Shown here: positions 1 through 64,000 of the stretch, piece after piece
Numbering within the stretch: position 1 is the stretch's first letter
Layout of the letters: each line of letters starts with the position of its first letter
The notes under the pieces: generated by a model
What the model was told of the DNA's origin: nothing
The model's database searches: none
Seen by the model: only the letters and a program-made list of their open reading frames with translations
Source of the DNA: an uncultured Litoreibacter sp.
GTDB lineage: Bacteria; Pseudomonadota; Alphaproteobacteria; Rhodobacterales; Rhodobacteraceae
Assembly: GCA_947494435.1 (NCBI GenBank)
Contig: CANLUY010000002.1
Coordinates: 62,001 to 126,000, forward strand
DNA length: 64,000 nucleotides
Reading direction: 5' to 3'
Program-made: the position numbers and the translations under genes

Positions 1-432
1 GTGCCTTGGTTCTTCGGTTATGCCATCGTGATCTTCATTCTCGCATTCCTCTACCTGGCATGGGCCGAATTAATGGCGTCCGATTTGGGACGCGCCGCAG
101 GATTTTTGGCCATCGCGATCATCATCGGCGGCGGAGGGTTTTGTCTATTTGTCAAACGCTCAGATGTGGTTTTCAACAGCACCCAAGGCACGGTCGAGAT
201 CTCAGAAAGGTCCGTATTGGGTGCACACCGGCAGGTCTTCGAGCTTGGACATGTCGTCGAAGCAAGCTTGGAAAGTGTCAGCGCCGGAGGCGGGAAACCT
301 CGACGTCGGATTGTTCTGAACCTCTCGAACAACGAGGACTTTGTGCCACTGACAAGAAACTACTTTGTAGGCCAAGGCATGATCTCTGGAGCGGACGCAA
401 TCAACACATGGCTCGCAGCATCACGGCGATAG
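1..432 (+). CDS. Hypothetical two-helix membrane protein (5' end at window edge)
   Basis: The reading frame opens with GTG at base 1, so the true start may lie outside the window. The 143-residue product has two hydrophobic segments near residues 5-22 and 32-51, then a soluble domain of alternating beta-type residues. The short helical hairpin followed by a small beta-rich domain resembles the unnamed membrane protein at 13.8 kb in layout only. I do not recognise a family and no function is proposed. Confidence 0.5.
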   Translation: MPWFFGYAIVIFILAFLYLAWAELMASDLGRAAGFLAIAIIIGGGGFCLFVKRSDVVFNSTQGTVEISERSVLGAHRQVFELGHVVEASLESVSAGGGKPRRRIVLNLSNNEDFVPLTRNYFVGQGMISGADAINTWLAASRR

Positions 433-486
433 ATCACGGCCCGGGACGGTAAGACGCGGACAAGCCTCTGTATCAGCGCGCCGCCG

Positions 487-2340
487 TTAATCCAGATCAC
501 CAATGAATCCGCCCGACTGACGGTTCCAAAGCGCAGCATACAGCGCGTCTGCCTTCAGAAGATCAGCGTGTGTTCCCGCCTCGATGATGCGGCCATTGTC
601 GATCACGACAATGCGGTCCATTTCGGCGATCGTCGACAGCCGGTGGGCGATGGCAATAACGGTTTTGCCGACCATCACCCGCATGAGCGCCGTCTAAATC
701 TCTGCCTCAACACCACTGTCCAACGCACTTGTCGCCTCGTCTAAAATCAGGATGGGCGCGTTCTTGATGAACACACGGGCCAATGCGATCCGTTGGCGCT
801 GCCCGCCAGACAGTTTCACACCGCGCTCCCCGACATGCGCATCATAGCCAGAGCGTCCCGCACTATCGCGCAGACCAAGAATGAACTCATGAGCTTGCGC
901 CTGACGCGCCGCCTCTTCGATCTCGCCCTGCGTCACGTCGCTGTGCCCAAGCGCAATGTTCTCGCGCACCGACCGGTTCAGCAAAGCCGCCTGCTGGCTG
1001 ACCATACCAATGGACCGGCGCAGGCTCTCCTGATTGACGGCGCTGACATCTTGCCCATCAATCGCAATCCGCCCGCCTTCGGGGTCATAAAACCGCAAAA
1101 TGAGATTAACGAGCGTCGATTTCCCCGCACCCGAAGGGCCAACCAGTCCAATACGCTCCCCACCGCGTATCGTCAGATCAACACCGTTCAGCCCGCCGTC
1201 CTCCTTGCCATAATGGTGCCGGGCGTCAGCGATAGTGATTTCGCCCCGCGTCACGTCCAAATCGGGCAGGTCACCAGTGTCGGGAATACTCAGAGGCTGG
1301 CTGATGGTGCGCAAGGCCTCACGCACGGACCCCACCTGCTGAAAGATGGACCAGACCGCCTCCGACACCCAATCGGCCATGGTCGTGATCCGCAAACTCA
1401 ACGCCATTGCCGCGCTCACCAGCCCAAGGGATGCGACATCTTCCGACCACAGCCAAATGCCATAGCCCACAAAGCCGACGATGATGATCCCTTCGAGCCA
1501 GACCGTCAGCGTCCGCATCCCCACACTGATTTGACGGGTCAGGAATAGTTTCTCACGCGTCGCCTGAAGCGAGCCCTTATGGTCAGCTTCAATATCGGCG
1601 CGCTGCGCAAACAGGCTGACAGTATCGAAATTCGAAAACGTATCCACAACCCCGCCCAGCAGCGCAGATTTCGACGCCATAAAGGTCTCCATCGACCGTA
1701 CCATCCGCGGCACGATCACCCACATCAAAACGACGTAAAGCGTCAACCAGATGAACAGCGGCACGGCCAAACGCAGATCTATATTGGCCATGAACGTGAC
1801 CACGCCGACCATATAGACCAGCCCGAAAGCGACCGCGTTCAGGCAATGAAAGATCACATCACCCGCATAATTCCCCATCAGAACAAGGCGCGATGCTGTG
1901 CGTCCGGCAAGGTCATTTTGAAACCAGCCGACCGATTGTTTGGTCAGATGATCATGTGCGCGAAACCGGAACAAGTTGGCAGAGTTACAGCTGAGCCCAA
2001 ACTCATTCACCGAGTGACGCGCAAACTGGCTGAGAGGCCGGATCAGCACAATCATCACCGCTGCAGAAATCAGGTTGAAACTATGGGTAGACCAAATATC
2101 CGCAGGCGGCGTTTCAGTCAGCAAATCAATCAAGCGCCCCGCGTAACTGATCAACCAGACTTCAATGCTGGCGGCCAGAACCGTGCAGATCAAACTCAGC
2201 ACAAGAACGGTTTTCAACGGGCCGAGATGCGACCTGATATACGGCCAAACCCGCGCAGGCGGAGTCTCCCCCGTCCCATGCACATAAGGGTCCGCGAGAT
2301 CAAGCGTCCGCCGAGTGATCCAATCGTAGAGTCTGAACAT
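487..2340 (-). pseudogene. ABC exporter (TMD-NBD fusion) interrupted by an in-frame amber codon
   Basis: The frame encodes a half-size ABC exporter with an N-terminal six-helix membrane domain (about residues 40-330) and a C-terminal ATPase. Walker A (GPSGAGKST, residues 401-409), signature (LSGGQ, 510-514) and Walker B (LILDEATSALD, from 531) are intact. A TAG at 694-696 then stops translation after 548 residues. The same frame continues without shift through the H-loop (IAHRLSTI) and a normal C-terminus to 487, giving a full length of about 617 residues. In relatives the position after EAEI is usually Gln, so a CAG to TAG change is the simplest cause. The truncated product lacks the H-loop histidine and should not hydrolyse ATP normally. 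Alternatives are a sequencing error or amber read-through. Confidence 0.8.
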
Positions 2341-2669
2341 CGTCTTTCCCCCTCACACGCCGGTCCGGCCCAAAATCAAATCGCCTCAATGCAAAACGCC
2401 CAATGGTGTTATTGATGAATTGTTAGAAACCGATGATCAACACAAGAGAGGCCTTTCGAACAACCGACCGCATGGGGGATGCAGGGCTTGGAGCAGGCAT
2501 CTGACGCTTCGATCAGTTCTTGTAAGTTCAAGGCCGATCAAATGACCGCTATGCGGACAAAGTCGCCAATCAGGCTGCCGATGCCAATGGCCGCTTTTGT
2601 TGCCAAACCTCCAAATCTCCGCCATGAAAAGCGGCAATGGCACTGTTAAATTGGACCAGAAAGGCAATA
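2341..2669. other. Intergenic stretch, no gene supported
   Basis: This is a divergent region between the ABC exporter (leftward) and the SnoaL-like gene (rightward). Short frames on both strands have no recognisable protein character. It should hold both promoters, but I could not pick a convincing -35/-10 pair. Confidence 0.4.
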
Positions 2670-3689
2670 ATGAACGCTCGCCCTCCACGCCCATCAATGG
2701 GCGTTGCAACAAAAAGAACAGCCGCAAACAAAGTTATCTACAAAAGTTTCCTTGATAGCTTCAACAAGGCCGAATTGTCGCAAACCAAAGCTGCCACCCA
2801 GGCAATATTTGCATCTGATGCTCTCATTGACGCTGCTCACCCGATCAACCGAGCTACAGGTGGGGACGGGTACTTTGACGATATTATTTCGCCGATGGCC
2901 GTCGGTTTGCGTGGGTTCCAGCGGCGCAATGATATCTTGATCGGTGGCAAATATCAGGGCGACGAATGGGTCACGAGCATGGGCTGTTATTGCGGACACT
3001 TTTCTGAACCGATGTTCGGTATCGCTCCGAGTCACCGTATGGAGTTTGTGCGCTTTGGTGAATTTCACCGAATGGAAGCAGGGAAGATTGTGCAATCGCA
3101 AGTGTTCCTTGGTCTTGCCGAGTTGATTATTGCAATGGGCCGATGGCCACTTTCACCAAGTCCAGGGTATGAGGGAATGGTCCCAGGTCCCTCCACTCAT
3201 GACGGCATCATCCTTGACGGTTCTAATCCTGAAAAATCGCGCGCGTCAGGGGATCTTGTTGAAACGATGCTTTTACAACTCACCTCGCCTGATGCCGCAT
3301 GGCAAAAGTACTGGTATGATGACATGTTGTGGTATGGGCCAGGAGGGTTTGGATCATATGTGTCAGTGGAATCGTTCCGAGCCTTCCAGGTTCCCTTTGA
3401 ACAAACGTTTGAAGGGTGGGGCGATGGACGCTTAGAAGGAATTGAAGGCGTCGGTGTCAACTGCAAAGCTGGCGACGGTGACTACGCATTCCTCAGCGGA
3501 TGGCCCGCGATTACTGGCGTTCACGTCAAACCATTTATGGGTATCAACCCAGACGGAAAACGCATCTATATGCGCGACTGCGATTGGTGGCGCTGCAAAG
3601 GCGGTAGGATTATTGAAAATTGGTGTATGGTAGATACACTCCATTTGGCAAATCAATTGGGTCGTGATGTAATTTCGGAGATTGCTTGA
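2670..3689 (+). CDS. Two-domain SnoaL-like / NTF2-fold protein (ester cyclase family)
   Basis: The product of about 339 residues contains two successive segments that look like SnoaL/NTF2-like cone folds. Each carries an aromatic-rich strand set, ending in patterns such as GGRIIENWCMVDTLHLANQLG that are typical of the 'ester cyclase' group. SnoaL relatives catalyse aldol cyclisation of polyketides, but most genomic members have unknown substrates. I chose the ATG at 2670 because AGAAAGG lies six bases before it; an upstream in-frame ATG at 2637 has no good ribosome site. The gene stands alone, and its base composition looks more AT-rich than lepA and other neighbours, so acquisition by transfer is possible. 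Confidence 0.6.
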   Translation: MNARPPRPSMGVATKRTAANKVIYKSFLDSFNKAELSQTKAATQAIFASDALIDAAHPINRATGGDGYFDDIISPMAVGLRGFQRRNDILIGGKYQGDEWVTSMGCYCGHFSEPMFGIAPSHRMEFVRFGEFHRMEAGKIVQSQVFLGLAELIIAMGRWPLSPSPGYEGMVPGPSTHDGIILDGSNPEKSRASGDLVETMLLQLTSPDAAWQKYWYDDMLWYGPGGFGSYVSVESFRAFQVPFEQTFEGWGDGRLEGIEGVGVNCKAGDGDYAFLSGWPAITGVHVKPFMGINPDGKRIYMRDCDWWRCKGGRIIENWCMVDTLHLANQLGRDVISEIA

Positions 3690-3983
3690 TAGCCGACCTT
3701 CGTCATAGCGCAGAAAGTTAGCACTTTGGGCTCAGAGTTGACGTCTGCGCGGGTGAACTGACCTTGAGAGCGACTGACTTTCATTTCCTAGGGGCCGAAA
3801 TCGTCATCGCTGGCGCAACAATCATGCCTGCTGTGTGCCATTGTGCATAAATCTCCCTTCTATGTGGGTGAGAAATACATGTAGTTTGACTCAGCTTTTG
3901 GGCCATGGTGTACAGAGCTGTAGCACGTCCAAGCGTTATTGTGTTGGCGGCTTTCTTTTAAAGGCATGATAGGGAACGGTTTT

Positions 3984-4568
3984 ATGTGGAAACTTTTGGC
4001 TTGCTCAACATTTGCGTTGAGCTTTGGAACGGCGGTTTCTGCCGCGACATTGACTTTGGACGCGGACAGCGCTGCGACAGGGGCAAACCTGCAAACGACC
4101 CCTTTGGTCACTGCGCTAGGCACCATCAGTTTTGACGGTGAGGTGCGTAGCACCTCGGACCCTGAACTCGCAGCCGCTGGGTCGGTAGGAAACGTCTTTG
4201 ATATCTTTGACAGCGCAACGGGCCCAGTCACCTTGAGCTTCGATTTCGACGTTTCATCCATTACCTTCATATACGGCGGCAATGTTGGCGGCATCACCGT
4301 CTCGGCGCTAGACGCGCTTGGCGGGGTGATCGACACTTTCACGCAGGCGGATACGAATTTTGGTCAACCCGCTGGTCCCGAAACATTGATGGGAACGGGA
4401 ATCCGCGCCCTCCAGTGGAATGACACCGAGTCCGGCCGCTTTGCGGCCTTGGACAACATTTCAATTTCTACCGATGTGGCCCCCGTTCCTGTTCCGGCAG
4501 CACTGCCGCTGCTCGGCGGTGGTCTGTTAGCGTTGTTTGGCTTCAAGCGCCGTCAGCGCAAGACCTGA
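3984..4568 (+). CDS. Exported VPLPA-CTERM sorting-domain protein
   Basis: The protein of about 194 residues starts with a signal peptide (MWKLLACSTFALSFGTAVSA). A beta-rich extracellular-type body follows. The C-terminus has the VPLPA-CTERM layout: PVPVPAALPLL, a short hydrophobic helix and a basic tail (FKRRQRK). This is the alphaproteobacterial relative of PEP-CTERM, whose members are processed by an exosortase and linked to exopolysaccharide or surface matrix. No exosortase gene is in the window. The start at 3984 places the signal peptide at the N-terminus; upstream in-frame ATGs at 3939 and 3966 would add residues before it. A strong terminator follows. Confidence 0.8.
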   Translation: MWKLLACSTFALSFGTAVSAATLTLDADSAATGANLQTTPLVTALGTISFDGEVRSTSDPELAAAGSVGNVFDIFDSATGPVTLSFDFDVSSITFIYGGNVGGITVSALDALGGVIDTFTQADTNFGQPAGPETLMGTGIRALQWNDTESGRFAALDNISISTDVAPVPVPAALPLLGGGLLALFGFKRRQRKT

Positions 4569-4595
4569 TAAGGGCGCTTGAACTAAGGGCTTCGT

Positions 4596-4624
4596 GCGGT
4601 CCCTTCGTTGGGGCCGCTTTTTTT
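4596..4624 (+). terminator. Rho-independent terminator after the VPLPA-CTERM gene
   Basis: GCGGTCCC (4596-4603) pairs with GGGGCCGC (4610-4617) around TTCGTT, with one G-U pair, and is followed by a run of seven T. It lies 28 bases after the stop codon. Confidence 0.85.
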
Positions 4625-4692
4625 CGGGTGCCATGTCTCGGGACGAAGCGTCAGGTGTAGGCTCCAAACAGCCCTCGGCTGTTCTTCATCAA

Positions 4693-4941
4693 TCAATGCA
4701 ACCGCGCCGCCACGATATAGCCCTCGATCATTTCTTCTCCCAAGGCCCGCATCGCTTCTAACCGGTGATATCCTTCAATAAGGACATATCCTTTCTTGTC
4801 ATCTCGCACCCGGATAGGTGTTTCCTGACCGGTCTCAAGGATGCTTTCCGCAATCGCCTCAACCTTCTCGGGCTCCAGCGTTTTCTTGCGTTTCACGGGG
4901 ACACGGATGGCGGCGACGGGCAGGGGGACTTTGACAGGCAT
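4693..4941 (-). CDS. Small ParB N-terminal-like domain protein
   Basis: The 82-residue product is almost only a ParB/sulfiredoxin-like fold: a strand (VPLPVAAIRVP), a helix that reads like 'maIaeSIlEtGQetPI', and the core IEGYHRLEAMRALGEE. In full ParB the GxHR-type loop contacts the nucleotide. There is no HTH or dimerisation domain, so a chromosome-partition role is not implied. I chose the ATG at 4941 because GGTGAG precedes it; longer starts have poorer sites. It is divergent from lepA. Confidence 0.6.
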   Translation of the reverse strand: MPVKVPLPVAAIRVPVKRKKTLEPEKVEAIAESILETGQETPIRVRDDKKGYVLIEGYHRLEAMRALGEEMIEGYIVAARLH

Positions 4942-5135
4942 AGGCTCACCATGCACAGACAGGGAGGATATGACCAGAAAATTACAGCCAGACGTCACAT
5001 CTCCGCTGGCTAAGGCGAGGTTAATAATTCCCTAAATTATTAGGAAAATATTGTAATTCAATAGCTTACAAGATTCCCCGCGCGCGGGCAGGCGCATCGC
5101 TTGACCAACCCTTCATTCCGCCGCATATCAACCCC

Positions 5136-6950
5136 ATGACTGATCTCGCGCATATCCGTAATTTCTCCATCGTGGCCCATATCGACCACGGTAAATCCAC
5201 GCTCGCCGACCGTCTCATTCAGGAGACAAACACAGTGGCGGAGCGGGACATGAAAGAGCAGATGCTCGATAGCATGGATATCGAGCGCGAGCGCGGCATT
5301 ACAATCAAAGCCAACACGGTCCGGATCGAATACAAAGCCGATGACGGACAGGACTACGTCCTCAATCTCATCGACACCCCCGGCCACGTCGATTTCGCCT
5401 ACGAGGTCAGCCGGTCCATGCGCGCCGTCGAAGGCTCTCTGCTGGTTGTCGATTCAAGCCAAGGCGTCGAAGCCCAGACGCTCGCAAACGTCTACCACGC
5501 CATCGACGCCGACCACGACATCGTCCCGGTCCTGAACAAGATCGACCTGCCTGCCTCCGACTGCGACCGCGTGGCGGAGCAGATCGAGGATGTCATCGGC
5601 ATCGACGCCACCGGTGCGATCCAGGTCTCCGCCAAGACAGGGCAGGGCATCCACGAAACGCTGGAAGCGATCGTCAAGGAACTGCCCGCGCCCAAGGGCA
5701 CCCGCGACGCGCCCCTGAAAGCCATGCTCGTCGACAGCTGGTATGACAGCTATCTCGGCGTCATTGTCCTCGTCCGCATCATCGACGGCGTCCTGAAAAA
5801 GGGCGAGCGCATCAAGATGATGTCCAACGGCTCCGTCCACCATGTCGACCGCATCGGCGTCTTCAAGCCTGAGCGCGAAGACATTGCCGAACTCGGCCCC
5901 GGCGAGATTGGCTTCCTCACCGCCTCCATCAAACAAGTCCGCGACACCCGCGTCGGCGACACGATCACGCATGAGAAAAGAGGCACCGACACCCCGCTAC
6001 CCGGCTTCAAACCGTCGCAACCCGTCGTCTTCTGCGGCCTCTTCCCCGTGGACTCCGCCCAGTTCGAAGACCTACGCGACGCCATCGAAAAGCTCGCCCT
6101 CAACGACGCCTCCTTCAGCTACGAGATGGAAACCTCTGCCGCCCTCGGCTTCGGCTTCCGCTGCGGCTTCCTTGGCCTCCTGCACCTCGAAGTCATCCGC
6201 GATCGGATCGAGCGCGAATATGACATCGAGCTCATCACCACCGCGCCTTCCGTCATCTACCACATCCACATGCGCGGTTCCGGCGACGAGGCGGGCGAAA
6301 TGATCGAGCTGCACAACCCCGCCGACATGCCCGACCTGACCCATGTCGACCACCTCGAAGAACCGCGCATCAAGGCCACGATCCTTGTGCCGGATGAATA
6401 TCTGGGCGACGTATTGAAGCTTTGCCAAGACCGCCGCGGCATTCAGGAGGACCTGACCTATGCAGGCTCCCGCGCGATGGTCGTCTATGATTTGCCCCTC
6501 AATGAAGTTGTGTTCGATTTCTACGATAGGCTGAAATCGGTCACGAAGGGTTACGCGAGCTTCGATTATCAGATGACCGGCTACCGCGAGGACCGCTTGG
6601 TAAAAATGCAAATCCTCGTCAATGACGAGCCGGTCGACGCGTTGTCGACCATGGTTCATTTCGACCGCGCCGAGTCCCGAGGCCGCGCGATGGTCGAGAA
6701 ACTCAAAGACCTGATCCCCCGCCACATGTTCAAAATCCCGATCCAAGCCAGCATCGGAGGCCGCATCATCGCCCGCGAAACCCTCTCCGCCATGCGCAAG
6801 GACGTCACCGCCAAGTGCTACGGCGGCGACGCGTCGCGGAAGCGCAAGCTGTTGGATAAGCAGAAGGCCGGGAAAAAGAAGATGCGGCAGTTCGGGAAAG
6901 TGGATATCCCGCAGGAAGCCTTCATAAGCGCACTCAAAATGGACAGCTGA
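5136..6950 (+). CDS. lepA: Elongation factor 4 (LepA), ribosomal back-translocase GTPase
   Basis: The 604 residues match the usual LepA length of about 600. The G domain shows G1 AHIDHGKST, switch [10 protein letters not shown] and G4 NKIDLP. Domains II, III and V follow, and the LepA-specific lysine-rich C-terminal domain is present ([14 protein letters not shown], then [22 protein letters not shown]). LepA binds the ribosome and influences elongation or assembly under stress. The ATG at 5136 gives the standard N-terminus. The gene appears monocistronic. Confidence 0.97.
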
Positions 6951-6957
6951 AGCTGTC
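6942..6957 (+). terminator. Hairpin spanning the lepA stop codon (weak terminator candidate)
   Basis: GACAGC (6942-6947) and GCTGTC (6952-6957) form a six-pair stem whose TGAA loop contains the lepA stop codon. Only a short T stretch follows, so termination is uncertain. Confidence 0.3.
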
Positions 6958-7462
6958 ATTTCGATGCGTTGAGGAAGGCTGGTGGGCGTAAGCGGTTTTG
7001 CGCAGCAAAATTGCGGGCCCACACCCCTAAAAAGCTAGGTGCTAGACTACTGAATTGCGTTTATCTCAGCGCTAAAAATGGATGGTTAAAATCGAGCAGC
7101 TTTCTGTCTGACAGCGGTGGTGTTGTTCGAGCTTTGGCGGCAGATCCAAAGTTGAGAATGGTAAAGGCTCCAACACCACTTACCGCATCGGTCAGCCAGA
7201 CTGTTTGTTGGATGCTCCAACGCCGCAGTGCGAATTTCAGCGCATCTTTTCATTCTATCTAAAGCCTGCGCTATTCTGCTGGGTCGCGTTAATACTTCCA
7301 GATAAGCCTCAGATAAATAGCAGGTTTCCGCAAGGTAAGTTTACGCTCAGTTTACCAATCCGTGGGAACACATAGGTCCGTTTGGACGTAAATGCAGCTG
7401 TTCCTGTGCTGGGGGTATGCTGTGGGTTTCTTAGCAACGAGACGGGGAAAATAGGTAACGAG
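6951..7462. other. Long intergenic region with several short inverted repeats
   Basis: No gene is supported. CTGTC-T-GACAG lies at about 7105-7115. GTGGTGTTG (7117-7125) is complementary to CAACACCAC (7171-7179), and inside that loop CTTTGG pairs with CCAAAG. A further GTTGGA-TGC-TCCAAC hairpin follows near 7204-7218. The set could be a leader, a small RNA or operator DNA for the LuxR-type gene downstream, or chance. Confidence 0.3.
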
Positions 7463-8299
7463 ATGAGTGCTTTTACTCTGCCAAGTGGTATGTCTGCATA
7501 CCATCCAAACTCCGGGGCTGTTTGCAGTTTGCTGGAAGAAGTTGAGGCCGCTGAGACGCTGGAACAGGTTGCTGCAGCTTTTGTTCAGTATCCACGCGAA
7601 TTTGGTTATGATTCAGCCTCGATTGTCATCCTTTCAGAAGGAAAGCAGCGTTTCTTGTCGCGCAGGGTCTTAACGACGCTTCCGGGGCGGTATCATGATG
7701 TTTATTACGAACGTGGGTTTTTGAAGAACAATCCGATCATTGGCCACCTGCGCCGTGGCGCTGATGTGTGTTTTTATCCACGCTTTGGCGAACACCTTGC
7801 TAGCAACAACGAGGCGACAAGCTTTGTAGATAGTGATATTGCCGGACTAAGTGGTGTGGCCTTGAAAGTGGAGTTTCCAAGCGGTCTGTGCGCTGCAGTT
7901 TTCTTAAGTACTGAACGCAAGCCGCCGCATAACCTGAAAAGTTTCACAACTCATCGGGCTGATATATTATTCATGGCATGCCAATTCATCGATGCATTTG
8001 TGTATTTCGTGGGGGTCGGCGGCACAGGCGAAATTGAACTGACTTGCGATGAGGTTCGGTTTTTACGGCTTGCCGCGATTAGTGATGATCCAGAAGTTGC
8101 AAGGCGTCATGGCTACACTTACGGCAGCAGCGAAACCCTCCAAGTATCTATCGCGCGTAAGCTTGGGATCAAATCCATGTTTCAAGCCATTTCGATTGCT
8201 GTCAAACGTGGATTGATTGATTTGGATACGCTCGACCGTTCGGAAGTCTCTCACAGTGGAACAAAACTGACGGGATGGGACAGCGTCTCGCCACAATAG
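7463..8299 (+). CDS. LuxR-type solo regulator with divergent autoinducer-binding domain
   Basis: The protein has 278 residues. The N-terminal part (about residues 20-180) resembles the autoinducer-binding fold. The C-terminal part (from about 195) is a degenerate LuxR HTH, with LTCDEVRFLRLAA, IARKLGIKS and a final AVKRGLIDL helix. In TraR numbering, W57, D70 and W85 seem replaced by Tyr, Asn and Tyr (RYHDVYY, KNNP, CFYP), while Y61 and P71 remain. A normal acyl-homoserine lactone response is therefore doubtful. No luxI is nearby, which makes it a solo. The ATG at 7463 has AGG seven bases upstream; an earlier in-frame start at 7382 lacks one. Confidence 0.7.
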   Translation: MSAFTLPSGMSAYHPNSGAVCSLLEEVEAAETLEQVAAAFVQYPREFGYDSASIVILSEGKQRFLSRRVLTTLPGRYHDVYYERGFLKNNPIIGHLRRGADVCFYPRFGEHLASNNEATSFVDSDIAGLSGVALKVEFPSGLCAAVFLSTERKPPHNLKSFTTHRADILFMACQFIDAFVYFVGVGGTGEIELTCDEVRFLRLAAISDDPEVARRHGYTYGSSETLQVSIARKLGIKSMFQAISIAVKRGLIDLDTLDRSEVSHSGTKLTGWDSVSPQ

Positions 8300-8336
8300 G
8301 CGGGGGATTTTCATACCTGCTATCGACGCGATACCG

Positions 8337-9068
8337 TCAAAAATCCACCACACACAGCCCCTCAACACCCCCCTCACACAGCCCCACCAACCGCGCCCCA
8401 AGCGCCTTGTGATCGGGATGCTCCAGATATGCGTCGCGCGCCGCAGCGGTTGGGAAGTCGATGGAGAAGACGTAGCCGTAGCCTCGGCCCAATCCTTCAG
8501 GCGACGTATCGGGGCCCCAGCGCATCGGGCCCATCTCCAGCCGGTTGCGCAGGGCATCTAGGCCCGCCATCACCTTCGCAAATTCCGCCTCGGATCCCGA
8601 CCGCACTTGGCAGAGGGCCAGATGGCGGACAGGCGCTGGGGCGGTGGTCTCGGGCAGGCATTCGTTGACTTCGATCAAATTGCCCGACGGGTCCTCCACA
8701 TAAAGATGCCGCATGCCCGGAATAGCGAACTCTCCTGTCAGCGAATACGCGATCCCCGCCGCGTCCAGCCGCGCCACCACGGCATCCAGATCAGGCACTT
8801 GAACCGCCACATGCCCGCCAATCGACGGGTTGTGGTCCATGCCATTCTTCGCGGCAAATTCGCGGTCCGGCGCGATCAGGTGCAGGCCGGAATGGCTGTC
8901 GCGCCCATCGGCCATCAAAGCCAGCTTGTCCGGATCACCGGGCAGGTAGCCACGCGACGCGGGAAACACCCAGTCCTTCTGCGCCATGCCCAGCATCGTC
9001 GCGTAGAAATCGGCGGTCGCGCGAACATCGCGGGTCTCAAGATTGACGTGATGGATCGACCAGCTCAT
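8337..9068 (-). CDS. VOC (glyoxalase-fold) protein fused to a Dabb-like barrel domain
   Basis: The 243-residue product has an N-terminal vicinal-oxygen-chelate domain (about 1-145) with paired beta-alpha-beta-beta-beta units and the late motif VEDPSGNLIEVNE, whose Glu is the usual metal ligand. A C-terminal segment (about 150-243) ends AYLEHPDHKALGARL...VVDF, the pattern of the stress-responsive dimeric alpha/beta barrel (Dabb). VOC proteins are metal-dependent isomerases, dioxygenases or resistance proteins; the substrate here is unknown. The ATG at 9068 has GGAG six bases upstream. The gene stands alone, with a long intergenic region on its 5' side. Confidence 0.7.
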   Translation of the reverse strand: MSWSIHHVNLETRDVRATADFYATMLGMAQKDWVFPASRGYLPGDPDKLALMADGRDSHSGLHLIAPDREFAAKNGMDHNPSIGGHVAVQVPDLDAVVARLDAAGIAYSLTGEFAIPGMRHLYVEDPSGNLIEVNECLPETTAPAPVRHLALCQVRSGSEAEFAKVMAGLDALRNRLEMGPMRWGPDTSPEGLGRGYGYVFSIDFPTAAARDAYLEHPDHKALGARLVGLCEGGVEGLCVVDF

Positions 9069-9154
9069 TTCACTCTCCTTCAGGATCTGTTGCCGCAATC
9101 ATGGCGCAGCGGGCGATGCCTGTGAACTGAGTCGCTCTTGATGGAGCGAAATTG

Positions 9155-9203
9155 TTGTACAAGTTGGGTTTTCAGCGCGAAAATCTTGCCCCAACTTGTA
9201 CAA
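9155..9203. repeat. 14-bp perfect inverted repeat, arms containing TTGTACAA
   Basis: TTGTACAAGTTGGG (9155-9168) is repeated in inverse orientation at 9190-9203 with a 21-base spacer. Each arm also carries the self-complementary octamer TTGTACAA, which is more like two operator half-units than a simple hairpin. It is 87 bases upstream of the VOC-Dabb start and upstream of the candidate RNA, so it could control either. Confidence 0.55.
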
Positions 9204-9403
9204 GAGAGAAGATGCAGCGCCGCAAAGCAGCGGGCCAAGTTGCTCCTGCGGCAATCCCTGTCGCTGACAAGAAAATCCGAAATCATCCCCAATCTGCCCA
9301 CAGAATTTTCCACCGTGAAGTCAGCATTTCATCCCCAAGAAATAGCTACTTCAAGGCAGAAAATATTTGCCAGATGGCGTGTGTCAGACCCACTGTAGGG
9401 TTA

Positions 9404-9754
9404 CCGCAGTAGAGTTCTTAGAACGACGCGGTGGACGCAAAGACCCTCTGGGGGAACTGGCAAGACAGGATAGAGGCTTCGGCTACAGGCTTGTTTTGTA
9501 AAGACTTCGGAGACGCAGGTCAGATCGTATGGGGGCGAAAGCCTCGGGGCGAAAAGGCGGTGTCAGTAGGGACGATGCGGGGGATCGCGGGGTCGCAAGG
9601 CCCATGTGGTTTCGGCTGAGAAGGGAGACCTTCGACAGCAAGCTGGGCCGGAATTCGCCCTCTGGGGGGACGTAAGGTTCAAGGAAGGCGTCAGGGGTGT
9701 CGCAAGGCACATGCAAGGGCTTCTACCCCGTGCACCTGACGCTTTTTCTTTTTC
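9404..9754 (+). ncRNA. Candidate structured non-coding RNA of about 350 nt, family not recognised
   Basis: This stretch has no credible protein but many local helices. Those I can draw are CCGC...GCGG enclosing GTTCT-T-AGAAC (9404-9431); CCTCT...AGAGG with inner CTG/CAG (9445-9476); GGGGC-GAAA-GCCTC (9532-9545); GGGTC-GCAA-GGCCC (9590-9603); GAAGG-GAGA-CCTTC (9620-9633); GTGTC-GCAA-GGCAC (9697-9710). Four of these are closed by GNRA tetraloops. The 3' end is a GC-rich stem followed by a T tract, which sets the strand as +. I compared it from memory with RNase P RNA, tmRNA, SRP RNA and 6S RNA and did not see their signature sequences. The 5' end is a guess. Confidence 0.5.
9688..9754 (+). terminator. 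Terminator of the candidate RNA
   Basis: GCGTCAGG (9688-9695) pairs perfectly with CCTGACGC (9735-9742), enclosing two small hairpins (GTGTC-GCAA-GGCAC and GGG...CCC), and is followed directly by TTTTTCTTTTTC. No protein gene on the + strand precedes it closely. Confidence 0.65.
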
Positions 9755-9899
9755 CGCCACTCAGTTTCGCGGGTCGCACAATTCTTAGCATCACATTGTA
9801 ATTCTTTGAAATTATGAGAAGAATAGTCAACGTTTCCCCATGAAATAGCGGGCCACACACCCCATATAACAAGCTGAACTCATGAAAAAGGGATGTGGC

Positions 9900-10172
9900 A
9901 TGTTTAAGTTCTTGTTTCGGAAGAAAGAGATTGAGGCCATCAAAGAAACACAACGCGAAACGGTCGAGCGTGCTGTTAAGGAACTCAACGAAATACTCGA
10001 GGGCATGGCGGAAAAGGCCAGAATTTCCGTCGATCTTCAATCTGGTTTGATTGATGTCGACCTACCAGAGCAGATGCCCGACGAAGCGCTTGCTCTGCCC
10101 GCGCCGGAGAAAGCAGAAACGGCTACGAAATCAGAAGAGACACCAGATGAAGAAAAACCAGCGGCGGCATAA
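9900..10172 (+). CDS. Small acidic-tailed hypothetical protein
   Basis: The 90-residue protein starts with a short basic stretch (MFKFLFRKKEIE) and a charged amphipathic helix (about residues 8-45, coiled-coil-like). It ends in a Pro/Glu-rich low-complexity tail. There is no signal peptide or known motif. I chose the ATG at 9900 because AAGGGA lies six bases upstream; the in-frame ATG at 9882 has no such site. The function is unknown. Confidence 0.55.
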   Translation: MFKFLFRKKEIEAIKETQRETVERAVKELNEILEGMAEKARISVDLQSGLIDVDLPEQMPDEALALPAPEKAETATKSEETPDEEKPAAA

Positions 10173-10284
10173 TCGCGGTTCAATTCTGCGAGTGCAAATC
10201 TCCCTCGTAATTAAAACGACGTTGGACTTCTCGGAGGGGAGGACAGCTAAGACTATCTCATCACAATTTTGATGGGATAGAAAA

Positions 10285-10533
10285 ATGAAAAACCTCCTTA
10301 TCGCCGCCGTAGCTCTGGGATCTCTCGCTGCTTGCGGCCCGCCTCAACCAGTTGTTCAGGCCTTCAATGGGGACAGCGTGACTGTGCAAACATTTGGTCC
10401 GCGGGTTGCGACGACCGATGCAGAGGCAAATCGAATTTGCAATAGTGCGGGTCGCGCGCGGGCGGAATACCTTTCCCGAAAAGCCACAGATAATCCGTAT
10501 CTGACAGATCATCTTTATGCATGCTTGGGATAG
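10285..10533 (+). CDS. Small predicted lipoprotein
   Basis: The 82-residue product has a classic lipobox (MKNLLIAAVALGSLAAC), so it should be lipidated at Cys17. The mature part is short and contains two more cysteines (ICNSAG and YACLG) that could form a disulfide in the periplasm. No family is recognised. It converges on the alpha/beta hydrolase gene four bases away. Confidence 0.65.
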   Translation: MKNLLIAAVALGSLAACGPPQPVVQAFNGDSVTVQTFGPRVATTDAEANRICNSAGRARAEYLSRKATDNPYLTDHLYACLG

Positions 10534-10537
10534 CGGA

Positions 10538-11290
10538 TTAAGACAACAGGAATACCCTGACGGATTTCTCAAAGTCACGCGGCTTTTCAGCGTGCAGCCA
10601 ATGCCCGGTTCCGGGCAACTTTGCAAAGCGCGCTTGCGGAAACAAAGGTTTTACCAGGCTACGATGCTCCGGCAGAACGTAGTCTGATGACCCTCCCGAC
10701 AGAAAAAGTGTGGGGCCACTAAACTGCCCGGCGATATCAGGAAAACCGATGATGTGGTCCATGTCGGCATCAAGAACGTCAAGGTTCAAACGCCATAGCT
10801 TATTTTTGATATCTAATGACTGAAGCAAAAACGCCCTGATACCATCTTCAGGTATTTTGTCTTTAAGCTGCCTGTCAGCATCGCCGCGGGTCGAAACGGT
10901 CGCAAGGTCTACACCACGCATGGCTTCAATCAAGTGTAATTGCGTGTGACCGTATCCAACTGGCGCGATGTCAGCGATGATCAGGCGTTTCACCAGTTCT
11001 GGGCGTGAAAGCGCTAGCATCATCGATGCTTTGCCGCCCATGGAGTGACCAAGTATATCACATGGGCCTATGGTATTTATCACCTCTGCTAGGTCATTCG
11101 CCATGTCTTCATAGGTATTTGTTGAAAAGCGCGGGCTCTCGCCATGATTGCGCATGTCGACGGCAATGACGTGAAAGTCGTTCGACAATCGCTTGGAAAT
11201 CACGCCCCAGTTGCGCGCGGACCCGAACAGACCGTGGGCGATCAGCAAGCGGGGGGACGTCGGCTCGCCATATGTCATACTGCGCAACAT
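10538..11290 (-). CDS. Alpha/beta hydrolase, YbfF-like esterase
   Basis: The 250-residue protein has the alpha/beta hydrolase pattern: oxyanion segment HGLFGSARNW, nucleophile elbow GHSMGG (Ser as nucleophile), a probable acid in the GSSDYV region, and catalytic His in GTGHWLHAEKP. The motif set and length match the YbfF acyl-CoA/ester hydrolase group. The substrate cannot be read from the sequence. I chose the ATG at 11290, which places the first beta strand normally; a longer frame to 11452 adds an unlikely extension that overlaps the divergent neighbour. Confidence 0.8.
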   Translation of the reverse strand: MLRSMTYGEPTSPRLLIAHGLFGSARNWGVISKRLSNDFHVIAVDMRNHGESPRFSTNTYEDMANDLAEVINTIGPCDILGHSMGGKASMMLALSRPELVKRLIIADIAPVGYGHTQLHLIEAMRGVDLATVSTRGDADRQLKDKIPEDGIRAFLLQSLDIKNKLWRLNLDVLDADMDHIIGFPDIAGQFSGPTLFLSGGSSDYVLPEHRSLVKPLFPQARFAKLPGTGHWLHAEKPRDFEKSVRVFLLS

Positions 11291-11375
11291 GGGGCAGGCG
11301 TAACATGGCGTATGGGGCTTGGAAAGATGAGCTGCAGAGTTGTATGCAGGACGTGGGGATAGGAGGTCGCTCGCG

Positions 11376-11747
11376 ATGGAACCATTGATAGTCCAACAGA
11401 TGACGACGCGTATTTTTGAGTTGCTGGAGGAGAAGCTGGGCGCAAAAGGCAAAACGCTTCAAAAACGGCTGGCCTACGTTAACCGCAAGCTGCCTGCCCG
11501 GGTAAAACGTGCGGGGGAAGCGCTGATCGACGCTCAAGCGCTCGCAGGTAATCCGCGCATGGCAATGCAGATTGATGGAGAGGCGTTCAGCGCGGCCTAC
11601 GATGAAATCAGCACTCATCTTTCGCAGATTGATAGCGCCGCAGAGCGATCTCGAAAGCGCTACAACATGATGGCCGCGATAGCGGCTCAAGTTCTGCTAT
11701 TTGGCACAGTCGTTGTTGCTTTTTTGATGTGGCGAGGCGTCCTCTGA
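11376..11747 (+). CDS. Hypothetical protein with C-terminal membrane anchor
   Basis: The 123-residue product is helical and charged for about 95 residues and ends with one hydrophobic helix (MAAIAAQVLLFGTVVVAFLMW). That suggests a tail-anchored inner-membrane protein with its body in the cytoplasm. AGGAGG lies about eight bases before the ATG at 11376, so that start was chosen. Its start region is divergent from the hydrolase gene. The function is unknown. Confidence 0.6.
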   Translation: MEPLIVQQMTTRIFELLEEKLGAKGKTLQKRLAYVNRKLPARVKRAGEALIDAQALAGNPRMAMQIDGEAFSAAYDEISTHLSQIDSAAERSRKRYNMMAAIAAQVLLFGTVVVAFLMWRGVL

Positions 11748-11764
11748 CGCCTCGCTTTTGGTAC

Positions 11765-12676
11765 TCAATGCGCGGGTCTGATGAATGTATCATTTCGAAG
11801 GTCACGCATCGCTTGCTGCAATTCTTCCTGCGTGTTCATGACAATTGGGCCATGCCAAGCGACCGGTTCCTCGATCGGCGCGCCTGATATCAGCAAAAAG
11901 CGTATCCCTTGCTCGCCTGCTTGTACTGTCACTTCGTCGCCGGTACCGAATTGCACGAGCGTGCGGTCGCCGGAGAGGTCGCGAATATTGACCTCTTCTC
12001 CCAGAACCTCCTTTTCCAAAAGAACGCCCGCAGGGTTGGACGCATCCCGGAAGCTACCGGACCCTTCGAAGACATAGGCGAAAGCCTTACGATATGTGTC
12101 GACCTTGAAGGTCTTTCTAACCCCTGCGGGCACGGTGATGTCTAGAAACTGTGGATCGGCCGCAATCCCGTCGACAGGACCTGTTTTGCCCCAGAACTCA
12201 CCAATGACGACACGAACCTTGGTGCCGTCATCATCGATAATTTCAGGAATTTCTGCGCCTTCGACATCCTGATAGCGCGGCGTCGTCATTTTCAGGCTCG
12301 CAGGCAAATTGGCCCAGAGTTGAAACCCGTGCATCTGGCCCAATGCGTTGCCCTTAGGCATTTCCTGATGCAAAATTCCGGAACCTGCTGTCATCCACTG
12401 GACGGAGCCAGCCCCCAAGACGCCCGTATTCCCGATGCTGTCGCTGTGTTCCACCTCACCGTTGAGAACATAGGTGATCGTCTCAATCCCACGATGTGGA
12501 TGCCAAGGAAAGCCGCGCTCGTAATGGGCAGGTACATCATTGCGGAAGTCATCCAGCATTAAGAAAGGATCAAGCATAGTAGGATCAGTGAAGCCAAAGG
12601 CGCGATGGAGATGAACGCCTGCACCTTCCATTGTGGGAGTGGCTTTGGATGTTTGTGTAACAGGTCTGATGGACAT
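11765..12676 (-). CDS. Pirin family bicupin protein
   Basis: The 303 residues form a bicupin. The N-terminal cupin has the pirin signature (PWHPHRGIETITYVLNGEVEH) and the later GILHQEMP, together supplying the three His and one Glu that bind Fe or another metal. The C-terminal cupin is present. Family members include redox-responsive cofactors and quercetin 2,3-dioxygenases; which applies here is unknown. It is a single gene on the minus strand. Confidence 0.9.
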   Translation of the reverse strand: MSIRPVTQTSKATPTMEGAGVHLHRAFGFTDPTMLDPFLMLDDFRNDVPAHYERGFPWHPHRGIETITYVLNGEVEHSDSIGNTGVLGAGSVQWMTAGSGILHQEMPKGNALGQMHGFQLWANLPASLKMTTPRYQDVEGAEIPEIIDDDGTKVRVVIGEFWGKTGPVDGIAADPQFLDITVPAGVRKTFKVDTYRKAFAYVFEGSGSFRDASNPAGVLLEKEVLGEEVNIRDLSGDRTLVQFGTGDEVTVQAGEQGIRFLLISGAPIEEPVAWHGPIVMNTQEELQQAMRDLRNDTFIRPAH

Positions 12677-12833
12677 GTGATGGTCCTCCTTCGCGCCTAA
12701 GATAGGGTGTGCGTCTCAACAGAACAATCGCAGCTGCGCGCCGTGTCTGTGCGTGATCGCAGAGGTCGCAAATAGATGCGACATGTCGGGCAGTGTCTTT
12801 GACGTTGCGCATAAACATAGGGAGATAGCGCGT

Positions 12834-13790
12834 ATGAAGATTGGTTTTATTGGACTTGGCAATGTCGGCGGCAAACTATCTGGCTCGTTAATCCGTAACG
12901 GTCTTGATGTGACTGTACGCGACTTGGACGCTACCTTGGTTGCTGCGGCGGTAGCCAAAGGCGCGAAATCGGCATCAAGCCCACGGGCGATGATGGATGC
13001 GTGCGATGTGGTTATCACTTGCCTGCCTCACCCAAGTATCTCTGCCGCAGTTGTTGAAGGCGATGACGGAGTGCTCGAAGCCTGCGGACCTGGAAAAATT
13101 TGGTTGGAGATGTCGACCACAGATGAGGCTGAAATCAAACGTCTTGGCGCAAAGGTCATTGCAAAGGGCGCGGCTGCTGTGGATTGCCCGGTTTCAGGCG
13201 GATGCCATCGTGCGGATACCGGCAACATTTCGATCTTTGCCGGCTGTGACCGCGATACATTTGAGCAGGTGTTGCCGCTACTGACAACGATGGGGCGTCG
13301 CGTTCTGCACACAGGGGCGCTTGGAACGGCGTCGATGTTGAAAGTCATGACGAATTATTTGGCGACAGCAAACCTGATTACCGTTTGTGAAGCTTTGACG
13401 GTTTCCAAAGCTGCGGGAATGGATTTGGCGACAACCTATGAGGCGATCAAGATTTCTTCGGGCACATCCTTCGCTCATGAAACTGAGAGCCAAGTTATAC
13501 TTAATGGCTCCCGTTGTGTCGATTTCACGATGGATTTGGTGCTCAAAGACATCGGCCTTTTTCAGGAGATTGCGGATCGCAATGGCGTTGGTCTCGAAAT
13601 TTCGCCAATGCTGATTGATATCTTCAAAGACGGTATGGAGCGTTTTGGTCAGCGGGCGCAATCGGACCGTATTATTGAACGATTGGAAGAGGCGACGGGC
13701 CTGTCTATCCGTGCTGATGGTTTCCCGGCAGAGTTGGTTGATGAGGAGCCGGAAGAACCCGGCTACGAAGTTGTGCCCAATCGCGCCTAG
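12834..13790 (+). CDS. NAD(P)-dependent beta-hydroxyacid dehydrogenase (3-hydroxyisobutyrate dehydrogenase-like)
   Basis: The 318-residue protein opens with a Rossmann fold (MKIGFIGLGNVGGKLSGSLI). It then shows the substrate-binding DCPVSGGCHRADTG segment and the catalytic-Lys helix (GTASMLKVMTNYLATANL). These are hallmarks of the HIBADH/tartronate semialdehyde reductase family, which oxidises or reduces short beta-hydroxyacids. The substrate is not defined by these motifs. GGGAG lies nine bases before the ATG at 12834. It is followed by an unrelated small membrane protein. Confidence 0.85.
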   Translation: MKIGFIGLGNVGGKLSGSLIRNGLDVTVRDLDATLVAAAVAKGAKSASSPRAMMDACDVVITCLPHPSISAAVVEGDDGVLEACGPGKIWLEMSTTDEAEIKRLGAKVIAKGAAAVDCPVSGGCHRADTGNISIFAGCDRDTFEQVLPLLTTMGRRVLHTGALGTASMLKVMTNYLATANLITVCEALTVSKAAGMDLATTYEAIKISSGTSFAHETESQVILNGSRCVDFTMDLVLKDIGLFQEIADRNGVGLEISPMLIDIFKDGMERFGQRAQSDRIIERLEEATGLSIRADGFPAELVDEEPEEPGYEVVPNRA

Positions 13791-13842
13791 CGCTTTCGAC
13801 CCGCAAAGGGTATGCGGAGCTGACTGTTAAAGGGGGCCGCAA

Positions 13843-14328
13843 ATGTCCGATGTGATCACTGGGATTGTTCCGTCCGCGCCTCGACGCGTGTTCGGCACAG
13901 GAGTGCTTTATGCGCTTGGCGCTGTTCTAATCTATGTGGCACTGACCAATCCACCAAGCTTGGTCTATGCAGTCTTTCTGATCGGGTTTGGGGCTGTGTC
14001 GCTTTTTGGCGGCTATACGATGTGGCAGGTGACGGGCCGGATGATTGAGCTGACCGAGGATGAGCTGCGGCTGTCCGATGGAACGCTGATCTGCAAAACC
14101 GCGGATCTGCATAAAGTTGACAGAAGCTTTTTCGCCTTCAAGCCCTCTAACGGTTTTCTTCTGACAACCAAGGCACGTTATCCAACGATGTGGGCGCCGG
14201 GGTTGTTGTGGCGCTTCGGCAAACGCATTGGTGTCGGTGGTGTGACGCCCGGATCGGACAGCAAAATCATGGCAGACACGATAGCGGCGATGATTGCGAC
14301 CCGTGACGGCGAAGTCCCGGGCCTTTAA
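13843..14328 (+). CDS. Hypothetical two-helix membrane protein
   Basis: The 161-residue product has two membrane helices (about 20-40 and 45-65) and a soluble C-terminal part containing MIELTEDELRLSDGTLI, which has a PH-like or YcxB-like beta character. It lies 52 bases after the dehydrogenase gene and may share its transcript. No function is recognised. Confidence 0.55.
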   Translation: MSDVITGIVPSAPRRVFGTGVLYALGAVLIYVALTNPPSLVYAVFLIGFGAVSLFGGYTMWQVTGRMIELTEDELRLSDGTLICKTADLHKVDRSFFAFKPSNGFLLTTKARYPTMWAPGLLWRFGKRIGVGGVTPGSDSKIMADTIAAMIATRDGEVPGL

Positions 14329-14366
14329 TCAACGATTTTTCTGTGGCGCCTAGGTTGGCAAACCGA

Positions 14367-14389
14367 GTAGCACCAAATTTCGGTGCTAC
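14367..14389. terminator. Hairpin between converging genes
   Basis: GTAGCACC (14367-14374) and GGTGCTAC (14382-14389) form an eight-pair stem with a seven-base loop between a rightward gene and the leftward glutamate dehydrogenase gene. There is no clear T tract on either side, so factor-independent termination is not assured. Confidence 0.4.
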
Positions 14390-14414
14390 CACTTTCGTTG
14401 TGTCCGTTCGCCTT

Positions 14415-15845
14415 CTAAAGGCCCTTGGCGCGATAGCTTCCGGCGATCCGTTCGATGGAGACAAGGTAGGCCGCAATGCGTAAGTCCTCGACATCATCGC
14501 GTTCGTGCCAAACCTTGCGCATCGCTTGGTAGGCTGTTCGCATCGTATCATCGAGGCCTGAACGGACCAATTCAAGCTCACCTGCACCTTGCATAAACTT
14601 GTCTTTAAAGTCCTTGGACAGCTCCCACCCGAGACCTTTATCCGCTGAGAGCCGTTCCAATTCATCAATCAACAAGCGGTGTTGTGCCTCCTCCTGACGC
14701 TTTTCCATACGACCAAACCGGATATGGCTGAGGTTCTTGACCCATTCGAAATAGGAAACCGTCACACCACCGGCGTTTGCGTACAGGTCAGGAATGATAA
14801 CGCAGCCTTTCTTGCGAAGGATTTCATCTGCGCCCGCAGTAACAGGGCCGTTCGCAGCTTCGATAATCAGCGGTGCTTTGATGTTTTTTGCGTTGCCGAG
14901 ATTGATCACGCCTTCTAGCGCGGCGGGAATGAGAATATCACACTCGTATTCGAGTGCAGCGCTGCCATCAGGCACATATGCGCCTTTCGGATAGCCTGTG
15001 ACGCCCCCGTGATCGCCGATCCACGCGCGCAAGTCTTCGATGTCGATGCCATCTTCGTTGTGAATGGCGCCGTCGCGTTCAATGACTGCAGTGATAAGAC
15101 AGCCGTCGTCTTCGCTCAAGAATTTGGCGGCGTGATAACCCACGTTGCCAAGGCCCTGCACTATGACGCGCTTTCCTTCGAGTGTGCCTTCAAGACCCGC
15201 TTTCGCGATATCTTCAGGGTAGCGGAAAAATTCTTGCAAAGCATATTCGACGCCGCGGCCCGTTGCCTCGGTCCGGCCTTGGATACCGCCAGCATTGATG
15301 GGTTTTCCGGTGACACAGGCACGGGAGTTGATGTCGGTTGTGTTCATCCGCGCATATTGATCCGCGATCCATGCCATCTCCCGCTCGCCTGTACCCATAT
15401 CTGGGGCAGGGACGTTTTGGGACGGGTGGATCAGATCGCGCTTTGCCAACTCATACGCAAAACGGCGCGTGATTTGCTCCAATTCATGATCTTCCCACTC
15501 GCGGGGGTCAATGCACAATCCGCCTTTTGAACCGCCAAAGGGGGTTTCAACTAGAGCGCATTTAAATGTCATCAACGCGGCAAGCGCCTCAACCTCGTCC
15601 TGATTGACACCCATCGAAAACCGGATGCCACCTTTTACGGGTTCCATATGTTCGGAATGGACCGCGCGATATCCTGTAAAAGTCTGCAGGTCACCGCGTA
15701 ACCGCACGCCAAACCTGACAGTGTAAGTCGCGTTACAAACACGAATCTTTTCTTCGAGGCCCGGAGACAAGTTCATCAGCTTGACTGCACGGCTGTACAT
15801 CAACTCGACTGAGTCGCGGAATGAGGGTTCGTTTGCTGTGCTCAT
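14415..15845 (-). CDS. gdhA: Glutamate dehydrogenase (Glu/Leu/Phe/Val family)
   Basis: The 476-residue enzyme interconverts glutamate with 2-oxoglutarate and ammonia. Visible motifs are the substrate site KGGIRFS, the catalytic-Lys segment PFGGSKGGLCIDP, NVPAPDMGTGE, and the NAD-binding GLGNVG. DLYANAGGVTVSYFEW is typical of the family. The length is a little above that of the usual hexameric enzyme. Leucine or phenylalanine dehydrogenases share the fold but are normally shorter. The sequence alone does not settle cofactor choice. Confidence 0.85.
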   Translation of the reverse strand: MSTANEPSFRDSVELMYSRAVKLMNLSPGLEEKIRVCNATYTVRFGVRLRGDLQTFTGYRAVHSEHMEPVKGGIRFSMGVNQDEVEALAALMTFKCALVETPFGGSKGGLCIDPREWEDHELEQITRRFAYELAKRDLIHPSQNVPAPDMGTGEREMAWIADQYARMNTTDINSRACVTGKPINAGGIQGRTEATGRGVEYALQEFFRYPEDIAKAGLEGTLEGKRVIVQGLGNVGYHAAKFLSEDDGCLITAVIERDGAIHNEDGIDIEDLRAWIGDHGGVTGYPKGAYVPDGSAALEYECDILIPAALEGVINLGNAKNIKAPLIIEAANGPVTAGADEILRKKGCVIIPDLYANAGGVTVSYFEWVKNLSHIRFGRMEKRQEEAQHRLLIDELERLSADKGLGWELSKDFKDKFMQGAGELELVRSGLDDTMRTAYQAMRKVWHERDDVEDLRIAAYLVSIERIAGSYRAKGL

Positions 15846-16178
15846 GGAGGCTCCTTGGGTAGGCTACGGTTTTGCGTGAAAAGTGACTAACAATTAGGCA
15901 GTTTAAGAACGGTTTCTTTTTCGACCTTACTCCACATTTCACAGAGGCCAACCGATTTCAGAACAAAGGTGTCGCCTTCAGCATGAAACTGGTCCGATTG
16001 ACCACGTTTTAGAAACAACGGATCAAAACGGTATTTTTTGTTCGTTAACAGATGGTTAATGCGCCTGATTTTGAACAGTTTTCGCCTAATTCTGGTCACA
16101 GTGATGGGGTCAGTTAGTCAACGGACGAATCTCGTTCGAAGTTCATTTGGCGCGTGCTGGCGCCGGGAAAGGGCGGTC
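15846..16178. other. Divergent intergenic region, no gene supported
   Basis: This AT-rich stretch lies between gdhA (leftward) and the Tad cluster (rightward). It must contain both promoters. I see no clear repeats or RNA-like hairpins. Confidence 0.35.
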
Positions 16179-17966
16179 ATGAGTGACTTTAAGAAGACGT
16201 TGGTGGAACGGAGCGGTCTGAGCCGCATAATCGATCGTGCGATGGGTTTTCGTTCCAGCGAACGTGGAACGATGGTCGCATTCAGCCTGTCACTATTCAC
16301 GATGATGATGTGGTCAGGGGGCATGGCTATTGATTTCATGCGCTATGAACATGACCGCGCCCACATTCAATATACGCTCGACCGCGCAGCACTTGCGGCG
16401 GCATCATTGAAGCAAACATTGCCTTGCGAAAACGTCGCCCGCGATTACTTCGATAAGGCCGGACTGGCGTCGACCCAAGTCACCGTCGATGGCCAATGTA
16501 CTCAATTATCTAAGGTAGTTGAGATTTCAGCTGATACCGAAGTGAAAAGCTTCTTCCTGAATTTGATGGGAATTGAGTCCACGAAAGCAGCTGCTCTTAG
16601 TATCGCGGAAGAAAGCGTTCAGGACGTTGAGATCAGCATGGTGCTCGATATTTCGGGGTCAATGGGCTGGGACGATGCAAGTGGCTCGCAAACGAAACTG
16701 GCATCGCTTCAAAAAGCGGCGAAGGAATTCCTGCGCACGCTGTTGATCGATGACAACAAAGATCGGGTGTCGATCAACATCATCCCTTACAACATGCAAG
16801 TAAATGCCGGCGAAGACGTCTTGGATTTGCTGAATGTCACCGATGAACATGACTATTCAAACTGCATTGATTTTGAGGAAGCCGATTTCAATACGGTCGA
16901 AATCTCAGCCGATGTCGCGAATGGTGGAGGCGGTGCCAACCTTGGTGATTTGAGCATCAATGACGGAACCGGTGGTGTCATGGGTACGGCTGACGAGTTG
17001 CAGCGCACCGGGCACTTTGACCCGTATTACACGACGATCAACCACCCCTCTATCAGCACCGATGACAATGTCTCGCGGTCGTTTGTTTGTTCAAACACGG
17101 AAGAAACTGAAATCACCCTGATGTCGCAAGACCTCGAAAGCCTTGAAGATGTCGTCGATGGTCTGACCGCTGGAGGGAACACTTCCATCGATTTGGGCGT
17201 GAAGTGGGGGTCCTACTTCCTAAACCCAAGTTCAAACGTTCTTCTTGGCGCATTGCCTGATGGATCGACAGCGCTTACGCCACATGGCCCGGCCAACTCC
17301 GATGGTGATCGCCCTGACAGCGAAATCCCTGCAGTTTTCCAAAACCGCCCATTCGCATATAATCGCGACAACACGATCAAAATTCTGGTCGTTATGACGG
17401 ATGGCGTGAATACGACGCAGTATACACTCGATGAAGACTACGCTGAGGGTGATTCGACGCTATATATTGACGAAAACCATCCAGGCGACGCCAACGGGAC
17501 ATGGTTGTCCCACTACAAATGGCGCTCAGGCAGCAACAATAACTACTTCATGTCCCGCGGTAACTACCATGAAGACTATTTCAGTGGCAGCCCGCGCCAC
17601 AGCTACCACGACAGAAAATTGAAGTGGCCCGAGGTATGGAATATTATGGGCGTGAAGTATTTCGCATATTACTTCAACTACGTGCGTGATTGGGATGCGA
17701 ACGAGTACTATTCGACCCGTGATGATGTTCTGGACTATATCTATGCTGGAACGAAGAACACGCGTCTGAATAACTCCTGCACCAAGGCCAAAGAAGCTGG
17801 TGTGCTCGTATTCGGAGTTGGTTTTGAAGTATCTGATGCGTCTGCAACAGTCATCCAGAACTGCGCGACCTCCGCAAGCCACTTCTACCGTGTTGAAGGG
17901 ACCGAGATTTCTCAAGCATTCGGCGCAATTGCGAACACAATTCAACGCCTGAAACTGACCAACTAA
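16179..17966 (+). CDS. TadG-like protein with von Willebrand A domain
   Basis: The 595-residue protein has a single N-terminal membrane segment within a Tad-like start (SSERGTMVAFSLSLFTMMMWSGG), as in TadE/TadG. A vWA domain opens at VLDISGSMGWDD; DxSGS is the first MIDAS element, with later MTDGVN, so it should bind a divalent ion. Long acidic and Tyr/Asn-rich inserts occur between vWA strands. TadG-type proteins act at the cell envelope in adhesion and Flp pilus assembly. The ATG at 16179 follows AAAGGG; upstream in-frame starts are less convincing. It is first of three co-directional genes. Confidence 0.8.
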   Translation: MSDFKKTLVERSGLSRIIDRAMGFRSSERGTMVAFSLSLFTMMMWSGGMAIDFMRYEHDRAHIQYTLDRAALAAASLKQTLPCENVARDYFDKAGLASTQVTVDGQCTQLSKVVEISADTEVKSFFLNLMGIESTKAAALSIAEESVQDVEISMVLDISGSMGWDDASGSQTKLASLQKAAKEFLRTLLIDDNKDRVSINIIPYNMQVNAGEDVLDLLNVTDEHDYSNCIDFEEADFNTVEISADVANGGGGANLGDLSINDGTGGVMGTADELQRTGHFDPYYTTINHPSISTDDNVSRSFVCSNTEETEITLMSQDLESLEDVVDGLTAGGNTSIDLGVKWGSYFLNPSSNVLLGALPDGSTALTPHGPANSDGDRPDSEIPAVFQNRPFAYNRDNTIKILVVMTDGVNTTQYTLDEDYAEGDSTLYIDENHPGDANGTWLSHYKWRSGSNNNYFMSRGNYHEDYFSGSPRHSYHDRKLKWPEVWNIMGVKYFAYYFNYVRDWDANEYYSTRDDVLDYIYAGTKNTRLNNSCTKAKEAGVLVFGVGFEVSDASATVIQNCATSASHFYRVEGTEISQAFGAIANTIQRLKLTN

Positions 17967-17981
17967 GGTCTGGAGAGAGTA

Positions 17982-18515
17982 ATGAGAAACTGGTTTAGAT
18001 TCTGGCGAAAAGCGAAACGGGAGGACGGCAATGCGACGGTTGAATTCGTCGTCGTCGTCCCGGTTTTCCTGCTGCTGTTTGCATCGATTTTCGAGCTTGG
18101 TCTTGCGACCGTTCGGTTAACGGTGCTGGAGCACGCGATGGATGAAACCATGCGTGACATCCGACTGAGCACAGACCAAGTCATTACTCATGATCAAATC
18201 CGCGATCGCCTCTGTGAACATGGCGGTCCCTTGGAGGATTGTAAGAACTCGTTGAAGGTCGAGATGGTCCTGATCGATCGGAACAATTTCACGCTGCCGG
18301 ACGTGCGTGCCACTTGTATCAACAAGGCAGAGGATGCGGATCCCGTTACAACCGTGATTACAAACGGTGCGGCGAACGACCTTATGTTCCTCAGGGTTTG
18401 CTACACGATCAACCCGCTTTTCCCATCTTATGGTTTAAGCGCGCAGCTGAAACGTGACCCGAATGGTGACATGCACATGGTGGCCACATCAATTTTTGCT
18501 CAGGAGCCATCTTGA
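17982..18515 (+). CDS. TadE-like pseudopilin
   Basis: The 177-residue protein has the TadE N-terminal pattern: a short basic lead, then GNATVEFVVVVPVFLLLF with the conserved Glu after the cleavage region and a long hydrophobic helix. The periplasmic part contains four Cys. TadE is a minor pseudopilin needed for Flp/Tad pilus or related adhesin systems. It follows the vWA protein after 15 bases and overlaps the next start. Confidence 0.8.
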   Translation: MRNWFRFWRKAKREDGNATVEFVVVVPVFLLLFASIFELGLATVRLTVLEHAMDETMRDIRLSTDQVITHDQIRDRLCEHGGPLEDCKNSLKVEMVLIDRNNFTLPDVRATCINKAEDADPVTTVITNGAANDLMFLRVCYTINPLFPSYGLSAQLKRDPNGDMHMVATSIFAQEPS

Positions 18516-19219
18516 TGACTTATGTTATTGCGAAGCTTACGAAGTCTTGGAAAAAGCTGACAGCACCGATCCGCCGGGAAGATGGGGCCGTGATGATGGA
18601 AGCCGTCATCATGATGCCGCTCCTGGCTGGATTCTACTGTGCAACAGTCATTTGGTTTGACGCATACCGGCAAAAAACGCTCGTGATGAAGGCCAGCTAC
18701 GCGGTCAGCGACGTGTTGTCTCGGGAGACAGAAATCGACAACCAGTTCTTGGATGACATGCGAGATGTCCTGGACTACATGGTCCCAAGCCAAGCGGCCC
18801 CTAAGATGCGTGTGAGCCTTATTCACTATAACGCAAACGTTGCAAATGGTGCCAACAACTACAGATTGATGTGGTCCTACGGTCCAAACGATATGGCACC
18901 GCTGAAACAAGAGGACTTGGACGCTGACGTAAGTTGGATCCCGGTCATGGGCGACAACGACTCGGTTGTCGTAACTGAGACAGCAATGTTGTATCAGCCG
19001 ATCTTCAAAGTCGGTATTCCGAAGCAAATCTATCGCAATACGATTGTAACCCGGCCACGTTTTGCAGGGACACTTACGAACTCGAATTATCCGCCAGAGT
19101 TGTATGACAATTTCGACGTCGATGATGACGGGGACGGCGATTTGGTCGGGAACGAAACTGATCCGGATGATGGCGGTGACTCCGATCAGGCTGACGGACA
19201 CAACGGCAACAGCACCTAA
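18515..19219 (+). CDS. TadE/TadF-like pseudopilin with acidic EF-hand-like tail
   Basis: The 234-residue product has the same layout: EDGAVMMEAVIMMPLLAGFY with the conserved Glu and a hydrophobic helix. It ends in an acidic tail with DVDDDGDGDLVGNE, which reads like a Ca-binding loop (DxDxDG). The ATG at 18515 overlaps the upstream TGA (TGATG), giving translational coupling; a TTG one codon upstream is also possible. A terminator follows, closing a three-gene unit. The prepilin peptidase, ATPase and secretin genes of a full tad locus are not in the window. Confidence 0.75.
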   Translation: MTYVIAKLTKSWKKLTAPIRREDGAVMMEAVIMMPLLAGFYCATVIWFDAYRQKTLVMKASYAVSDVLSRETEIDNQFLDDMRDVLDYMVPSQAAPKMRVSLIHYNANVANGANNYRLMWSYGPNDMAPLKQEDLDADVSWIPVMGDNDSVVVTETAMLYQPIFKVGIPKQIYRNTIVTRPRFAGTLTNSNYPPELYDNFDVDDDGDGDLVGNETDPDDGGDSDQADGHNGNST

Positions 19220-19241
19220 GTGCTTCATGATATGCTATAAG

Positions 19242-19268
19242 AAAGGCGGCCCTGTGGCCGCCTTTTTC
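19242..19268 (+). terminator. Rho-independent terminator after the Tad-like genes
   Basis: AAAGGCGGCC (19242-19251) pairs with GGCCGCCTTT (19256-19265) around a CTGT loop and runs into a T tract, 23 bases after the stop. Confidence 0.9.
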
Positions 19269-19347
19269 GTTTTCGTCGGCAGAACATTGATCTTGAATGC
19301 ATCAGGTGATTGAGTGTGCATCGGACGGATAGAAGGTCTTGCGCGAT

Positions 19348-20601
19348 ATGGGATATAATGTTCTTGAAATTCTCAAGCAGGGCCTGACTGGTAACAAAGG
19401 ATGGGGGCCGGTTTGGCGGTCGCCCGAACCCAAGCTCGAGTATGACGCGATCATAATCGGCGGCGGTGGGCACGGGCTGTCTACAGCCTATTACCTAGCA
19501 AAAAACCATGGCCTGACCAATATTGCTGTGCTTGAGAAAGGTTATATCGGTTCCGGAAATATTGGTCGCAACACTACGATTGTGCGCGCCAATTATCTTC
19601 TGCCCGGCAACTCTGGATTTTACTCACATTCCCTGAAGCTCTGGGAAGGTTTGGAGCAGGAGTTAAACTACAACGTCATGATGTCCCAGCGCGGGGTCAT
19701 CATGCTGTGCCATTCCGACGGTCAGCGCGATGCCTTCGCACGGCGCGGCAATGCGATGATCAATCAGGGTGATGACGCGGAACTGTGGAGCCCCGAGCAA
19801 GTGCGCGCAAATATCCCTTTCCTTGATTTCGACAACACGCGCTTCCCGATCTATGGCGGCTTGATGCATTCACGTGGCGGCTCTGCTCGCCATGATGCGG
19901 TTGCTTGGGGATATGCGCGCGGTGCGGATCAGCTAGGCGTCGATCTGATCCAGAATTGCGAAGTCACCGGGATCGACATCGAAGGTGGGGTGGTCAAAGG
20001 CGTGCAAACGTCGCGTGGTCCAATTCGGGCCAAGAAGGTTGGGATTGTGACGGCAGGACGCTCTTCGCAGGTCGCGGCGATGGCGGGGCTGGAGGTTCCG
20101 ATTGAAAGTCACATCTTGCAGGCGTTCGTTTCGGAAGGGCTGAAGCCTGCAATTGATCACGTGATTAGCTACGGTATGGGACATTTCTATATCAGCCAAT
20201 CCGACAAGGGCGGCTTGGTCTTTGGAGGCGATTTGGATTTCTACGCCTCCTATGCGCAACGCGGCAACCTGCCGATGGTCGAACATGTGATGGAAGCCGG
20301 TATGACCTTGATGCCTGCCATCGGCAAAGCCAAGGTCCTGCGCAGCTGGGGTGGGATCATGGATATGACGCCAGACGGCTCACCCATCATCGACCGCACA
20401 GAAATCGACGGCCTCTATATGGACTGCGGCTGGTGCTATGGCGGCTTCAAAGCTGTGCCGGCCTCTGGCTGGTGCATGGCTCATCTGATGGCGGAGGATG
20501 CCCATCATGAGGTCGCCAAACGCTATACATTCGATCGCTTCCTGACAGGCGAGGGCCTGATGGATGAAGAGGGCACCGGCTCTCAGCATAATCTGCACTA
20601 G
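19348..20601 (+). CDS. soxB: Sarcosine oxidase beta subunit
   Basis: The beta subunit carries the covalent FMN and the substrate flavin site of heterotetrameric sarcosine oxidase, which converts sarcosine, tetrahydrofolate and oxygen into glycine, methylene-THF and hydrogen peroxide. The 417-residue product shows the FAD-binding motif IIIGGGGHGLSTAYYLAK and the late motif TPDGSPIIDRT with the DCGWCYGGFK segment. I took the ATG at 19348; a TTG three codons upstream is also in frame. It is first of the BDAG set, followed after 11 bases by soxD. Confidence 0.93.
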   Translation: MGYNVLEILKQGLTGNKGWGPVWRSPEPKLEYDAIIIGGGGHGLSTAYYLAKNHGLTNIAVLEKGYIGSGNIGRNTTIVRANYLLPGNSGFYSHSLKLWEGLEQELNYNVMMSQRGVIMLCHSDGQRDAFARRGNAMINQGDDAELWSPEQVRANIPFLDFDNTRFPIYGGLMHSRGGSARHDAVAWGYARGADQLGVDLIQNCEVTGIDIEGGVVKGVQTSRGPIRAKKVGIVTAGRSSQVAAMAGLEVPIESHILQAFVSEGLKPAIDHVISYGMGHFYISQSDKGGLVFGGDLDFYASYAQRGNLPMVEHVMEAGMTLMPAIGKAKVLRSWGGIMDMTPDGSPIIDRTEIDGLYMDCGWCYGGFKAVPASGWCMAHLMAEDAHHEVAKRYTFDRFLTGEGLMDEEGTGSQHNLH

Positions 20602-20612
20602 GGGGACTGGAC

Positions 20613-20873
20613 ATGCGTATCACTTGTCCGATCTGCGGAGAGCGTGACCGCCGCGAATTCTACTATATGGGTGCGGATGACTATCTGGACCGCCCCGCGG
20701 AAGGGGATGTGGAGGCGATGCATCGCTATCTGCACATCCGGTCGAACCCTGCCGGTGTGACGCGGGACCTGTGGCATCACGAGGCCGGGTGTTCTGCTTG
20801 GCTGGTGGTGGAGCGCAACGTTTCCACCCACGAGATTTTGAGGGTTGAGCTGGCATCTAAGGTGGTATCATGA
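20613..20873 (+). CDS. soxD: Sarcosine oxidase delta subunit
   Basis: The 86-residue zinc-binding subunit has CPICGERDRREF at the N-terminus and HHEAGCSAWL near the C-terminus; these supply the Cys/His ligands of delta. It is required for assembly of the tetramer. Its TGA overlaps the ATG of soxA (ATGA), so translation is coupled. Confidence 0.95.
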   Translation: MRITCPICGERDRREFYYMGADDYLDRPAEGDVEAMHRYLHIRSNPAGVTRDLWHHEAGCSAWLVVERNVSTHEILRVELASKVVS

Positions 20874-23797
20874 GGCTCGCGGGGAAGGGGTTGATTGACA
20901 GCACGAAAGAGGTCGCGTTCAGATTCAACGGCACAACCTATCGCGGGTTCAAGGGCGACACGATGGCGTCAGCATTGTTGGCCAATGATGTGAAGCTGGT
21001 TGCGCGGTCATTCAAATATCACCGCCCGCGCGGGATCATGTCGGACGGGTCGCAAGAGCCCAACGGTCTAGTCGAGCTTCATCGCGGCAATCAGATCACG
21101 CCCAATGTGCGGCTGACCCAGCAAGAGCTTCATGCAGGCCTCGATGCGCGCCCGCAGAATTATTGGGGTTCGCTGGAGTGGGACCTGTTGGAAATGAACG
21201 ACCTGCTGTCCCCGTTCCTATCGGCAGGGTTTTACTACAAGACCTTCATGTGGCCGAAGGCATTTTGGGAGAAGCTGTATGAGCCTGTCATCCGCCGTGC
21301 TGCGGGGCTGGGCAAACTGTCGATGCAGCCCAACTCGGACTATCACGAGAAGGCCTTTGCCTTTTGCGACGTACTGGTTGTGGGTGGCGGCCCGACAGGT
21401 TTGATGGCAGCCCTGACCGCGGCTGAGGCCGGGGCCGATGTGATTTTGTGCGACGAAGATTTCCTGATCGGCGGCCGGTTGAATGCCGAGACGTATGAGA
21501 TTGACGGCAAGCCCGGATCGGTCTGGGCGGCAGAGATGCACGCCCGTTTGGCTGGGATGTCCAATGTCCGCGTCATGACGCGAACCACGGTGACGGGCGC
21601 CTATGATGGCGGTACCTATGGAGCTGTGGAGCGCGTGTCGCATCACGTGGCTCATGCTGCCGGTGCGCCAGTTGAGACTTTCTGGCGCATCGTGGCCAAA
21701 GGCTGTGTCTATGCGGCTGGCGCAATGGAGCGGCCTATTGCGTTTCGCAACAATGACCGCCCCGGCGTGATGATGGCTTCAGCCATGCGCGGTTATCTCA
21801 ACCGCTACGGTGTCTCGCCCGGCAAGCGCGTGGTGATCTTAGGCAATAACGACGACACGTTCCGCACGGCCCATGATCTGGCCGCTGCCGGAGTGCATAT
21901 CGCGGCCTATGTCGACAGTCGCCATGATGCGCAGATCACGGGTGATTTCCCGATCTATACCGGGCGGGTCGTCTCGAATGTGAAGGGCAGGGCGACGATA
22001 GAAGGCGTGACGATCTCCAGCCACGATCATTCGGAGGATGTGATGGCCGATTGCCTCGGCATCTCCGGCGGTTGGAACCCGACTGTGCATCTGGCTTGTC
22101 ACATGAATGGGCGCCCGCAATGGAATGAAAGCATTGCAGGATTTATCCCGGTCCCCGGTATGGTGCCGGGTATGGAAGTGGCCGGTGCCGCGGGCGGTAC
22201 GTTCTCGACACATGGCTGTTTGAAGTCGGGCATTTTCCGCGCGAAAGAGGTATTGAAGGCGCAAGGGATCACTGCGCGTGCACCGAGAATGCCGCAGGCT
22301 GAGGACGCGCCTTACTTGATCAAGCCGCTTTGGGCAGTCCCAGGTAAAGGGCGCGCGTGGCTGGACTTTCAGAACGATGTGACCGTGAAGGATGTGAAGC
22401 TTGCAGCGCAGGAGAATATGCGCTCCGTCGAGCATATGAAGCGCTACACAACGCAAGGGATGGCGCCGGATCAGGGCAAGAACTCCAACGTCGGCGCGTT
22501 GGCCGTTCTGGCCGATGCAACCGGGCGCGAGATACCTGAGACCGGGACGACGACGTTCCGCCCACCTTATACGCCTGTGTCGATTGCCGCGATGGGGGCG
22601 TATGGGCAAGGCGACGGCTTCGCGCCCCAACGTTTCACGACCTCTGACGCCGAAAGCCGCCGCATGGGCGCGCCGATGATTGAGGCTGGGTTGTGGTACA
22701 GGCCATCCTATTTCCCCAAGGACGACGAAACACATTGGCGGCAATCCTGTGATCGTGAGGTCAAGATGGTGCGGTCAAGCGTTGGTATCTGTGATATCTC
22801 CACGCTCGGCAAGATCGACATCCAAGGCACTGATGCTGCAGCGTTTTTAGATTTCGTATACACCAACTCATTCTCGACTTTGAAGGTCGGACGTGGCCGC
22901 TACGGGCTGATGCTGCGCGAGGATGGGCATGTGTTGGATGATGGCACGACGGCGCGTTTGGCGGAGGATCATTTCGTCATGACCACCACCACGGCTGCGG
23001 CAGGTCTTGTGATGCGACATCTGGAGTTTGTCCATCAATGCTTGCGTCCTGATTGGGACGTGCGCTTCATCTCTGTGACAGAACAATGGGCGCAATTCGC
23101 GGTCGCGGGTCCAAGGTCGCGGGAGCTGTTGAACCGCGTGCTGGACAAAGATATCGACAATGACAGCTTTCCATTCATGGGCTGCGGTGAGGTGTCGGTT
23201 GAGGGCGTGAACGGGCGGCTGTTCCGTATCTCTTTTTCGGGCGAGCATGCCTATGAGATTGCGATACCAGCGCGTTACGGAGATAGCATTTTCAAAGCCT
23301 TACTGGCCGAAGCTAAAGTATTAGAGGGCGGTGCCTATGGCATGGAAGCGCTGAATGTGATGAGGATCGAAAAGGGGTTCATCACTCATGCTGAAATTCA
23401 CGGGCGCGTCACGGCTTATGACATCGGGATGGAGCGAATGATCGCGGCAAACAAGGACTGCATTGGTAAGACAGCTGCAATGCGGGAAGGACTTTGGGGT
23501 GATGAGCGTGAACAGCTGGTTGGTCTGCAACCGGTCGGCGCTGTGCGCGAGATGAACGCTGGCGCGTTCCTGTTCGAGACCGATGCGGAGGCTGTCAGTG
23601 CCAATCAGCAGGGCTACACAACCTCTGTCGGGTTCTCACCAGAGAAAGGCATGATAGGGATGGGATTTTTGAAGAACGGACGCAATCGCAAAGGCGAGAC
23701 CCTTAAATTGGTAGACCACATCAGAAATGTTGAGACATTGGTTGTGGTCAGCGATCTTGTTGTTTTTGATCCAAAAGGGGAAAAGGCACGTGGCTAA
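20870..23797 (+). CDS. soxA: Sarcosine oxidase alpha subunit
   Basis: The 975-residue subunit has an N-terminal 2Fe-2S-like segment, an NAD/FAD-binding region (VVGGGPTGLMAALTAAEAGA), and a C-terminal aminomethyltransferase-like half that handles tetrahydrofolate (FRISFSGEHAYEI, YGMEALNVMRIEKGFI). The usual length is close to 1000. The product works with beta, delta and gamma in choline/betaine/sarcosine breakdown. Its stop overlaps the start of soxG. Confidence 0.95.
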   Translation: MRLAGKGLIDSTKEVAFRFNGTTYRGFKGDTMASALLANDVKLVARSFKYHRPRGIMSDGSQEPNGLVELHRGNQITPNVRLTQQELHAGLDARPQNYWGSLEWDLLEMNDLLSPFLSAGFYYKTFMWPKAFWEKLYEPVIRRAAGLGKLSMQPNSDYHEKAFAFCDVLVVGGGPTGLMAALTAAEAGADVILCDEDFLIGGRLNAETYEIDGKPGSVWAAEMHARLAGMSNVRVMTRTTVTGAYDGGTYGAVERVSHHVAHAAGAPVETFWRIVAKGCVYAAGAMERPIAFRNNDRPGVMMASAMRGYLNRYGVSPGKRVVILGNNDDTFRTAHDLAAAGVHIAAYVDSRHDAQITGDFPIYTGRVVSNVKGRATIEGVTISSHDHSEDVMADCLGISGGWNPTVHLACHMNGRPQWNESIAGFIPVPGMVPGMEVAGAAGGTFSTHGCLKSGIFRAKEVLKAQGITARAPRMPQAEDAPYLIKPLWAVPGKGRAWLDFQNDVTVKDVKLAAQENMRSVEHMKRYTTQGMAPDQGKNSNVGALAVLADATGREIPETGTTTFRPPYTPVSIAAMGAYGQGDGFAPQRFTTSDAESRRMGAPMIEAGLWYRPSYFPKDDETHWRQSCDREVKMVRSSVGICDISTLGKIDIQGTDAAAFLDFVYTNSFSTLKVGRGRYGLMLREDGHVLDDGTTARLAEDHFVMTTTTAAAGLVMRHLEFVHQCLRPDWDVRFISVTEQWAQFAVAGPRSRELLNRVLDKDIDNDSFPFMGCGEVSVEGVNGRLFRISFSGEHAYEIAIPARYGDSIFKALLAEAKVLEGGAYGMEALNVMRIEKGFITHAEIHGRVTAYDIGMERMIAANKDCIGKTAAMREGLWGDEREQLVGLQPVGAVREMNAGAFLFETDAEAVSANQQGYTTSVGFSPEKGMIGMGFLKNGRNRKGETLKLVDHIRNVETLVVVSDLVVFDPKGEKARG

Positions 23798-24329
23798 GCT
23801 TGTCGCCAAATCCCCCTGTGCAGGGCTTCTACCTGTGACGCATGGCAGGGTGACACTGCGGGAATTGACCTTTGACCGGATCACGTCTGTGGCGCCCTTC
23901 AAGGGCAAGGAGAAGGTCGTTTCATCCGCGCTAGAGAAGGCTGTCGGCGCGGGCTTGCCGGATATTGGGCGGCTTGTCACAGGCCGTGAAGGTCAGATCT
24001 GTTGGACGCAGCAGGAACAGTATTTTGTGTTTGACGCGGAGCTGCCACGACTGAATGCGGCGGTAACGGACCAGTCGGATGCGTGGGCTTGTGTCGCACT
24101 TGAGGGCGATGGAACACGTGATGTCTTGGCACGGCTTTGCCCATTAAACTTTTGTGCGATGACCGAAGGTGATGTCGCGCGCTCGCTGATCGGACACATG
24201 TCCGCGATCATTATTTGGCGGTCTGATGGCTACGACCTCATGGTTTTTCGCGCCTTCGCACCGACCTTGGTGCATGAACTGGAAACGATAATGCGGTCCA
24301 TCGCGGCTCAAGCACAGATCGCCTCGTGA
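23790..24329 (+). CDS. soxG: Sarcosine oxidase gamma subunit
   Basis: The protein of about 179 residues resembles the gamma subunit (SPCAGLLPV start, ITSVAPFKGKE, LWxx-type ends), an aminomethyltransferase-related helper. I chose the GTG at 23790, which overlaps the soxA stop and follows AAAGG. A longer frame to 23727 would add a hydrophobic leader that overlaps soxA coding sequence and is unlikely. It completes the BDAG set. Confidence 0.85.
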   Translation: MAKLVAKSPCAGLLPVTHGRVTLRELTFDRITSVAPFKGKEKVVSSALEKAVGAGLPDIGRLVTGREGQICWTQQEQYFVFDAELPRLNAAVTDQSDAWACVALEGDGTRDVLARLCPLNFCAMTEGDVARSLIGHMSAIIIWRSDGYDLMVFRAFAPTLVHELETIMRSIAAQAQIAS

Positions 24330-24526
24330 AGTGTAACAATTTTCAGTTGGGAATGTACGGTGTTCAGGGGCTGGCTGTCGCGTTGATCTGTTACCTGATC
24401 GGTCCCGGTCTTGCGGCTAAATCCAGTGACCCAGTCCTGGTCGGACGTATCTTCAAATTTTTTGTGATCCTAACAGGTGGTGGCGGAGTTGTTTTACTGC
24501 TGATCGCATTTCTCCGGAAAAACTGA
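24326..24526 (+). CDS. Small two-helix membrane protein
   Basis: The 66-residue frame starts at a GTG that overlaps the soxG stop (GTGA) and encodes two hydrophobic helices (LAVALICYLIGPGL and FFVILTGGGGVVLLLIAFL). The coupled start suggests it is translated. An ATG at 24353 is an alternative. The function is unknown and it could be unrelated to sarcosine metabolism. Confidence 0.4.
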   Translation: MKCNNFQLGMYGVQGLAVALICYLIGPGLAAKSSDPVLVGRIFKFFVILTGGGGVVLLLIAFLRKN

Positions 24527-24583
24527 AGCCGAGAGTCGGTCGCTGGCTAGACTCTTCGCCCATGCGCTACGATATAGTATGGC

Positions 24584-26548
24584 ATGAGCCTGCCACCCGG
24601 ATTTCTTGACGAATTGAAAAGCCGCACTTCCATCGCGCAGGTGGTCGGGCGCAAGGTGATGTGGGATACGCGCAAATCTCAGCCGGGTAAGGGCGATATG
24701 TGGGCGCCATGCCCCTTCCATCAGGAAAAATCCGCGTCTTTCCATGTCGATGACAAGAAGGGTTATTACTATTGTTTCGGCTGTCACGCCAAGGGCGACG
24801 CGCTTGGGTTCATTAAGGAAACAGAAAACGTGTCCTTCATGGAAGCGGTGGAGATCATGGCGCGCGAAGCGGGCATGACCATGCCTGCGCGCGATCCAAA
24901 AGCGCAGGAAAAGCAGGATCGCCGCTCCGAGCTGGCCGATGTGATGGAGCAGGCTGTGCAGTTCTTCAAGCTGCAGCTGAAGACCAATGCAGGGACCGAC
25001 GCGCGGGAGTATTTGTCGAAGCGCAAGCTCGCTGGCGAAGCGCTGGACCGGTGGGAGATCGGGTTCGCACCCAATGGTTGGCAAGCGCTTTGGGATCATC
25101 TGACGGGCAAGAGCGTCAAAGAAGAGCTGATTTTGGCAGCTGGTCTGGCCAAGGCCTCCAATAAGGGCAAGAAGCCCTATGACACCTTCCGCAATAGGAT
25201 CATGTACCCGATCCGCGATGCACGCGGACGGTGCATCGCGTTCGGTGGTCGGGCGATGGACCCGGCTGATAATGCGAAATATCTGAACTCGCCCGAGACG
25301 GAATTGTTTGATAAGGGCCGCTCGCTCTACAACCATGGTCCTGCGCGTGAAGCGTCGGGCAAGGGCAACCAGCTGATCGTGGCCGAAGGCTATATGGATG
25401 TGATCGCACTTTCCGAAGCAGGGTTCGGTGCGACGGTTGCACCACTTGGCACGGCGGTGACAGAGATGCAGTTGCAGCTTTTATGGCGGATCGCGCCAGA
25501 GCCGATCATCATGCTGGATGGAGATACAGCAGGGCAGCGCGCTGCGTTGCGTTTGATTGATTTGGCTTTGCCGCTGATCGGACCGGGCCAGTCTTTGCGC
25601 TTCTGTATCCTGCCAGAAGGCCTAGACCCTGATGATCTGCTAAAAGAGAAGGGCGCCGGTGCAGTGCGCGAGCTGGTTGAGCGGGCCAAACCGCTGGTGC
25701 ATTTGCTATGGCAACGCGAAACTGACGGGCTGGTTCTCGACAGCCCTGAGCGTAAAGCGGCTTTGGATCAGTCGCTGCGTCAGGCACTTGGAAAGATCAA
25801 TGATGCAGGTCTGCGCAACCACTATGCCGCAGAGATCAAGTATCTCAGGTCGGAGCTCTTCGCGGCCCAACGCCCTAAGCGTGATAAGGGTGGGTGGCAG
25901 AAGGGCAACACCAAAAGCAGCAATTGGAAGGCGCGTGGCGGCTTCCCTGATCGCGGCGTTGCAGTCCCCTCGACCAAGAATTCGCTATTGGCCCAAAGCA
26001 CCGATGTCGAAGAACGAGTTCGCGAAGCAGTGATCCTCGCGATCCTCGTGAACCACCCAATGCTCGTCGGCCATTTCCTGTCCGATCTGGAGACACTCGA
26101 CCTGCATGGACCAGAGCATCGCGCATTGATGGCAGCCCTGCTGCGTCACGAAGAGGAGACCGACCGAGAGGTGTTGCGAAAAATTTTAGAGGCCGAACTG
26201 GGTCCGGCACCACTTGAAAAGCTATATTCCCTGCGCCATGTGCAGACTGTCCCCGCAACCAGAAGCGGGGCGGATGCAGAGCTGACCCGCATGACCTTGG
26301 CCGAAGAGCTGGCAAAATTGGAAGCACGGCGGGGCGTGCAGCGTGAAGTAGAGGAAGCCGTGGAAGACCTTGATGGCGTGGCGGATGAAGGTCTGACTTG
26401 GCGGGTCGGTCAGGCAGCGGTTGCACGAGAAGCCGCAGATCGAAAATCAATGAGCGACGACGAAGGTGACAGCGAGGACCGTGGCGCTATGTCAAATTAT
26501 CTGCAAAGCCTCATTGATGGTGAGGTTTGGGTAAAGAAAAGAAAGTAA
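24584..26548 (+). CDS. dnaG: DNA primase
   Basis: The 654-residue primase lays RNA primers for DNA replication. It has an N-terminal zinc-ribbon (CPFH at about 44-47 and CFGCH near 65), an RNA-polymerase domain, a Toprim core (VAEGYMDVIAL and LDGDTAGQRA), and a long C-terminal helicase-binding region. It is upstream of rpoD as in the classical macromolecular synthesis unit, but rpsU is absent. Confidence 0.97.
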   Translation: MSLPPGFLDELKSRTSIAQVVGRKVMWDTRKSQPGKGDMWAPCPFHQEKSASFHVDDKKGYYYCFGCHAKGDALGFIKETENVSFMEAVEIMAREAGMTMPARDPKAQEKQDRRSELADVMEQAVQFFKLQLKTNAGTDAREYLSKRKLAGEALDRWEIGFAPNGWQALWDHLTGKSVKEELILAAGLAKASNKGKKPYDTFRNRIMYPIRDARGRCIAFGGRAMDPADNAKYLNSPETELFDKGRSLYNHGPAREASGKGNQLIVAEGYMDVIALSEAGFGATVAPLGTAVTEMQLQLLWRIAPEPIIMLDGDTAGQRAALRLIDLALPLIGPGQSLRFCILPEGLDPDDLLKEKGAGAVRELVERAKPLVHLLWQRETDGLVLDSPERKAALDQSLRQALGKINDAGLRNHYAAEIKYLRSELFAAQRPKRDKGGWQKGNTKSSNWKARGGFPDRGVAVPSTKNSLLAQSTDVEERVREAVILAILVNHPMLVGHFLSDLETLDLHGPEHRALMAALLRHEEETDREVLRKILEAELGPAPLEKLYSLRHVQTVPATRSGADAELTRMTLAEELAKLEARRGVQREVEEAVEDLDGVADEGLTWRVGQAAVAREAADRKSMSDDEGDSEDRGAMSNYLQSLIDGEVWVKKRK

Positions 26549-26572
26549 ATAGCGGTAAACGAAACCCGCGTG

Positions 26573-26622
26573 CGAATCATTCCGATTCGCGATATTGATT
26601 CGGAAACGAATCGGACCGAATC
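26573..26622. repeat. Cluster of GATTCG/CGAATC repeats before rpoD
   Basis: Five copies of the hexamer GATTCG or its complement occur in 50 bases (26573, 26584, 26597, 26607, 26617). They permit alternative hairpins, for example CCGATTCG (26582-26589) with CGAATCGG (26607-26614), or GATTCG (26597-26602) with CGAATC (26607-26612). It lies 44 bases before the rpoD start, so it could be a leader structure, a weak terminator for dnaG, or a protein site. Confidence 0.55.
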
Positions 26623-26665
26623 ACTTCGCGACCCGTAGCCACATCGCGTTAGCAGGAGCACTCAC

Positions 26666-28642
26666 ATGGCCCCCAAAGACACAGACGACCAGAAGCAGGA
26701 ACGCGAAGACACCGCAGCAGGCCTCGATATGAGCCAGGCTGCGGTCAAGAAGATGATCGCTGAAGCGCGTCAGCGTGGATATATCACCTACGACCAACTC
26801 AATCAGGTTTTGCCACCTGATCAGGTCGCCTCCGAGCAGATCGAAGATGTGATGTCGATGCTTTCAGAGATGGGCATCAATATCATTGAGGAAGAAGAGG
26901 CCGAGGACGACAGTTCAAAAGAACTCGTCACCAAAGATGGACCGAAAGACATTGTGCTCGCTGGGTCGAACACGGAAGCGCTTGACCGGACAGACGACCC
27001 TGTTCGCATGTATCTGCGCGAAATGGGTTCAGTCGAATTGCTATCTCGCGAGGGTGAGATTGCGATTGCGAAACGCATCGAGGCGGGTCGCAAGACGATG
27101 ATCGAAGGGCTTTGCGAAAGCCCGTTGACATTCCAAGCGATCACAATCTGGCGTGACGAGCTTTTGTCCGAAGACATTTTGCTGCGCGACGTGATCGATC
27201 TTGAGACCACGTTCGGCAACCAAATGGATGAAGACGGGGACGAGACCGAAGCCGTTGCCGCAACACCAGGTGCGCCAGCCGCCGAAAACAAAGAAGAAAA
27301 GCAAGAGCTGGATGCCGATGGCAACCCCATCACGTCTGACGATGATGAGGATGATGAGGACGAACAGGCCAACCTGTCGCTCGCTGCGATGGAAGCAGCT
27401 TTGAAGCCTCGCGTTCTGGAGACATTGGACATTATTGCTGGAGATTACGAAAAACTGGCGGAAATGCAGGACCTTCGTATCTCTGCGGCGATCAACCATG
27501 ACGACACGTTCTCTAAAAAGGAAGAAGGCGCGTATCAGAAGCTGCGCCAAGAGATCGTTGATTTGGTGAACTCGCTTCACTTGCACAACAACCGTATTGA
27601 GGCCCTGATCGACCAGCTTTACGGCATCAACCGCCGCATCATGTCGATTGATAGCTCGATGGTGAAACTAGCGGACCAAGCTCGCATCAACCGCCGCGAG
27701 TTTATCGACGAATATCGCGGCTACGAGCTTGATCCCGGCTGGGTTGACAGAATTGCTGAGAAAACTGGCCGTGGCTGGGTCGCGCTGATTGAGCGTTCAC
27801 GCGAAAAAGTTGAGGATTTGCGGGCTGAAATGGCGCAGGTCGGCCAATATGTCGGCGTCGATATTACCGAATTCCGACGTATCGTCGCTCAGGTCCAAAA
27901 GGGCGAGAAAGAAGCCCGTCAGGCCAAAAAGGAAATGGTCGAAGCGAACTTGCGCCTCGTCATTTCGATTGCCAAGAAATACACGAACCGCGGCCTGCAA
28001 TTCCTTGATCTCATTCAAGAAGGTAACATTGGGCTGATGAAGGCGGTAGATAAATTCGAATATCGTCGCGGCTACAAATTCTCCACCTACGCAACATGGT
28101 GGATCCGTCAGGCGATCACGCGCTCGATTGCAGACCAAGCACGCACCATCCGTATTCCGGTCCATATGATCGAAACGATCAACAAGCTGGTGCGCACCGG
28201 TCGCCAGATGCTGCATGAAATCGGTCGCGAGCCGACGCCAGAGGAATTGGCTGAAAAGCTACAAATGCCTTTGGAAAAAGTCCGCAAGGTGATGAAGATC
28301 GCCAAGGAGCCGATTTCGCTGGAGACGCCGATTGGCGATGAGGAAGACAGCCAACTCGGCGATTTTATCGAGGACAAGAATGCAGTGTTGCCGCTGGATT
28401 CTGCCATTCAGGAAAATCTGAAAGAGACCACGACACGGGTTCTGGCTTCCCTTACACCACGCGAAGAACGTGTGCTGCGCATGCGTTTTGGTATCGGGAT
28501 GAATACCGATCATACGTTGGAAGAAGTTGGTCAGCAGTTCTCCGTCACGCGGGAGCGTATTCGCCAAATTGAGGCAAAAGCGCTGCGAAAACTGAAGCAT
28601 CCGAGCCGAAGCCGCAAATTACGCAGCTTTCTCGATCAATAA
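26666..28642 (+). CDS. rpoD: Primary RNA polymerase sigma factor RpoD
   Basis: The 658-residue sigma-70 has a 1.1 region (start to about 90), region 1.2 ([16 protein letters not shown]), an acidic non-conserved region (residues about 180-250), region 2 ([20 protein letters not shown] and [15 protein letters not shown]), region 3, and region 4.2 ([27 protein letters not shown]). This is the housekeeping sigma factor. It ends in a strong terminator. Confidence 0.98.
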
Positions 28643-28649
28643 GAAAATC

Positions 28650-28675
28650 GGGCGCCGCAGGGCGCCCTTTTCTTT
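28650..28675 (+). terminator. Rho-independent terminator after rpoD
   Basis: GGGCGCC (28650-28656) pairs with GGCGCCC (28661-28667) around GCAG and is followed by TTTTCTTT. Confidence 0.92.
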
Positions 28676-28739
28676 GGTGCTGAAAAAACGCGCATCTGTG
28701 ATAAGCTACCCCTTGCTATAATCTGAGGGAGGCTTGTGG

Positions 28740-29270
28740 ATGCGTATTCTGAAATGGATTTTAGGCTCGATTGCCGTGATCGCTGTAATCTTCATCGCTA
28801 TTGGCATGGTTCTGCCGCGCGAGGTCACAGTTGAACGCACTGCTGAGATCAACGCACCAGCAGAAAAGATCTGGCCTTATGTCAACAATCTCAAGGCGAC
28901 AGAAGAATGGTCGCCTTGGCTCGGAATGGACCCAAATGTTCAGACGGTTTACGGCGACATTGCCGAAGGGGTTGGGGCCAAGATGGAATGGGCTTCTGAC
29001 AACCCAAACGTCGGCAATGGCGCGATGGAGATCATTGAGAGTGTGCCGAACGAACGCCTCTCCTCTGCCTTGGACTTTGGCGAAATGGGAACCGCAACAG
29101 CGCACTATAAGCTAAATGAAGCAGACGGCGTGACCAACGTCACTTGGGGGTTAGACGTTGATATGGGTGCCTCCCCCGTCGGGCGCTGGATGGGTTTGAT
29201 GATGGATAGTTGGGTCGGCGCGGACTACGAACGTGGTCTCTCAAATTTAAAGACTTTGGTTGAAGGCTGA
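28740..29270 (+). CDS. Membrane-anchored SRPBCC-domain protein
   Basis: The 176-residue protein has an N-terminal membrane helix (ILGSIAVIAVIFIAIGMVL) then an SRPBCC/polyketide-cyclase-like domain (RTAEINAPAEKIWPYVNNLKATEEWSPW). Such domains bind hydrophobic ligands. The ATG at 28740 follows GGGAGG at seven bases; a TTG two codons upstream is rejected. The ligand is unknown. Confidence 0.75.
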   Translation: MRILKWILGSIAVIAVIFIAIGMVLPREVTVERTAEINAPAEKIWPYVNNLKATEEWSPWLGMDPNVQTVYGDIAEGVGAKMEWASDNPNVGNGAMEIIESVPNERLSSALDFGEMGTATAHYKLNEADGVTNVTWGLDVDMGASPVGRWMGLMMDSWVGADYERGLSNLKTLVEG

Positions 29271-29306
29271 TCTAGTAGCTTCTTAATCGTGTCGCAAAGA
29301 CGAGCC

Positions 29307-29726
29307 ATGCAAAACATCTTTACGCTTTCGACGACTGGTCCCGGCCTATACGAGTTCACCAAAGACGTCGTCTCTTGGGTTGCAGGGAAAGACGTGAAAT
29401 CTGGTTTGATAACGCTGTTTGTGCGCCACACTTCGTGCTCGTTACTGATCCAAGAGAATGCAGATCCGGAGGTGCAGACGGATTTGCAGGCCTATTTCTC
29501 TCGGCTGGTACCTAAAACAGACGATCCGTCCATGTCTTATCTGAACCATACCTATGAAGGGCCGGATGATATGCCGGCCCATATCAAGGCGGCGATGATG
29601 CCTGTGTCGCTTTCCGTTCCGGTGGTCAACGGGCAATTGGCGCTTGGGACATGGCAAGGGATTTACCTGTTTGAGCACCGTGACAGGCCACACACGCGCC
29701 CGATTGTGGCTCATGTAGCGGTCTAA
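29307..29726 (+). CDS. yjbQ: UPF0047 family protein YjbQ (secondary thiamine-phosphate synthase-type)
   Basis: The 139-residue protein has the UPF0047 pattern: LFVRHTSCSLLIQENADPEV, SYLNHTYEGPDDMPAHIKA and the C-terminal GTWQGIYLFEHR. Conserved Gln/His residues form a metal-binding surface. E. coli YjbQ has weak thiamine phosphate synthase activity, and the physiological role is not settled. I chose the ATG at 29307; a GTG six codons upstream is also in frame. Confidence 0.85.
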   Translation: MQNIFTLSTTGPGLYEFTKDVVSWVAGKDVKSGLITLFVRHTSCSLLIQENADPEVQTDLQAYFSRLVPKTDDPSMSYLNHTYEGPDDMPAHIKAAMMPVSLSVPVVNGQLALGTWQGIYLFEHRDRPHTRPIVAHVAV

Positions 29727-29816
29727 ATTCACCACTACCCAAACGCTATGGGCTGTCCTATACTCGCTGTGGATAACTGGGGAAGAACACCCAGAGGCTA
29801 GAGAGGGAATGTCGGA

Positions 29817-30284
29817 ATGCGCTGTCCGTTTTGTGGAAATGTTGACACTCAGGTGAAGGACTCGCGTCCGGCCGAGGACCATGTGGCGATCAGACGCCGT
29901 CGTTTTTGCCCGGCTTGCGGGGGCCGTTTCACGACATACGAGCGCGTTCAGCTGCGTGATCTTGTAGTGATCAAAACCTCAGGGAAGCGCGAAGACTTTG
30001 ATCGTGATAAGCTGGAACGCTCCATTCGCATATCTATGCAAAAGCGCCCGATTGAACCGGAACGTATTGATCAAATGATTTCCGGTATTGTCCGTCGTCT
30101 CGAAAGCATGGGGGAGACGGATATTCCGTCGACGTCAATCGGTGAGATCGTTATGGAGGCTCTCGCACGGATCGATACAGTCGCCTATGTGCGCTTTGCG
30201 TCGGTCTATAAAAACTTCCAAGCGGCAGATGATTTTGAAGAGTTCGTATCAGAACTGCGTCCGTCAATTCCAACCGACGACTAA
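29817..30284 (+). CDS. nrdR: Ribonucleotide reductase regulator NrdR
   Basis: The 155-residue regulator has a zinc ribbon (CPFCG and [12 protein letters not shown]) and an ATP-cone (residues about 48-138, with [16 protein letters not shown]). NrdR binds NrdR boxes in ribonucleotide reductase promoters in response to ATP/dATP. It precedes ribD by 3 bases, a common nrdR-ribD arrangement. Confidence 0.97.
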
Positions 30285-30287
30285 GTT

Positions 30288-31388
30288 ATGACTGTTGCAT
30301 CAGCGCGCCCGGATGACGCGCGCTGGATGGCGCTCGCTTTGACGCTAGGGCGTCGAGGCTTGGGTCGTGTTTGGCCGAACCCCAGCGTCGGATGCGTTAT
30401 CGTGAAAAACGGTCGTGTTGTCGGGCGTGGCTGGACGCAAGATGGGGGCCGTCCGCATGCTGAAGTTGTCGCTTTGGAACAAGCTGGCGAACAGGCACAG
30501 GGGGCCGATGCCTTCGTAACGCTGGAGCCATGCGCGCATACAGGAAAAACCGGACCCTGCGCCTTGGCGCTGATCAATTCAGGTGTCTCGCGCGTTGTCG
30601 TTGCAATATCAGACCCAGACCCTCGCGTCTCTGGGCGTGGCATCGCTCTGCTGCGGGATGCGGGAGTTGAGGTGACCGAGGGTGTTTTGGCCGACAAGGC
30701 GACGCTTGATCACCAAGGCTTCCTATCGCGAGTTGAGCAGCATAGGCCAATGGTGACTTTGAAGCTGGCGATGTCACTTGATGGACGGATTGCCACCCAA
30801 ACAGGGGAAAGTCAGTGGATCACAGGGGCCGATGCGCGGCGCGAAGTGCATGCGATGCGTGCATGTTATGATGCGGTCTTGATCGGCGCAGGAACTGCGC
30901 GTGCTGATTTGCCGTCGCTGACCGTGCGTGACCTCGGGATTATGCGCCAACCGGTTCGTGCTGTCATGAGCAGGAGACTGGATTTGCCGTTGGAAGGCCC
31001 GCTCTTCACCACTGCGCGCGATGTCCCGGTCTGGCTTCTCCATGGTTCTAATGCATCGGAAAAGGCAAAGCACGCATGGCGTGATGCTGGCGCTATTTTA
31101 TGCGAGGTAGACCAGAAGAATGCCGTCGAGACCGCGCTGAAGAGGTTAGGCGACGCCGGGTTGACCCGGGTTTTCTGTGAAGGGGGCGGTGTGCTTGCGT
31201 CAGCGTTGCTGAAAGCCGACTTGGTGGACAGGCTTATTGTCATGCAGGCTGGGATCGTCCTTGGCGCGGATGCGCGTCCCGGTATCGGCAATCTGGAAGT
31301 ATCCGCCTTAGAGGCAGTGTCCAGGTTCAAGCTGCATGAGCAGCGCAGAGTTGCGTCAGATATCATGCATATTTGGCTGCGATCTTGA
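30288..31388 (+). CDS. ribD: Bifunctional riboflavin deaminase/reductase RibD
   Basis: The 366-residue enzyme performs two early steps of riboflavin synthesis. The N-terminal deaminase shows the zinc motif HAEVVAL with PCAHTGKTGPC. The C-terminal reductase (about 150-366) begins with VTLKLAMSLDGRIAT. It is tightly joined to nrdR. The other riboflavin genes resume only at 39.4 kb, after the capsule region. Confidence 0.96.
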   Translation: MTVASARPDDARWMALALTLGRRGLGRVWPNPSVGCVIVKNGRVVGRGWTQDGGRPHAEVVALEQAGEQAQGADAFVTLEPCAHTGKTGPCALALINSGVSRVVVAISDPDPRVSGRGIALLRDAGVEVTEGVLADKATLDHQGFLSRVEQHRPMVTLKLAMSLDGRIATQTGESQWITGADARREVHAMRACYDAVLIGAGTARADLPSLTVRDLGIMRQPVRAVMSRRLDLPLEGPLFTTARDVPVWLLHGSNASEKAKHAWRDAGAILCEVDQKNAVETALKRLGDAGLTRVFCEGGGVLASALLKADLVDRLIVMQAGIVLGADARPGIGNLEVSALEAVSRFKLHEQRRVASDIMHIWLRS

Positions 31389-31739
31389 TCTGATTGAAAG
31401 CCTGCCAGCTTGCGTGATGCGTCCTTCGGACAAGAGACAGGTGGTGAGGCGACGCGTCTTTCGGGCCTCGAGTCGCTTCGATCAGCGACGGGATCGCATA
31501 TTTTTGGCAAGCAGAAGCCTGTGTTTCGTCCGTTTCACGGGATGTGAGGGAAATCTCACGGGGGCGTGAGGGTGTGGGCCGAGGTGGAGATATATATGTG
31601 CACAAAAGCGCAGAAGTTTAGGAATATTAGTAAAAACGTGCATTGAGAGCGATGCTCGCAGGATGCATATTCATTTCATCAAACGGCAACACGCCGCACA
31701 CATAACGCCCCAGAGGCACACACAAACTGGAGACCTAAA
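31389..31739. other. Intergenic stretch with mutually exclusive hairpins
   Basis: No protein gene is supported. At 31544-31570 the order GTGAG-ggaaat-CTCAC-gggggc-GTGAG lets the central CTCAC pair with either flank, an attenuator-like arrangement. GTCC-TTC-GGAC lies near 31421. The promoter for the NDSAAER gene is expected here. No FMN riboswitch sequence was recognised. Confidence 0.35.
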
Positions 31740-32036
31740 ATGAAAACTGTACTCGCATCCGCCCTCGTCGCCCTGTCTTTCGCTGCACCTGCTGCTGCTG
31801 ACGTCTCAAACGCTCAAGCCTTCTTCGCGCTGGGCAATGACTCAGCAGCTGAGCGCATCGTCGGTGAAACATCGAATGGCGATATCTTTGCAGCACAAAC
31901 TGTCGGCGCTTTGTCGAATGAATCCGCTGCTGAGCGCAAAGTCTTCGCAGAAGCTGACGTTGCAACACGCAACTCTAGCCTGTTGAGCTTCTTCGCTCTG
32001 AGCAACGACTCGGCTGCTGAGCGTCACGCACAATAA
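31740..32036 (+). CDS. Small secreted protein with 28-residue NDSAAER repeats, copy 1
   Basis: The 98-residue protein has a 20-residue signal peptide (ending AAPAAA). Three repeat units begin at residues 28, 56 and 84: FFALGNDSAAER, GALSNESAAERKV and FFALSNDSAAER. The exact 28-residue spacing is consistent with a helical repeat. It lacks Cys and other recognisable motifs. A paralogue lies at 34.36 kb beyond the epimerase and phosphatase genes. GGAG precedes the ATG by seven bases. I do not recognise a named family; periplasmic or secreted location is inferred. Confidence 0.75.
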   Translation: MKTVLASALVALSFAAPAAADVSNAQAFFALGNDSAAERIVGETSNGDIFAAQTVGALSNESAAERKVFAEADVATRNSSLLSFFALSNDSAAERHAQ

Positions 32037-32066
32037 GCTCTCGTCTGTCTCCCCCCAGACTGAGCA

Positions 32067-32097
32067 ACGGGTCTTCCAAAAGGAAGGCCCGTTTTTT
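32067..32097 (+). terminator. Rho-independent terminator after NDSAAER copy 1
   Basis: ACGGGTCTTCC (32067-32077) pairs with GGAAGGCCCGT (32082-32092), with one G-U pair, and is followed by a T tract that meets the end of the converging epimerase gene. Confidence 0.9.
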
Positions 32098-33115
32098 ATG
32101 CGTGATAGTACTCGCGATACCAGTCCACGAAGGCTTTTACGCCGGTTTTGACGTCCGTTGACGGGGCATACCCGGTCAAGGATTTCAATAGACTTGCTTC
32201 GGCCCAAGTCCCCGGCACGTCCCCTGGCTGCATGTCCATCATGTTTTTAATCGCGGTCTTCCCAGTCGCGGCTTCGATTGCTTCAATGTAGTCGAGAAGC
32301 TTAACAGGCGCGCCGTTTCCAATGTTGACGACCCGCCATGGAGCCACAGCCGAAAGGCTATCGCTTTGCGGCACGGGCCCGTCGGGGCGGACGGGCGGCG
32401 TGTCGATAAGCAGCCGAATACCTTCGACGAGATCGGTCACATACGTAAAGTCGCGCTGCATGTCACCGTGATTGTACACGTCGATTGGCTCGTCTGCCAA
32501 AATAGCTTTGGTAAACTTGAACAATGCCATGTCTGGCCGACCCCAGGGGCCGTAGACTGTGAAGAAGCGAAACATCGTCGTCGGAATGTCGTAGAGGTGC
32601 GCATAGCTATGAGCCATTGCCTCATTGGCCTTTTTCGTGGCCGCGTAGAAACTCATTTGAGTGTCGGCTTTGTCGGTCTCTGCATAAGGCATTTGGGTGT
32701 TTGCACCGAATACTGAAGATGTTGACGCCATCAGGAGGTGGTCTGGAGTAAAAGCGCGTGCCGCCTCGATGATGTTGAAGCTGCCAATGAGGTTCGCGTC
32801 CACATAAGCGCGGGGATTCTCGATCGACCAGCGCACGCCTGCTTGGCCAGCAAGATGAACAACGACATCAGGCTTATGGGCTTCAAAGAGTGACATGACC
32901 AGATCGTCGGTTTCCAGAAGCCCCTCCACTGGGGTAAATCCAGCATTCTGACTCAGCATCTGGTGACGGCGCTGCTTCAATGTGACGTCATAGTAATCGG
33001 TGAATCCGTCTAGTCCCACGACCGTGAACCCGTCAGCCAGCAATCGCGCGCACAGGTGGTAACCGATAAATCCGGCCGATCCGGTCACGAGAGCAGTACG
33101 GGGTGGATTAGACAT
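32096..33115 (-). CDS. NAD-dependent sugar epimerase (UDP-glucuronate 4-epimerase-like)
   Basis: The 339-residue SDR enzyme has the Rossmann motif TGSAGFIGYHL, catalytic Ser segment STSSVFG, catalytic YAATKK, and RFFTVYGPWGRPDMALFKF, which is characteristic of UDP-glucuronate 4-epimerases. It would make UDP-galacturonate from UDP-glucuronate for capsule or lipopolysaccharide. Neighbouring kps-type genes support a capsule role. The ATG at 33115 follows GAAAGG; longer frames to 33181 lack a good site. Confidence 0.85.
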   Translation of the reverse strand: MSNPPRTALVTGSAGFIGYHLCARLLADGFTVVGLDGFTDYYDVTLKQRRHQMLSQNAGFTPVEGLLETDDLVMSLFEAHKPDVVVHLAGQAGVRWSIENPRAYVDANLIGSFNIIEAARAFTPDHLLMASTSSVFGANTQMPYAETDKADTQMSFYAATKKANEAMAHSYAHLYDIPTTMFRFFTVYGPWGRPDMALFKFTKAILADEPIDVYNHGDMQRDFTYVTDLVEGIRLLIDTPPVRPDGPVPQSDSLSAVAPWRVVNIGNGAPVKLLDYIEAIEAATGKTAIKNMMDMQPGDVPGTWAEASLLKSLTGYAPSTDVKTGVKAFVDWYREYYHA

Positions 33116-33282
33116 ATCAAAGCCTTTCAATTGTTGACCTTTGGTCTCTGAATTCTGCGGCAGGGTCAAATATCCAATCACTATTCTCCTAAGTTACAAA
33201 AATTGGTGACAGTTTTACTTGCATTGTGAGGCTGCTTGACCGTCACTAGGGCTAGGCAAGATCTTAAAAGAAGGCAGGTTTG

Positions 33283-34080
33283 ATGAGCTTACTTGGCTCA
33301 CTGTTAGGAAAGGGCAAATCCCTATCACAGCCAACGACAAGGGGTGTGACCAGTCTTCCTATGCCCACACAACCCATCTTTGTCATCGGCGATCTACATG
33401 GGCGTTCAGATTTATTGGAGCGGGTGCTAGAGCTCATAGATCGGGAGATTGGAGCGCATCGCTTAAAGGACCCGAAACTGGTTTTCGTTGGCAATCTTAT
33501 TGACCGCGGCCCCTCAAGCAGGGACGTCATTGCGCGGATGCAAGAGTTGACGCAGGAGTTTCCCGACAATGTGGTGTGTTTGTTAGGAAATCATGAGCAG
33601 ATGTGCCTCGATTTTCTTGACACACCTGTCGCGCGACATGCGCGGTGGCTTAAAGACGGTGCTGCGGCGACGTTTGAGAGTTTCGGATTACGATTAGGTG
33701 GTGGCTTGATTGATGGCAGCAATGCTGTCGAGGCAGCAGAGGCTTTGCGTGAAGCGATGGGTGAACAGGCCATCGCGTGGTTGCGGGCGCGACAATTGAT
33801 CGTTTCGAGTGGGAATTTGCACGTTGTTCATGCTGCAGCTGATCCAAGGCGTCCACTTGATGATCAAACGCCGCGCGTTCTCACATGGGGGCATCCCGAG
33901 TTTCTCGGGGTCGCGCGTGGTGATGGCCAATGGGTTGCACATGGGCACTCTCCGTTCGATCATCCGCACCTCAAAGACAGTCGAATTTCCGTTGATACCG
34001 ACGCTTGGCGAAGCAACATTCTGTCGGCTGCGATGATTCTTCCAACCGGTCAGGTTGGTTTCGTACAAACCACCTCGTGA
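33283..34080 (+). CDS. PPP-type metallophosphoesterase with altered metal-binding motif
   Basis: The 265-residue protein has the PPP signatures GDLHGR, GNLIDRGP and GNHE. The second motif is normally GDxxDRG; here the first Asp, a metal-bridging ligand, is Asn (GGC AAT in the sequence). The last His signal, GHSPF, is present. Related enzymes are serine/threonine or diadenosine-tetraphosphate phosphatases. The role beside capsule genes is unknown. The ATG at 33283 is preceded by a TTG one codon upstream in the same frame. Confidence 0.8.
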   Translation: MSLLGSLLGKGKSLSQPTTRGVTSLPMPTQPIFVIGDLHGRSDLLERVLELIDREIGAHRLKDPKLVFVGNLIDRGPSSRDVIARMQELTQEFPDNVVCLLGNHEQMCLDFLDTPVARHARWLKDGAAATFESFGLRLGGGLIDGSNAVEAAEALREAMGEQAIAWLRARQLIVSSGNLHVVHAAADPRRPLDDQTPRVLTWGHPEFLGVARGDGQWVAHGHSPFDHPHLKDSRISVDTDAWRSNILSAAMILPTGQVGFVQTTS

Positions 34081-34362
34081 TGCGACGGTTGTGCCGGACG
34101 GACTTATTCCGTGTAGATACGTAGCAAACCGCCACTTGGTTTCGTCGATGACTGCGTCGTGAGCCATTCTGACGGGGTCGTCATCTGTTGCTCGATACCG
34201 CACCGAATTGGTGCGAATTTGCACATAAATTTTCGATTTATAACGCGTACGTGCGTTGAGCGTGATCGACGGTGCTTCTATTTTGTTCATCACAAACACT
34301 AGAAACGCCGCTGACCGCATCACATGACTATCAGCGCCATAGAAAAACTGGAGAAATTTATC
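34081..34362. other. Intergenic region before NDSAAER copy 2
   Basis: No gene is supported. The last bases share the ribosome-site context AACTGGAGA with the first NDSAAER gene. The promoter is expected here. Confidence 0.3.
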
Positions 34363-34653
34363 ATGAAAATCGTCATCACATCCGCCGTCGTTGCATTGTC
34401 CTTCGCCGCTCCTGCGGCGGCTGGAGACCGCTCCGTAAAGCAGTTCTTCGCGTTGAGTAACGACTCCGCGGCTGAGCGTATCCTTGGCGAAACATCCCAA
34501 GGTGATCTGTCACAAGCACAAGGCATCGGAGCATGGGCAAACGAAAGCGCTGCGGAGCGCAAAGTGAGAGCTGAAGCCGATATCGCAACACGCAACACAG
34601 ACTTGATCCGTTTCTTCTCAATGAGCAACGACTCTGCTGCTGAGATCAAGTAG
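34363..34653 (+). CDS. Small secreted protein with 28-residue NDSAAER repeats, copy 2
   Basis: The 96-residue product matches copy 1 along its length: a 20-residue signal peptide and repeats at residues 28, 56 and 84 (FFALSNDSAAER, GAWANESAAERKV, FFSMSNDSAAE). Linker patterns also match (GETS-GD and AEAD-ATRN). I chose the ATG at 34363 because GGAG lies nine bases upstream; the frame opens earlier at 34324. The conserved spacing suggests an ancient duplication under selection. Function unknown. Confidence 0.75.
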   Translation: MKIVITSAVVALSFAAPAAAGDRSVKQFFALSNDSAAERILGETSQGDLSQAQGIGAWANESAAERKVRAEADIATRNTDLIRFFSMSNDSAAEIK

Positions 34654-34692
34654 ATATCCCTACTGTCTGTCCCCTCAAAACAGATTGGGATC

Positions 34693-34728
34693 GGGCCCTC
34701 GCTGAAAAGCGGGGGCCCTTTTTATTTT
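34693..34728 (+). terminator. Rho-independent terminator after NDSAAER copy 2
   Basis: GGGCCCTCGC (34693-34702) pairs with GCGGGGGCCC (34709-34718), one G-U pair, with a T-rich tract to 34728. The tract overlaps the last codons of the converging kpsC gene. Confidence 0.9.
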
Positions 34729-36758
34729 CGCCAGAGCGGCGCAAAACTCGAAAACACACCTTGCAGCTTCGCAAGAAGACGATTTCCGGGACCAGGCTTT
34801 GGGAGTTTACCCGTCGCAAGGCGTTCAAGCGCGACTTCTGGGGGGCAGGGTTGCCCTGTGATGGGATCATAGTAGCGCGGGTATTGAATAAGTACCGCGT
34901 TTAGCAGCTGCGACAGCGTTGGTTGCGCCACGCGGCGCTGGGGTGTGTCGGCTCGGTCATCCGTAAGCCCCCATCCCGCGTAAAACGGCGCACCATAGCA
35001 ACTCACAGGAATGTCACGAAGTAGAGCTTCAAAGCCAAGTAGCGACGTCATCGTGGCCACCCGGTCTACGGATTGTAGCAAGGCAACGGGATCTGCATTT
35101 GATGCGATGAGGTCTGCTGCGGTCTCTTCGACCTTGCCATCGCGTAGACCTGCCTCGACATCTGGATGTGGTTTGTAGATCAGGAACGCGTCAGGAAAAT
35201 CCATTCGAGCGGCTGCAAGCAGTGCCGTGTTCGTCGAAACGGTCGTTGTGCCTTTGCGAATTGATGCATCATCTTCAACTTGTCCTGGCACAAGGATGAT
35301 CTCTTTTCCGGCCGCGTCGAAGGTGATCTTACCTCCTCCCAAGTTGTATTTTGTTAGGCCAAGCTGGACAATCTGACGCTGTAATTTGCTCGCCCGCTCG
35401 ATCATACTCTGGGGCAGCTCTGTGGTCTGTGAGATAAGTGCTTCGAGGTCAGAGGGTGACGTGGCATCATAATATATACCGCGCTTGTCGGTAACGAGGG
35501 ACAAAGGAGGGATCAGGTCGGCGCCTAGTCCGCGTGATCGCAAAAAACCGTCTTCGACCCTTGTTATTTGGGTATTTTCAGCACCTTGAAATTCATTGTC
35601 TGCCTTGCTCGCCCAAACCAAAATTGGCTTTTGGGTGCTTATGGCTTCTTTGATAGAGGAGCAGAACTCAAGCGGACCAAACACGGCCTGAAGAGGTTTA
35701 CGCTTCCACAAACTCATTCCAAGGGCGGCGTAACCTTGACGATCCTCCCGATGTGCACGCGTCAACGCTTCTAACGTGTCAAGCGTGCGTTCCAATGTGC
35801 ACAGCTCGTCACGATATGGGTCATACCATTTCGGATACAGCATCAGCGCGCCCGCAAAAAGCTGCGCGCGGGTAAGGTTACGCGTTCTTCGATCAATAGG
35901 CTGGTGATCTTGGGTCAGTCCCCATCCGGCATAGAATGGTTGGCCGAAGACAACCGGTTTATGTCCAGCCAAAATCGCCTCAAACCCCATGCCTGAGCTA
36001 ACGGTGTAAACCGCAATTGCCCCCTCCATCAATGCATATGGTGACACGGGGTCGCCCAACAATGTCATTCTGTCTGTCAAATGTTCAGGGCCAAAATGTC
36101 CTGAGCGATGTCCACCCGCAGCTTCGGGATGGGACTTGATAATGATGCGCGCAGTCGGATGATCTTGTTGCGCATAGACCAGCATCTCGCGAAAAGCGGC
36201 AACTGATCCGCCACCATATTCTATAGAAGCGTCGCCGCGCGTTTGATCAATGACGAGCACATAACCGGGCTCCGGCATTGCAGTGTCTAGATCGAAATCA
36301 TTGTATTTTGAGAGATGCAGCAACTTAATCCGCTCAATGTTCGCACGCGCCCTGTTCATGAGCGCCGCATCATCAAGCGGCGTTTCCATCAAGAGTGTCT
36401 CAAGATCAGAGGGGCCCGAGCTATCGAAATACGGGCGTTTATGATCAATGGTTAGGCCAAGAGGGGGCTCACCGTCACGACCCGGTTTAATGGACCGCAA
36501 AAAGGCATCTTCGATATGAACGAGCCTTGCACCTGTTTTTTCGCTTACCGCCGCGCCGCGCCCCGAGGTCGGGCTCCATCCCCAGACCGCTATCTGATCG
36601 TCGTCCGATGGTTTGCCAAGGCTCAGATCATAGCCTGCAAGATCAAGAATGCGTCTGACGCGGGATTGTGTGAAAAAACCGCCATTGAAATAGAAAAGCC
36701 GCGAGCGATGGGAGGTGTCGCTCGCGGCCTTTGTGGGGACTTGCGTCCCGGTCGTCAC
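34722..36758 (-). CDS. kpsC: Capsule polysaccharide beta-Kdo transferase KpsC-like
   Basis: The 678-residue protein has two tandem capsule-synthesis modules (about 20-330 and 350-660), as in KpsC, which builds the poly-Kdo linker on phosphatidylglycerol with KpsS. Repeated motifs such as PFYAGWGLTQDH / PFYAGWGLTDDR and PHPDVEAG appear once in each half. It starts 1 base after the end of the export lipoprotein gene. No KpsM/KpsT permease or ATPase is in the window. Confidence 0.85.
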   Translation of the reverse strand: MTTGTQVPTKAASDTSHRSRLFYFNGGFFTQSRVRRILDLAGYDLSLGKPSDDDQIAVWGWSPTSGRGAAVSEKTGARLVHIEDAFLRSIKPGRDGEPPLGLTIDHKRPYFDSSGPSDLETLLMETPLDDAALMNRARANIERIKLLHLSKYNDFDLDTAMPEPGYVLVIDQTRGDASIEYGGGSVAAFREMLVYAQQDHPTARIIIKSHPEAAGGHRSGHFGPEHLTDRMTLLGDPVSPYALMEGAIAVYTVSSGMGFEAILAGHKPVVFGQPFYAGWGLTQDHQPIDRRTRNLTRAQLFAGALMLYPKWYDPYRDELCTLERTLDTLEALTRAHREDRQGYAALGMSLWKRKPLQAVFGPLEFCSSIKEAISTQKPILVWASKADNEFQGAENTQITRVEDGFLRSRGLGADLIPPLSLVTDKRGIYYDATSPSDLEALISQTTELPQSMIERASKLQRQIVQLGLTKYNLGGGKITFDAAGKEIILVPGQVEDDASIRKGTTTVSTNTALLAAARMDFPDAFLIYKPHPDVEAGLRDGKVEETAADLIASNADPVALLQSVDRVATMTSLLGFEALLRDIPVSCYGAPFYAGWGLTDDRADTPQRRVAQPTLSQLLNAVLIQYPRYYDPITGQPCPPEVALERLATGKLPKPGPGNRLLAKLQGVFSSFAPLWRK

Positions 36759-36759
36759 G

Positions 36760-37896
36760 TCAGTTTGAGCCTGTGGCGTTGGACAGCGCGTTGACCGATG
36801 CCAATGACCCAGTCAAAGCCGAGATAGTTTTATTCCACGTGACAAACGGCGCTTCGGTCACATAGACCGTATCGTCATCTCGAACGATGAAGTCACGCGC
36901 GTCGAACATTCCATTTGGTTCAGTCAAATCAAGCACATAGACCATGCGCTGCGTGCCTTGCAGGTCAGAGCGGCCCAAGACCTGATTGGCGATCTCGGCG
37001 GGCTCATTGCGGAAGACAAACACACCGGTCGGGTCTGCGAGATTTGAATTCAGGCCGCCCACCTGAGCGATCGCCTCAATGGCAGACAGCGTTTGCGTCT
37101 CAAACTCAAGTCTGTTTTGCGCGCCAGTCGCGCCCAAGACTGTGAAGGCACGTGTGTCTTCTTCCACCAAGATACGGTCACCGCCGCGCAGTGAGATGTC
37201 AAACTTGGGGTTTGAATAGAGGTCTTCAAACCAAACTTTCGAACGGTGACTGCCACGCAGGACCGTGATTTGTGCGATCTCAGGTTGAATGGCCAGACCA
37301 CCGGCGCGGGCAATCATGGCAGAGAGGGTGCGGGTAGGGCGCTCAATTGCGAAGAGGCCTTGTTGGCCTACACCACCCACGATGGAGACCGTTGATCCGT
37401 CACCTGCAACACGACGAACGATGACCTGCGGATCAGGCGTTTGTGTATCAAGCTTTCCCGTAATGATACGTCTCAAGCTTTCAGGCGTGTTTCCGGCGGC
37501 TTTGATGCGTCCGGCATACGGAACAAAAATAAATCCGTTTCCATCGACCTGAACTTCATCGAGTGGTGTTGCATTCGCGCCGGATGCTGCCAGAAGTCCG
37601 TCATCGACGTTTTCGTAGATCAACAGACCAAGTGTGTCCCCGGGGTTGATCGTATCTGAACCAAGCACGCCCGCGTTTAAGAACGCTTGAGAGAATCCGA
37701 GAACGGGTTGCACGGACGTGGCCCGAGTAACCCTACTATTGACGGACACGATGAAGGCGTCGCCTTGTTGCTGAACGGACCCTGCAAAAATCTCTTTCTT
37801 ACCGGGACCGGAGCGCGGCAAGCCGCAGGCAACGACAACCGCCGCAACCAACACGAAGGACGCAAATCGGGCGCCCTTTTTAGATAGGATAGACAC
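36760..37896 (-). CDS. Polysaccharide export lipoprotein (Wza/KpsD-like)
   Basis: The 378-residue product is an outer-membrane polysaccharide export (OPX) protein. It has a lipoprotein signal (MSILSKKGARFASFVLVAAV, then VVACG), a Poly_export domain (about 85-175: INPGDTLGLLIYEN and VDGNGFIFVPYAGRI) and SLBB-like segments. I chose the GTG at 37896 because GAGGAG lies eight bases upstream; the open frame extends to a TTG at 37941. It would carry capsule across the outer membrane, paired with KpsC/KpsS. Confidence 0.85.
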   Translation of the reverse strand: MSILSKKGARFASFVLVAAVVVACGLPRSGPGKKEIFAGSVQQQGDAFIVSVNSRVTRATSVQPVLGFSQAFLNAGVLGSDTINPGDTLGLLIYENVDDGLLAASGANATPLDEVQVDGNGFIFVPYAGRIKAAGNTPESLRRIITGKLDTQTPDPQVIVRRVAGDGSTVSIVGGVGQQGLFAIERPTRTLSAMIARAGGLAIQPEIAQITVLRGSHRSKVWFEDLYSNPKFDISLRGGDRILVEEDTRAFTVLGATGAQNRLEFETQTLSAIEAIAQVGGLNSNLADPTGVFVFRNEPAEIANQVLGRSDLQGTQRMVYVLDLTEPNGMFDARDFIVRDDDTVYVTEAPFVTWNKTISALTGSLASVNALSNATGSN

Positions 37897-37977
37897 TGCG
37901 TGAGCTCCTCGTTGGGAAACTGCCTCAAGTTTTTCTTTCAACCGTATAGAATCGTGGTGAAAAAGAAAGACCTTCGA

Positions 37978-39261
37978 TCAATTGATCACGTGTAACTGTT
38001 GCCGTGGCGTCGCAGTGCCTGAGGTTAACGCATCATACGGATCTTCCGGCGTAAGCATCATATCGACAACTTGGCGCAGCAACTGACGTCTGCCACGTGC
38101 CGAATAAAAGCCGCCCGGAATCTGTGAAGTTTCAAGAAGATAGTGTCTGTAGTCACGATAAGCTTTGCTGTCAGGTCGCGTGGGTGTCGTGAAAAACTCT
38201 GCCAGTGATTGTGTGGAAACGAATTCTGGCTTGTTGTAGACCGCGTCACCAAACACTTTCAGCGGAAATCCGCGCCATAATACCTGTTGCGCTGCGGTTG
38301 AGTTCACCGTGACGGCGCTGCGTGCCGTGTTGAGAAGTTGGGCGAGTTTCCCTCCGCGGACATAATGAACGCGCGCCGCGACGCCCTTCTCCCGCGAAAT
38401 CCTTCTAATTTCGCGTCGTAGCGGAACGCGTCCATCCTCAAGAGGGTGGGCCTTTAGCACGAGATGATGATGACTTGGCGCACCTTTGGCAAATCCTTCG
38501 ATGGTAAGGTCCAGGAATTCCGTCATGGTGCTAAACGGCGAATGCATCTGAAAGCTGGAATCATGCTCCAGTTGAAGCAAACACAGATGATAGGGAAACC
38601 CGCCATGTTTGATGCGCAACGTAGCGCCTGCGCGTTGCAACCAAGTAAATGGCATGGTCAGCAATCGCTTCACATAGAGCCGGAACTCTTTGGTCACAGG
38701 AATCGCGCGATGCGGCTTGAAGTTTCGGTATTTCCAATTCCGCAGAAAGACAAAATAATGATAGAGCGCCCCGTAGAAAACATGCTGGCGCATATCTCCC
38801 CAACGGGCGGGCGCGTCGGGTAGGTCCAAATCCATCCCGTCGAGTGCGTTCCGCATGTCCTGAACAGACATGTGCATCAGACGTGAATTGCCATTGGTTC
38901 CACCACGCTCATAGGTGACCCAGTATGGGCGCAAGTACCCTTCTTCGAACACATGGACTGTCAAACCAAGCGTATTGGCAATCTCGATAGCCTGAGCGTG
39001 AATGGGCCGCGTATCGCCATAGAGGACAATGTCGGTCGCACCCTTTTCTGATACCAGTGCACGAAAACGGTCCGGCCATGTGTCTTGCGGGTCGGTGAAC
39101 GGAATGTAGGTTTTGTTAGAGAACCAGAACGCGTCATCGCCTTTGTTAAAACCGACGCGCCAGACATTACCTCCGGCCGTCTGAAGCATTTTGCCCAGAC
39201 GATAGAAGAACGGCCCGTGAGGACCTTGTAAAAACAGGAAGGTTCTTCCCTGTTGAGACAT
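37978..39261 (-). CDS. kpsS: Capsule polysaccharide Kdo transferase KpsS-like
   Basis: The 427-residue product matches the KpsS half of the Kdo-linker pair: an N-terminal FLQGPHGPFFYRLG, then VHVFEEGYLRPYWVTYERGG and HHLVLKAHPLEDGR. KpsS adds the first beta-Kdo to phosphatidylglycerol. I took the ATG at 39261 with AGGGA nine bases upstream; an ATG at 39270 is an alternative. The gene is upstream of the export lipoprotein, 81 bases away. Confidence 0.82.
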   Translation of the reverse strand: MSQQGRTFLFLQGPHGPFFYRLGKMLQTAGGNVWRVGFNKGDDAFWFSNKTYIPFTDPQDTWPDRFRALVSEKGATDIVLYGDTRPIHAQAIEIANTLGLTVHVFEEGYLRPYWVTYERGGTNGNSRLMHMSVQDMRNALDGMDLDLPDAPARWGDMRQHVFYGALYHYFVFLRNWKYRNFKPHRAIPVTKEFRLYVKRLLTMPFTWLQRAGATLRIKHGGFPYHLCLLQLEHDSSFQMHSPFSTMTEFLDLTIEGFAKGAPSHHHLVLKAHPLEDGRVPLRREIRRISREKGVAARVHYVRGGKLAQLLNTARSAVTVNSTAAQQVLWRGFPLKVFGDAVYNKPEFVSTQSLAEFFTTPTRPDSKAYRDYRHYLLETSQIPGGFYSARGRRQLLRQVVDMMLTPEDPYDALTSGTATPRQQLHVIN

Positions 39262-39437
39262 CACACTCATTCCCTGCTGACTGCGATTGCGGACAGCTAA
39301 CACATCGATGCCAGTGGCACCAAACTCAAGCTTGACGCTACGACAAAATTTCGGCGTCAATATGGCACGGGGTTGCTCGCTTGCAGCATATCCTCCGCCA
39401 CGTTAGGTCCAGTCTTGCATCAACTGAGGTAAATTTC

Positions 39438-40025
39438 ATGTTTACGGGCATCGTCACCGATATCGGTCAAATCATAGAGCTTGAGCAACGCGGTGATCTG
39501 CGCGCTCGGATCAAATGTTCCTATGATACGGACGGAATAGACATTGGGGCGTCTATTGCCTGTGATGGATGCTGCCTGACAGTGGTCACGCTTGGTGAGG
39601 ACTGGTTTGACGTTGAAATCTCCGCAGAAAGCGTTTCGAAAACGAACCTTGAGGATTGGCGCGAGGGTTCACGTGTGAACCTCGAACGGGCTTTAAAGGT
39701 CGGGGACGAGTTGGGCGGACATATCGTTTCAGGACATGTTGACGGTGTCGCCGTGATTTCCGCGATGATCGACGAAGGCGACAGCACGCGTGTTACGCTT
39801 GAGGCACCAGATGCTCTGGCGCGTTTTATTGCCCCAAAAGGTTCCGTGGCTCTCAATGGAACATCGCTGACGGTAAACGAGGTGGATAGAACGCGTTTCG
39901 GGATCAACTTTATTCCGCATACCAAGTCAGTCACGAATTGGGGCGACGCGAAGGTTGGAGATCGGATCAATCTCGAAATCGACACGCTTGCGCGTTATGT
40001 TGCACGCTTGCAAGATTGGGCATGA
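39438..40025 (+). CDS. ribE: Riboflavin synthase alpha chain
   Basis: The 195-residue enzyme dismutates two lumazines into riboflavin. It has the double-lobed MFTGIVTDIG and MxGxI-like repeats, the SIACDGCCLTV catalytic segment, and GSVALNGTSLTV in the second lobe. The start at 39438 gives the standard N-terminus; the open frame extends upstream. It shares ATGA overlap with the next gene. Confidence 0.95.
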   Translation: MFTGIVTDIGQIIELEQRGDLRARIKCSYDTDGIDIGASIACDGCCLTVVTLGEDWFDVEISAESVSKTNLEDWREGSRVNLERALKVGDELGGHIVSGHVDGVAVISAMIDEGDSTRVTLEAPDALARFIAPKGSVALNGTSLTVNEVDRTRFGINFIPHTKSVTNWGDAKVGDRINLEIDTLARYVARLQDWA

Positions 40026-40594
40026 CAATGCTTGGTCATAACAACGGTCCCACCATGGAGGCCGGATATGGTTGGCGAAAGCAATGCTGGACCAAAGCAC
40101 GGAGAGACTTGCTGCCGACCTTGCCTATTGAGGTGCTCCGCACCCGGGTGAAACGGGCGAAAGCACTTGGATTGCCGTATAAGACCTACGCGTCAGTGCG
40201 TGCAGCGTCTGGCCACGACGTTGTTGGCTTTCTTTTCTCGAACAACGCACTTCGTGTGTTGAGGCCGGGCCAAATCGCCCCTGAATTGCGTGTGACGCGG
40301 CTTTTCCATGTCGCAGCAAAGTTGACAGCGCTCGCCCATCGACCCGTAGACCCTTTGGAAGTGCAAGACCAATTTGCGCAGCATGGCATCGACCTTAGAT
40401 GCGCGTTTGCCCCTCATTTTTCGGATAGCTGGTCGAAGATCGCAGAAGATGTGCTGGTGCCTATACGCGCCGCCGGACTGCCCAAGGATGGCGTGCTTGT
40501 CGTAGGCGAAACGTCTGACGAAAGAGACTGGTCTGCAGCCGCTAAGCTGGCTGGCTTCCTGAAGGCAGAGCAGTTTTTTGGTGCGCAACCCTAA
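40022..40594 (+). CDS. Conserved-looking hypothetical protein within the riboflavin set
   Basis: The 190-residue product overlaps the ribE stop (ATGA), so it is translationally coupled. A second ATG lies at 40028. It carries LGHNNGPTMEAGYGWRKQCW and LFSNNALRVLRPGQIAPELRV. No catalytic signature is recognised. Placement between ribE and ribBA may be incidental. Confidence 0.6.
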   Translation: MTMLGHNNGPTMEAGYGWRKQCWTKARRDLLPTLPIEVLRTRVKRAKALGLPYKTYASVRAASGHDVVGFLFSNNALRVLRPGQIAPELRVTRLFHVAAKLTALAHRPVDPLEVQDQFAQHGIDLRCAFAPHFSDSWSKIAEDVLVPIRAAGLPKDGVLVVGETSDERDWSAAAKLAGFLKAEQFFGAQP

Positions 40595-40652
40595 GATCGC
40601 CTAATTTTCTTCAAATTCAGCAGCCATGATGCGGTCATCAAGGAGAGTGCTG

Positions 40653-40997
40653 ATGAAATACCTCGCATTGATTGCAGCTTTGATGGCGCCACTGCCCTCA
40701 TATGCCGGGCAGCCGATAAGCTTGTCTATGGCGAATTGTGGTGGCCTGCTTCTTGGGATTGCCGACTTTCTTGAAGACCCAGATAGCCGTGAATTTGCTA
40801 TTCAATCCAGTGCAGTTTGGGCTGCAGCAGCAACAACAGAAGCTGGCCGAGACATGACACCAGAGCTCAATGAAACGGCGCAGGAATGGCGCGACCGCGG
40901 ATGGAGCGTTGCCTTCAGTGAAGACTTCCGCGATTGGACCAGCTATTGCCGCGCATTGGCCAAACACCGCCAAATCAAATTCCCTCCTCGCCCATAA
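40653..40997 (+). CDS. Small exported hypothetical protein
   Basis: The 114-residue protein begins with a signal peptide (MKYLALIAALMAPLPSYA). The mature part has two Cys that could pair. GGAG is seven bases before the ATG at 40653. No family is recognised. Confidence 0.6.
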   Translation: MKYLALIAALMAPLPSYAGQPISLSMANCGGLLLGIADFLEDPDSREFAIQSSAVWAAAATTEAGRDMTPELNETAQEWRDRGWSVAFSEDFRDWTSYCRALAKHRQIKFPPRP

Positions 40998-41066
40998 GAG
41001 CGTGGCGTTGCCCTTTCCAAGACACTGGAAAGGCACTATCTGCCATGGCAGCAAAGGACGCTGACC

Positions 41067-42164
41067 ATGACTGACTATTCCGACGCAATTTCACCGATCG
41101 AAGACATTCTCGATGACGCTCGCAACGGGCGGATGTTTATTCTCGTTGATCATGAAGATCGCGAAAATGAAGGCGATCTGGTCATCCCTGCTCAAATGGC
41201 GACGCCTGAAGCGATTAACTTTATGGCCAAGCACGGGCGGGGCTTGATCTGTTTGACACTCACAAGCGACAGAATTGATGCGTTGGGTCTCCCGCTGATG
41301 GCCTCTTGCAACTCTTCGAGGCATGAAACGGCGTTTACGATTTCTATCGAGGCGCGTGAAGGTGTGACGACGGGGATATCAGCGCATGATCGTGCCCGCA
41401 CTGTTGCTGTCGCAATTGATGCTTCCAAAACCGCGTCGGACATCGCAACGCCGGGCCATATTTTCCCGCTCCGCTCGCGGGACGGCGGCGTTTTGGTACG
41501 GGCGGGACATACCGAAGCCGCTGTGGATGTGTCGCGTTTGGCGGGATTGAACCCGTCAGGCGTAATCTGTGAGATCATGAACGAAGACGGCACCATGTCT
41601 CGTTTGCCTGACCTCGTAAGTTTCGCGCAGTTGCATGGACTAAAAATTGGTACCATCAGCGATTTGATCGCGTATCGCCGACGCCACGACAATCTTGTCA
41701 AAGAGGTCACGCAGCAAGCGGTGACGTCCGAGTTTGGTGGTGATTGGATGATGCGTGTCTTCACCGATGAAACCCAAGGCGCCGAACATATTGCGCTTAC
41801 CATGGGTGATCTGAACGATGATGCACCTGTTCTGACCCGGATGCATGCGCTGAACCCTATCGAAGATGTGCTGGGCTTGGGGCCATCCCCCGCTGATGAG
41901 CTTCGATGTGCCATGGCGGCAATCGCCTCCGAGGGAAGGGGGGCGGTGGTGTTGTTGCGCGACACGACCATGAAACTGGTGACGGATGGGGAGGTGTCCC
42001 CTCAAACGCTGCGCCAATACGGGCTTGGGGCGCAGATCTTGGCAGCGTTGGGATTGAGCAAGCTTGAGCTATTGACGAACAGCCCCTCACCAAGGGTTGT
42101 GGGGCTTGATGCCTATGGGCTTGAGATTACTGGTACACGCAATATTCCGATGGAGGGCGCATAG
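41067..42164 (+). CDS. ribB: DHBP synthase with degenerate RibA domain (RibBA-type)
   Basis: The N-terminal 205 residues are a full 3,4-dihydroxy-2-butanone-4-phosphate synthase (DHEDRENEGDL, ASCNSSRHETAFT, GHIFPLRSRDGG, RAGHTEAAVD). The C-terminal 160 residues align with GTP cyclohydrolase II but lack the zinc cysteines of that enzyme (no CLTGD-type or RCDCG motif), so that half is probably inactive. The usual length of bifunctional proteins is conserved. Its stop is followed at once by ribH. Confidence 0.9.
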   Translation: MTDYSDAISPIEDILDDARNGRMFILVDHEDRENEGDLVIPAQMATPEAINFMAKHGRGLICLTLTSDRIDALGLPLMASCNSSRHETAFTISIEAREGVTTGISAHDRARTVAVAIDASKTASDIATPGHIFPLRSRDGGVLVRAGHTEAAVDVSRLAGLNPSGVICEIMNEDGTMSRLPDLVSFAQLHGLKIGTISDLIAYRRRHDNLVKEVTQQAVTSEFGGDWMMRVFTDETQGAEHIALTMGDLNDDAPVLTRMHALNPIEDVLGLGPSPADELRCAMAAIASEGRGAVVLLRDTTMKLVTDGEVSPQTLRQYGLGAQILAALGLSKLELLTNSPSPRVVGLDAYGLEITGTRNIPMEGA

Positions 42165-42707
42165 ATGGCCGGACATGAAACCCATCACGTGATGGAAACG
42201 CCAAAGATGGACAAGCCCACGAAGCTGCTGATCGTCGTTTCACCCTATTACAAAGACATTGCGGATAATCTGGTGGCGGGTGCCGTGGCCGAATGTGAGG
42301 CTGCGGGGGCGGAGCATGAGATTGTCGAGATGCCGGGCGCGCTGGAAATTCCGCCCGCGATCCGCATTGCAGATCGGCAGGGCGACTACGATGGCTACGT
42401 CGCGCTGGGCTGCATCATTCGCGGAGAGACGACGCACTACGATACCGTCTGTAATGACAGCTCCCGCGGGTTGATGTTGTTGGGGCTTCAAGGATGTAAC
42501 ATCGGCAATGGTATCCTGACGGTTGAGGATAGGAAGCAAGCGGAAGTCCGAGCTGATCCCAAGGATCAAAATAAAGGTGGGGGTGCCGCGGCTGCGGCCT
42601 TGCATCTGATCGCGATGCAGCGCACATACGGCGCGAAATCGCGCGGGTTGGGGTTCCGGCCGGGCGGTAAGGATATTGAAGACGATGGAAGCTTCCAGAT
42701 CGCATGA
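42165..42707 (+). CDS. ribH: 6,7-dimethyl-8-ribityllumazine synthase
   Basis: The 180-residue product makes lumazine from the ribityl-uracil and the butanone phosphate. Motifs are VEMPGALEIPPAI, GCIIRGETTHYD (catalytic His in this segment) and GNGILTVEDRKQA. The ATG at 42165 lies just after the ribBA stop. Its end overlaps the nusB start (ATGA). Confidence 0.95.
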   Translation: MAGHETHHVMETPKMDKPTKLLIVVSPYYKDIADNLVAGAVAECEAAGAEHEIVEMPGALEIPPAIRIADRQGDYDGYVALGCIIRGETTHYDTVCNDSSRGLMLLGLQGCNIGNGILTVEDRKQAEVRADPKDQNKGGGAAAAALHLIAMQRTYGAKSRGLGFRPGGKDIEDDGSFQIA

Positions 42708-43171
42708 CCCTCTCTAAAGACCAAAAACGCGCGATGCGCTCTGCGGCGCGGCTTTATGCTGTGCAGGCTTTGTTTCAGATGGAGCATTCCAGCCAGTCGA
42801 TTGACGCTGTGCGCGCCGAATTTGAAGACCACCGCTTTGGCGCGGTCTATGAAGGCGAGGAGATGATCGAGGGGGATGTCGATACATTTCGCGGGCTTAT
42901 TGAAGGCGCCGTGACAGAGCAGCGCGCGATTGATCAGATGGCGGATCGGGCGATCGTTGAGACTTGGAAGATTGATCGGATTGATCCGACATTGCGCGCC
43001 CTTTTTCGCGCGGCCGGGGCTGAACTGGTCGCCAAGAAGACGCCGCCCAAGGTTGTGATCGTTGAGTTTGTGGACGTTGCGAAGGCATTTTTTCCTGACG
43101 GAAAAGAGCCTAAATTTGTGAATGCCGTTCTTGATCATATGGCCCGAGACGCGCAGCCTGAGGCCTTCTGA
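42704..43171 (+). CDS. nusB: Transcription antitermination protein NusB
   Basis: The 155-residue protein shows the all-helical NusB pattern (RSAARLYAVQALFQME, IDRIDPTLRALFRAAGAE, VVIVEFVDVAKAFF). It binds boxA RNA with S10. It is coupled to ribH, a common arrangement. Confidence 0.95.
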   Translation: MTLSKDQKRAMRSAARLYAVQALFQMEHSSQSIDAVRAEFEDHRFGAVYEGEEMIEGDVDTFRGLIEGAVTEQRAIDQMADRAIVETWKIDRIDPTLRALFRAAGAELVAKKTPPKVVIVEFVDVAKAFFPDGKEPKFVNAVLDHMARDAQPEAF

Positions 43172-43175
43172 CGGT

Positions 43176-43200
43176 ATTCCCCGCGCGCGGGGAATTTCTT
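43176..43200 (+). terminator. Palindromic terminator after nusB
   Basis: ATTCCCCGCGCGCGGGGAAT (43176-43195) is a perfect 20-base palindrome followed by TTCTT. Confidence 0.6.
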
Positions 43201-43332
43201 AACATACTGATCTTATTGTGCTTTTGAAAATACGCCGCTCGTCCCGCGCGCTGGGAGAAACGCGAGGATGGGTGAGGGCCGATTTCGTGTCACCATCTTA
43301 TCGACCCCCCGCGTGTTTTGTCGCCAATTGCT

Positions 43333-44286
43333 TTATACGTGGTGGCTTTCGACGAATTTTTTGTAGTCGTCGATCAGGTGTTCCAGCTCGTCCAACTCAA
43401 TGTTGAAGTCGTGGAATATCTCGTATTTCTGCTCCATAGTCAGCGCTTCGCCCGCCAGCAGCTTCACCAAGTTGCTTTTGATGACGAACCAACGGTCGAG
43501 GATTATGTCGAGGTCTTTTTTGATCGTCTCGTTAGGGGCCGCCATAATACCGAGGGAGGGCATTCCATCGCGAAGAGCCACGAGTGATTTCTCGTAAAAG
43601 CCCATTGTCTTCTCAAGATCGGCGCGGCCGATTTCGGCGTGATATCCTGTCCAAATCTCGCAGGCATCTTTTGCCATTTTCTGCGTGAGCATGCGTTGAC
43701 GGCCCGCAATTGTGATCAACATTGCTTGGGCTTGCGTGATTTCGAATGGATCGGAATACTGACCGGAAATGTCGGCCGCCAGCACTTGAGCTTTTTCAAG
43801 CAAGGACAGGTTGTGATCGTCGATGACATGCGCATTTTCGACATCGTGTCCGTCGTTCAGCACCGATTCAACAGCGGAATGCGTTTCTTGCCACTCCTCA
43901 GACAGCGCATCTAGGTCATGAAGTGTTCTTTTCCGTTTCTCAGGTCCAACGATATGCAGCCGTTCGTTCCCGTCGCGCAAAGCCTCGAGAATGATGTCCG
44001 TCTCATGCATGGCCTCTTCCAGATGCTCGTGGCTTTCTTCGATAGCGACGCCAGACGTCAACGCGCAGGATGCGGCTGCGACACGTTGGGTCAGCATAGT
44101 AAGACGGTCAGCATAACGGATGCGGTCTGCGCCATCAGACTCGATACCGGCGACGAACGCGTCTTTTTCATGAAGCGAAGCCAGAATGTCCTCAGCTTTT
44201 TTTCTGTCTGCTAAGGCGTTGCCTGCGGAAGATACTGAAAAGATTCCGGCGATGATTGTTGTGCCAATAAGTGTAAAAGCGTTCAT
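43333..44286 (-). CDS. Periplasmic protein with paired PilJ-like (type IV pili MCP N-terminal) repeats
   Basis: The 317-residue protein has a signal peptide and two helical segments with RLTMLTQRVAAASC and RQRMLTQKMAKDAC, the PilJ N-terminal motif. There is no membrane-spanning or methyl-accepting domain after them, so it is not a full receptor. It may sense small ligands such as nitrate in the periplasm. The ATG at 44286 follows GAGGG. Confidence 0.65.
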   Translation of the reverse strand: MNAFTLIGTTIIAGIFSVSSAGNALADRKKAEDILASLHEKDAFVAGIESDGADRIRYADRLTMLTQRVAAASCALTSGVAIEESHEHLEEAMHETDIILEALRDGNERLHIVGPEKRKRTLHDLDALSEEWQETHSAVESVLNDGHDVENAHVIDDHNLSLLEKAQVLAADISGQYSDPFEITQAQAMLITIAGRQRMLTQKMAKDACEIWTGYHAEIGRADLEKTMGFYEKSLVALRDGMPSLGIMAAPNETIKKDLDIILDRWFVIKSNLVKLLAGEALTMEQKYEIFHDFNIELDELEHLIDDYKKFVESHHV

Positions 44287-44503
44287 GGGACCCTCGTAAC
44301 GTAACAAATAGTTTACACCCAAATAACCGCGCAAGTTGACAGTCTCTTGAAAAGGACATGTCAAACTTTTGAAAATTTTGTGGCAAATGCCGGACAACCC
44401 CTTCGATATCTTTTTTCACCAATTGCACCCCCGTACCAAATCTGGGGTATGAGGGCGGTGAACGCTTCCGGCTAGGTCTCTTTCAACATTTGGGAGAGAC
44501 ACC

Positions 44504-45112
44504 GTGACCACTGCAGATTTATTCGCCTACCTCGTTTTACTGACCACCATGACATTGGCACCGGGACCTTTGCTGGCCATGACCATTGCCCGCACTTTGG
44601 GGCGCGATGTGTCAGGAGCTGCGTCTTTTGGCCTTGGGGTTGCGGTTGGAAATGTCGTTTTGATCGGTGCAATCTGGGCGGGGTTCGGTGCTTGGATGTC
44701 TTCCATGCCGACATTCATGGATTACGCAAAATATCTGGGCGTGGCTTACTTGATGTGGGTCGCGCTCGAGCTGTGGTTCAAAAGCTGCGAGATGGAGGGG
44801 GTTGCAAACAAAGGATCAAACGGGCGTGGGGCCGCGATTGCGGGCATGTTTTCCTGCTTTATTTCGCCCCACTACATGATGCTTTACATGCTGCTTCTGC
44901 CGCGCCTTATTGATCTGAATGCGGCCAGCACGGCGACAGTTGGCGGGCTGACCGTTGTCACCTTCGCCGTGCTTGCAATGTGTTATGCCGCTGTGATCTT
45001 TCTGGCGGACCGCTGCCGCGCGTTTTTGGTGAACCCGACCAAAGCGCAAATGCTCAATCGGGCTCTGTCTTTCGTGGTCGCGGGATGCGGTGTTTGGATG
45101 GTGGGTGCTTAA
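44504..45112 (+). CDS. LysE family amino acid exporter
   Basis: The 202-residue integral membrane protein has the LysE/RhtB start LTLAPGPLLAMTIARTLGRDV and about six helices. It would export small amino acids or a related metabolite. The GTG at 44504 follows GGGAG. It converges on the next gene, with a 4-base overlap at the ends. Confidence 0.85.
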   Translation: MTTADLFAYLVLLTTMTLAPGPLLAMTIARTLGRDVSGAASFGLGVAVGNVVLIGAIWAGFGAWMSSMPTFMDYAKYLGVAYLMWVALELWFKSCEMEGVANKGSNGRGAAIAGMFSCFISPHYMMLYMLLLPRLIDLNAASTATVGGLTVVTFAVLAMCYAAVIFLADRCRAFLVNPTKAQMLNRALSFVVAGCGVWMVGA

Positions 45113-45615
45113 CTGAGGCAGTTCACGGTTTTGATTGAGGCGCGGCTGGTGGTGTCAAAGACCCCATTATGCTGCGTTTCGCCCGTTTTGAGGGTCAGGG
45201 TGGCGCCTGCAATCTCGCTGTTATCGACGCGGATTTGACCAAGTGCGCTTTTTACCAACGTGTCATCCACATCAATTGTGAAGGCTACGGATTGTTGCGG
45301 GGGCAGACCGGTTAGGGTCAATGTGATCTGTGTGTCGCCGTCCGAGACTTTCGAGACCTTCGCCAAGCTACCAGCCCCAGCCACTGTTTGATAGGGTTGG
45401 AACACCTCCACCCCTGCGCCGCTGCCTGTCGTGTCAAAAATCAAACCCGCAGCGCTGCCCGCAAGGTCAAGCGTCAGCGTGGTCGGTCCCAGATCGCAGG
45501 TCGATGTGTTGGTGAAGGTGAAGCGGTCTTTCGGTGCGCCTTCAATGAATTGGGCGTCCAAACCGGCAAAGGCGGGCGTTGCGGTCAGGGCGATCAAGGT
45601 TGTCAGGGTCTTCAT
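45109..45615 (-). CDS. Exported 'aggregation factor core'-like protein
   Basis: The 168-residue product has a signal peptide (MKTLTTLIALTATPAFA) and a single beta-rich domain containing TNTSTCDLGPTTLTLDLAGSA and a late Cys. From memory, Rhodobacteraceae proteins of this shape are annotated 'aggregation factor core', but no biochemical function is established. It may be surface-exposed. Confidence 0.55.
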   Translation of the reverse strand: MKTLTTLIALTATPAFAGLDAQFIEGAPKDRFTFTNTSTCDLGPTTLTLDLAGSAAGLIFDTTGSGAGVEVFQPYQTVAGAGSLAKVSKVSDGDTQITLTLTGLPPQQSVAFTIDVDDTLVKSALGQIRVDNSEIAGATLTLKTGETQHNGVFDTTSRASIKTVNCLS

Positions 45616-45655
45616 ACGTGGCTTCCATCTGTTGGTCGTGCCACTCTTAAACGGA

Positions 45656-46507
45656 TCAGTCCGTGGTTTCCGTCGCCATATTATACTCGGTCAATTGGGC
45701 GGGGAGGAGGACGTAGATCTCATCGGGCGGCGTTACGAGTGCATGGCGCATGATCAGAGGATCTACGCCCATATCGTTGAGATAGGCCATCACCTCGCCC
45801 TGTCCACGTTGGATGTCCTCTACGGCCAAGAAGGCGGGCAGGGCGGAATTGGTGCCGAAGTAATGTTGGTGCACGCCGACTTGTGCGTCATCATGGATAG
45901 TGCGCTCTGTTCCGGCGGCCAACACGTATGGACAGGCGGACAGGCAGATGTCATTTGCGCCCATCAGCGTGTTGTAGTCTTGGTCCCTGAGATGGCGGCC
46001 GATGGTGAGCGCATCGCGCACAGAACCGCCTGGGGAGTTCAGTCGGATACGGGTGAGGGGCTGCGGATTTGCGTCCAGATAGTCTTTGAACCGCTCCGCG
46101 TCGCCGTCTTTGATCTGGCCCGTGAGGGACAGGGTCTCGCCCTTGATGTCGAAGGACAGGCGATTGGGCATGTCGCCGGTGGACCGGTAGGGGCGGTTCG
46201 GATTGCCTTCGTCGGCTTGCCTGAGCGGCGTGTCCCGCGGCGCATAGCGGCGGGTTTGATCCCCGGGCAAAACCGGCGTGTCGAAGCGGGGTTGCGTGGA
46301 GGGCCATGCGATATGCGGGATCGCGCGGAACAGGTCATTGCCCATCAGGAATAGCGCGATGCCAAGCTGGATCGCCAGAACCGCCTTGATTGCGGTTTTG
46401 GCGGTGAACCTGCTTTGGGTCGCGTTTGCCTGCCGTGCAGCCCGCTTTTGGGCGCGCTTCTGCGCGCGTGTTGGCGGCAATGTGGGGATGTCGGTGGTAG
46501 TGCTCAC
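45656..46507 (-). CDS. Membrane-anchored ClpP/crotonase-fold protease-like protein
   Basis: The 283-residue product has an Arg/Lys-rich N-terminus, one membrane helix (about 45-65: TAIKAVLAIQLGIALFL), a linker, and a ClpP-like periplasmic domain. The domain shows NSPGGSV, a nucleophile segment CLSACPYVLAAG and VGVHQHYFG, matching the serine protease layout of ClpP-type periplasmic proteins. The GTG at 46507 overlaps the TGA of the upstream gene, so the two are coupled. Confidence 0.75.
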   Translation of the reverse strand: MSTTTDIPTLPPTRAQKRAQKRAARQANATQSRFTAKTAIKAVLAIQLGIALFLMGNDLFRAIPHIAWPSTQPRFDTPVLPGDQTRRYAPRDTPLRQADEGNPNRPYRSTGDMPNRLSFDIKGETLSLTGQIKDGDAERFKDYLDANPQPLTRIRLNSPGGSVRDALTIGRHLRDQDYNTLMGANDICLSACPYVLAAGTERTIHDDAQVGVHQHYFGTNSALPAFLAVEDIQRGQGEVMAYLNDMGVDPLIMRHALVTPPDEIYVLLPAQLTEYNMATETTD

Positions 46508-47814
46508 GCTTGTTTGTCCGGCTTCACTTCGGTCGGTATCGGTTTGATTTCGGTGGGCTTTTGCGCGGGCGGTGGCGTCCAAGTTTCGCTGCGATGCAGG
46601 GAGGCTTCTACATCTTGCACGGCATTGAGGGCGGCGCGCAGTTCGGCCAGTGTCAGGGTGTCTTCAACGCCCACACGGGCTTTGCCGGAGCGGATCGCAG
46701 CTTGCGTGATCGCAAGGATGAAGACGAGGACGGCTGGCAGGAGGTCGATGGCGATGGCGCCGGCCCAGCTTGGCACGAAGTTTTCCGCGTATCTGATCAC
46801 CGCGTCGGCGGTGGAGATTGGCGTGTAGATCGTGTCGGAGGGCGGATCCATTGCGATAACGCCTTCCGCGGCGATCCTGAGCGTGTCGGCGCGTTGGCCC
46901 AAAAGTTGCAGGACGGAGGAGATGGTGGATTGCTGGCCTGCACGCGTCTCTGCGGTGCGCCCGTCCAGTTCAGGGAGGATCACGGAAGCGGACAAGTCCT
47001 GCGCGGCGCGGGCCACAAGCGGTGCGACGGAGAGCTGTCTGAGCTGGGTGATAACGCCCGCGAGGCGCACGGCTTCCTCGGAGAATTGTACGGAGCGGGC
47101 TTCAATTGGGCCCGGTTCGACAGTGAGGGAGCGCATGCGACTGAGGATGGCGTTGCCTTCCGCGAAGGCTGCGTTGACGAGGGGCTGTTGGGAGGCGATT
47201 TGTGCTTCGAGGCTGGCGAGTTCATCGGACTTTTGTCTCAGCACGCGGAACACGGCGCCGCGGCCTGCGAGGCCGGACAGATCGCCTGTGGCTTCTTGTT
47301 CGGACAGGTCTTCAAAAGATTGGCGGACGCGGGCGACGTCACGGCCGAGGCCTTGAGCGGAGACGGCAATCTCGTTGGAGCGTTCGAGGGCGGATTGGTA
47401 ATCTTGGACGGTGCGCGCGAGGTGTTGTTCGACGGCGGCGGCACCCGCGAGGGCAGCGGCGTTGAGCCAGCTGGACATCGCGATGATCGCGGCGGACCCC
47501 AGTAACATGGAGACGAAGAGGCCGATCCGTGCGCCCACGGTGCGCACGGCTGGCAAAAGGCGCATGAGGTAGGACCAGAAGACGAAGATGCCGACGGAAA
47601 CGGCAATGGAATAACTGATGGCGGCGAAGAAGCTGAGCGCGCCATTGTCATCGAGCAGCGAAGACACGCCGAGATATGTATAGATGCCGGAGGCAACAGC
47701 GAGGACGCCAAGTGCGGCGGCTGTGAAGCTATCAAGCCATGAGACATGGCCTTCCAGTTCTTTTGCGTATCGCAGGCCCTGTGCTTCCGCGCGGGTAAGT
47801 TTGTTGTCGTCCAT
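46504..47814 (-). CDS. Membrane protein with long periplasmic coiled coil
   Basis: The 436-residue protein has three N-terminal hydrophobic helices (about 35-115), a long Glu/Gln/Ser-rich helical region (about 125-330) and a membrane helix near residue 365, then a Pro-rich basic tail. No enzyme motif is seen. It is translationally coupled to the ClpP-like gene, which suggests a membrane complex. The ATG at 47814 follows GGAG at eight bases. Confidence 0.6.
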   Translation of the reverse strand: MDDNKLTRAEAQGLRYAKELEGHVSWLDSFTAAALGVLAVASGIYTYLGVSSLLDDNGALSFFAAISYSIAVSVGIFVFWSYLMRLLPAVRTVGARIGLFVSMLLGSAAIIAMSSWLNAAALAGAAAVEQHLARTVQDYQSALERSNEIAVSAQGLGRDVARVRQSFEDLSEQEATGDLSGLAGRGAVFRVLRQKSDELASLEAQIASQQPLVNAAFAEGNAILSRMRSLTVEPGPIEARSVQFSEEAVRLAGVITQLRQLSVAPLVARAAQDLSASVILPELDGRTAETRAGQQSTISSVLQLLGQRADTLRIAAEGVIAMDPPSDTIYTPISTADAVIRYAENFVPSWAGAIAIDLLPAVLVFILAITQAAIRSGKARVGVEDTLTLAELRAALNAVQDVEASLHRSETWTPPPAQKPTEIKPIPTEVKPDKQA

Positions 47815-47895
47815 CAGGCTCGCTCCCATAACCAAGTGCTAATATGGGGCGTCGGTTGGGATATGACCAGTTATGACTGCGTTAACACGGGATCG

Positions 47896-49131
47896 TTACG
47901 CAGCATCGCGGCCTGTGGTTGTGCCTGACAGAACGGATGTCAGGTCTGCTTCGGGCATGGGTTTGTGGTAGAAATACCCTTGCGCATATTTGCAGCCCAA
48001 TTGGTGCAGGGTCTGCACGTCGTCGCTTGTTTCCAGCCCCTCCGCGATAATGTCGACATTCAGTTCCTTGCCGAGCGTCAGCAGCATACGCACAATTCCG
48101 CGCGATACAGGGTTTTCAAAAGCATCCCCTGCAAAGGCACGATCAATTTTGAGCGTCGTAAGGGGGAGGGATTTGAGGTAGGCGAGGTTAGAATATCCGG
48201 TTCCAAAATCATCAACGGATATGCCGCAGCCCAGATCGCGAATGCGTTTCAGGTTGCGGTCAGCGGTCTCAAAGTCGCCGATCAAAGACGTCTCCGTCAC
48301 TTCAAGCTTGATATGGCACGGATCAAGTTCGTTGAGATCAATGATGTGGAGCAGCATATCGGCAAAGTTGGGCCGGCAAATATCATCACCTGATATGTTG
48401 ACGGAGGCGAAAAGGGTGTCGGGCGTCCCCTTGATGGCCTGCATGCGCTTCAGGGCTGCGGCTGTTTCGATCAAGGCATAATCTGTCAGCTTGCTTACCG
48501 CGCCCATGTCTTCGGCGCATTGAATGAACTTGTCGGGGGGAACGAAACCGCGTGTTGGATGAACCCAGCGCATAAGGGCCTCAAATCCGACGATACTGGC
48601 GTCTTCTATAGCGACGATAGGTTGGTACACCATGAAGAATTCTTCGTTCTCAATGCCTTTGATAACGTCCAATTCAAATTTGAAACGGTCGATCAATTCC
48701 TCAGCATCGCGTAAATTGCTTTGAGCAAGCGGGACGATGTCTGTATTTTCTTTTTGGGACTGCTCAGACAATTTGCCAGTAAATGAAATGGATGTGTCAA
48801 CACATGCGCGCAGGATCGGGTCGAGCCTGTCGAAGCGGTTCAAAATTTGGTCTGCTGATATCCGAAAAAATGTGCAATCTGTCGTGGCCTCTACAGTCAC
48901 AGTGCGGGGTTGACCGGTCAGGACTGACAGCTCCCCCACGATTGAGCCGGGGCCGCGGCGTTCAACGTCAATCCGTTTGCCGCCGATATGGGTGTAAAGG
49001 ATGATCTCGCCCGAGACGATAATGAAACCGGAATCATGCGCGTCGCCTTGCCTGTAAAGCGTATCCCCTTGGGCTAAATTGATTTCAATGACTGACGTCA
49101 TGGACCACGCGGTTATCTGGTTGAGCAACAC
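47896..49131 (-). CDS. Cyclic-nucleotide-binding domain fused to an EAL c-di-GMP phosphodiesterase
   Basis: The 411-residue protein has an N-terminal cNMP-binding domain (about 10-120, GELSVLTGQPRTVTVEA), then an EAL domain with intact motifs: FEALMRW, NIS, LEVTETSLIG, DDFGTGYSNL, IDRAFA, EGLET and QGYFYHKPM. It should cleave cyclic di-GMP. No GGDEF domain precedes it. A GTG at 49131 is taken; an ATG at 49101 is possible. Confidence 0.9.
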   Translation of the reverse strand: MLLNQITAWSMTSVIEINLAQGDTLYRQGDAHDSGFIIVSGEIILYTHIGGKRIDVERRGPGSIVGELSVLTGQPRTVTVEATTDCTFFRISADQILNRFDRLDPILRACVDTSISFTGKLSEQSQKENTDIVPLAQSNLRDAEELIDRFKFELDVIKGIENEEFFMVYQPIVAIEDASIVGFEALMRWVHPTRGFVPPDKFIQCAEDMGAVSKLTDYALIETAAALKRMQAIKGTPDTLFASVNISGDDICRPNFADMLLHIIDLNELDPCHIKLEVTETSLIGDFETADRNLKRIRDLGCGISVDDFGTGYSNLAYLKSLPLTTLKIDRAFAGDAFENPVSRGIVRMLLTLGKELNVDIIAEGLETSDDVQTLHQLGCKYAQGYFYHKPMPEADLTSVLSGTTTGRDAA

Positions 49132-49214
49132 AATTCTGACCTGGTGACCCTAAGCCAAGATTTCGGACCTATTCCTTAACAACCCGATCCAACTTACGGA
49201 CAATTTGCCGTAAA

Positions 49215-50348
49215 TCAGGGACGTTTGCGGTGTGTCTGGGCTGAAAGTGCGGCTTCGAAGTCAGGTTGGGACATGTTCTCCGCGAGGGCTCTGGCCATGA
49301 ACTCTGCTTGGCTTTCGGGGATTAGACCACCGACCGGAGGGTCGCTGTCGAGGTTGGTTGGGAACGCGTATCCTTCTGCCGCTGCCGCGATCACCGCATG
49401 CGGATCGTCTGTGCCTTGCAAAACCGGGTAAAGCGCGCGGCACATGGCGTCGCGGTCCACGGCTTCAATGGAACGACCAAACGGGGAGCCGACTTGCAGC
49501 AGGTTCGCCATACGAAATTTATCCGTCGTGGTGTTGGTTCCAGCGCCGTGCATGACGGCGGGATTGAAGAACACGGCGTCGCCTTTTTCGAGGGGAAGTT
49601 GGGTTCTGTTCTGGATGAAATACTCTTGGAATTCAGGTCGTTGGAAGGCGACATAACCTTCGAGCATTTGGTGGGAGTAGGGAAGATATAGCGTTGGGCC
49701 CGTTTCCAGCGGCATGTCGCAATGGGCGATTGCCCCTTGCAGCGTCAGGAGCGGTGACAAGGCGTGGACTTGTGCAGGGTAGGTGGCGACGCGCTCTGGC
49801 GGCATAAAGCCCAGATGATAGTCGCGGTGCGCAGTTTGTGCGGCCCCGCCGGGGTTCACGCGATTGACCTGTGCCGTTAGCTGATAGCCTTGGCCGAGCC
49901 ACGCGCGGCAAGGCAAGTCCACAGCAGGTGTGTTGAAGTAAGCGGCGAAGTTTGCGGGGTCTTTGAGGCAGTGTTTTTGCGCGGCGTTCCAGACGCGATC
50001 ATTGGCACCGGGTTTGGCGAAATGATCGCCGCCGCCTGTGCCACGTTCGTTTTCGATCATTTGCTCAAACAGGGCGGTCGCTGCATCAATGATGCTATGG
50101 TCGGGGATCGCGCCTTTGATGGCGACGATGCCGGGGCCTGTGTCGAAGACGCGGTTCAGCTCCGTCATCAGGTCTTTCGGGTCTGCGGCGTGAAACGTCG
50201 TGCCCTGATAGATGACGGTGTTTTGCTCAATGTGAGAGGCGAGCGGATAATCGGCTGCGTCCGTCTCCCGTTCAACCAATGCTTTCAGATCGTCGAGCGT
50301 GCCTGACGTTTCGGAAAGCCAGACAGGCGCATGGGTGGTTTTGAGCAT
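49215..50348 (-). CDS. Phytanoyl-CoA dioxygenase family protein
   Basis: The 377-residue protein has the Fe(II)/2-oxoglutarate dioxygenase triad: AHRDYH (HxD) and the distal His in AVMHGAGTN, plus a C-terminal Arg that could bind oxoglutarate. The family hydroxylates small or CoA-linked substrates. The substrate is unknown. Confidence 0.85.
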   Translation of the reverse strand: MLKTTHAPVWLSETSGTLDDLKALVERETDAADYPLASHIEQNTVIYQGTTFHAADPKDLMTELNRVFDTGPGIVAIKGAIPDHSIIDAATALFEQMIENERGTGGGDHFAKPGANDRVWNAAQKHCLKDPANFAAYFNTPAVDLPCRAWLGQGYQLTAQVNRVNPGGAAQTAHRDYHLGFMPPERVATYPAQVHALSPLLTLQGAIAHCDMPLETGPTLYLPYSHQMLEGYVAFQRPEFQEYFIQNRTQLPLEKGDAVFFNPAVMHGAGTNTTTDKFRMANLLQVGSPFGRSIEAVDRDAMCRALYPVLQGTDDPHAVIAAAAEGYAFPTNLDSDPPVGGLIPESQAEFMARALAENMSQPDFEAALSAQTHRKRP

Positions 50349-50402
50349 AGGGGACCCCTCCGTTCGTCACGGAGGGTAGCTTAGCTGCAAAACGGCGCGA
50401 TG

Positions 50403-50846
50403 CTAGTCTTCTATTGCTTTGATCATATCGACACGTGTCGCATGTCTGCCGCCGCCGAATTCCGTGCTGAGGAAGGCTTCTGCGATCTCAAGCGCCAAGC
50501 CTTGGCCTATGACGCGTGCGCCCATGGCCAGCATATTCGCGTCGTTATGTTCGCGGATCATTTTGGCTGAGAATGTGTCCGAGCAGACGCCGCAGCGGAT
50601 GCCTTTGACCTTGTTGGCAGCCATCATGATGCCCTGTCCGGTGCCGCAGACAATGATGCCGAGCTGGTTTTCACCAGAGGCCACGCTGCGCGCGGCGGCT
50701 TCGCCATGTTTGGGGTAATGCGTGCTTTCGGTCGTGGTCGGGCCGATATCGGTGACGGTCCAGCCGAGCGTTTCGGCGTGTTTGGCGAGCGCTTGACGCA
50801 GCTCGATCGCGGCGTGGTCGCTGGAGAGGACGAGGGTTTTGGTCAT
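50403..50846 (-). CDS. rpiB: Ribose 5-phosphate isomerase B
   Basis: The 147-residue product has the RpiB motifs LSSDHAAIELR, YPKHGEAAARSV, GIIVCGTGQGIMMAANKV and HNDANMLAMGARV. It interconverts ribose 5-phosphate and ribulose 5-phosphate. The ATG at 50846 is the standard start; the open frame extends upstream to 50882. Confidence 0.93.
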   Translation of the reverse strand: MTKTLVLSSDHAAIELRQALAKHAETLGWTVTDIGPTTTESTHYPKHGEAAARSVASGENQLGIIVCGTGQGIMMAANKVKGIRCGVCSDTFSAKMIREHNDANMLAMGARVIGQGLALEIAEAFLSTEFGGGRHATRVDMIKAIED

Positions 50847-50886
50847 GGTCTGTTGGCCCATATAGTGGCGGCAGGGCCGCAATTGC

Positions 50887-51090
50887 TTAGGTGACGGAAC
50901 CGCCGCAAGGGTCGAAGAACTTATTCCCGCAGACCTGTATATACAGGTGGGTGCCAGGTAACTGAACCAGGGTCCAGACAGAGCCAGCTCCCGAGGAATT
51001 GCTTAAGGCCACCAGAATGTAGTCTTCATGTGTGACACAGAGGGCAGAACCGTCACCCTTGCAGATAGGGGGCGGGGGCGCGTCTGGCAA
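50887..51090 (-). CDS. Doubtful small Cys-rich frame upstream of rpiB
   Basis: The 67-residue frame begins at a TTG and has four Cys, but no signal peptide. It has no ribosome site I can see, and it overlaps only the region 5' of the DUF1801 start. It may be a relic of an exported protein or a chance frame. Confidence 0.2.
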   Translation of the reverse strand: MPDAPPPPICKGDGSALCVTHEDYILVALSNSSGAGSVWTLVQLPGTHLYIQVCGNKFFDPCGGSVT

Positions 51091-51121
51091 GGTGTGCTAT
51101 GATGTGAGCGGAGGATTTGAG

Positions 51122-51553
51122 ATGGTGTCAGAAAACAAGACAAGGCCTGGGCCTGCGGACGTGGCGGCATTCGTGGCAGGTGTCAGCCATGATGTGCGGC
51201 GCGGTGATGCGGAAGTGTTGTTGGAGCTGTTTGCGCGGGTGACAGGGTGGGAGCCTCAGATGTGGGGGCCGTCCATCGTGGGGTATGGCCGCTATGAGTA
51301 CAAATATGCGAGCGGGCGTGAGGGGGAGTTCATGATCACGGGGTTCAGTCCGCGCGCGTCTTATACGAGCTTGTATATCATGCCCGGCTATCAGGATATG
51401 AGCGCCGAGCTGGCGCGGTTGGGCAAGCACAAGGCGGGGAAATCTTGTATCAATATCAATAAGCTGGCGGATGTTGATCTGAATGTGGTTGAAGAGATTG
51501 TGCGCAACGGCATCGCCAATATGAAGGCGAATTACGTGACCTTCGACCGCTAG
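51122..51553 (+). CDS. DUF1801 family protein
   Basis: The 143-residue product has the DUF1801 pattern (VSHDVRRGDAEVLLELF, WGPSIVGYGRYEYKY, GREGEFMITGFSPR). The function is unknown. The ATG at 51122 follows GGAGG at seven bases. Confidence 0.85.
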   Translation: MVSENKTRPGPADVAAFVAGVSHDVRRGDAEVLLELFARVTGWEPQMWGPSIVGYGRYEYKYASGREGEFMITGFSPRASYTSLYIMPGYQDMSAELARLGKHKAGKSCININKLADVDLNVVEEIVRNGIANMKANYVTFDR

Positions 51554-51571
51554 GGCCGAAGGTCTGTTGGG

Positions 51572-51988
51572 CTAGTCCGCATGGGCATCAGCGCGCATGC
51601 GGGCGAGGTGGTCGTCCCAGCCTTTGTCGAGCGCCAGCGTGAGGCCGAAGGCGTCCGCCCCTTGGGGCAGGCCGATATGTTGGAGGGAGAGGCGCGTACC
51701 GCCGGGAACCTCCTCCAGTTGCCATGTCACGGTGCTGGTGGCGTCCCCCATGGGCGTGATGGTGAAGGTGTATTCGAGCAGATCATGCGGTTGGCAGGCG
51801 GTGACCTTGCCCCACATCAGCTTGTCGCCGCTTTCCGTGCCGTACATGGCGTAATCTTTGCCGCCTTCCAGCGGTTCCTGGGGCTTGTGAAACCAAATGC
51901 CAAGCTTGTCAGGGTCGGTCAGATAGGCCCAGACGGTTTCCTTGTCGGCTTTGAGGAAGATGGATTTCTGGATGATCGTGTCAGTCAT
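51572..51988 (-). CDS. AHSA1/SRPBCC domain protein
   Basis: The 138-residue protein has the AHA1-type SRPBCC fold (IFLKADKETVWAYLTDPDKLGIWF, LSLQHIGLPQ, DKGWDDHLARM). Such proteins pair with an ArsR regulator in many bacteria. It overlaps the ArsR gene by 8 bases and is the second gene of that unit. Confidence 0.85.
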   Translation of the reverse strand: MTDTIIQKSIFLKADKETVWAYLTDPDKLGIWFHKPQEPLEGGKDYAMYGTESGDKLMWGKVTACQPHDLLEYTFTITPMGDATSTVTWQLEEVPGGTRLSLQHIGLPQGADAFGLTLALDKGWDDHLARMRADAHAD

Positions 51989-52307
51989 TCTTTTGGTCCT
52001 TTTCGATGGCAGATTTCAGGTCAGAGAGGCGGTCATCCCAGAAGGCGTCGAAGTAGGAGAACCAGTCGAAGATGAGGGCGAAGCCGTCTTTGTTGAGCGT
52101 GTTGATCTTCTCACGCCCGCGGGCTTTGACGGTGATCAGACCGCCGTCGCTGAGCACGGTGAGATGCTTTTTGACTGCCGCGCGCGTCATGTCGAAATTT
52201 TGCGCCACTTGGGCGATGGTCATGTCCTGACTTGCCAAATGACGCAGGATGTCGCGGCGGGTGGGGTCCGCGAGGGCGCGAAATGTGTTTTGTTCAGCGT
52301 GGGGCAT
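51981..52307 (-). CDS. ArsR-type HTH regulator
   Basis: The 108-residue protein has the ArsR winged HTH (FRALADPTRRDILRHLA, MTIAQVAQNFDMTRAAVKKHL, LITVKARGREKINTL). It lacks Cys, so metal sensing of the classical kind is not supported. It likely represses the downstream SRPBCC gene and itself through two operator-like sites ahead of its start. Confidence 0.9.
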   Translation of the reverse strand: MPHAEQNTFRALADPTRRDILRHLASQDMTIAQVAQNFDMTRAAVKKHLTVLSDGGLITVKARGREKINTLNKDGFALIFDWFSYFDAFWDDRLSDLKSAIEKDQKND

Positions 52308-52323
52308 AGCGTGTCTTTAATGT

Positions 52324-52365
52324 GATACTATTTGGTATCGCTTATTTATGAAACCGAATGGTATC
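52324..52365. promoter_or_regulatory. Twin operator-like sites before arsR
   Basis: GATACTATTTGGTATC (52324-52339) and the complement of 52350-52365 (GATACCATTCGGTTTC) match at 13 of 16 bases. The first is itself an imperfect palindrome. Centres are 26 bases apart. They lie 17 to 58 bases upstream of the arsR start and precede mmcB on the other strand. Confidence 0.6.
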
Positions 52366-52422
52366 ATGTCAAGCATGTTTCCGGGTCTTGATTTTTGTTT
52401 ACGTTTTGTTCACTCTTGCCCC

Positions 52423-52887
52423 ATGCCTGATGATGTTTCCCCTTCCGTCCACACTCAGCCTGGCCAGTTATTGGCACGAGGCGTGTGTCGTCATATGGCG
52501 AGCCATGATTTCGTGTGTATCGAAGAGTTTACGCCAGAACGTGGCAAGCGGGTGGATGTGATGGCTTTGGGACCAAAGGGCGAGTTATGGGTGGTGGAGT
52601 GCAAATCTTCTCGCGCGGATTTTCAAACGGATTGTAAGTGGGAAGGCTATCTTGAGTGGTGTGACCGGTATTTCTGGGCCGTGGACGAGCTGTTTCCGAC
52701 AGAGCTTTTGCCGGAGGAAACCGGGTTGATCATTGCGGATGCCTACGATGCGGAGATCATTCGGATGGCGCCCGAAGACAAACTGGCTGCGGCGCGGCGC
52801 AAGGTTCTGACTGCGAAATTCGCGCGCCACGCTGGGCGGCGGTTGCAGGGATTGCGGGATCCGGATTTCGTCCAGCCGTTTTGGTAA
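52423..52887 (+). CDS. mmcB: MmcB family DNA repair protein
   Basis: The 154-residue protein has a PD-(D/E)xK-like nuclease core: RVDVMALGPKGELWVVECKSS gives the D...ExK pattern. MmcB proteins are linked to mitomycin C resistance in Caulobacter. The ATG at 52423 is preferred over an upstream in-frame ATG at 52348 that overlaps the operator region. Confidence 0.85.
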   Translation: MPDDVSPSVHTQPGQLLARGVCRHMASHDFVCIEEFTPERGKRVDVMALGPKGELWVVECKSSRADFQTDCKWEGYLEWCDRYFWAVDELFPTELLPEETGLIIADAYDAEIIRMAPEDKLAAARRKVLTAKFARHAGRRLQGLRDPDFVQPFW

Positions 52888-53016
52888 AGTAAAGGGGCGC
52901 CTTGCAGCGCGCGCGATGTTTTGGCGTTCTTGAAAGAGCCTTGCTCTGCCGCCACGCGGGCACCTCTCTCTGCATATTTTTGGCAGAAAGAAACCTGAGA
53001 CGGATTTGGGCTTAGT

Positions 53017-53208
53017 TTAGCCTTTTGCGACGGCGCGTGCGCGGGCAGCTGCGGCTTTTATTTCTTCTGCTATTTCATCGGCTTCGTCGGGGTCGAAATC
53101 GAAGGGAAGGTCAATATTTTCGCCTTGGACATAGAGGCGGACCATACCTTGATCAGTGGGACCGATCTGCAGGTTTGCGGCGATGTCGTTTTCTGAATTA
53201 ATGCCCAT
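53017..53208 (-). CDS. DUF6324-like small protein
   Basis: The 63-residue product carries MGINSENDIAANLQIGPTDQ and an acidic/Ala helix. From memory this fits DUF6324 of Rhodobacteraceae. The function is unknown. Confidence 0.65.
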   Translation of the reverse strand: MGINSENDIAANLQIGPTDQGMVRLYVQGENIDLPFDFDPDEADEIAEEIKAAAARARAVAKG

Positions 53209-53293
53209 GATGCGGTCTCCTGACGTGGTGACGGTTAGCTAGCGTCAAGGGGCGGGGCTGGCAAGGCTTGGTGTCTTGTGGAAGAGTTGGCGC

Positions 53294-53782
53294 ATGGCGC
53301 GTGACGATATTCATTTGAAACGGTTTGAGGCGAGCGATGCCGCGTGGATCGCGGAGCGGCACGGGGCGCTCTATGCGGAGCATGACGGGTTTGATGAGAG
53401 TTTCGAGCCGCTTGTGGCCTCGATTCTGGCTGATTTTGTTGAGGGACATGATACGGCCCGCGAGCGCGGCTGGGTGGCGTGGTCAGATGGCGCGCGGGTT
53501 GGCAGTATTTTCTGTGTGAAGCTGGATGCAGACACGGCCAAGTTACGTTTGTTTTTGCTTGAACCCGCGATGCGCGGGCGTGGGCTTGGGCAGCGTTTGT
53601 TGAATAGGTGCATGGGGTTTGCGCGGGATGTGGGGTATGCGCGCATGACGCTTTGGACCCATGAAAGTCACCGCGCGGCCTGTGCGCTTTATGCGCGTAA
53701 TGGTTTCACATGTGTCTCGTCAAAACCTGTGCATTCCTTCGGGCAGGATTTGGTGGAACAGACATGGACAACAGCCCTTTAG
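53294..53782 (+). CDS. GNAT family N-acetyltransferase
   Basis: The 162-residue protein has the GNAT fold with the acetyl-CoA loop MRGRGLGQRLL and the later TLWTHESHRAACALYARNGF. The substrate is unknown. The ATG at 53294 is taken over a TTG at 53276. Confidence 0.85.
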   Translation: MARDDIHLKRFEASDAAWIAERHGALYAEHDGFDESFEPLVASILADFVEGHDTARERGWVAWSDGARVGSIFCVKLDADTAKLRLFLLEPAMRGRGLGQRLLNRCMGFARDVGYARMTLWTHESHRAACALYARNGFTCVSSKPVHSFGQDLVEQTWTTAL

Positions 53783-53826
53783 GGGTCTTGCAATCGGAGA
53801 CGGGCTTGGCTAAGTCACCCATGTGT

Positions 53827-53903
53827 GCCGCCTTAGCTCAGTTGGTTAGAGCACTGGTTTGTGGAACCAGGGGTCCTCCGTTCAAGCCGGAGAGGCGGTA
53901 CCA
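53827..53903 (+). tRNA. tRNA-His (anticodon GTG)
   Basis: The 77-base cloverleaf has a 7-pair acceptor stem (GCCGCCT with AGGCGGT, ending in a G1-U72 wobble), a D arm, an anticodon stem CTGGT/ACCAG with loop TTGTGGA (anticodon GTG), a T arm CTCCG/CGGAG, A73 and an encoded CCA. The base before position 1 is T, so no G-1 is encoded, as described for alphaproteobacterial tRNA-His. Confidence 0.95.
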
Positions 53904-53910
53904 TCCCCCC

Positions 53911-54222
53911 TTATTTGACGTCGATCGTTTGGGTTAGCTCGCTTGTCACGCGATCGAAGATCAGGATTTGGTTATCCGTTGTGACGACGGCGTACCAATC
54001 TGGTGTGGTTGTGAAGGCTTGCGCGGTGCCGCCATCTGGTAGTGTGATCTTGTCAGGGATTGCGAGAGTTTGGGCCGGCTGCTGAACGCGGATGACAACC
54101 AGCGTGATGAGGATTAGAAGGCCACCAATCATCACAGCGGTGAGGGTCGTCACGAGGCGACGCAGAAATTTTAGATTTGCGGGCTCTGGCAGGGCCTTTT
54201 CGGGATCATCTATGTCAGACAC
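53911..54222 (-). CDS. DUF6476-like membrane protein
   Basis: The 103-residue product has one membrane helix (LTAVMIGGLLILITLVVIR) and a small beta domain (ITLPDGGTAQAFTTTPDWYAV). From memory it resembles DUF6476. The GTG at 54222 follows GGAGAG and overlaps the rluD start. Confidence 0.65.
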   Translation of the reverse strand: MSDIDDPEKALPEPANLKFLRRLVTTLTAVMIGGLLILITLVVIRVQQPAQTLAIPDKITLPDGGTAQAFTTTPDWYAVVTTDNQILIFDRVTSELTQTIDVK

Positions 54223-55234
54223 TGTTCTCTCCGTCGAAATTTCGGCCAACCCGGACAAGCGGCTTGATAAGGCATTGGCGCGCGACGTGCCAGTGGAGGC
54301 GAACTTGTCGCGATCTAGGCTTGCGAAACTGCTGGTTGAGGGTGCTGTGTCTTTGAACGGACGGGTTGTGACTGATCAGAAAGCGCGAGTGGCTGAGGGC
54401 GAGGTCTATGAAATCCGCGTGCCTGTGGCGGTGGATTTGGATGCGTTGCCTGAGGACATTGCGCTGGAGGTGGTGTTTGAGGATGACGCGCTGATCGTGG
54501 TCAATAAGCCTGCGGGGATGGTGGTGCATCCGGCACCTGGTTCGCCTTCGGGGACGTTGGTCAATGCGCTGCTGCATCATTGCGCTGATAGCCTGTCAGG
54601 TATTGGCGGTGCGAAGCGGCCGGGGATTGTGCACCGGATCGACAAGGATACGTCGGGGCTGTTGGTCGTGGCCAAGTCAGATGAGGCGCATCACGGGCTG
54701 GCGCGGCAGTTTGAGAAGCACACGGTTGAGCGGCATTACCGCGCTTTGGCCTACGGGATGCCGGATGCGGCCGATCCACGGTTGCGGGGCATGGCTGGGG
54801 TGGATTTCGAGGCGTCGAACTTGCTGCGGGTGAATGCCAACTTGGCGCGGCATAAGACGGATCGGCAGCGGCAGGCTGTGGTGAAAAATACAGGCCGTCA
54901 TGCGATTACGCGGGCGCGGGTGGTTGAGGGCTATGGCACGCCTCCGGTGGTGTCTTTGCTGGATTGCTGGTTGGAGACGGGGAGGACGCATCAGATCCGG
55001 GTGCATATGGCCTATTGCGGGCATTCGCTGATCGGCGATCCGGTCTATGGTGGGCGGCGGAAAATTGCGAAAAATGCGCTGTCAGAGGCTGCAATCGCGG
55101 CGATTGGCGCATTTCCGCGTCAGGCTTTGCATGCGGCAACTTTAGGATTTATTCATCCTGTTTCTGGTGAGAAACTGAGTTTCGAAGCGGATTTCCCCGC
55201 AGATTTTTCTGAATTGATTGAACGGCTTACCTAG
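54212..55234 (+). CDS. rluD: RluA-family pseudouridine synthase (RluD-like)
   Basis: The 340-residue enzyme has an S4 domain (about 1-75), then the catalytic HRIDKDTSGLLVVAK motif (Asp nucleophile) and TGRTHQIRVHMAYCGHSLIGDPVYG. It modifies 23S rRNA or, in close relatives, tRNA. It is divergent from and overlaps the start of the DUF6476-like gene. Confidence 0.9.
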   Translation: MSDTVLSVEISANPDKRLDKALARDVPVEANLSRSRLAKLLVEGAVSLNGRVVTDQKARVAEGEVYEIRVPVAVDLDALPEDIALEVVFEDDALIVVNKPAGMVVHPAPGSPSGTLVNALLHHCADSLSGIGGAKRPGIVHRIDKDTSGLLVVAKSDEAHHGLARQFEKHTVERHYRALAYGMPDAADPRLRGMAGVDFEASNLLRVNANLARHKTDRQRQAVVKNTGRHAITRARVVEGYGTPPVVSLLDCWLETGRTHQIRVHMAYCGHSLIGDPVYGGRRKIAKNALSEAAIAAIGAFPRQALHAATLGFIHPVSGEKLSFEADFPADFSELIERLT

Positions 55235-55411
55235 CGTCAGCACATATATGTGAGCCGTCGTAACATATACTTGCAACGGAAACCCAGCGCTCCCACGTTT
55301 AAGAAAACATTAAGATGCACAGGTTATGTGCGCGGTGAAATCTTGAAATTGAACTGATCTGTTCATATTTCTTAATCAACGAAGAAACTGACCTCTAAGG
55401 GGGGCAACGAC

Positions 55412-56308
55412 ATGGCTAATTACGCAAATCTTCCCGCACCAAGCCCGGAGCAGGGCCTGAACCGTTATATGCAAGAAATTCGGAAATTCCCGATGCTGGA
55501 ACCCGAAGAAGAGTACATGCTGGCGAAGCGCTGGGTTGAAGAAGAAGACACAGAAGCGGCGCATAAGATGGTGACATCTCACCTGCGTCTCGCGGCCAAG
55601 ATTGCTATGGGCTATCGCGGCTATGGCTTGCCGACGGCTGAGGTGATTTCCGAGGCGAATGTCGGCTTGATGCAGGCCGTGAAGAAGTTTGACCCTGAGA
55701 AGGGGTTCCGCCTCGCGACCTACGCGATGTGGTGGATCCGCGCGTCTATCCAGGAATATGTCCTGCGCTCTTGGTCGATGGTGAAATTGGGCACGACGTC
55801 TGCTCAGAAGAAATTGTTCTTTAACCTGCGCAAAGCAAAGAACCGGATCGGCGCGCTGGAAGAGGGTGATTTGCGTCCGGAGAACGTGGCGAAAATCGCT
55901 TCTGATTTGAATGTGACCGAAGATGAAGTGATCTCCATGAACCGGCGGATGTCTGGTGGGGATGCGTCTTTGAACGCCGTGATCTCTGCTGACGGCGAAG
56001 GAGCCACACAGTGGCAGGATTGGCTCGAAGATGAGGATGCGGATCAGGCATCGGACTATGAGGCCAAGGATGAGCTGGAAAGCCGTCGTGAATTGTTGGC
56101 TGAGGCCATGGGTGTGCTGAATGATCGGGAGAAAGACATCCTGATGCAGCGCCGCTTGGAAGAGAAGGCAGTGACGTTGGAAGAGCTTTCGGGTCAGTAC
56201 GACGTCAGCCGTGAGCGTATCCGCCAGATCGAAGTTCGCGCGTTTGAAAAGTTGCAAAAGCGGATGCGGGAACTGGCGGCTGAAAAAGGCATGCTCGCCA
56301 CAGCTTAG
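55412..56308 (+). CDS. rpoH: Heat-shock sigma factor RpoH
   Basis: The 298-residue sigma-32 has region 2 (AHKMVTSHLRLAAKIAMGYRGYG, RLATYAMWWIRASIQEYVLRSW), the RpoH box (QKKLFFNLRK), and region 4 ([26 protein letters not shown]). It directs heat-shock transcription. An AT-rich leader of about 175 bases precedes it. A terminator follows. Confidence 0.95.
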   Translation: MANYANLPAPSPEQGLNRYMQEIRKFPMLEPEEEYMLAKRWVEEEDTEAAHKMVTSHLRLAAKIAMGYRGYGLPTAEVISEANVGLMQAVKKFDPEKGFRLATYAMWWIRASIQEYVLRSWSMVKLGTTSAQKKLFFNLRKAKNRIGALEEGDLRPENVAKIASDLNVTEDEVISMNRRMSGGDASLNAVISADGEGATQWQDWLEDEDADQASDYEAKDELESRRELLAEAMGVLNDREKDILMQRRLEEKAVTLEELSGQYDVSRERIRQIEVRAFEKLQKRMRELAAEKGMLATA

Positions 56309-56355
56309 GCAGGTAAGGCCTGAATTCGGCCCTAACTCGGTCATGAAAACTTGAA

Positions 56356-56390
56356 ATGCGTAGCAGAGGGATCTGCTGCGCATTTTGTTT
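56356..56390 (+). terminator. Rho-independent terminator after rpoH
   Basis: ATGCGTAGCAGA (56356-56367) pairs with TCTGCTGCGCAT (56372-56383), one G-U pair, followed by TTTGTTT. Confidence 0.85.
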
Positions 56391-56419
56391 ATTTGGTGGA
56401 TCGGGAGAAGGGATTTGGA

Positions 56420-57418
56420 ATGACGAAGAAACATCCTGCCGACGCGATTCAGGAGTTGTTGAAGACCAAAATTACATCGGGAAATATGACGTCGCTGACA
56501 GATAGTGCTGATCTGGTTGAGGGCATAAACGACATTTTGCATGACCCCGCCTTGGTCGAGGCTTTGGCCGGTCTAGAGGGCGAACAAGCTGCCGCGTTGC
56601 AGGAAGCGATGACGCATGCCGTGAAGATGGAGGCGTTAACCAAGCAGATGGTCGAGGCGGAGGAGGCTGGTGACGTTGCGGCGATGGAAAGCTTGCTTGC
56701 CGAGTTTCAGAACTTGTCAGGCGCCGAGTCTATCAAGCCGGAGGTCTATCCCGCGCCATATGATGCAATCCAAGATGCAATTGATGACGGTGACCTTTCC
56801 GCATTAAAGGAAGCGTTGTCGGAGAAGCCCGATCTGAACAAACCTCTTGGCAAATATGAGAGCGTTCCACTTGCATGGGCGATGACGAGCTTCGGTGAGA
56901 AGCGGTTGGAGATTGCGCGGATGCTCCTCGAACATGGGGCGGACGCGGCATTTGCAACATCTGAAGGCTACACAGCGCTGCACTCTCTGGTCGATAGTCC
57001 GGATCGAGAGGACACGGTTGCGTTGATCGACCTGTTGCTCGCAAAAGGTGCGCCGATTGAAGCTTTGCAGACCTATGAATGGACACCTCTTTTGGCTGCT
57101 GTGATGGAAGGGACGCCCTTGGTCATGGAGGCATTGCTGTCCCGCGGTGCCAATGTGCATGCACGCTTCACACAAGCCTCAATGCCGGTTTTTTCGCGCG
57201 GGTGCACTGCTATGATGGTTGCAGCGGCGGAACCCGACAAGATCAGGCTTTTGCTTGCATATGGCGCCGATCCGGCAGGGTCGCATGACGATGGACGGGG
57301 CTTTAACGCCTATGCGGATGACATCGCGACGGAGGTCGGTTATGACCCGCATAGTCAGGACTACAGATTCCGGGTCGAAGAAAGTCGGGCGTTGATCAAC
57401 GCTGCTCGGTTGAACTAG
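56420..57418 (+). CDS. Ankyrin-repeat protein
   Basis: The 332-residue protein has a helical N-terminus (about 1-110) and then several ankyrin-type units (GYTALHSLVD, LLLAKGAPIEALQTYEWTPL, MEALLSRGANVHAR, RLLLAYGADPAG). There is no signal peptide. It likely binds a partner protein; no partner is obvious nearby. The ATG at 56420 follows AAGGG. Confidence 0.85.
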   Translation: MTKKHPADAIQELLKTKITSGNMTSLTDSADLVEGINDILHDPALVEALAGLEGEQAAALQEAMTHAVKMEALTKQMVEAEEAGDVAAMESLLAEFQNLSGAESIKPEVYPAPYDAIQDAIDDGDLSALKEALSEKPDLNKPLGKYESVPLAWAMTSFGEKRLEIARMLLEHGADAAFATSEGYTALHSLVDSPDREDTVALIDLLLAKGAPIEALQTYEWTPLLAAVMEGTPLVMEALLSRGANVHARFTQASMPVFSRGCTAMMVAAAEPDKIRLLLAYGADPAGSHDDGRGFNAYADDIATEVGYDPHSQDYRFRVEESRALINAARLN

Positions 57419-57468
57419 GCGCTACATCTGCCTAGCCTGCGCCGATGGCACAGCAGAAAGAGGCGGAT

Positions 57469-58431
57469 ATGGAACCGGTCAATTGGGGCATTTTGGGCGC
57501 AGCGAAATTCGCGCGGGAGCATATGGCACCGGCGATCCATGCCGCCAAGGGCGCAAGGTTGGCAGGGATCGCATCTCGGTCCGGTGATATCTCCGGTTTT
57601 CAAGCTTTCGCACCGGATGCACAGGGCTTTGAAAGCTATGATGCTTTGTTGGCCTCCCCTGAGATAGACGCGGTCTACATCCCGCTGCCCAACACTTTGC
57701 ATGTCGAGTGGGCGTTGAAAGCGATGGACGCGGGTAAACATGTGCTCGTCGAAAAACCTCTGGCAATGAAAGCGGATGAATTCGACGCGGTGATCGCTAA
57801 ACGTGACCAGACCGGGCTGCTTTGCGCTGAGGCCTATATGATCATTCACCACCCGCAATGGCAGCGCGCGCGGGAGATTGTGCAGTCCGGCGGCATCGGT
57901 AAGTTGCGCCATGTCAGTGCGCAGTTTTGTTACAACAACGCTTCTGATCCGGGAAATATCCGAAATAAACCCGAAACGGGCGGCGGTGGCATTCCGGATA
58001 TCGGGGTCTATACGTTTGGCTCAACACGCTTTGTGACGGGTCAGGAGCCTGTTGATATCGACGCACATATTACGTGGGAAAACGGTGTCGACGTGAAAGC
58101 AGAGGTCAACGCGCAGTTTGACGGGTTTAGCTATCAGTCGATGGTGTCGATGCGGCTGGCGAATTATCAGGAAGTGCTTTTTCTGGGGGACGCCGGTCAT
58201 GTAAAGCTGACCGCGCCATTCAATCCTTTGGTCTATGGTGGGGCGGTTCTTTACCACGGTGACGCCGCGGGCAACATTACGGCTGAGAAGTTTCCCGGTG
58301 CCAACCACTACGTTCTGCAGGTTGAGGCGTTCGGCCGGTCGGTTCGCACTGGCGAGGCCTATCCTGCAACACTGGAATTTGCCAAAGGAACGCAAGCGAT
58401 GATCGACCGGGTTTTTGAGGCAGCCGGTTAG
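57469..58431 (+). CDS. Gfo/Idh/MocA family oxidoreductase
   Basis: The 320-residue enzyme has the Rossmann start NWGILGAAKFAREHMAPAIH and the EKPLAMKADE motif with catalytic Lys. The family oxidises or reduces sugars and cyclitols. The substrate is unknown. The ATG at 57469 follows AGAGG. Confidence 0.9.
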   Translation: MEPVNWGILGAAKFAREHMAPAIHAAKGARLAGIASRSGDISGFQAFAPDAQGFESYDALLASPEIDAVYIPLPNTLHVEWALKAMDAGKHVLVEKPLAMKADEFDAVIAKRDQTGLLCAEAYMIIHHPQWQRAREIVQSGGIGKLRHVSAQFCYNNASDPGNIRNKPETGGGGIPDIGVYTFGSTRFVTGQEPVDIDAHITWENGVDVKAEVNAQFDGFSYQSMVSMRLANYQEVLFLGDAGHVKLTAPFNPLVYGGAVLYHGDAAGNITAEKFPGANHYVLQVEAFGRSVRTGEAYPATLEFAKGTQAMIDRVFEAAG

Positions 58432-58796
58432 AGGCCCAGTTCGGCGCGCAGCTTCTTGGTCAGCTTCTCCACCGCCATATCGTATGACGCTTTAATATGG
58501 TTTTTCAGCTCTTCATCAGACAGCCCGGGTTCAGCATAATGCTGGACCCATTTCATGCCTCTTGAGGCAAGATAGGGCGCAGGTCTGATCCCCGGCATAT
58601 CCGGCAGAATTTCCCATCCCATGTCGGAGACTTTGAAGGTAAATGCCGGTGCGTCATCCGCCCAACCACAGACCGCAAAGAGCTTGCCGCCGACCTTCCA
58701 CACATCTGAATTGCCCCACTGCACGATATGTGTCGTGGCTTTGAGCGAGGCGCAGTAGGAGTTGAAGTCTTCGCGGGTCATGGTCGGTCTATTCAA
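58428..58796 (-). CDS. MmcQ/YjbR family protein
   Basis: The 122-residue product has the MmcQ pattern (REDFNSYCASLKATTHIVQWG, DVWKVGGKLFAV, GIRPAPYLASRGMKWV). Function unknown; a CyaY-like DNA-binding fold is known in relatives. Ends overlap with the Gfo/Idh/MocA gene by 4 bases. An ATG at 58781 is an alternative start. Confidence 0.88.
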   Translation of the reverse strand: MNRPTMTREDFNSYCASLKATTHIVQWGNSDVWKVGGKLFAVCGWADDAPAFTFKVSDMGWEILPDMPGIRPAPYLASRGMKWVQHYAEPGLSDEELKNHIKASYDMAVEKLTKKLRAELGL

Positions 58797-58916
58797 GCGC
58801 GGTTTGCTGCGAGAGGAAAGCGGAATGTCAGCAGTGAGCCCTTAGCAGACATGAGTCAACATGTGGCAACGACGCGCCTCTCGTCGACCAGACAAAGCTC
58901 CACATGCAATGTGAAT

Positions 58917-59384
58917 TCAGTGTTTCCGCAATAGGATGTTGAAGCTGTCCTGAAGCTCTCTCATGTTCTCGGTAGCGATATCCTCGGTAGCCGCTAACAT
59001 GGCTTCATAGAGCTCTGAACGCACACCAACACCGGTGAATTCATCCAGCATTCTCAGAAAAGTACCGCGATGCTGAGGACTGTTTGCAATCCGAGACAAA
59101 AGAATACCAAGCCAATCTTTGGAGCCGATCTTTTGTGAATAAATGCCGCTCAAAAGCTCCTTAAAATAGACTTTGGTGTCGAAGCTTTCGATTGCGTGCA
59201 GTACAGACCAGAATGCTTCTTCGTATGCGAACCCGTCGCGGAAGATACCAAGCAATGGTTGGATGATATCTGGGTCCTTGAGCGCGTATAAGTCTTCGAG
59301 CAACTCGTCGAAGCGTCTTATATCAAATTCTTTGCGGTCGAGTTCGGCATTCATTTGGGCAATGTAGTCAATAATGCTTGTCAC
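58917..59384 (-). CDS. Orphan Imm30-like immunity protein
   Basis: The 155-residue helical protein has the shape of Immunity protein 30: IIQPLLGIFRDGFAYEEAFWSVLHAIESF and DWLGILLSRIANSPQHRGTFLRML. Imm30 proteins usually protect against a neighbouring polymorphic toxin. No toxin gene is seen. The GTG at 59384 follows GAGGAGG at five bases; a TTG further upstream is not needed. Confidence 0.55.
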   Translation of the reverse strand: MTSIIDYIAQMNAELDRKEFDIRRFDELLEDLYALKDPDIIQPLLGIFRDGFAYEEAFWSVLHAIESFDTKVYFKELLSGIYSQKIGSKDWLGILLSRIANSPQHRGTFLRMLDEFTGVGVRSELYEAMLAATEDIATENMRELQDSFNILLRKH

Positions 59385-59569
59385 GTGTTCCTCCTCATTC
59401 GAGGACCAAGACGTACTCAATAGCGCTCGATCGGCAAGGTCTGCTCCGTCACGCAGATTGTGAATTCCGTTCGTTCGAGTTTTTGCACTTGCAGCGAATG
59501 GCGGCTCTCACGGGCCGCGCCGCAGCATCTTGACCCAATGGTGAAGGTCCGCAATGGGCCGTCCTCAAA

Positions 59570-59848
59570 CTAGCGTGGGGTAGGGCGGGCAACCGATGCT
59601 GCGCCTGCTCCGATGGCCGCTTTGAGCCCAAAGTCTCGAATGCTGCGTTTTAACCAAATTGCTGCAAAGCAAAGAAAAGCCGACGTTGGAGCCAACCATA
59701 CAATCGCAAATTGGAACTTGCCTAAGATCGTAGCGTGGGCGATTCGCCAACCGTCTTGGGCGGAGGATTTGAAGTATTTTCGAGGCCGTGCCTGCCTCCA
59801 AAAGTGTAGACTAGCTTGTTCTAATTGACCCGCGGACTTGAGATTCAT
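59570..59848 (-). CDS. Possible small membrane protein overlapping the codA end
   Basis: The 92-residue frame includes one hydrophobic segment (FAIVWLAPTSAFLCFAAIWL). It starts inside the codA coding region in another phase, with no strong ribosome site. It may be a degraded remnant. Low confidence. Confidence 0.22.
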   Translation of the reverse strand: MNLKSAGQLEQASLHFWRQARPRKYFKSSAQDGWRIAHATILGKFQFAIVWLAPTSAFLCFAAIWLKRSIRDFGLKAAIGAGAASVARPTPR

Positions 59849-61109
59849 CCACTGTTAAGCCTGCCCGGTCGGGCAGTGCTAAATTGTATTGAAGGGGATT
59901 CGATTGCGAGATTAGTTGTCCGTGCCGGAATACGGCAAGCCGATGCGCGCGCAGACGGATGGCTTCGATCTTATCTTTCGCCTGGAGAATCACGAAATGC
60001 GCATCGCATCCTTTGGACAGGCCATACCCCTCCAGGCCCATGATCTCAGCTGAATTGCCGGTGACCGCGTCAAAGCACCAGCCCATATCAGCGCGGCCGG
60101 AGAGTTGTCCCACATGCAGCCCCATGAATGCCACGTCCAACATGTCCGCCTTGCCCAGTGAATACCACGGGTCCATCACGCAGTCGGAGCCAAAGCCAAC
60201 CATGATCCCGGCGTCGCGCAGCTCGCGCACCCGGGTTTGGCCGCGCCGTTTGGGATATGTGTCGTGCCGGCCTTGCAACATGATGTTGATCAGCGGGTTG
60301 GGGATAGCGTGAACACCAGCCTCAACCATCAGCGGGATCAGCTTGGAGACATAGTAGTTGTCCATGGAGTGCATCGAGGTCAGGTGCGATCCCGCCACGC
60401 GGCCCTGCAGCCCAAGACGTTGTGTTTCATAGGCCAGCGTTTCGATGTGGCGGCTGTGGGGGTCATCGCTTTCATCGCAATGCATGTCGACCATCAGCCC
60501 GCGTTTTTCGGCGATTTCACACAACAGGCGTACGCTTTCGGCGCCATCCACCATGGTCCGTTCGAAATGCGGGATGCCGCCGACCACATCCACACCCATA
60601 TCGAGCGCACGTATTGTGTTGTTCATCGCAGTTGGGTCGCGCAGAACGCCGTCTTGCGGAAACGCCACGAGTTGCAGGTCAAGGTAGTCTTTGACCTTCT
60701 CGCGCACCTCCAGCAGCGCTTGCACGCCTTTCAATTCGTCATCGCAAGTATCCACATGGCTGCGGATCGCGCCGATACCCTTGGTAACCGCCAGATCGCA
60801 ATAGCGCATCGCGCGTTCGACGATATCATCGACGGACTGGATCGGTTTCAACTCACCCCACAGCGCAATGCCTTCGAGCAATGTGCCAGACACATTCATG
60901 CGTGGCGTACCCAGTGACAGCGTCGCGTCCATGTGGAAATGCGGATCGACAAAAGGTGGGGACACAAGGTTTCCGCCTGCATCCACTGTCTCTTTCGCCT
61001 CGGCCGTGATCCCCGCCTCTACTGCGGCGATTTTGCCATCCTTACAGCCAATATCGACGCCGGATTGTCCGTCACTCGTAGTCGCGTTTTTGACGATCAG
61101 ATCGAACAT
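59811..61109 (-). CDS. codA: Cytosine deaminase-like amidohydrolase
   Basis: The 432-residue enzyme has the CodA motifs VDPHFHMDATLS (metal HxH), MHCDESDDPHSRH (His and Glu) and GSDCVMDPW (Asp). It would deaminate cytosine to uracil or act on a close amino-heterocycle. The gene follows a nucleoside-type ABC importer on the same strand, with 22 bases between, consistent with a salvage operon. Confidence 0.88.
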   Translation of the reverse strand: MFDLIVKNATTSDGQSGVDIGCKDGKIAAVEAGITAEAKETVDAGGNLVSPPFVDPHFHMDATLSLGTPRMNVSGTLLEGIALWGELKPIQSVDDIVERAMRYCDLAVTKGIGAIRSHVDTCDDELKGVQALLEVREKVKDYLDLQLVAFPQDGVLRDPTAMNNTIRALDMGVDVVGGIPHFERTMVDGAESVRLLCEIAEKRGLMVDMHCDESDDPHSRHIETLAYETQRLGLQGRVAGSHLTSMHSMDNYYVSKLIPLMVEAGVHAIPNPLINIMLQGRHDTYPKRRGQTRVRELRDAGIMVGFGSDCVMDPWYSLGKADMLDVAFMGLHVGQLSGRADMGWCFDAVTGNSAEIMGLEGYGLSKGCDAHFVILQAKDKIEAIRLRAHRLAVFRHGQLISQSNPLQYNLALPDRAGLTVDESQVRGSIRTS

Positions 61110-61131
61110 GGAATCCCCTTTTTGTGGTGCA

Positions 61132-62076
61132 TCATCGTTGCCCCTTGAACCAAGGGGTCAGCAGGGCGCGTGGATAGTCGGCAGACCGCGCCGCGATGAC
61201 AAGGGCGATGATGGACAGAATATAAGGTGCCATCAGGAAAACTTGCCCTGGCACCAACGCGCCCATTTCAGTTTGCAGCCGCACTTGCAGTGCGTCGAAA
61301 GCGCCAAACAAAAGCGCACCCAGCAGGGCCTTGCCCGGTCGCCAGCTGGCAAAGATCACCAGCGCAATGCAAACCCAACCGCGCCCGTTGACCATGCCAA
61401 AGAAGAAGGCGTCAAAAGCGCTCATCGTCAGGAACGCGCCCCCAAGCGCCATCAAGGCGGACCCAGCCACAATAGCGCCCATGCGCAGGCTATAGACAGA
61501 CAAACCCTGCGCATCCACACTGTCGGGATTGTCACCCACGGCCTTGATCGCCACGCCAAGCGCAGTGCGGTTCATCACATACCAGACCAGTGCAACCATC
61601 AGCAGCGCCAGCCATGTCAGTGCAGTTTGCTGGAACAGGACCGAGCCAATGAAGGGCAAGTCTGACAGGATAGGGATATCAAGCGCGCGAAACGGTTCGA
61701 TGCGCGGCGGTGAAGACACATCAGGCAAAGCGGTCCGATATGTGTAGTAACTGACCGAGTTCGCAAACAGCGTGATCCCAAGGCCAGAGACGTGTTGGGA
61801 CAGGCCCAAGGGCACCGTCAGTATGGCATGCAGTAGCCCAAAGAACGCGCCAGCCAAAGCCGCTACCAAAACGCCACCCCAAAGTCCAGCGCCCAGCCAA
61901 ACAGCCATCCATCCGCACATCGCACCGACGACAAAGATGCCTTCGATCCCGAGGTTCAAGACACCGGCACGCTCGCAGATTAGCGCGCCGAGTACGCCAA
62001 AGATCAGGGGCGTCGCAATGCGCAATGACGCAGCCCAGAAGCTGTCGGTCATCAGAATGTTCAGAAGGTCCATCAT
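61132..62076 (-). CDS. BMP-type nucleoside ABC transporter permease 2
   Basis: The 314-residue membrane protein is a branched-chain/ribose-type permease (FGVLGALICERAGVLNLGIEGIFVVGA). It resembles YufQ/NupQ. Its start overlaps the upstream permease's stop (ATGA). It forms the importer with the other permease and the double-ATPase; no periplasmic binding protein gene is in the window. Confidence 0.88.
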   Translation of the reverse strand: MMDLLNILMTDSFWAASLRIATPLIFGVLGALICERAGVLNLGIEGIFVVGAMCGWMAVWLGAGLWGGVLVAALAGAFFGLLHAILTVPLGLSQHVSGLGITLFANSVSYYTYRTALPDVSSPPRIEPFRALDIPILSDLPFIGSVLFQQTALTWLALLMVALVWYVMNRTALGVAIKAVGDNPDSVDAQGLSVYSLRMGAIVAGSALMALGGAFLTMSAFDAFFFGMVNGRGWVCIALVIFASWRPGKALLGALLFGAFDALQVRLQTEMGALVPGQVFLMAPYILSIIALVIAARSADYPRALLTPWFKGQR

Positions 62077-63140
62077 GCTGTGGCCCCCTTGGTGCGCAAG
62101 ATGCGGTACTTGGCCAGAAACCCGCCAACCAAGACGCAGAGCAGTGACATGGAAACAACCAGATCGGCAAGAAAAGACGATACGCCCATGGCGCGGCTCA
62201 TACTGTCAGCACCAACGAAGACTGACGCGATAAAGAGGGCCGCGATTACAACACCAACTGGCGACAAGCCCGCCAGCATCGCAACGACGATCCCCGTGTA
62301 GCCAAACCCGGGGGAAAGATCAGCCGTCAGATACCCCTTTAGCCCGGCCACTTCGGACACACCCGCGAGCCCTGCCAGCGCGCCAGAGATCGCTGCTACG
62401 CCAAACAAGGAGCGGCGCACATTGATGCCTGCGTGCCGGGCTGCAGCCGCATTTTCACCAACCGCCCGCAATTTGAACCCCCAGACGGACCGCGCCAACA
62501 TGAACTGCGCAATGGCTGCCAGGACAAGCGCAAGGATCAGCCCTGAATGCACCCGCATTCTGTCCATCAGTGGCGGCAGCATGCCCTGGTCCAGTACCGG
62601 TGCCGATTGCGGCCACCCCAATCCCATGGGGTCTTGTAGTGGGCCTTCAAGCATCATCTGAAGAAAGATCAGAATGGTGAAGTTCAGCAGCAAGGTCGTT
62701 ACAACTTCATCTGCGCCAAAGCGCACTTTCAGATAGGTCGGTGCCATCATTCCTGCAGCCCCGGCTGCTGCGCCCAGGACGATGATCAGCGGCAATAGCA
62801 GGAGGCCAGAAATGTCGAGCACCCCAGACCCAATGGCGACCGCTGCCATAGCGCCTAGATAAAGCTGTCCTTCGGCCCCGATATTCCAAAGCTTGGCGCG
62901 AAACGCCAAAGCGGCAGCTAGCCCGGTGAATATCAACGGCGTTGCGCGCGTCAGCATTTCGGACACGGCAAAGACCGATCCAAAAACACCTTTGATCATC
63001 TCGCCATAGGCGGTGATCGGGTTTGCCCCGGCGGCCAGCAAGGGAATGGCCGCAAAGGCGAGTGAGATGACAGCCGAAAGGATAGGAATACCAAAGGCAA
63101 ACGCGCGGGACGGGTTTTCGCGCGGCTCAATACGGATCAT
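62073..63140 (-). CDS. BMP-type nucleoside ABC transporter permease 1
   Basis: The 355-residue membrane protein has the same family core (LAFRAKLWNIGAEGQLYLGAMAAV and NAAAARHAGINVRRSLFG). It resembles YufP/NupP. ATGA overlaps occur at both ends, indicating coupled translation. Confidence 0.88.
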   Translation of the reverse strand: MIRIEPRENPSRAFAFGIPILSAVISLAFAAIPLLAAGANPITAYGEMIKGVFGSVFAVSEMLTRATPLIFTGLAAALAFRAKLWNIGAEGQLYLGAMAAVAIGSGVLDISGLLLLPLIIVLGAAAGAAGMMAPTYLKVRFGADEVVTTLLLNFTILIFLQMMLEGPLQDPMGLGWPQSAPVLDQGMLPPLMDRMRVHSGLILALVLAAIAQFMLARSVWGFKLRAVGENAAAARHAGINVRRSLFGVAAISGALAGLAGVSEVAGLKGYLTADLSPGFGYTGIVVAMLAGLSPVGVVIAALFIASVFVGADSMSRAMGVSSFLADLVVSMSLLCVLVGGFLAKYRILRTKGATA

Positions 63141-64000
63141 GCCGGTTCTCCTGCCATCATGAGGCCGATTAGCTCACGGTCATGGTTGACAGCCTCAACA
63201 AGATTTCCATCGCGGATCACCACGATCCGGTCAGCAAGGCCCAGAATTTCGTCAAGATCTTCCGAGATCAGAACAACGCCTGCACCGCGCTCGCGGGCTT
63301 CCAACAAGCGCCGACCGACCTCTGCCGCAGCGCCCATATCAAGGCCGCGCGTGGGTTGGTTTGCAAGGATGAGCCGGGGGGAGCGTTCAAAAACACGCGC
63401 GAGGATCAGCTTTTGAATATTCCCGCCTGAAAGTAATCTGGATGCCGCCGTCACGCCAGGGCCGCGCACGTCATAGGCCTTGGCAAGCCTTTCGGCATTG
63501 GTCTGAATGGCGTCACGCTTTAGCAATCCGCGTGTTTGAATGGCCGGGTCATCAAGCCGTTCGATCACCATGTTTTCCGCAACGCTCATCGCGCCGACGA
63601 TGCCTTCGTGATGGCGGTCTTCGGGGATGCGCCCGATACCCGCTTTGACCATCGCGCCCGGGCTTGGTTTCGGCACGTCTTGCCCGTCCACCGATATCGT
63701 CCCAAAGCTCGGTTGCGCGAGCCCGGAAATCACATTGGCCAGCCCGCTTTGTCCGTTGCCGGAGATGCCAGCGATGCCAAGAATTTCGTGGGCGTTTACT
63801 GTCAGATTGATGGCGTTGAGCGTATCGCGCTTAGCACGGCCTTCCACCGATACGTTCGACAGCTTCAGCACAGGCGCGCCGGGGGCCATGTCGCTGCGGG
63901 CCACCTTGGGTGTATCCGCCCCGACCATCATGCGCGCGATGACTTTTTCATCCGCGTCTTTGGTGGCCATCTCGCCAACTTTTTTACCGTGGCGCAGAAC
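63137..64000 (-). CDS. BMP-type nucleoside ABC transporter ATPase, C-terminal part (runs off window)
   Basis: The visible 287 residues are the second half of a duplicated sugar/nucleoside-type ATPase. They show the second nucleotide-binding domain with GISGNGQSGLANV (degenerate Walker A), RIPEDRHHEGIVGAMSVAENM, LSGGNIQKLILARVF, QPTRGLDMGA and the H-loop segment. The frame continues beyond base 64000 without a stop, so the start and first ATPase half lie outside. Confidence 0.88.
   Translation of the reverse strand, partial: VLRHGKKVGEMATKDADEKVIARMMVGADTPKVARSDMAPGAPVLKLSNVSVEGRAKRDTLNAINLTVNAHEILGIAGISGNGQSGLANVISGLAQPSFGTISVDGQDVPKPSPGAMVKAGIGRIPEDRHHEGIVGAMSVAENMVIERLDDPAIQTRGLLKRDAIQTNAERLAKAYDVRGPGVTAASRLLSGGNIQKLILARVFERSPRLILANQPTRGLDMGAAAEVGRRLLEARERGAGVVLISEDLDEILGLADRIVVIRDGNLVEAVNHDRELIGLMMAGEPA

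Follow-up and report, generated by a model that had tools for sequence, protein, structure and literature searches.

The question raised by this locus is whether the interval 9404–9754 of the window (the whole 64,000-nucleotide stretch of an uncultured Litoreibacter sp. genome that was analysed) encodes a structured non-coding RNA, and, if so, what kind of RNA this is. The initial annotation had proposed such an RNA on the basis of hairpins closed by GNRA loops, and all four that it named were recovered by a hairpin scan of the + strand, each with a 5-pair stem (GAAA at 9537, GCAA at 9595, GAGA at 9625 and GCAA at 9702). A fifth GNRA hairpin found in the scan, GGGA at 9581, is unused by the consensus fold, which puts 9581–9588 in another helix. 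The density of such hairpins, thought at the outset to be unusual for chance, is indeed so: five with a stem of at least 5 pairs were observed in the interval, compared with a mean of 0.17 in 1000 dinucleotide shuffles, none of which reached five, and the antisense strand had none. The fold of the interval was also highly stable (z = -3.42 against dinucleotide shuffles), with none of 100 shuffles as stable.

The interval 9404–9754 had been regarded as lacking a credible protein gene, and this held when homologues were compared. No reading frame is conserved in any of the six frames among 17 homologues, each frame having a homologue in which the longest stop-free run is 26 to 52 aa. A protein gene on either strand was rejected because no frame is open across the 17 homologues, the ORFs of the interval being mechanical only.

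Compensatory changes in homologues gave very strong evidence for the structure. In the 17 full-length homologues, 52 of the 107 consensus pairs showed changes on both sides, and 92.3% of the 1773 cells were standard pairs. For each of five covariation measures, none of 500 shuffles reached the observed value in these 17 sequences and slid controls were lower throughout; the consensus structure was derived from the same alignment and is therefore favoured over its slid versions, which does not explain the bias between G-U (288) and A-C (26) in the consensus pairs. This excess of G-U over A-C points to the + strand RNA as the selected molecule. RNAalifold scored the alignment at -202, its reverse strand at -122.7 and 20 column-shuffled versions at -99.4 ± 4.1. 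In the class-wide 3' domain (55 sequences), 18 of 32 pairs had both-side changes and none of 500 shuffles matched this, the pair counts for the R2 and R3 structures described below leaning towards these structures, which were set by hand from the data; the junction stem of the terminator was paired in 99.8% of cells in the same number of sequences of the class. Alignments A4 and A8 do not contain L007–L009, whose 5' halves align poorly, or L023, whose 5' end is cut, and alignment A7 comprises 55 of the 58 listed stretches (without L008, L116 and L130).

Homology, covariation and strand bias indicate that 9402–9754 (+) is a structured RNA gene and that no protein gene lies in the interval, the 5' end being placed from conservation and promoter spacing; the bounds initially assigned were right to a few bases. 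Covariation, the reading-frame test and the Rfam search described below all agree with the proposed structured non-coding RNA, and its promoter-like and terminator anatomy, together with the G-U/A-C bias, suggests that it is transcribed.

All elements of the fold lie on the + strand. The consensus fold begins with a 5' stem-loop (CCGC...GCGG, 9404–9434), followed by a central multi-branched domain (9436–9579), defined by alignment, fold and covariation, with two long arms at 9446–9512 and 9513–9563, the second carrying the GAAA loop. Fold and covariation then define an arm with a GCAA-capped hairpin (9581–9613), and the next arm, with a GAGA-capped hairpin (9615–9639), has both-side changes in all five inner pairs (9620–9624/9629–9633). 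The most conserved arm (9643–9682) consists of a CTGGGCC / GGTTCA stem around a CCC-TCTG-GGG hairpin; its core is invariant in the 17 sequences, and five of six pairs of its outer stem have both-side changes in the 55-sequence alignment. The terminator stem had been described as a perfect 8-pair helix with a T tract. This helix is real (GCGTCAGG at 9688–9695 paired with CCTGACGC at 9735–9742), and in fact runs outwards to about 9685/9745, giving some 11 pairs before the T-rich tract. Two more hairpins, at 9697–9710 (GCAA) and 9718–9729, lie between the stem arms, so that the terminator (9685–9745; stem GGCGTCAGG / CCTGACGC, then the T-tract) is a three-way junction, and it was missed by a simple terminator scan because its loop is longer than the scan permits.

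The first reading had not matched this RNA to RNase P, tmRNA, SRP or 6S RNA, and the covariance-model search agrees: no Rfam family matches the RNA in the window or in its relatives. At gathering threshold, Rfam 15 (4227 families) matched only a tRNA at 53827 in the window and nothing in loci L001–L009, and in 18 further loci gave one match, an rpsB element outside the RNA. A permissive search of 9300–9900 returned two matches at chance level (E 5.4 and 7.7). 6S RNA is a single long hairpin, interrupted and with a bubble at its centre; it was rejected here on account of the multi-branched fold and of the absence of an RF00013 match at the RNA. The whole genome had no RF00013 match either, the Caulobacter control being matched; as 6S RNA has been reported from Rhodobacter, no conclusion is drawn from this. 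Type III antitoxins (ToxI) are tandem repeat RNAs directly ahead of a toxN-type gene, and this class was rejected for the window locus, where neither of the two small ORFs that follow the RNA on the + strand (96 and 82 aa) was hit by a Pfam or PADLOC model. A cis-regulatory leader, riboswitch or attenuator, which should directly precede a conserved gene of the same direction, was rejected because the RNA has its own terminator, the downstream hydrolase gene lies on the opposite strand and the neighbours differ in other families. A mobile or phage RNA found no support: viral contigs had no match to two exact patterns, and a blastn search of phage and plasmid records with one 123-nt query gave none, both being searches that divergent copies would escape. 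No paper on the RNA was found among the main texts of open-licence PMC papers, and earlier detection in some RNA-seq table is possible. A structured RNA that stands alone, has an unusual control region and belongs to no Rfam family would constitute a new RNA family.

How widely the RNA occurs was assessed with DNA, pattern and covariance-model searches. In a DNA search that covered the window's own genome and 100 relatives, nine of the 101, its own included, were positive; of 20 genus-mates, six matched. An exact-pattern scan of genome contigs gave 18 stretches, the real ones being in Roseobacter, Ruegeria, Tateyamaria, Litoreibacter and a Paracoccaceae bacterium; L013 (Phycicoccus) was dropped as a seeming chance pattern match within a coding-like stretch. 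The contigs of L011, L014, L015, L016 and L025 match those of L004, L008, L006, L003 and L005, respectively, in length, and these loci were counted once. Three covariance models were used: R1 (17 sequences), R2 (48 sequences, partly trained on hits of the R1 search) and R3 (the class-wide 3' domain, 55 sequences, trained on some of the R2 class hits). As 7, 9 or 12 candidates were scored per genome in the large searches, the numbers of positive genomes are minimum values. Of 394 genomes of the home family (Rhodobacteraceae), at least 54 were matched by R1 and at least 61 by R2, with a single match in 60 of the 61. Among 385 genomes of Alphaproteobacteria, R2 matched at least 21 and R3 at least 29, three of the latter in the home family and 26 under 12 other family labels, the weakest R3 matches in this class draw being near the cut-off. 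In a phylum-wide draw, R3 matched at least seven of 299 genomes, all seven in the home family. Two opposite-strand matches (L106 and L111) were removed by a stricter cut. Unlike the home family, G594, G067 and G715 had two matches per genome in both class searches, which may represent duplicated RNA genes.

When 150 candidates per genome were scored with R2, none of 12 of the 14 DNA-negative genus-mates matched, and neither did two other genomes of the family; the window's own genome did. In two genus-mates the order lepA, hydrolase, pirin is kept, and neither an RNA match nor a box with up to one mismatch was found between lepA and the hydrolase gene. The RNA is thus distributed patchily over scattered lineages of Alphaproteobacteria, and its presence in six of 20 genus-mates by DNA and in none of the 12 others by R2 indicates that it is dispensable.

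The genomic neighbourhood was compared to see what surrounds the RNA in different lineages. In the window, lepA is followed by a gene with an autoinducer-binding domain and a glyoxalase-like gene, after which come the RNA, the two small ORFs and, on the opposite strand, an alpha/beta hydrolase gene. Of 50 family loci (own locus included), 31 had lepA and/or the hydrolase gene in the available flanking DNA by tblastn, and misses are not absences because the flanks are short. Where found, lepA is upstream on the strand of the RNA (12 of 12 family loci) and the hydrolase gene downstream on the opposite strand (21 of 21). Ten loci of other families have different neighbours (rpsB, a pyridoxal-kinase-like gene and others, named by eye), and such changing neighbours argue for action in trans. 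In L122, the Rfam rpsB element (935–1057, - strand) lies about 440 nt downstream of the RNA, ahead of rpsB.

Upstream of the RNA, on the same strand, three DnaA-box-like sites, which the initial annotation did not mention, precede a putative promoter. Site 1, TCATCCCCA (9283–9291), is degenerate in this genome and aligned with TTATCCCCA/TTATCCACC of family homologues; site 2, CTGCCCACA (9294–9302), lies 11 nt after site 1, is degenerate as well, and aligned with TTACCCACA/TTATCCACA. Site 3, TCATCCCCA followed by AGAAAT (9329–9337), comes 35 nt after site 2; many loci of the family have TTATCCMCAAGAAATTT in its place, and L120 and L125, which belong to other families, have TTATCCACAAGAAATTT. 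A putative -35 element, TTGCCA (9367–9372), has a TTG that is invariant in the 17-sequence alignment, with C next in most, and a putative -10 element was placed by eye at 9390–9395, 17 nt after the -35; a sigma-70 scan of the window did not detect this promoter. Family loci show the same arrangement: sites resembling TTATCCCCA, TTACCCACA and TTATCCMCAAGAAATTT are spaced by 11 and 35 nt, and T-rich DNA and TTGC come next. Further elements were seen in this region. A perfect 14-nt inverted repeat, TTGTACAAGTTGGG / CCCAACTTGTACAA (9155–9168 and 9190–9203), lies between the glyoxalase-like gene and the boxes, and is possibly an operator. Between box 3 and the -35, ATGCTGCAGTGC occurs in L095, L097, L102, L106 and L107 and as a variant in L118, and a GCAGGYGCAGAAA-like stretch is present further upstream in the family loci that bear ATGCTGCAGTGC.

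Boxes (TTATCCMCA, at most one mismatch) were counted in 76 entries, corresponding to 75 distinct loci (L128 and L147 are the same locus) and excluding L153 and L160, which have no located RNA end. In the DNA upstream of the RNA 3' ends, over as much as 1.5 kb, there were 131 sense and 53 antisense boxes, and downstream of the ends 20 and 12, respectively; in 42 of the 76 entries, a stretch of 110 nt holds at least two sense boxes. No sense box lies within 1.5 kb in eight entries (L145, L146, L148, L149, L155, L156, L158 and L159), all of them from outside the family; the RNA 5' ends of these are undefined, and antisense boxes are present. Of 48 family loci, 28 have a CcrM-type methylation site, GANTC, next to the putative -35, no more than 20 nt from the TTG anchor; among the 4946 TTG sites that served as controls in these loci, 145 have one (L130, which has no box in range, is not included). 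It was not found at the other 20 promoters, in four of which no TTG anchor was found. The N of GANTC is C in 23 cases and A in five, as expected if the site itself is kept. GcrA is encoded in all six home-family genomes tested and in three of six outside the family, as judged with a Pfam model that also matched an archaeal control.

These results are best explained, tentatively and at somewhat less than an even chance, by a stand-alone non-coding RNA gene of Alphaproteobacteria that is timed by DnaA (and by CcrM/GcrA where the site exists) and acts in trans as a multivalent scaffold or sponge. DnaA would bind the upstream boxes, and CcrM methylation and GcrA, where GANTC exists, would join it in timing transcription to the replication cycle; the RNA would then work away from its neighbouring genes, with its repeated arms serving as a scaffold or sponge for several copies of one RNA-binding protein. 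Binding of DnaA, CcrM or GcrA to these sites is presumed from their sequence. The window copy is a weak example, with no GANTC and with degeneracy in each of its three boxes, which counts against timing by DnaA and CcrM, and the 20 family promoters at which GANTC was not found, the eight entries that have no sense box and the lack of GcrA in three of the six genomes outside the family count against the DnaA/CcrM/GcrA explanation as well. On the other hand, the joint absence of RNA and boxes from the two genus-mates in which the rest of the locus is kept supports a linkage between them.

The same joint presence and absence would be expected if the DNA were the functional part, i.e. a datA/DARS-like site that titrates or converts DnaA and is remodelled by transcription of the RNA, which we consider improbable. 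To our knowledge, no conserved structured RNA is part of datA or DARS. These are non-coding chromosomal sites that act on DnaA (PMC10950094, PMC5010248), and the cluster of DnaA-box-like sequences found here is likewise intergenic; read-through transcription affects datA in E. coli (PMC10950094). The cluster linked to the RNA is, moreover, the only one in the DNA sampled. Among 60 sampled 20-kb stretches of three genomes, covering part of each, at least three boxes fell within 80 bp at one place only, the RNA locus of G023 (the sample also took in the G006 RNA, whose boxes are too degenerate to count), and in seven more 20-kb stretches, with a limit of 150 bp, a cluster was present only in the stretch with the G115 RNA. 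DnaA binding and a change of its nucleotide state define datA/DARS-like sites, and what is seen here is box-like sequences alone. Neither compensatory change nor G-U bias over a 350-nt RNA would be required of a DNA site.

It was also considered whether the boxes are not DnaA sites at all, with another factor binding TTATCCMCAAGAAATTT and the RNA having a role apart from the cell cycle. The conserved stretch exceeds a DnaA box, with AGAAATTT coming next, and DnaA binding is deduced from the known consensus, which is used also in PMC6699656. This reading has to account for phased 9-mers, as many as three, that come close to the consensus of DnaA and for a GANTC beside the promoter that points to the same circuit, and its probability appears low.

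A cluster of boxes followed by T-rich DNA and an RNA gene could further suggest a replication origin, alternative or relict, that the RNA would prime, and the cumulative GC skew has its minimum within the window at about 6–10 kb, adjoining the RNA. In the window's own genome the skew returns to positive values over the contig's first 40 kb, which makes the dip local rather than contig-wide; in G006 and G023 the skew of sampled stretches puts the origin elsewhere, and the G023 contig begins with dnaA-dnaN-recF-gyrB (named by eye), 0.98 Mb away. As the RNA also has its own terminator at its end, an origin with a primer RNA is very improbable, and the chromosomal origin oriC itself was disfavoured by the position of the RNA off the skew minimum in G006 and G023.

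The DnaA-timed, trans-acting scaffold or sponge draws further on the architecture of the RNA across the class. In close relatives of the window the RNA is predicted to be about 350–400 nt long, a chain of tetraloop-capped arms whose number depends on the lineage, closed by the three-way-junction terminator. The shared 3' end consists of GGCGTCAGG, two hairpins, the second of them with a conserved CCGC loop, and CACCTGRCGCC, with T next. Upstream of it, the arms (described by eye) are similar in design, each a stem that has an internal loop rich in purines and is capped by a tetraloop. L121 has a 33-nt arm in 10.5 tandem copies and L119 a 67-nt unit in 7.8 tandem copies; L120 and L125 have room for few arms only. 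In 53 loci, 202 tetraloop-capped hairpins were counted on the sense strand versus seven on the antisense strand, with RNA lengths outside the home family set by hand, and control DNA had 0.33 per 340 nt (162 stretches). Within the 17-sequence alignment, some 58 additional nt follow position 9563 in nine relatives (Roseobacter or Ruegeria), and two Ruegeria sequences lack one terminator hairpin. A sequence resembling a decayed copy of a terminator arm (CGTCAG..TGCAT..CCGCGTC..GCACCT) was seen about 100–200 nt after the RNA in L005 (about 1908–1960), L103 and L115.

Many hairpins in variable number, plus an intrinsic terminator, are also features of the CsrB/CsrC/RsmZ-type sponges, and a protein-directed action in trans is proposed here as well. 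CsrA is the best-known client of such tandem-hairpin arrays. It was absent from all six home-family genomes tested, so that a CsrA sponge was rejected for these genomes and CsrA is unlikely to be the arm-binding protein of the home family; CsrA was present in two of six genomes outside the family, where it may have a role. The present RNA also differs from these sponges in having UUCG or GNRA caps and purine-rich stretches beside the stems, and not GGA in an apical loop.

The arms might instead be a stabilising scaffold of a classical trans-acting RNA that pairs with mRNAs, a mode reported for CcnA and EcpR1, with only short exposed loops being of importance. EcpR1 is an alphaproteobacterial RNA that modulates the rhizobial cell cycle (PMC4414408), a likeness by description only, and CcnA of Caulobacter reportedly acts on the mRNAs of ctrA and gcrA (PMC8959179). 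The CCGC loop of the last terminator hairpin, well conserved class-wide, would fit such a mode of action. The strong selection seen on the stems would not, and the size of the RNA, the number of its covarying arms and the change in arm number are unusual for a pairing RNA; mRNA pairing is a rather unlikely reading.

Like the present RNA, CcnA is an alphaproteobacterial non-coding RNA with DnaA boxes, and is cell-cycle regulated (PMC8959179); the likeness is one of description, not of sequence, and CcnA differs in being 182 nt long, in lying inside the chromosomal origin and in having CtrA boxes. The RNA described here is 350–400 nt long in close relatives, has many arms, and in two genomes lies away from the origin defined by skew. 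An identity with CcnA was rejected by location rather than by sequence, as oriC beside hemE is not the setting of this RNA. The HRC-8-4 motif of Rhodobacterales is an order-limited structured RNA candidate too, and is set apart by its location as described in PMC8632094, being found mainly between cco operons, whereas the present RNA lies between lepA and the alpha/beta hydrolase gene. A further point of comparison is provided by large, multi-branched, stand-alone RNAs. OLE, GOLLD and ROOL are of this kind, with an unknown or structural role, and the present RNA differs from them in matching no Rfam family.

A bolder form of the DnaA-timed scaffold or sponge, which we regard as speculative and rather unlikely, is that the RNA is ancient and class-wide, an output of the DnaA/CcrM cell-cycle circuit in which an array of arms that bind protein, and that can expand, would sequester or assemble a factor once in each round of replication. 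No replication-coupled RNA scaffold of this kind was found in the open-licence PMC papers.

Large conserved RNAs whose role is undetermined are few, and the present RNA brings with it a hint about its control, suggesting that its function may be tied to the cell cycle. A family model would help genome annotators to locate a gene that lies outside all Rfam families. The DnaA-box-like sites and the methylation-type site in many relatives make the function testable in culturable bacteria of the Roseobacter clade, and, if the promoter is controlled by DnaA, a large RNA would be added to the cell-cycle network of the Alphaproteobacteria.
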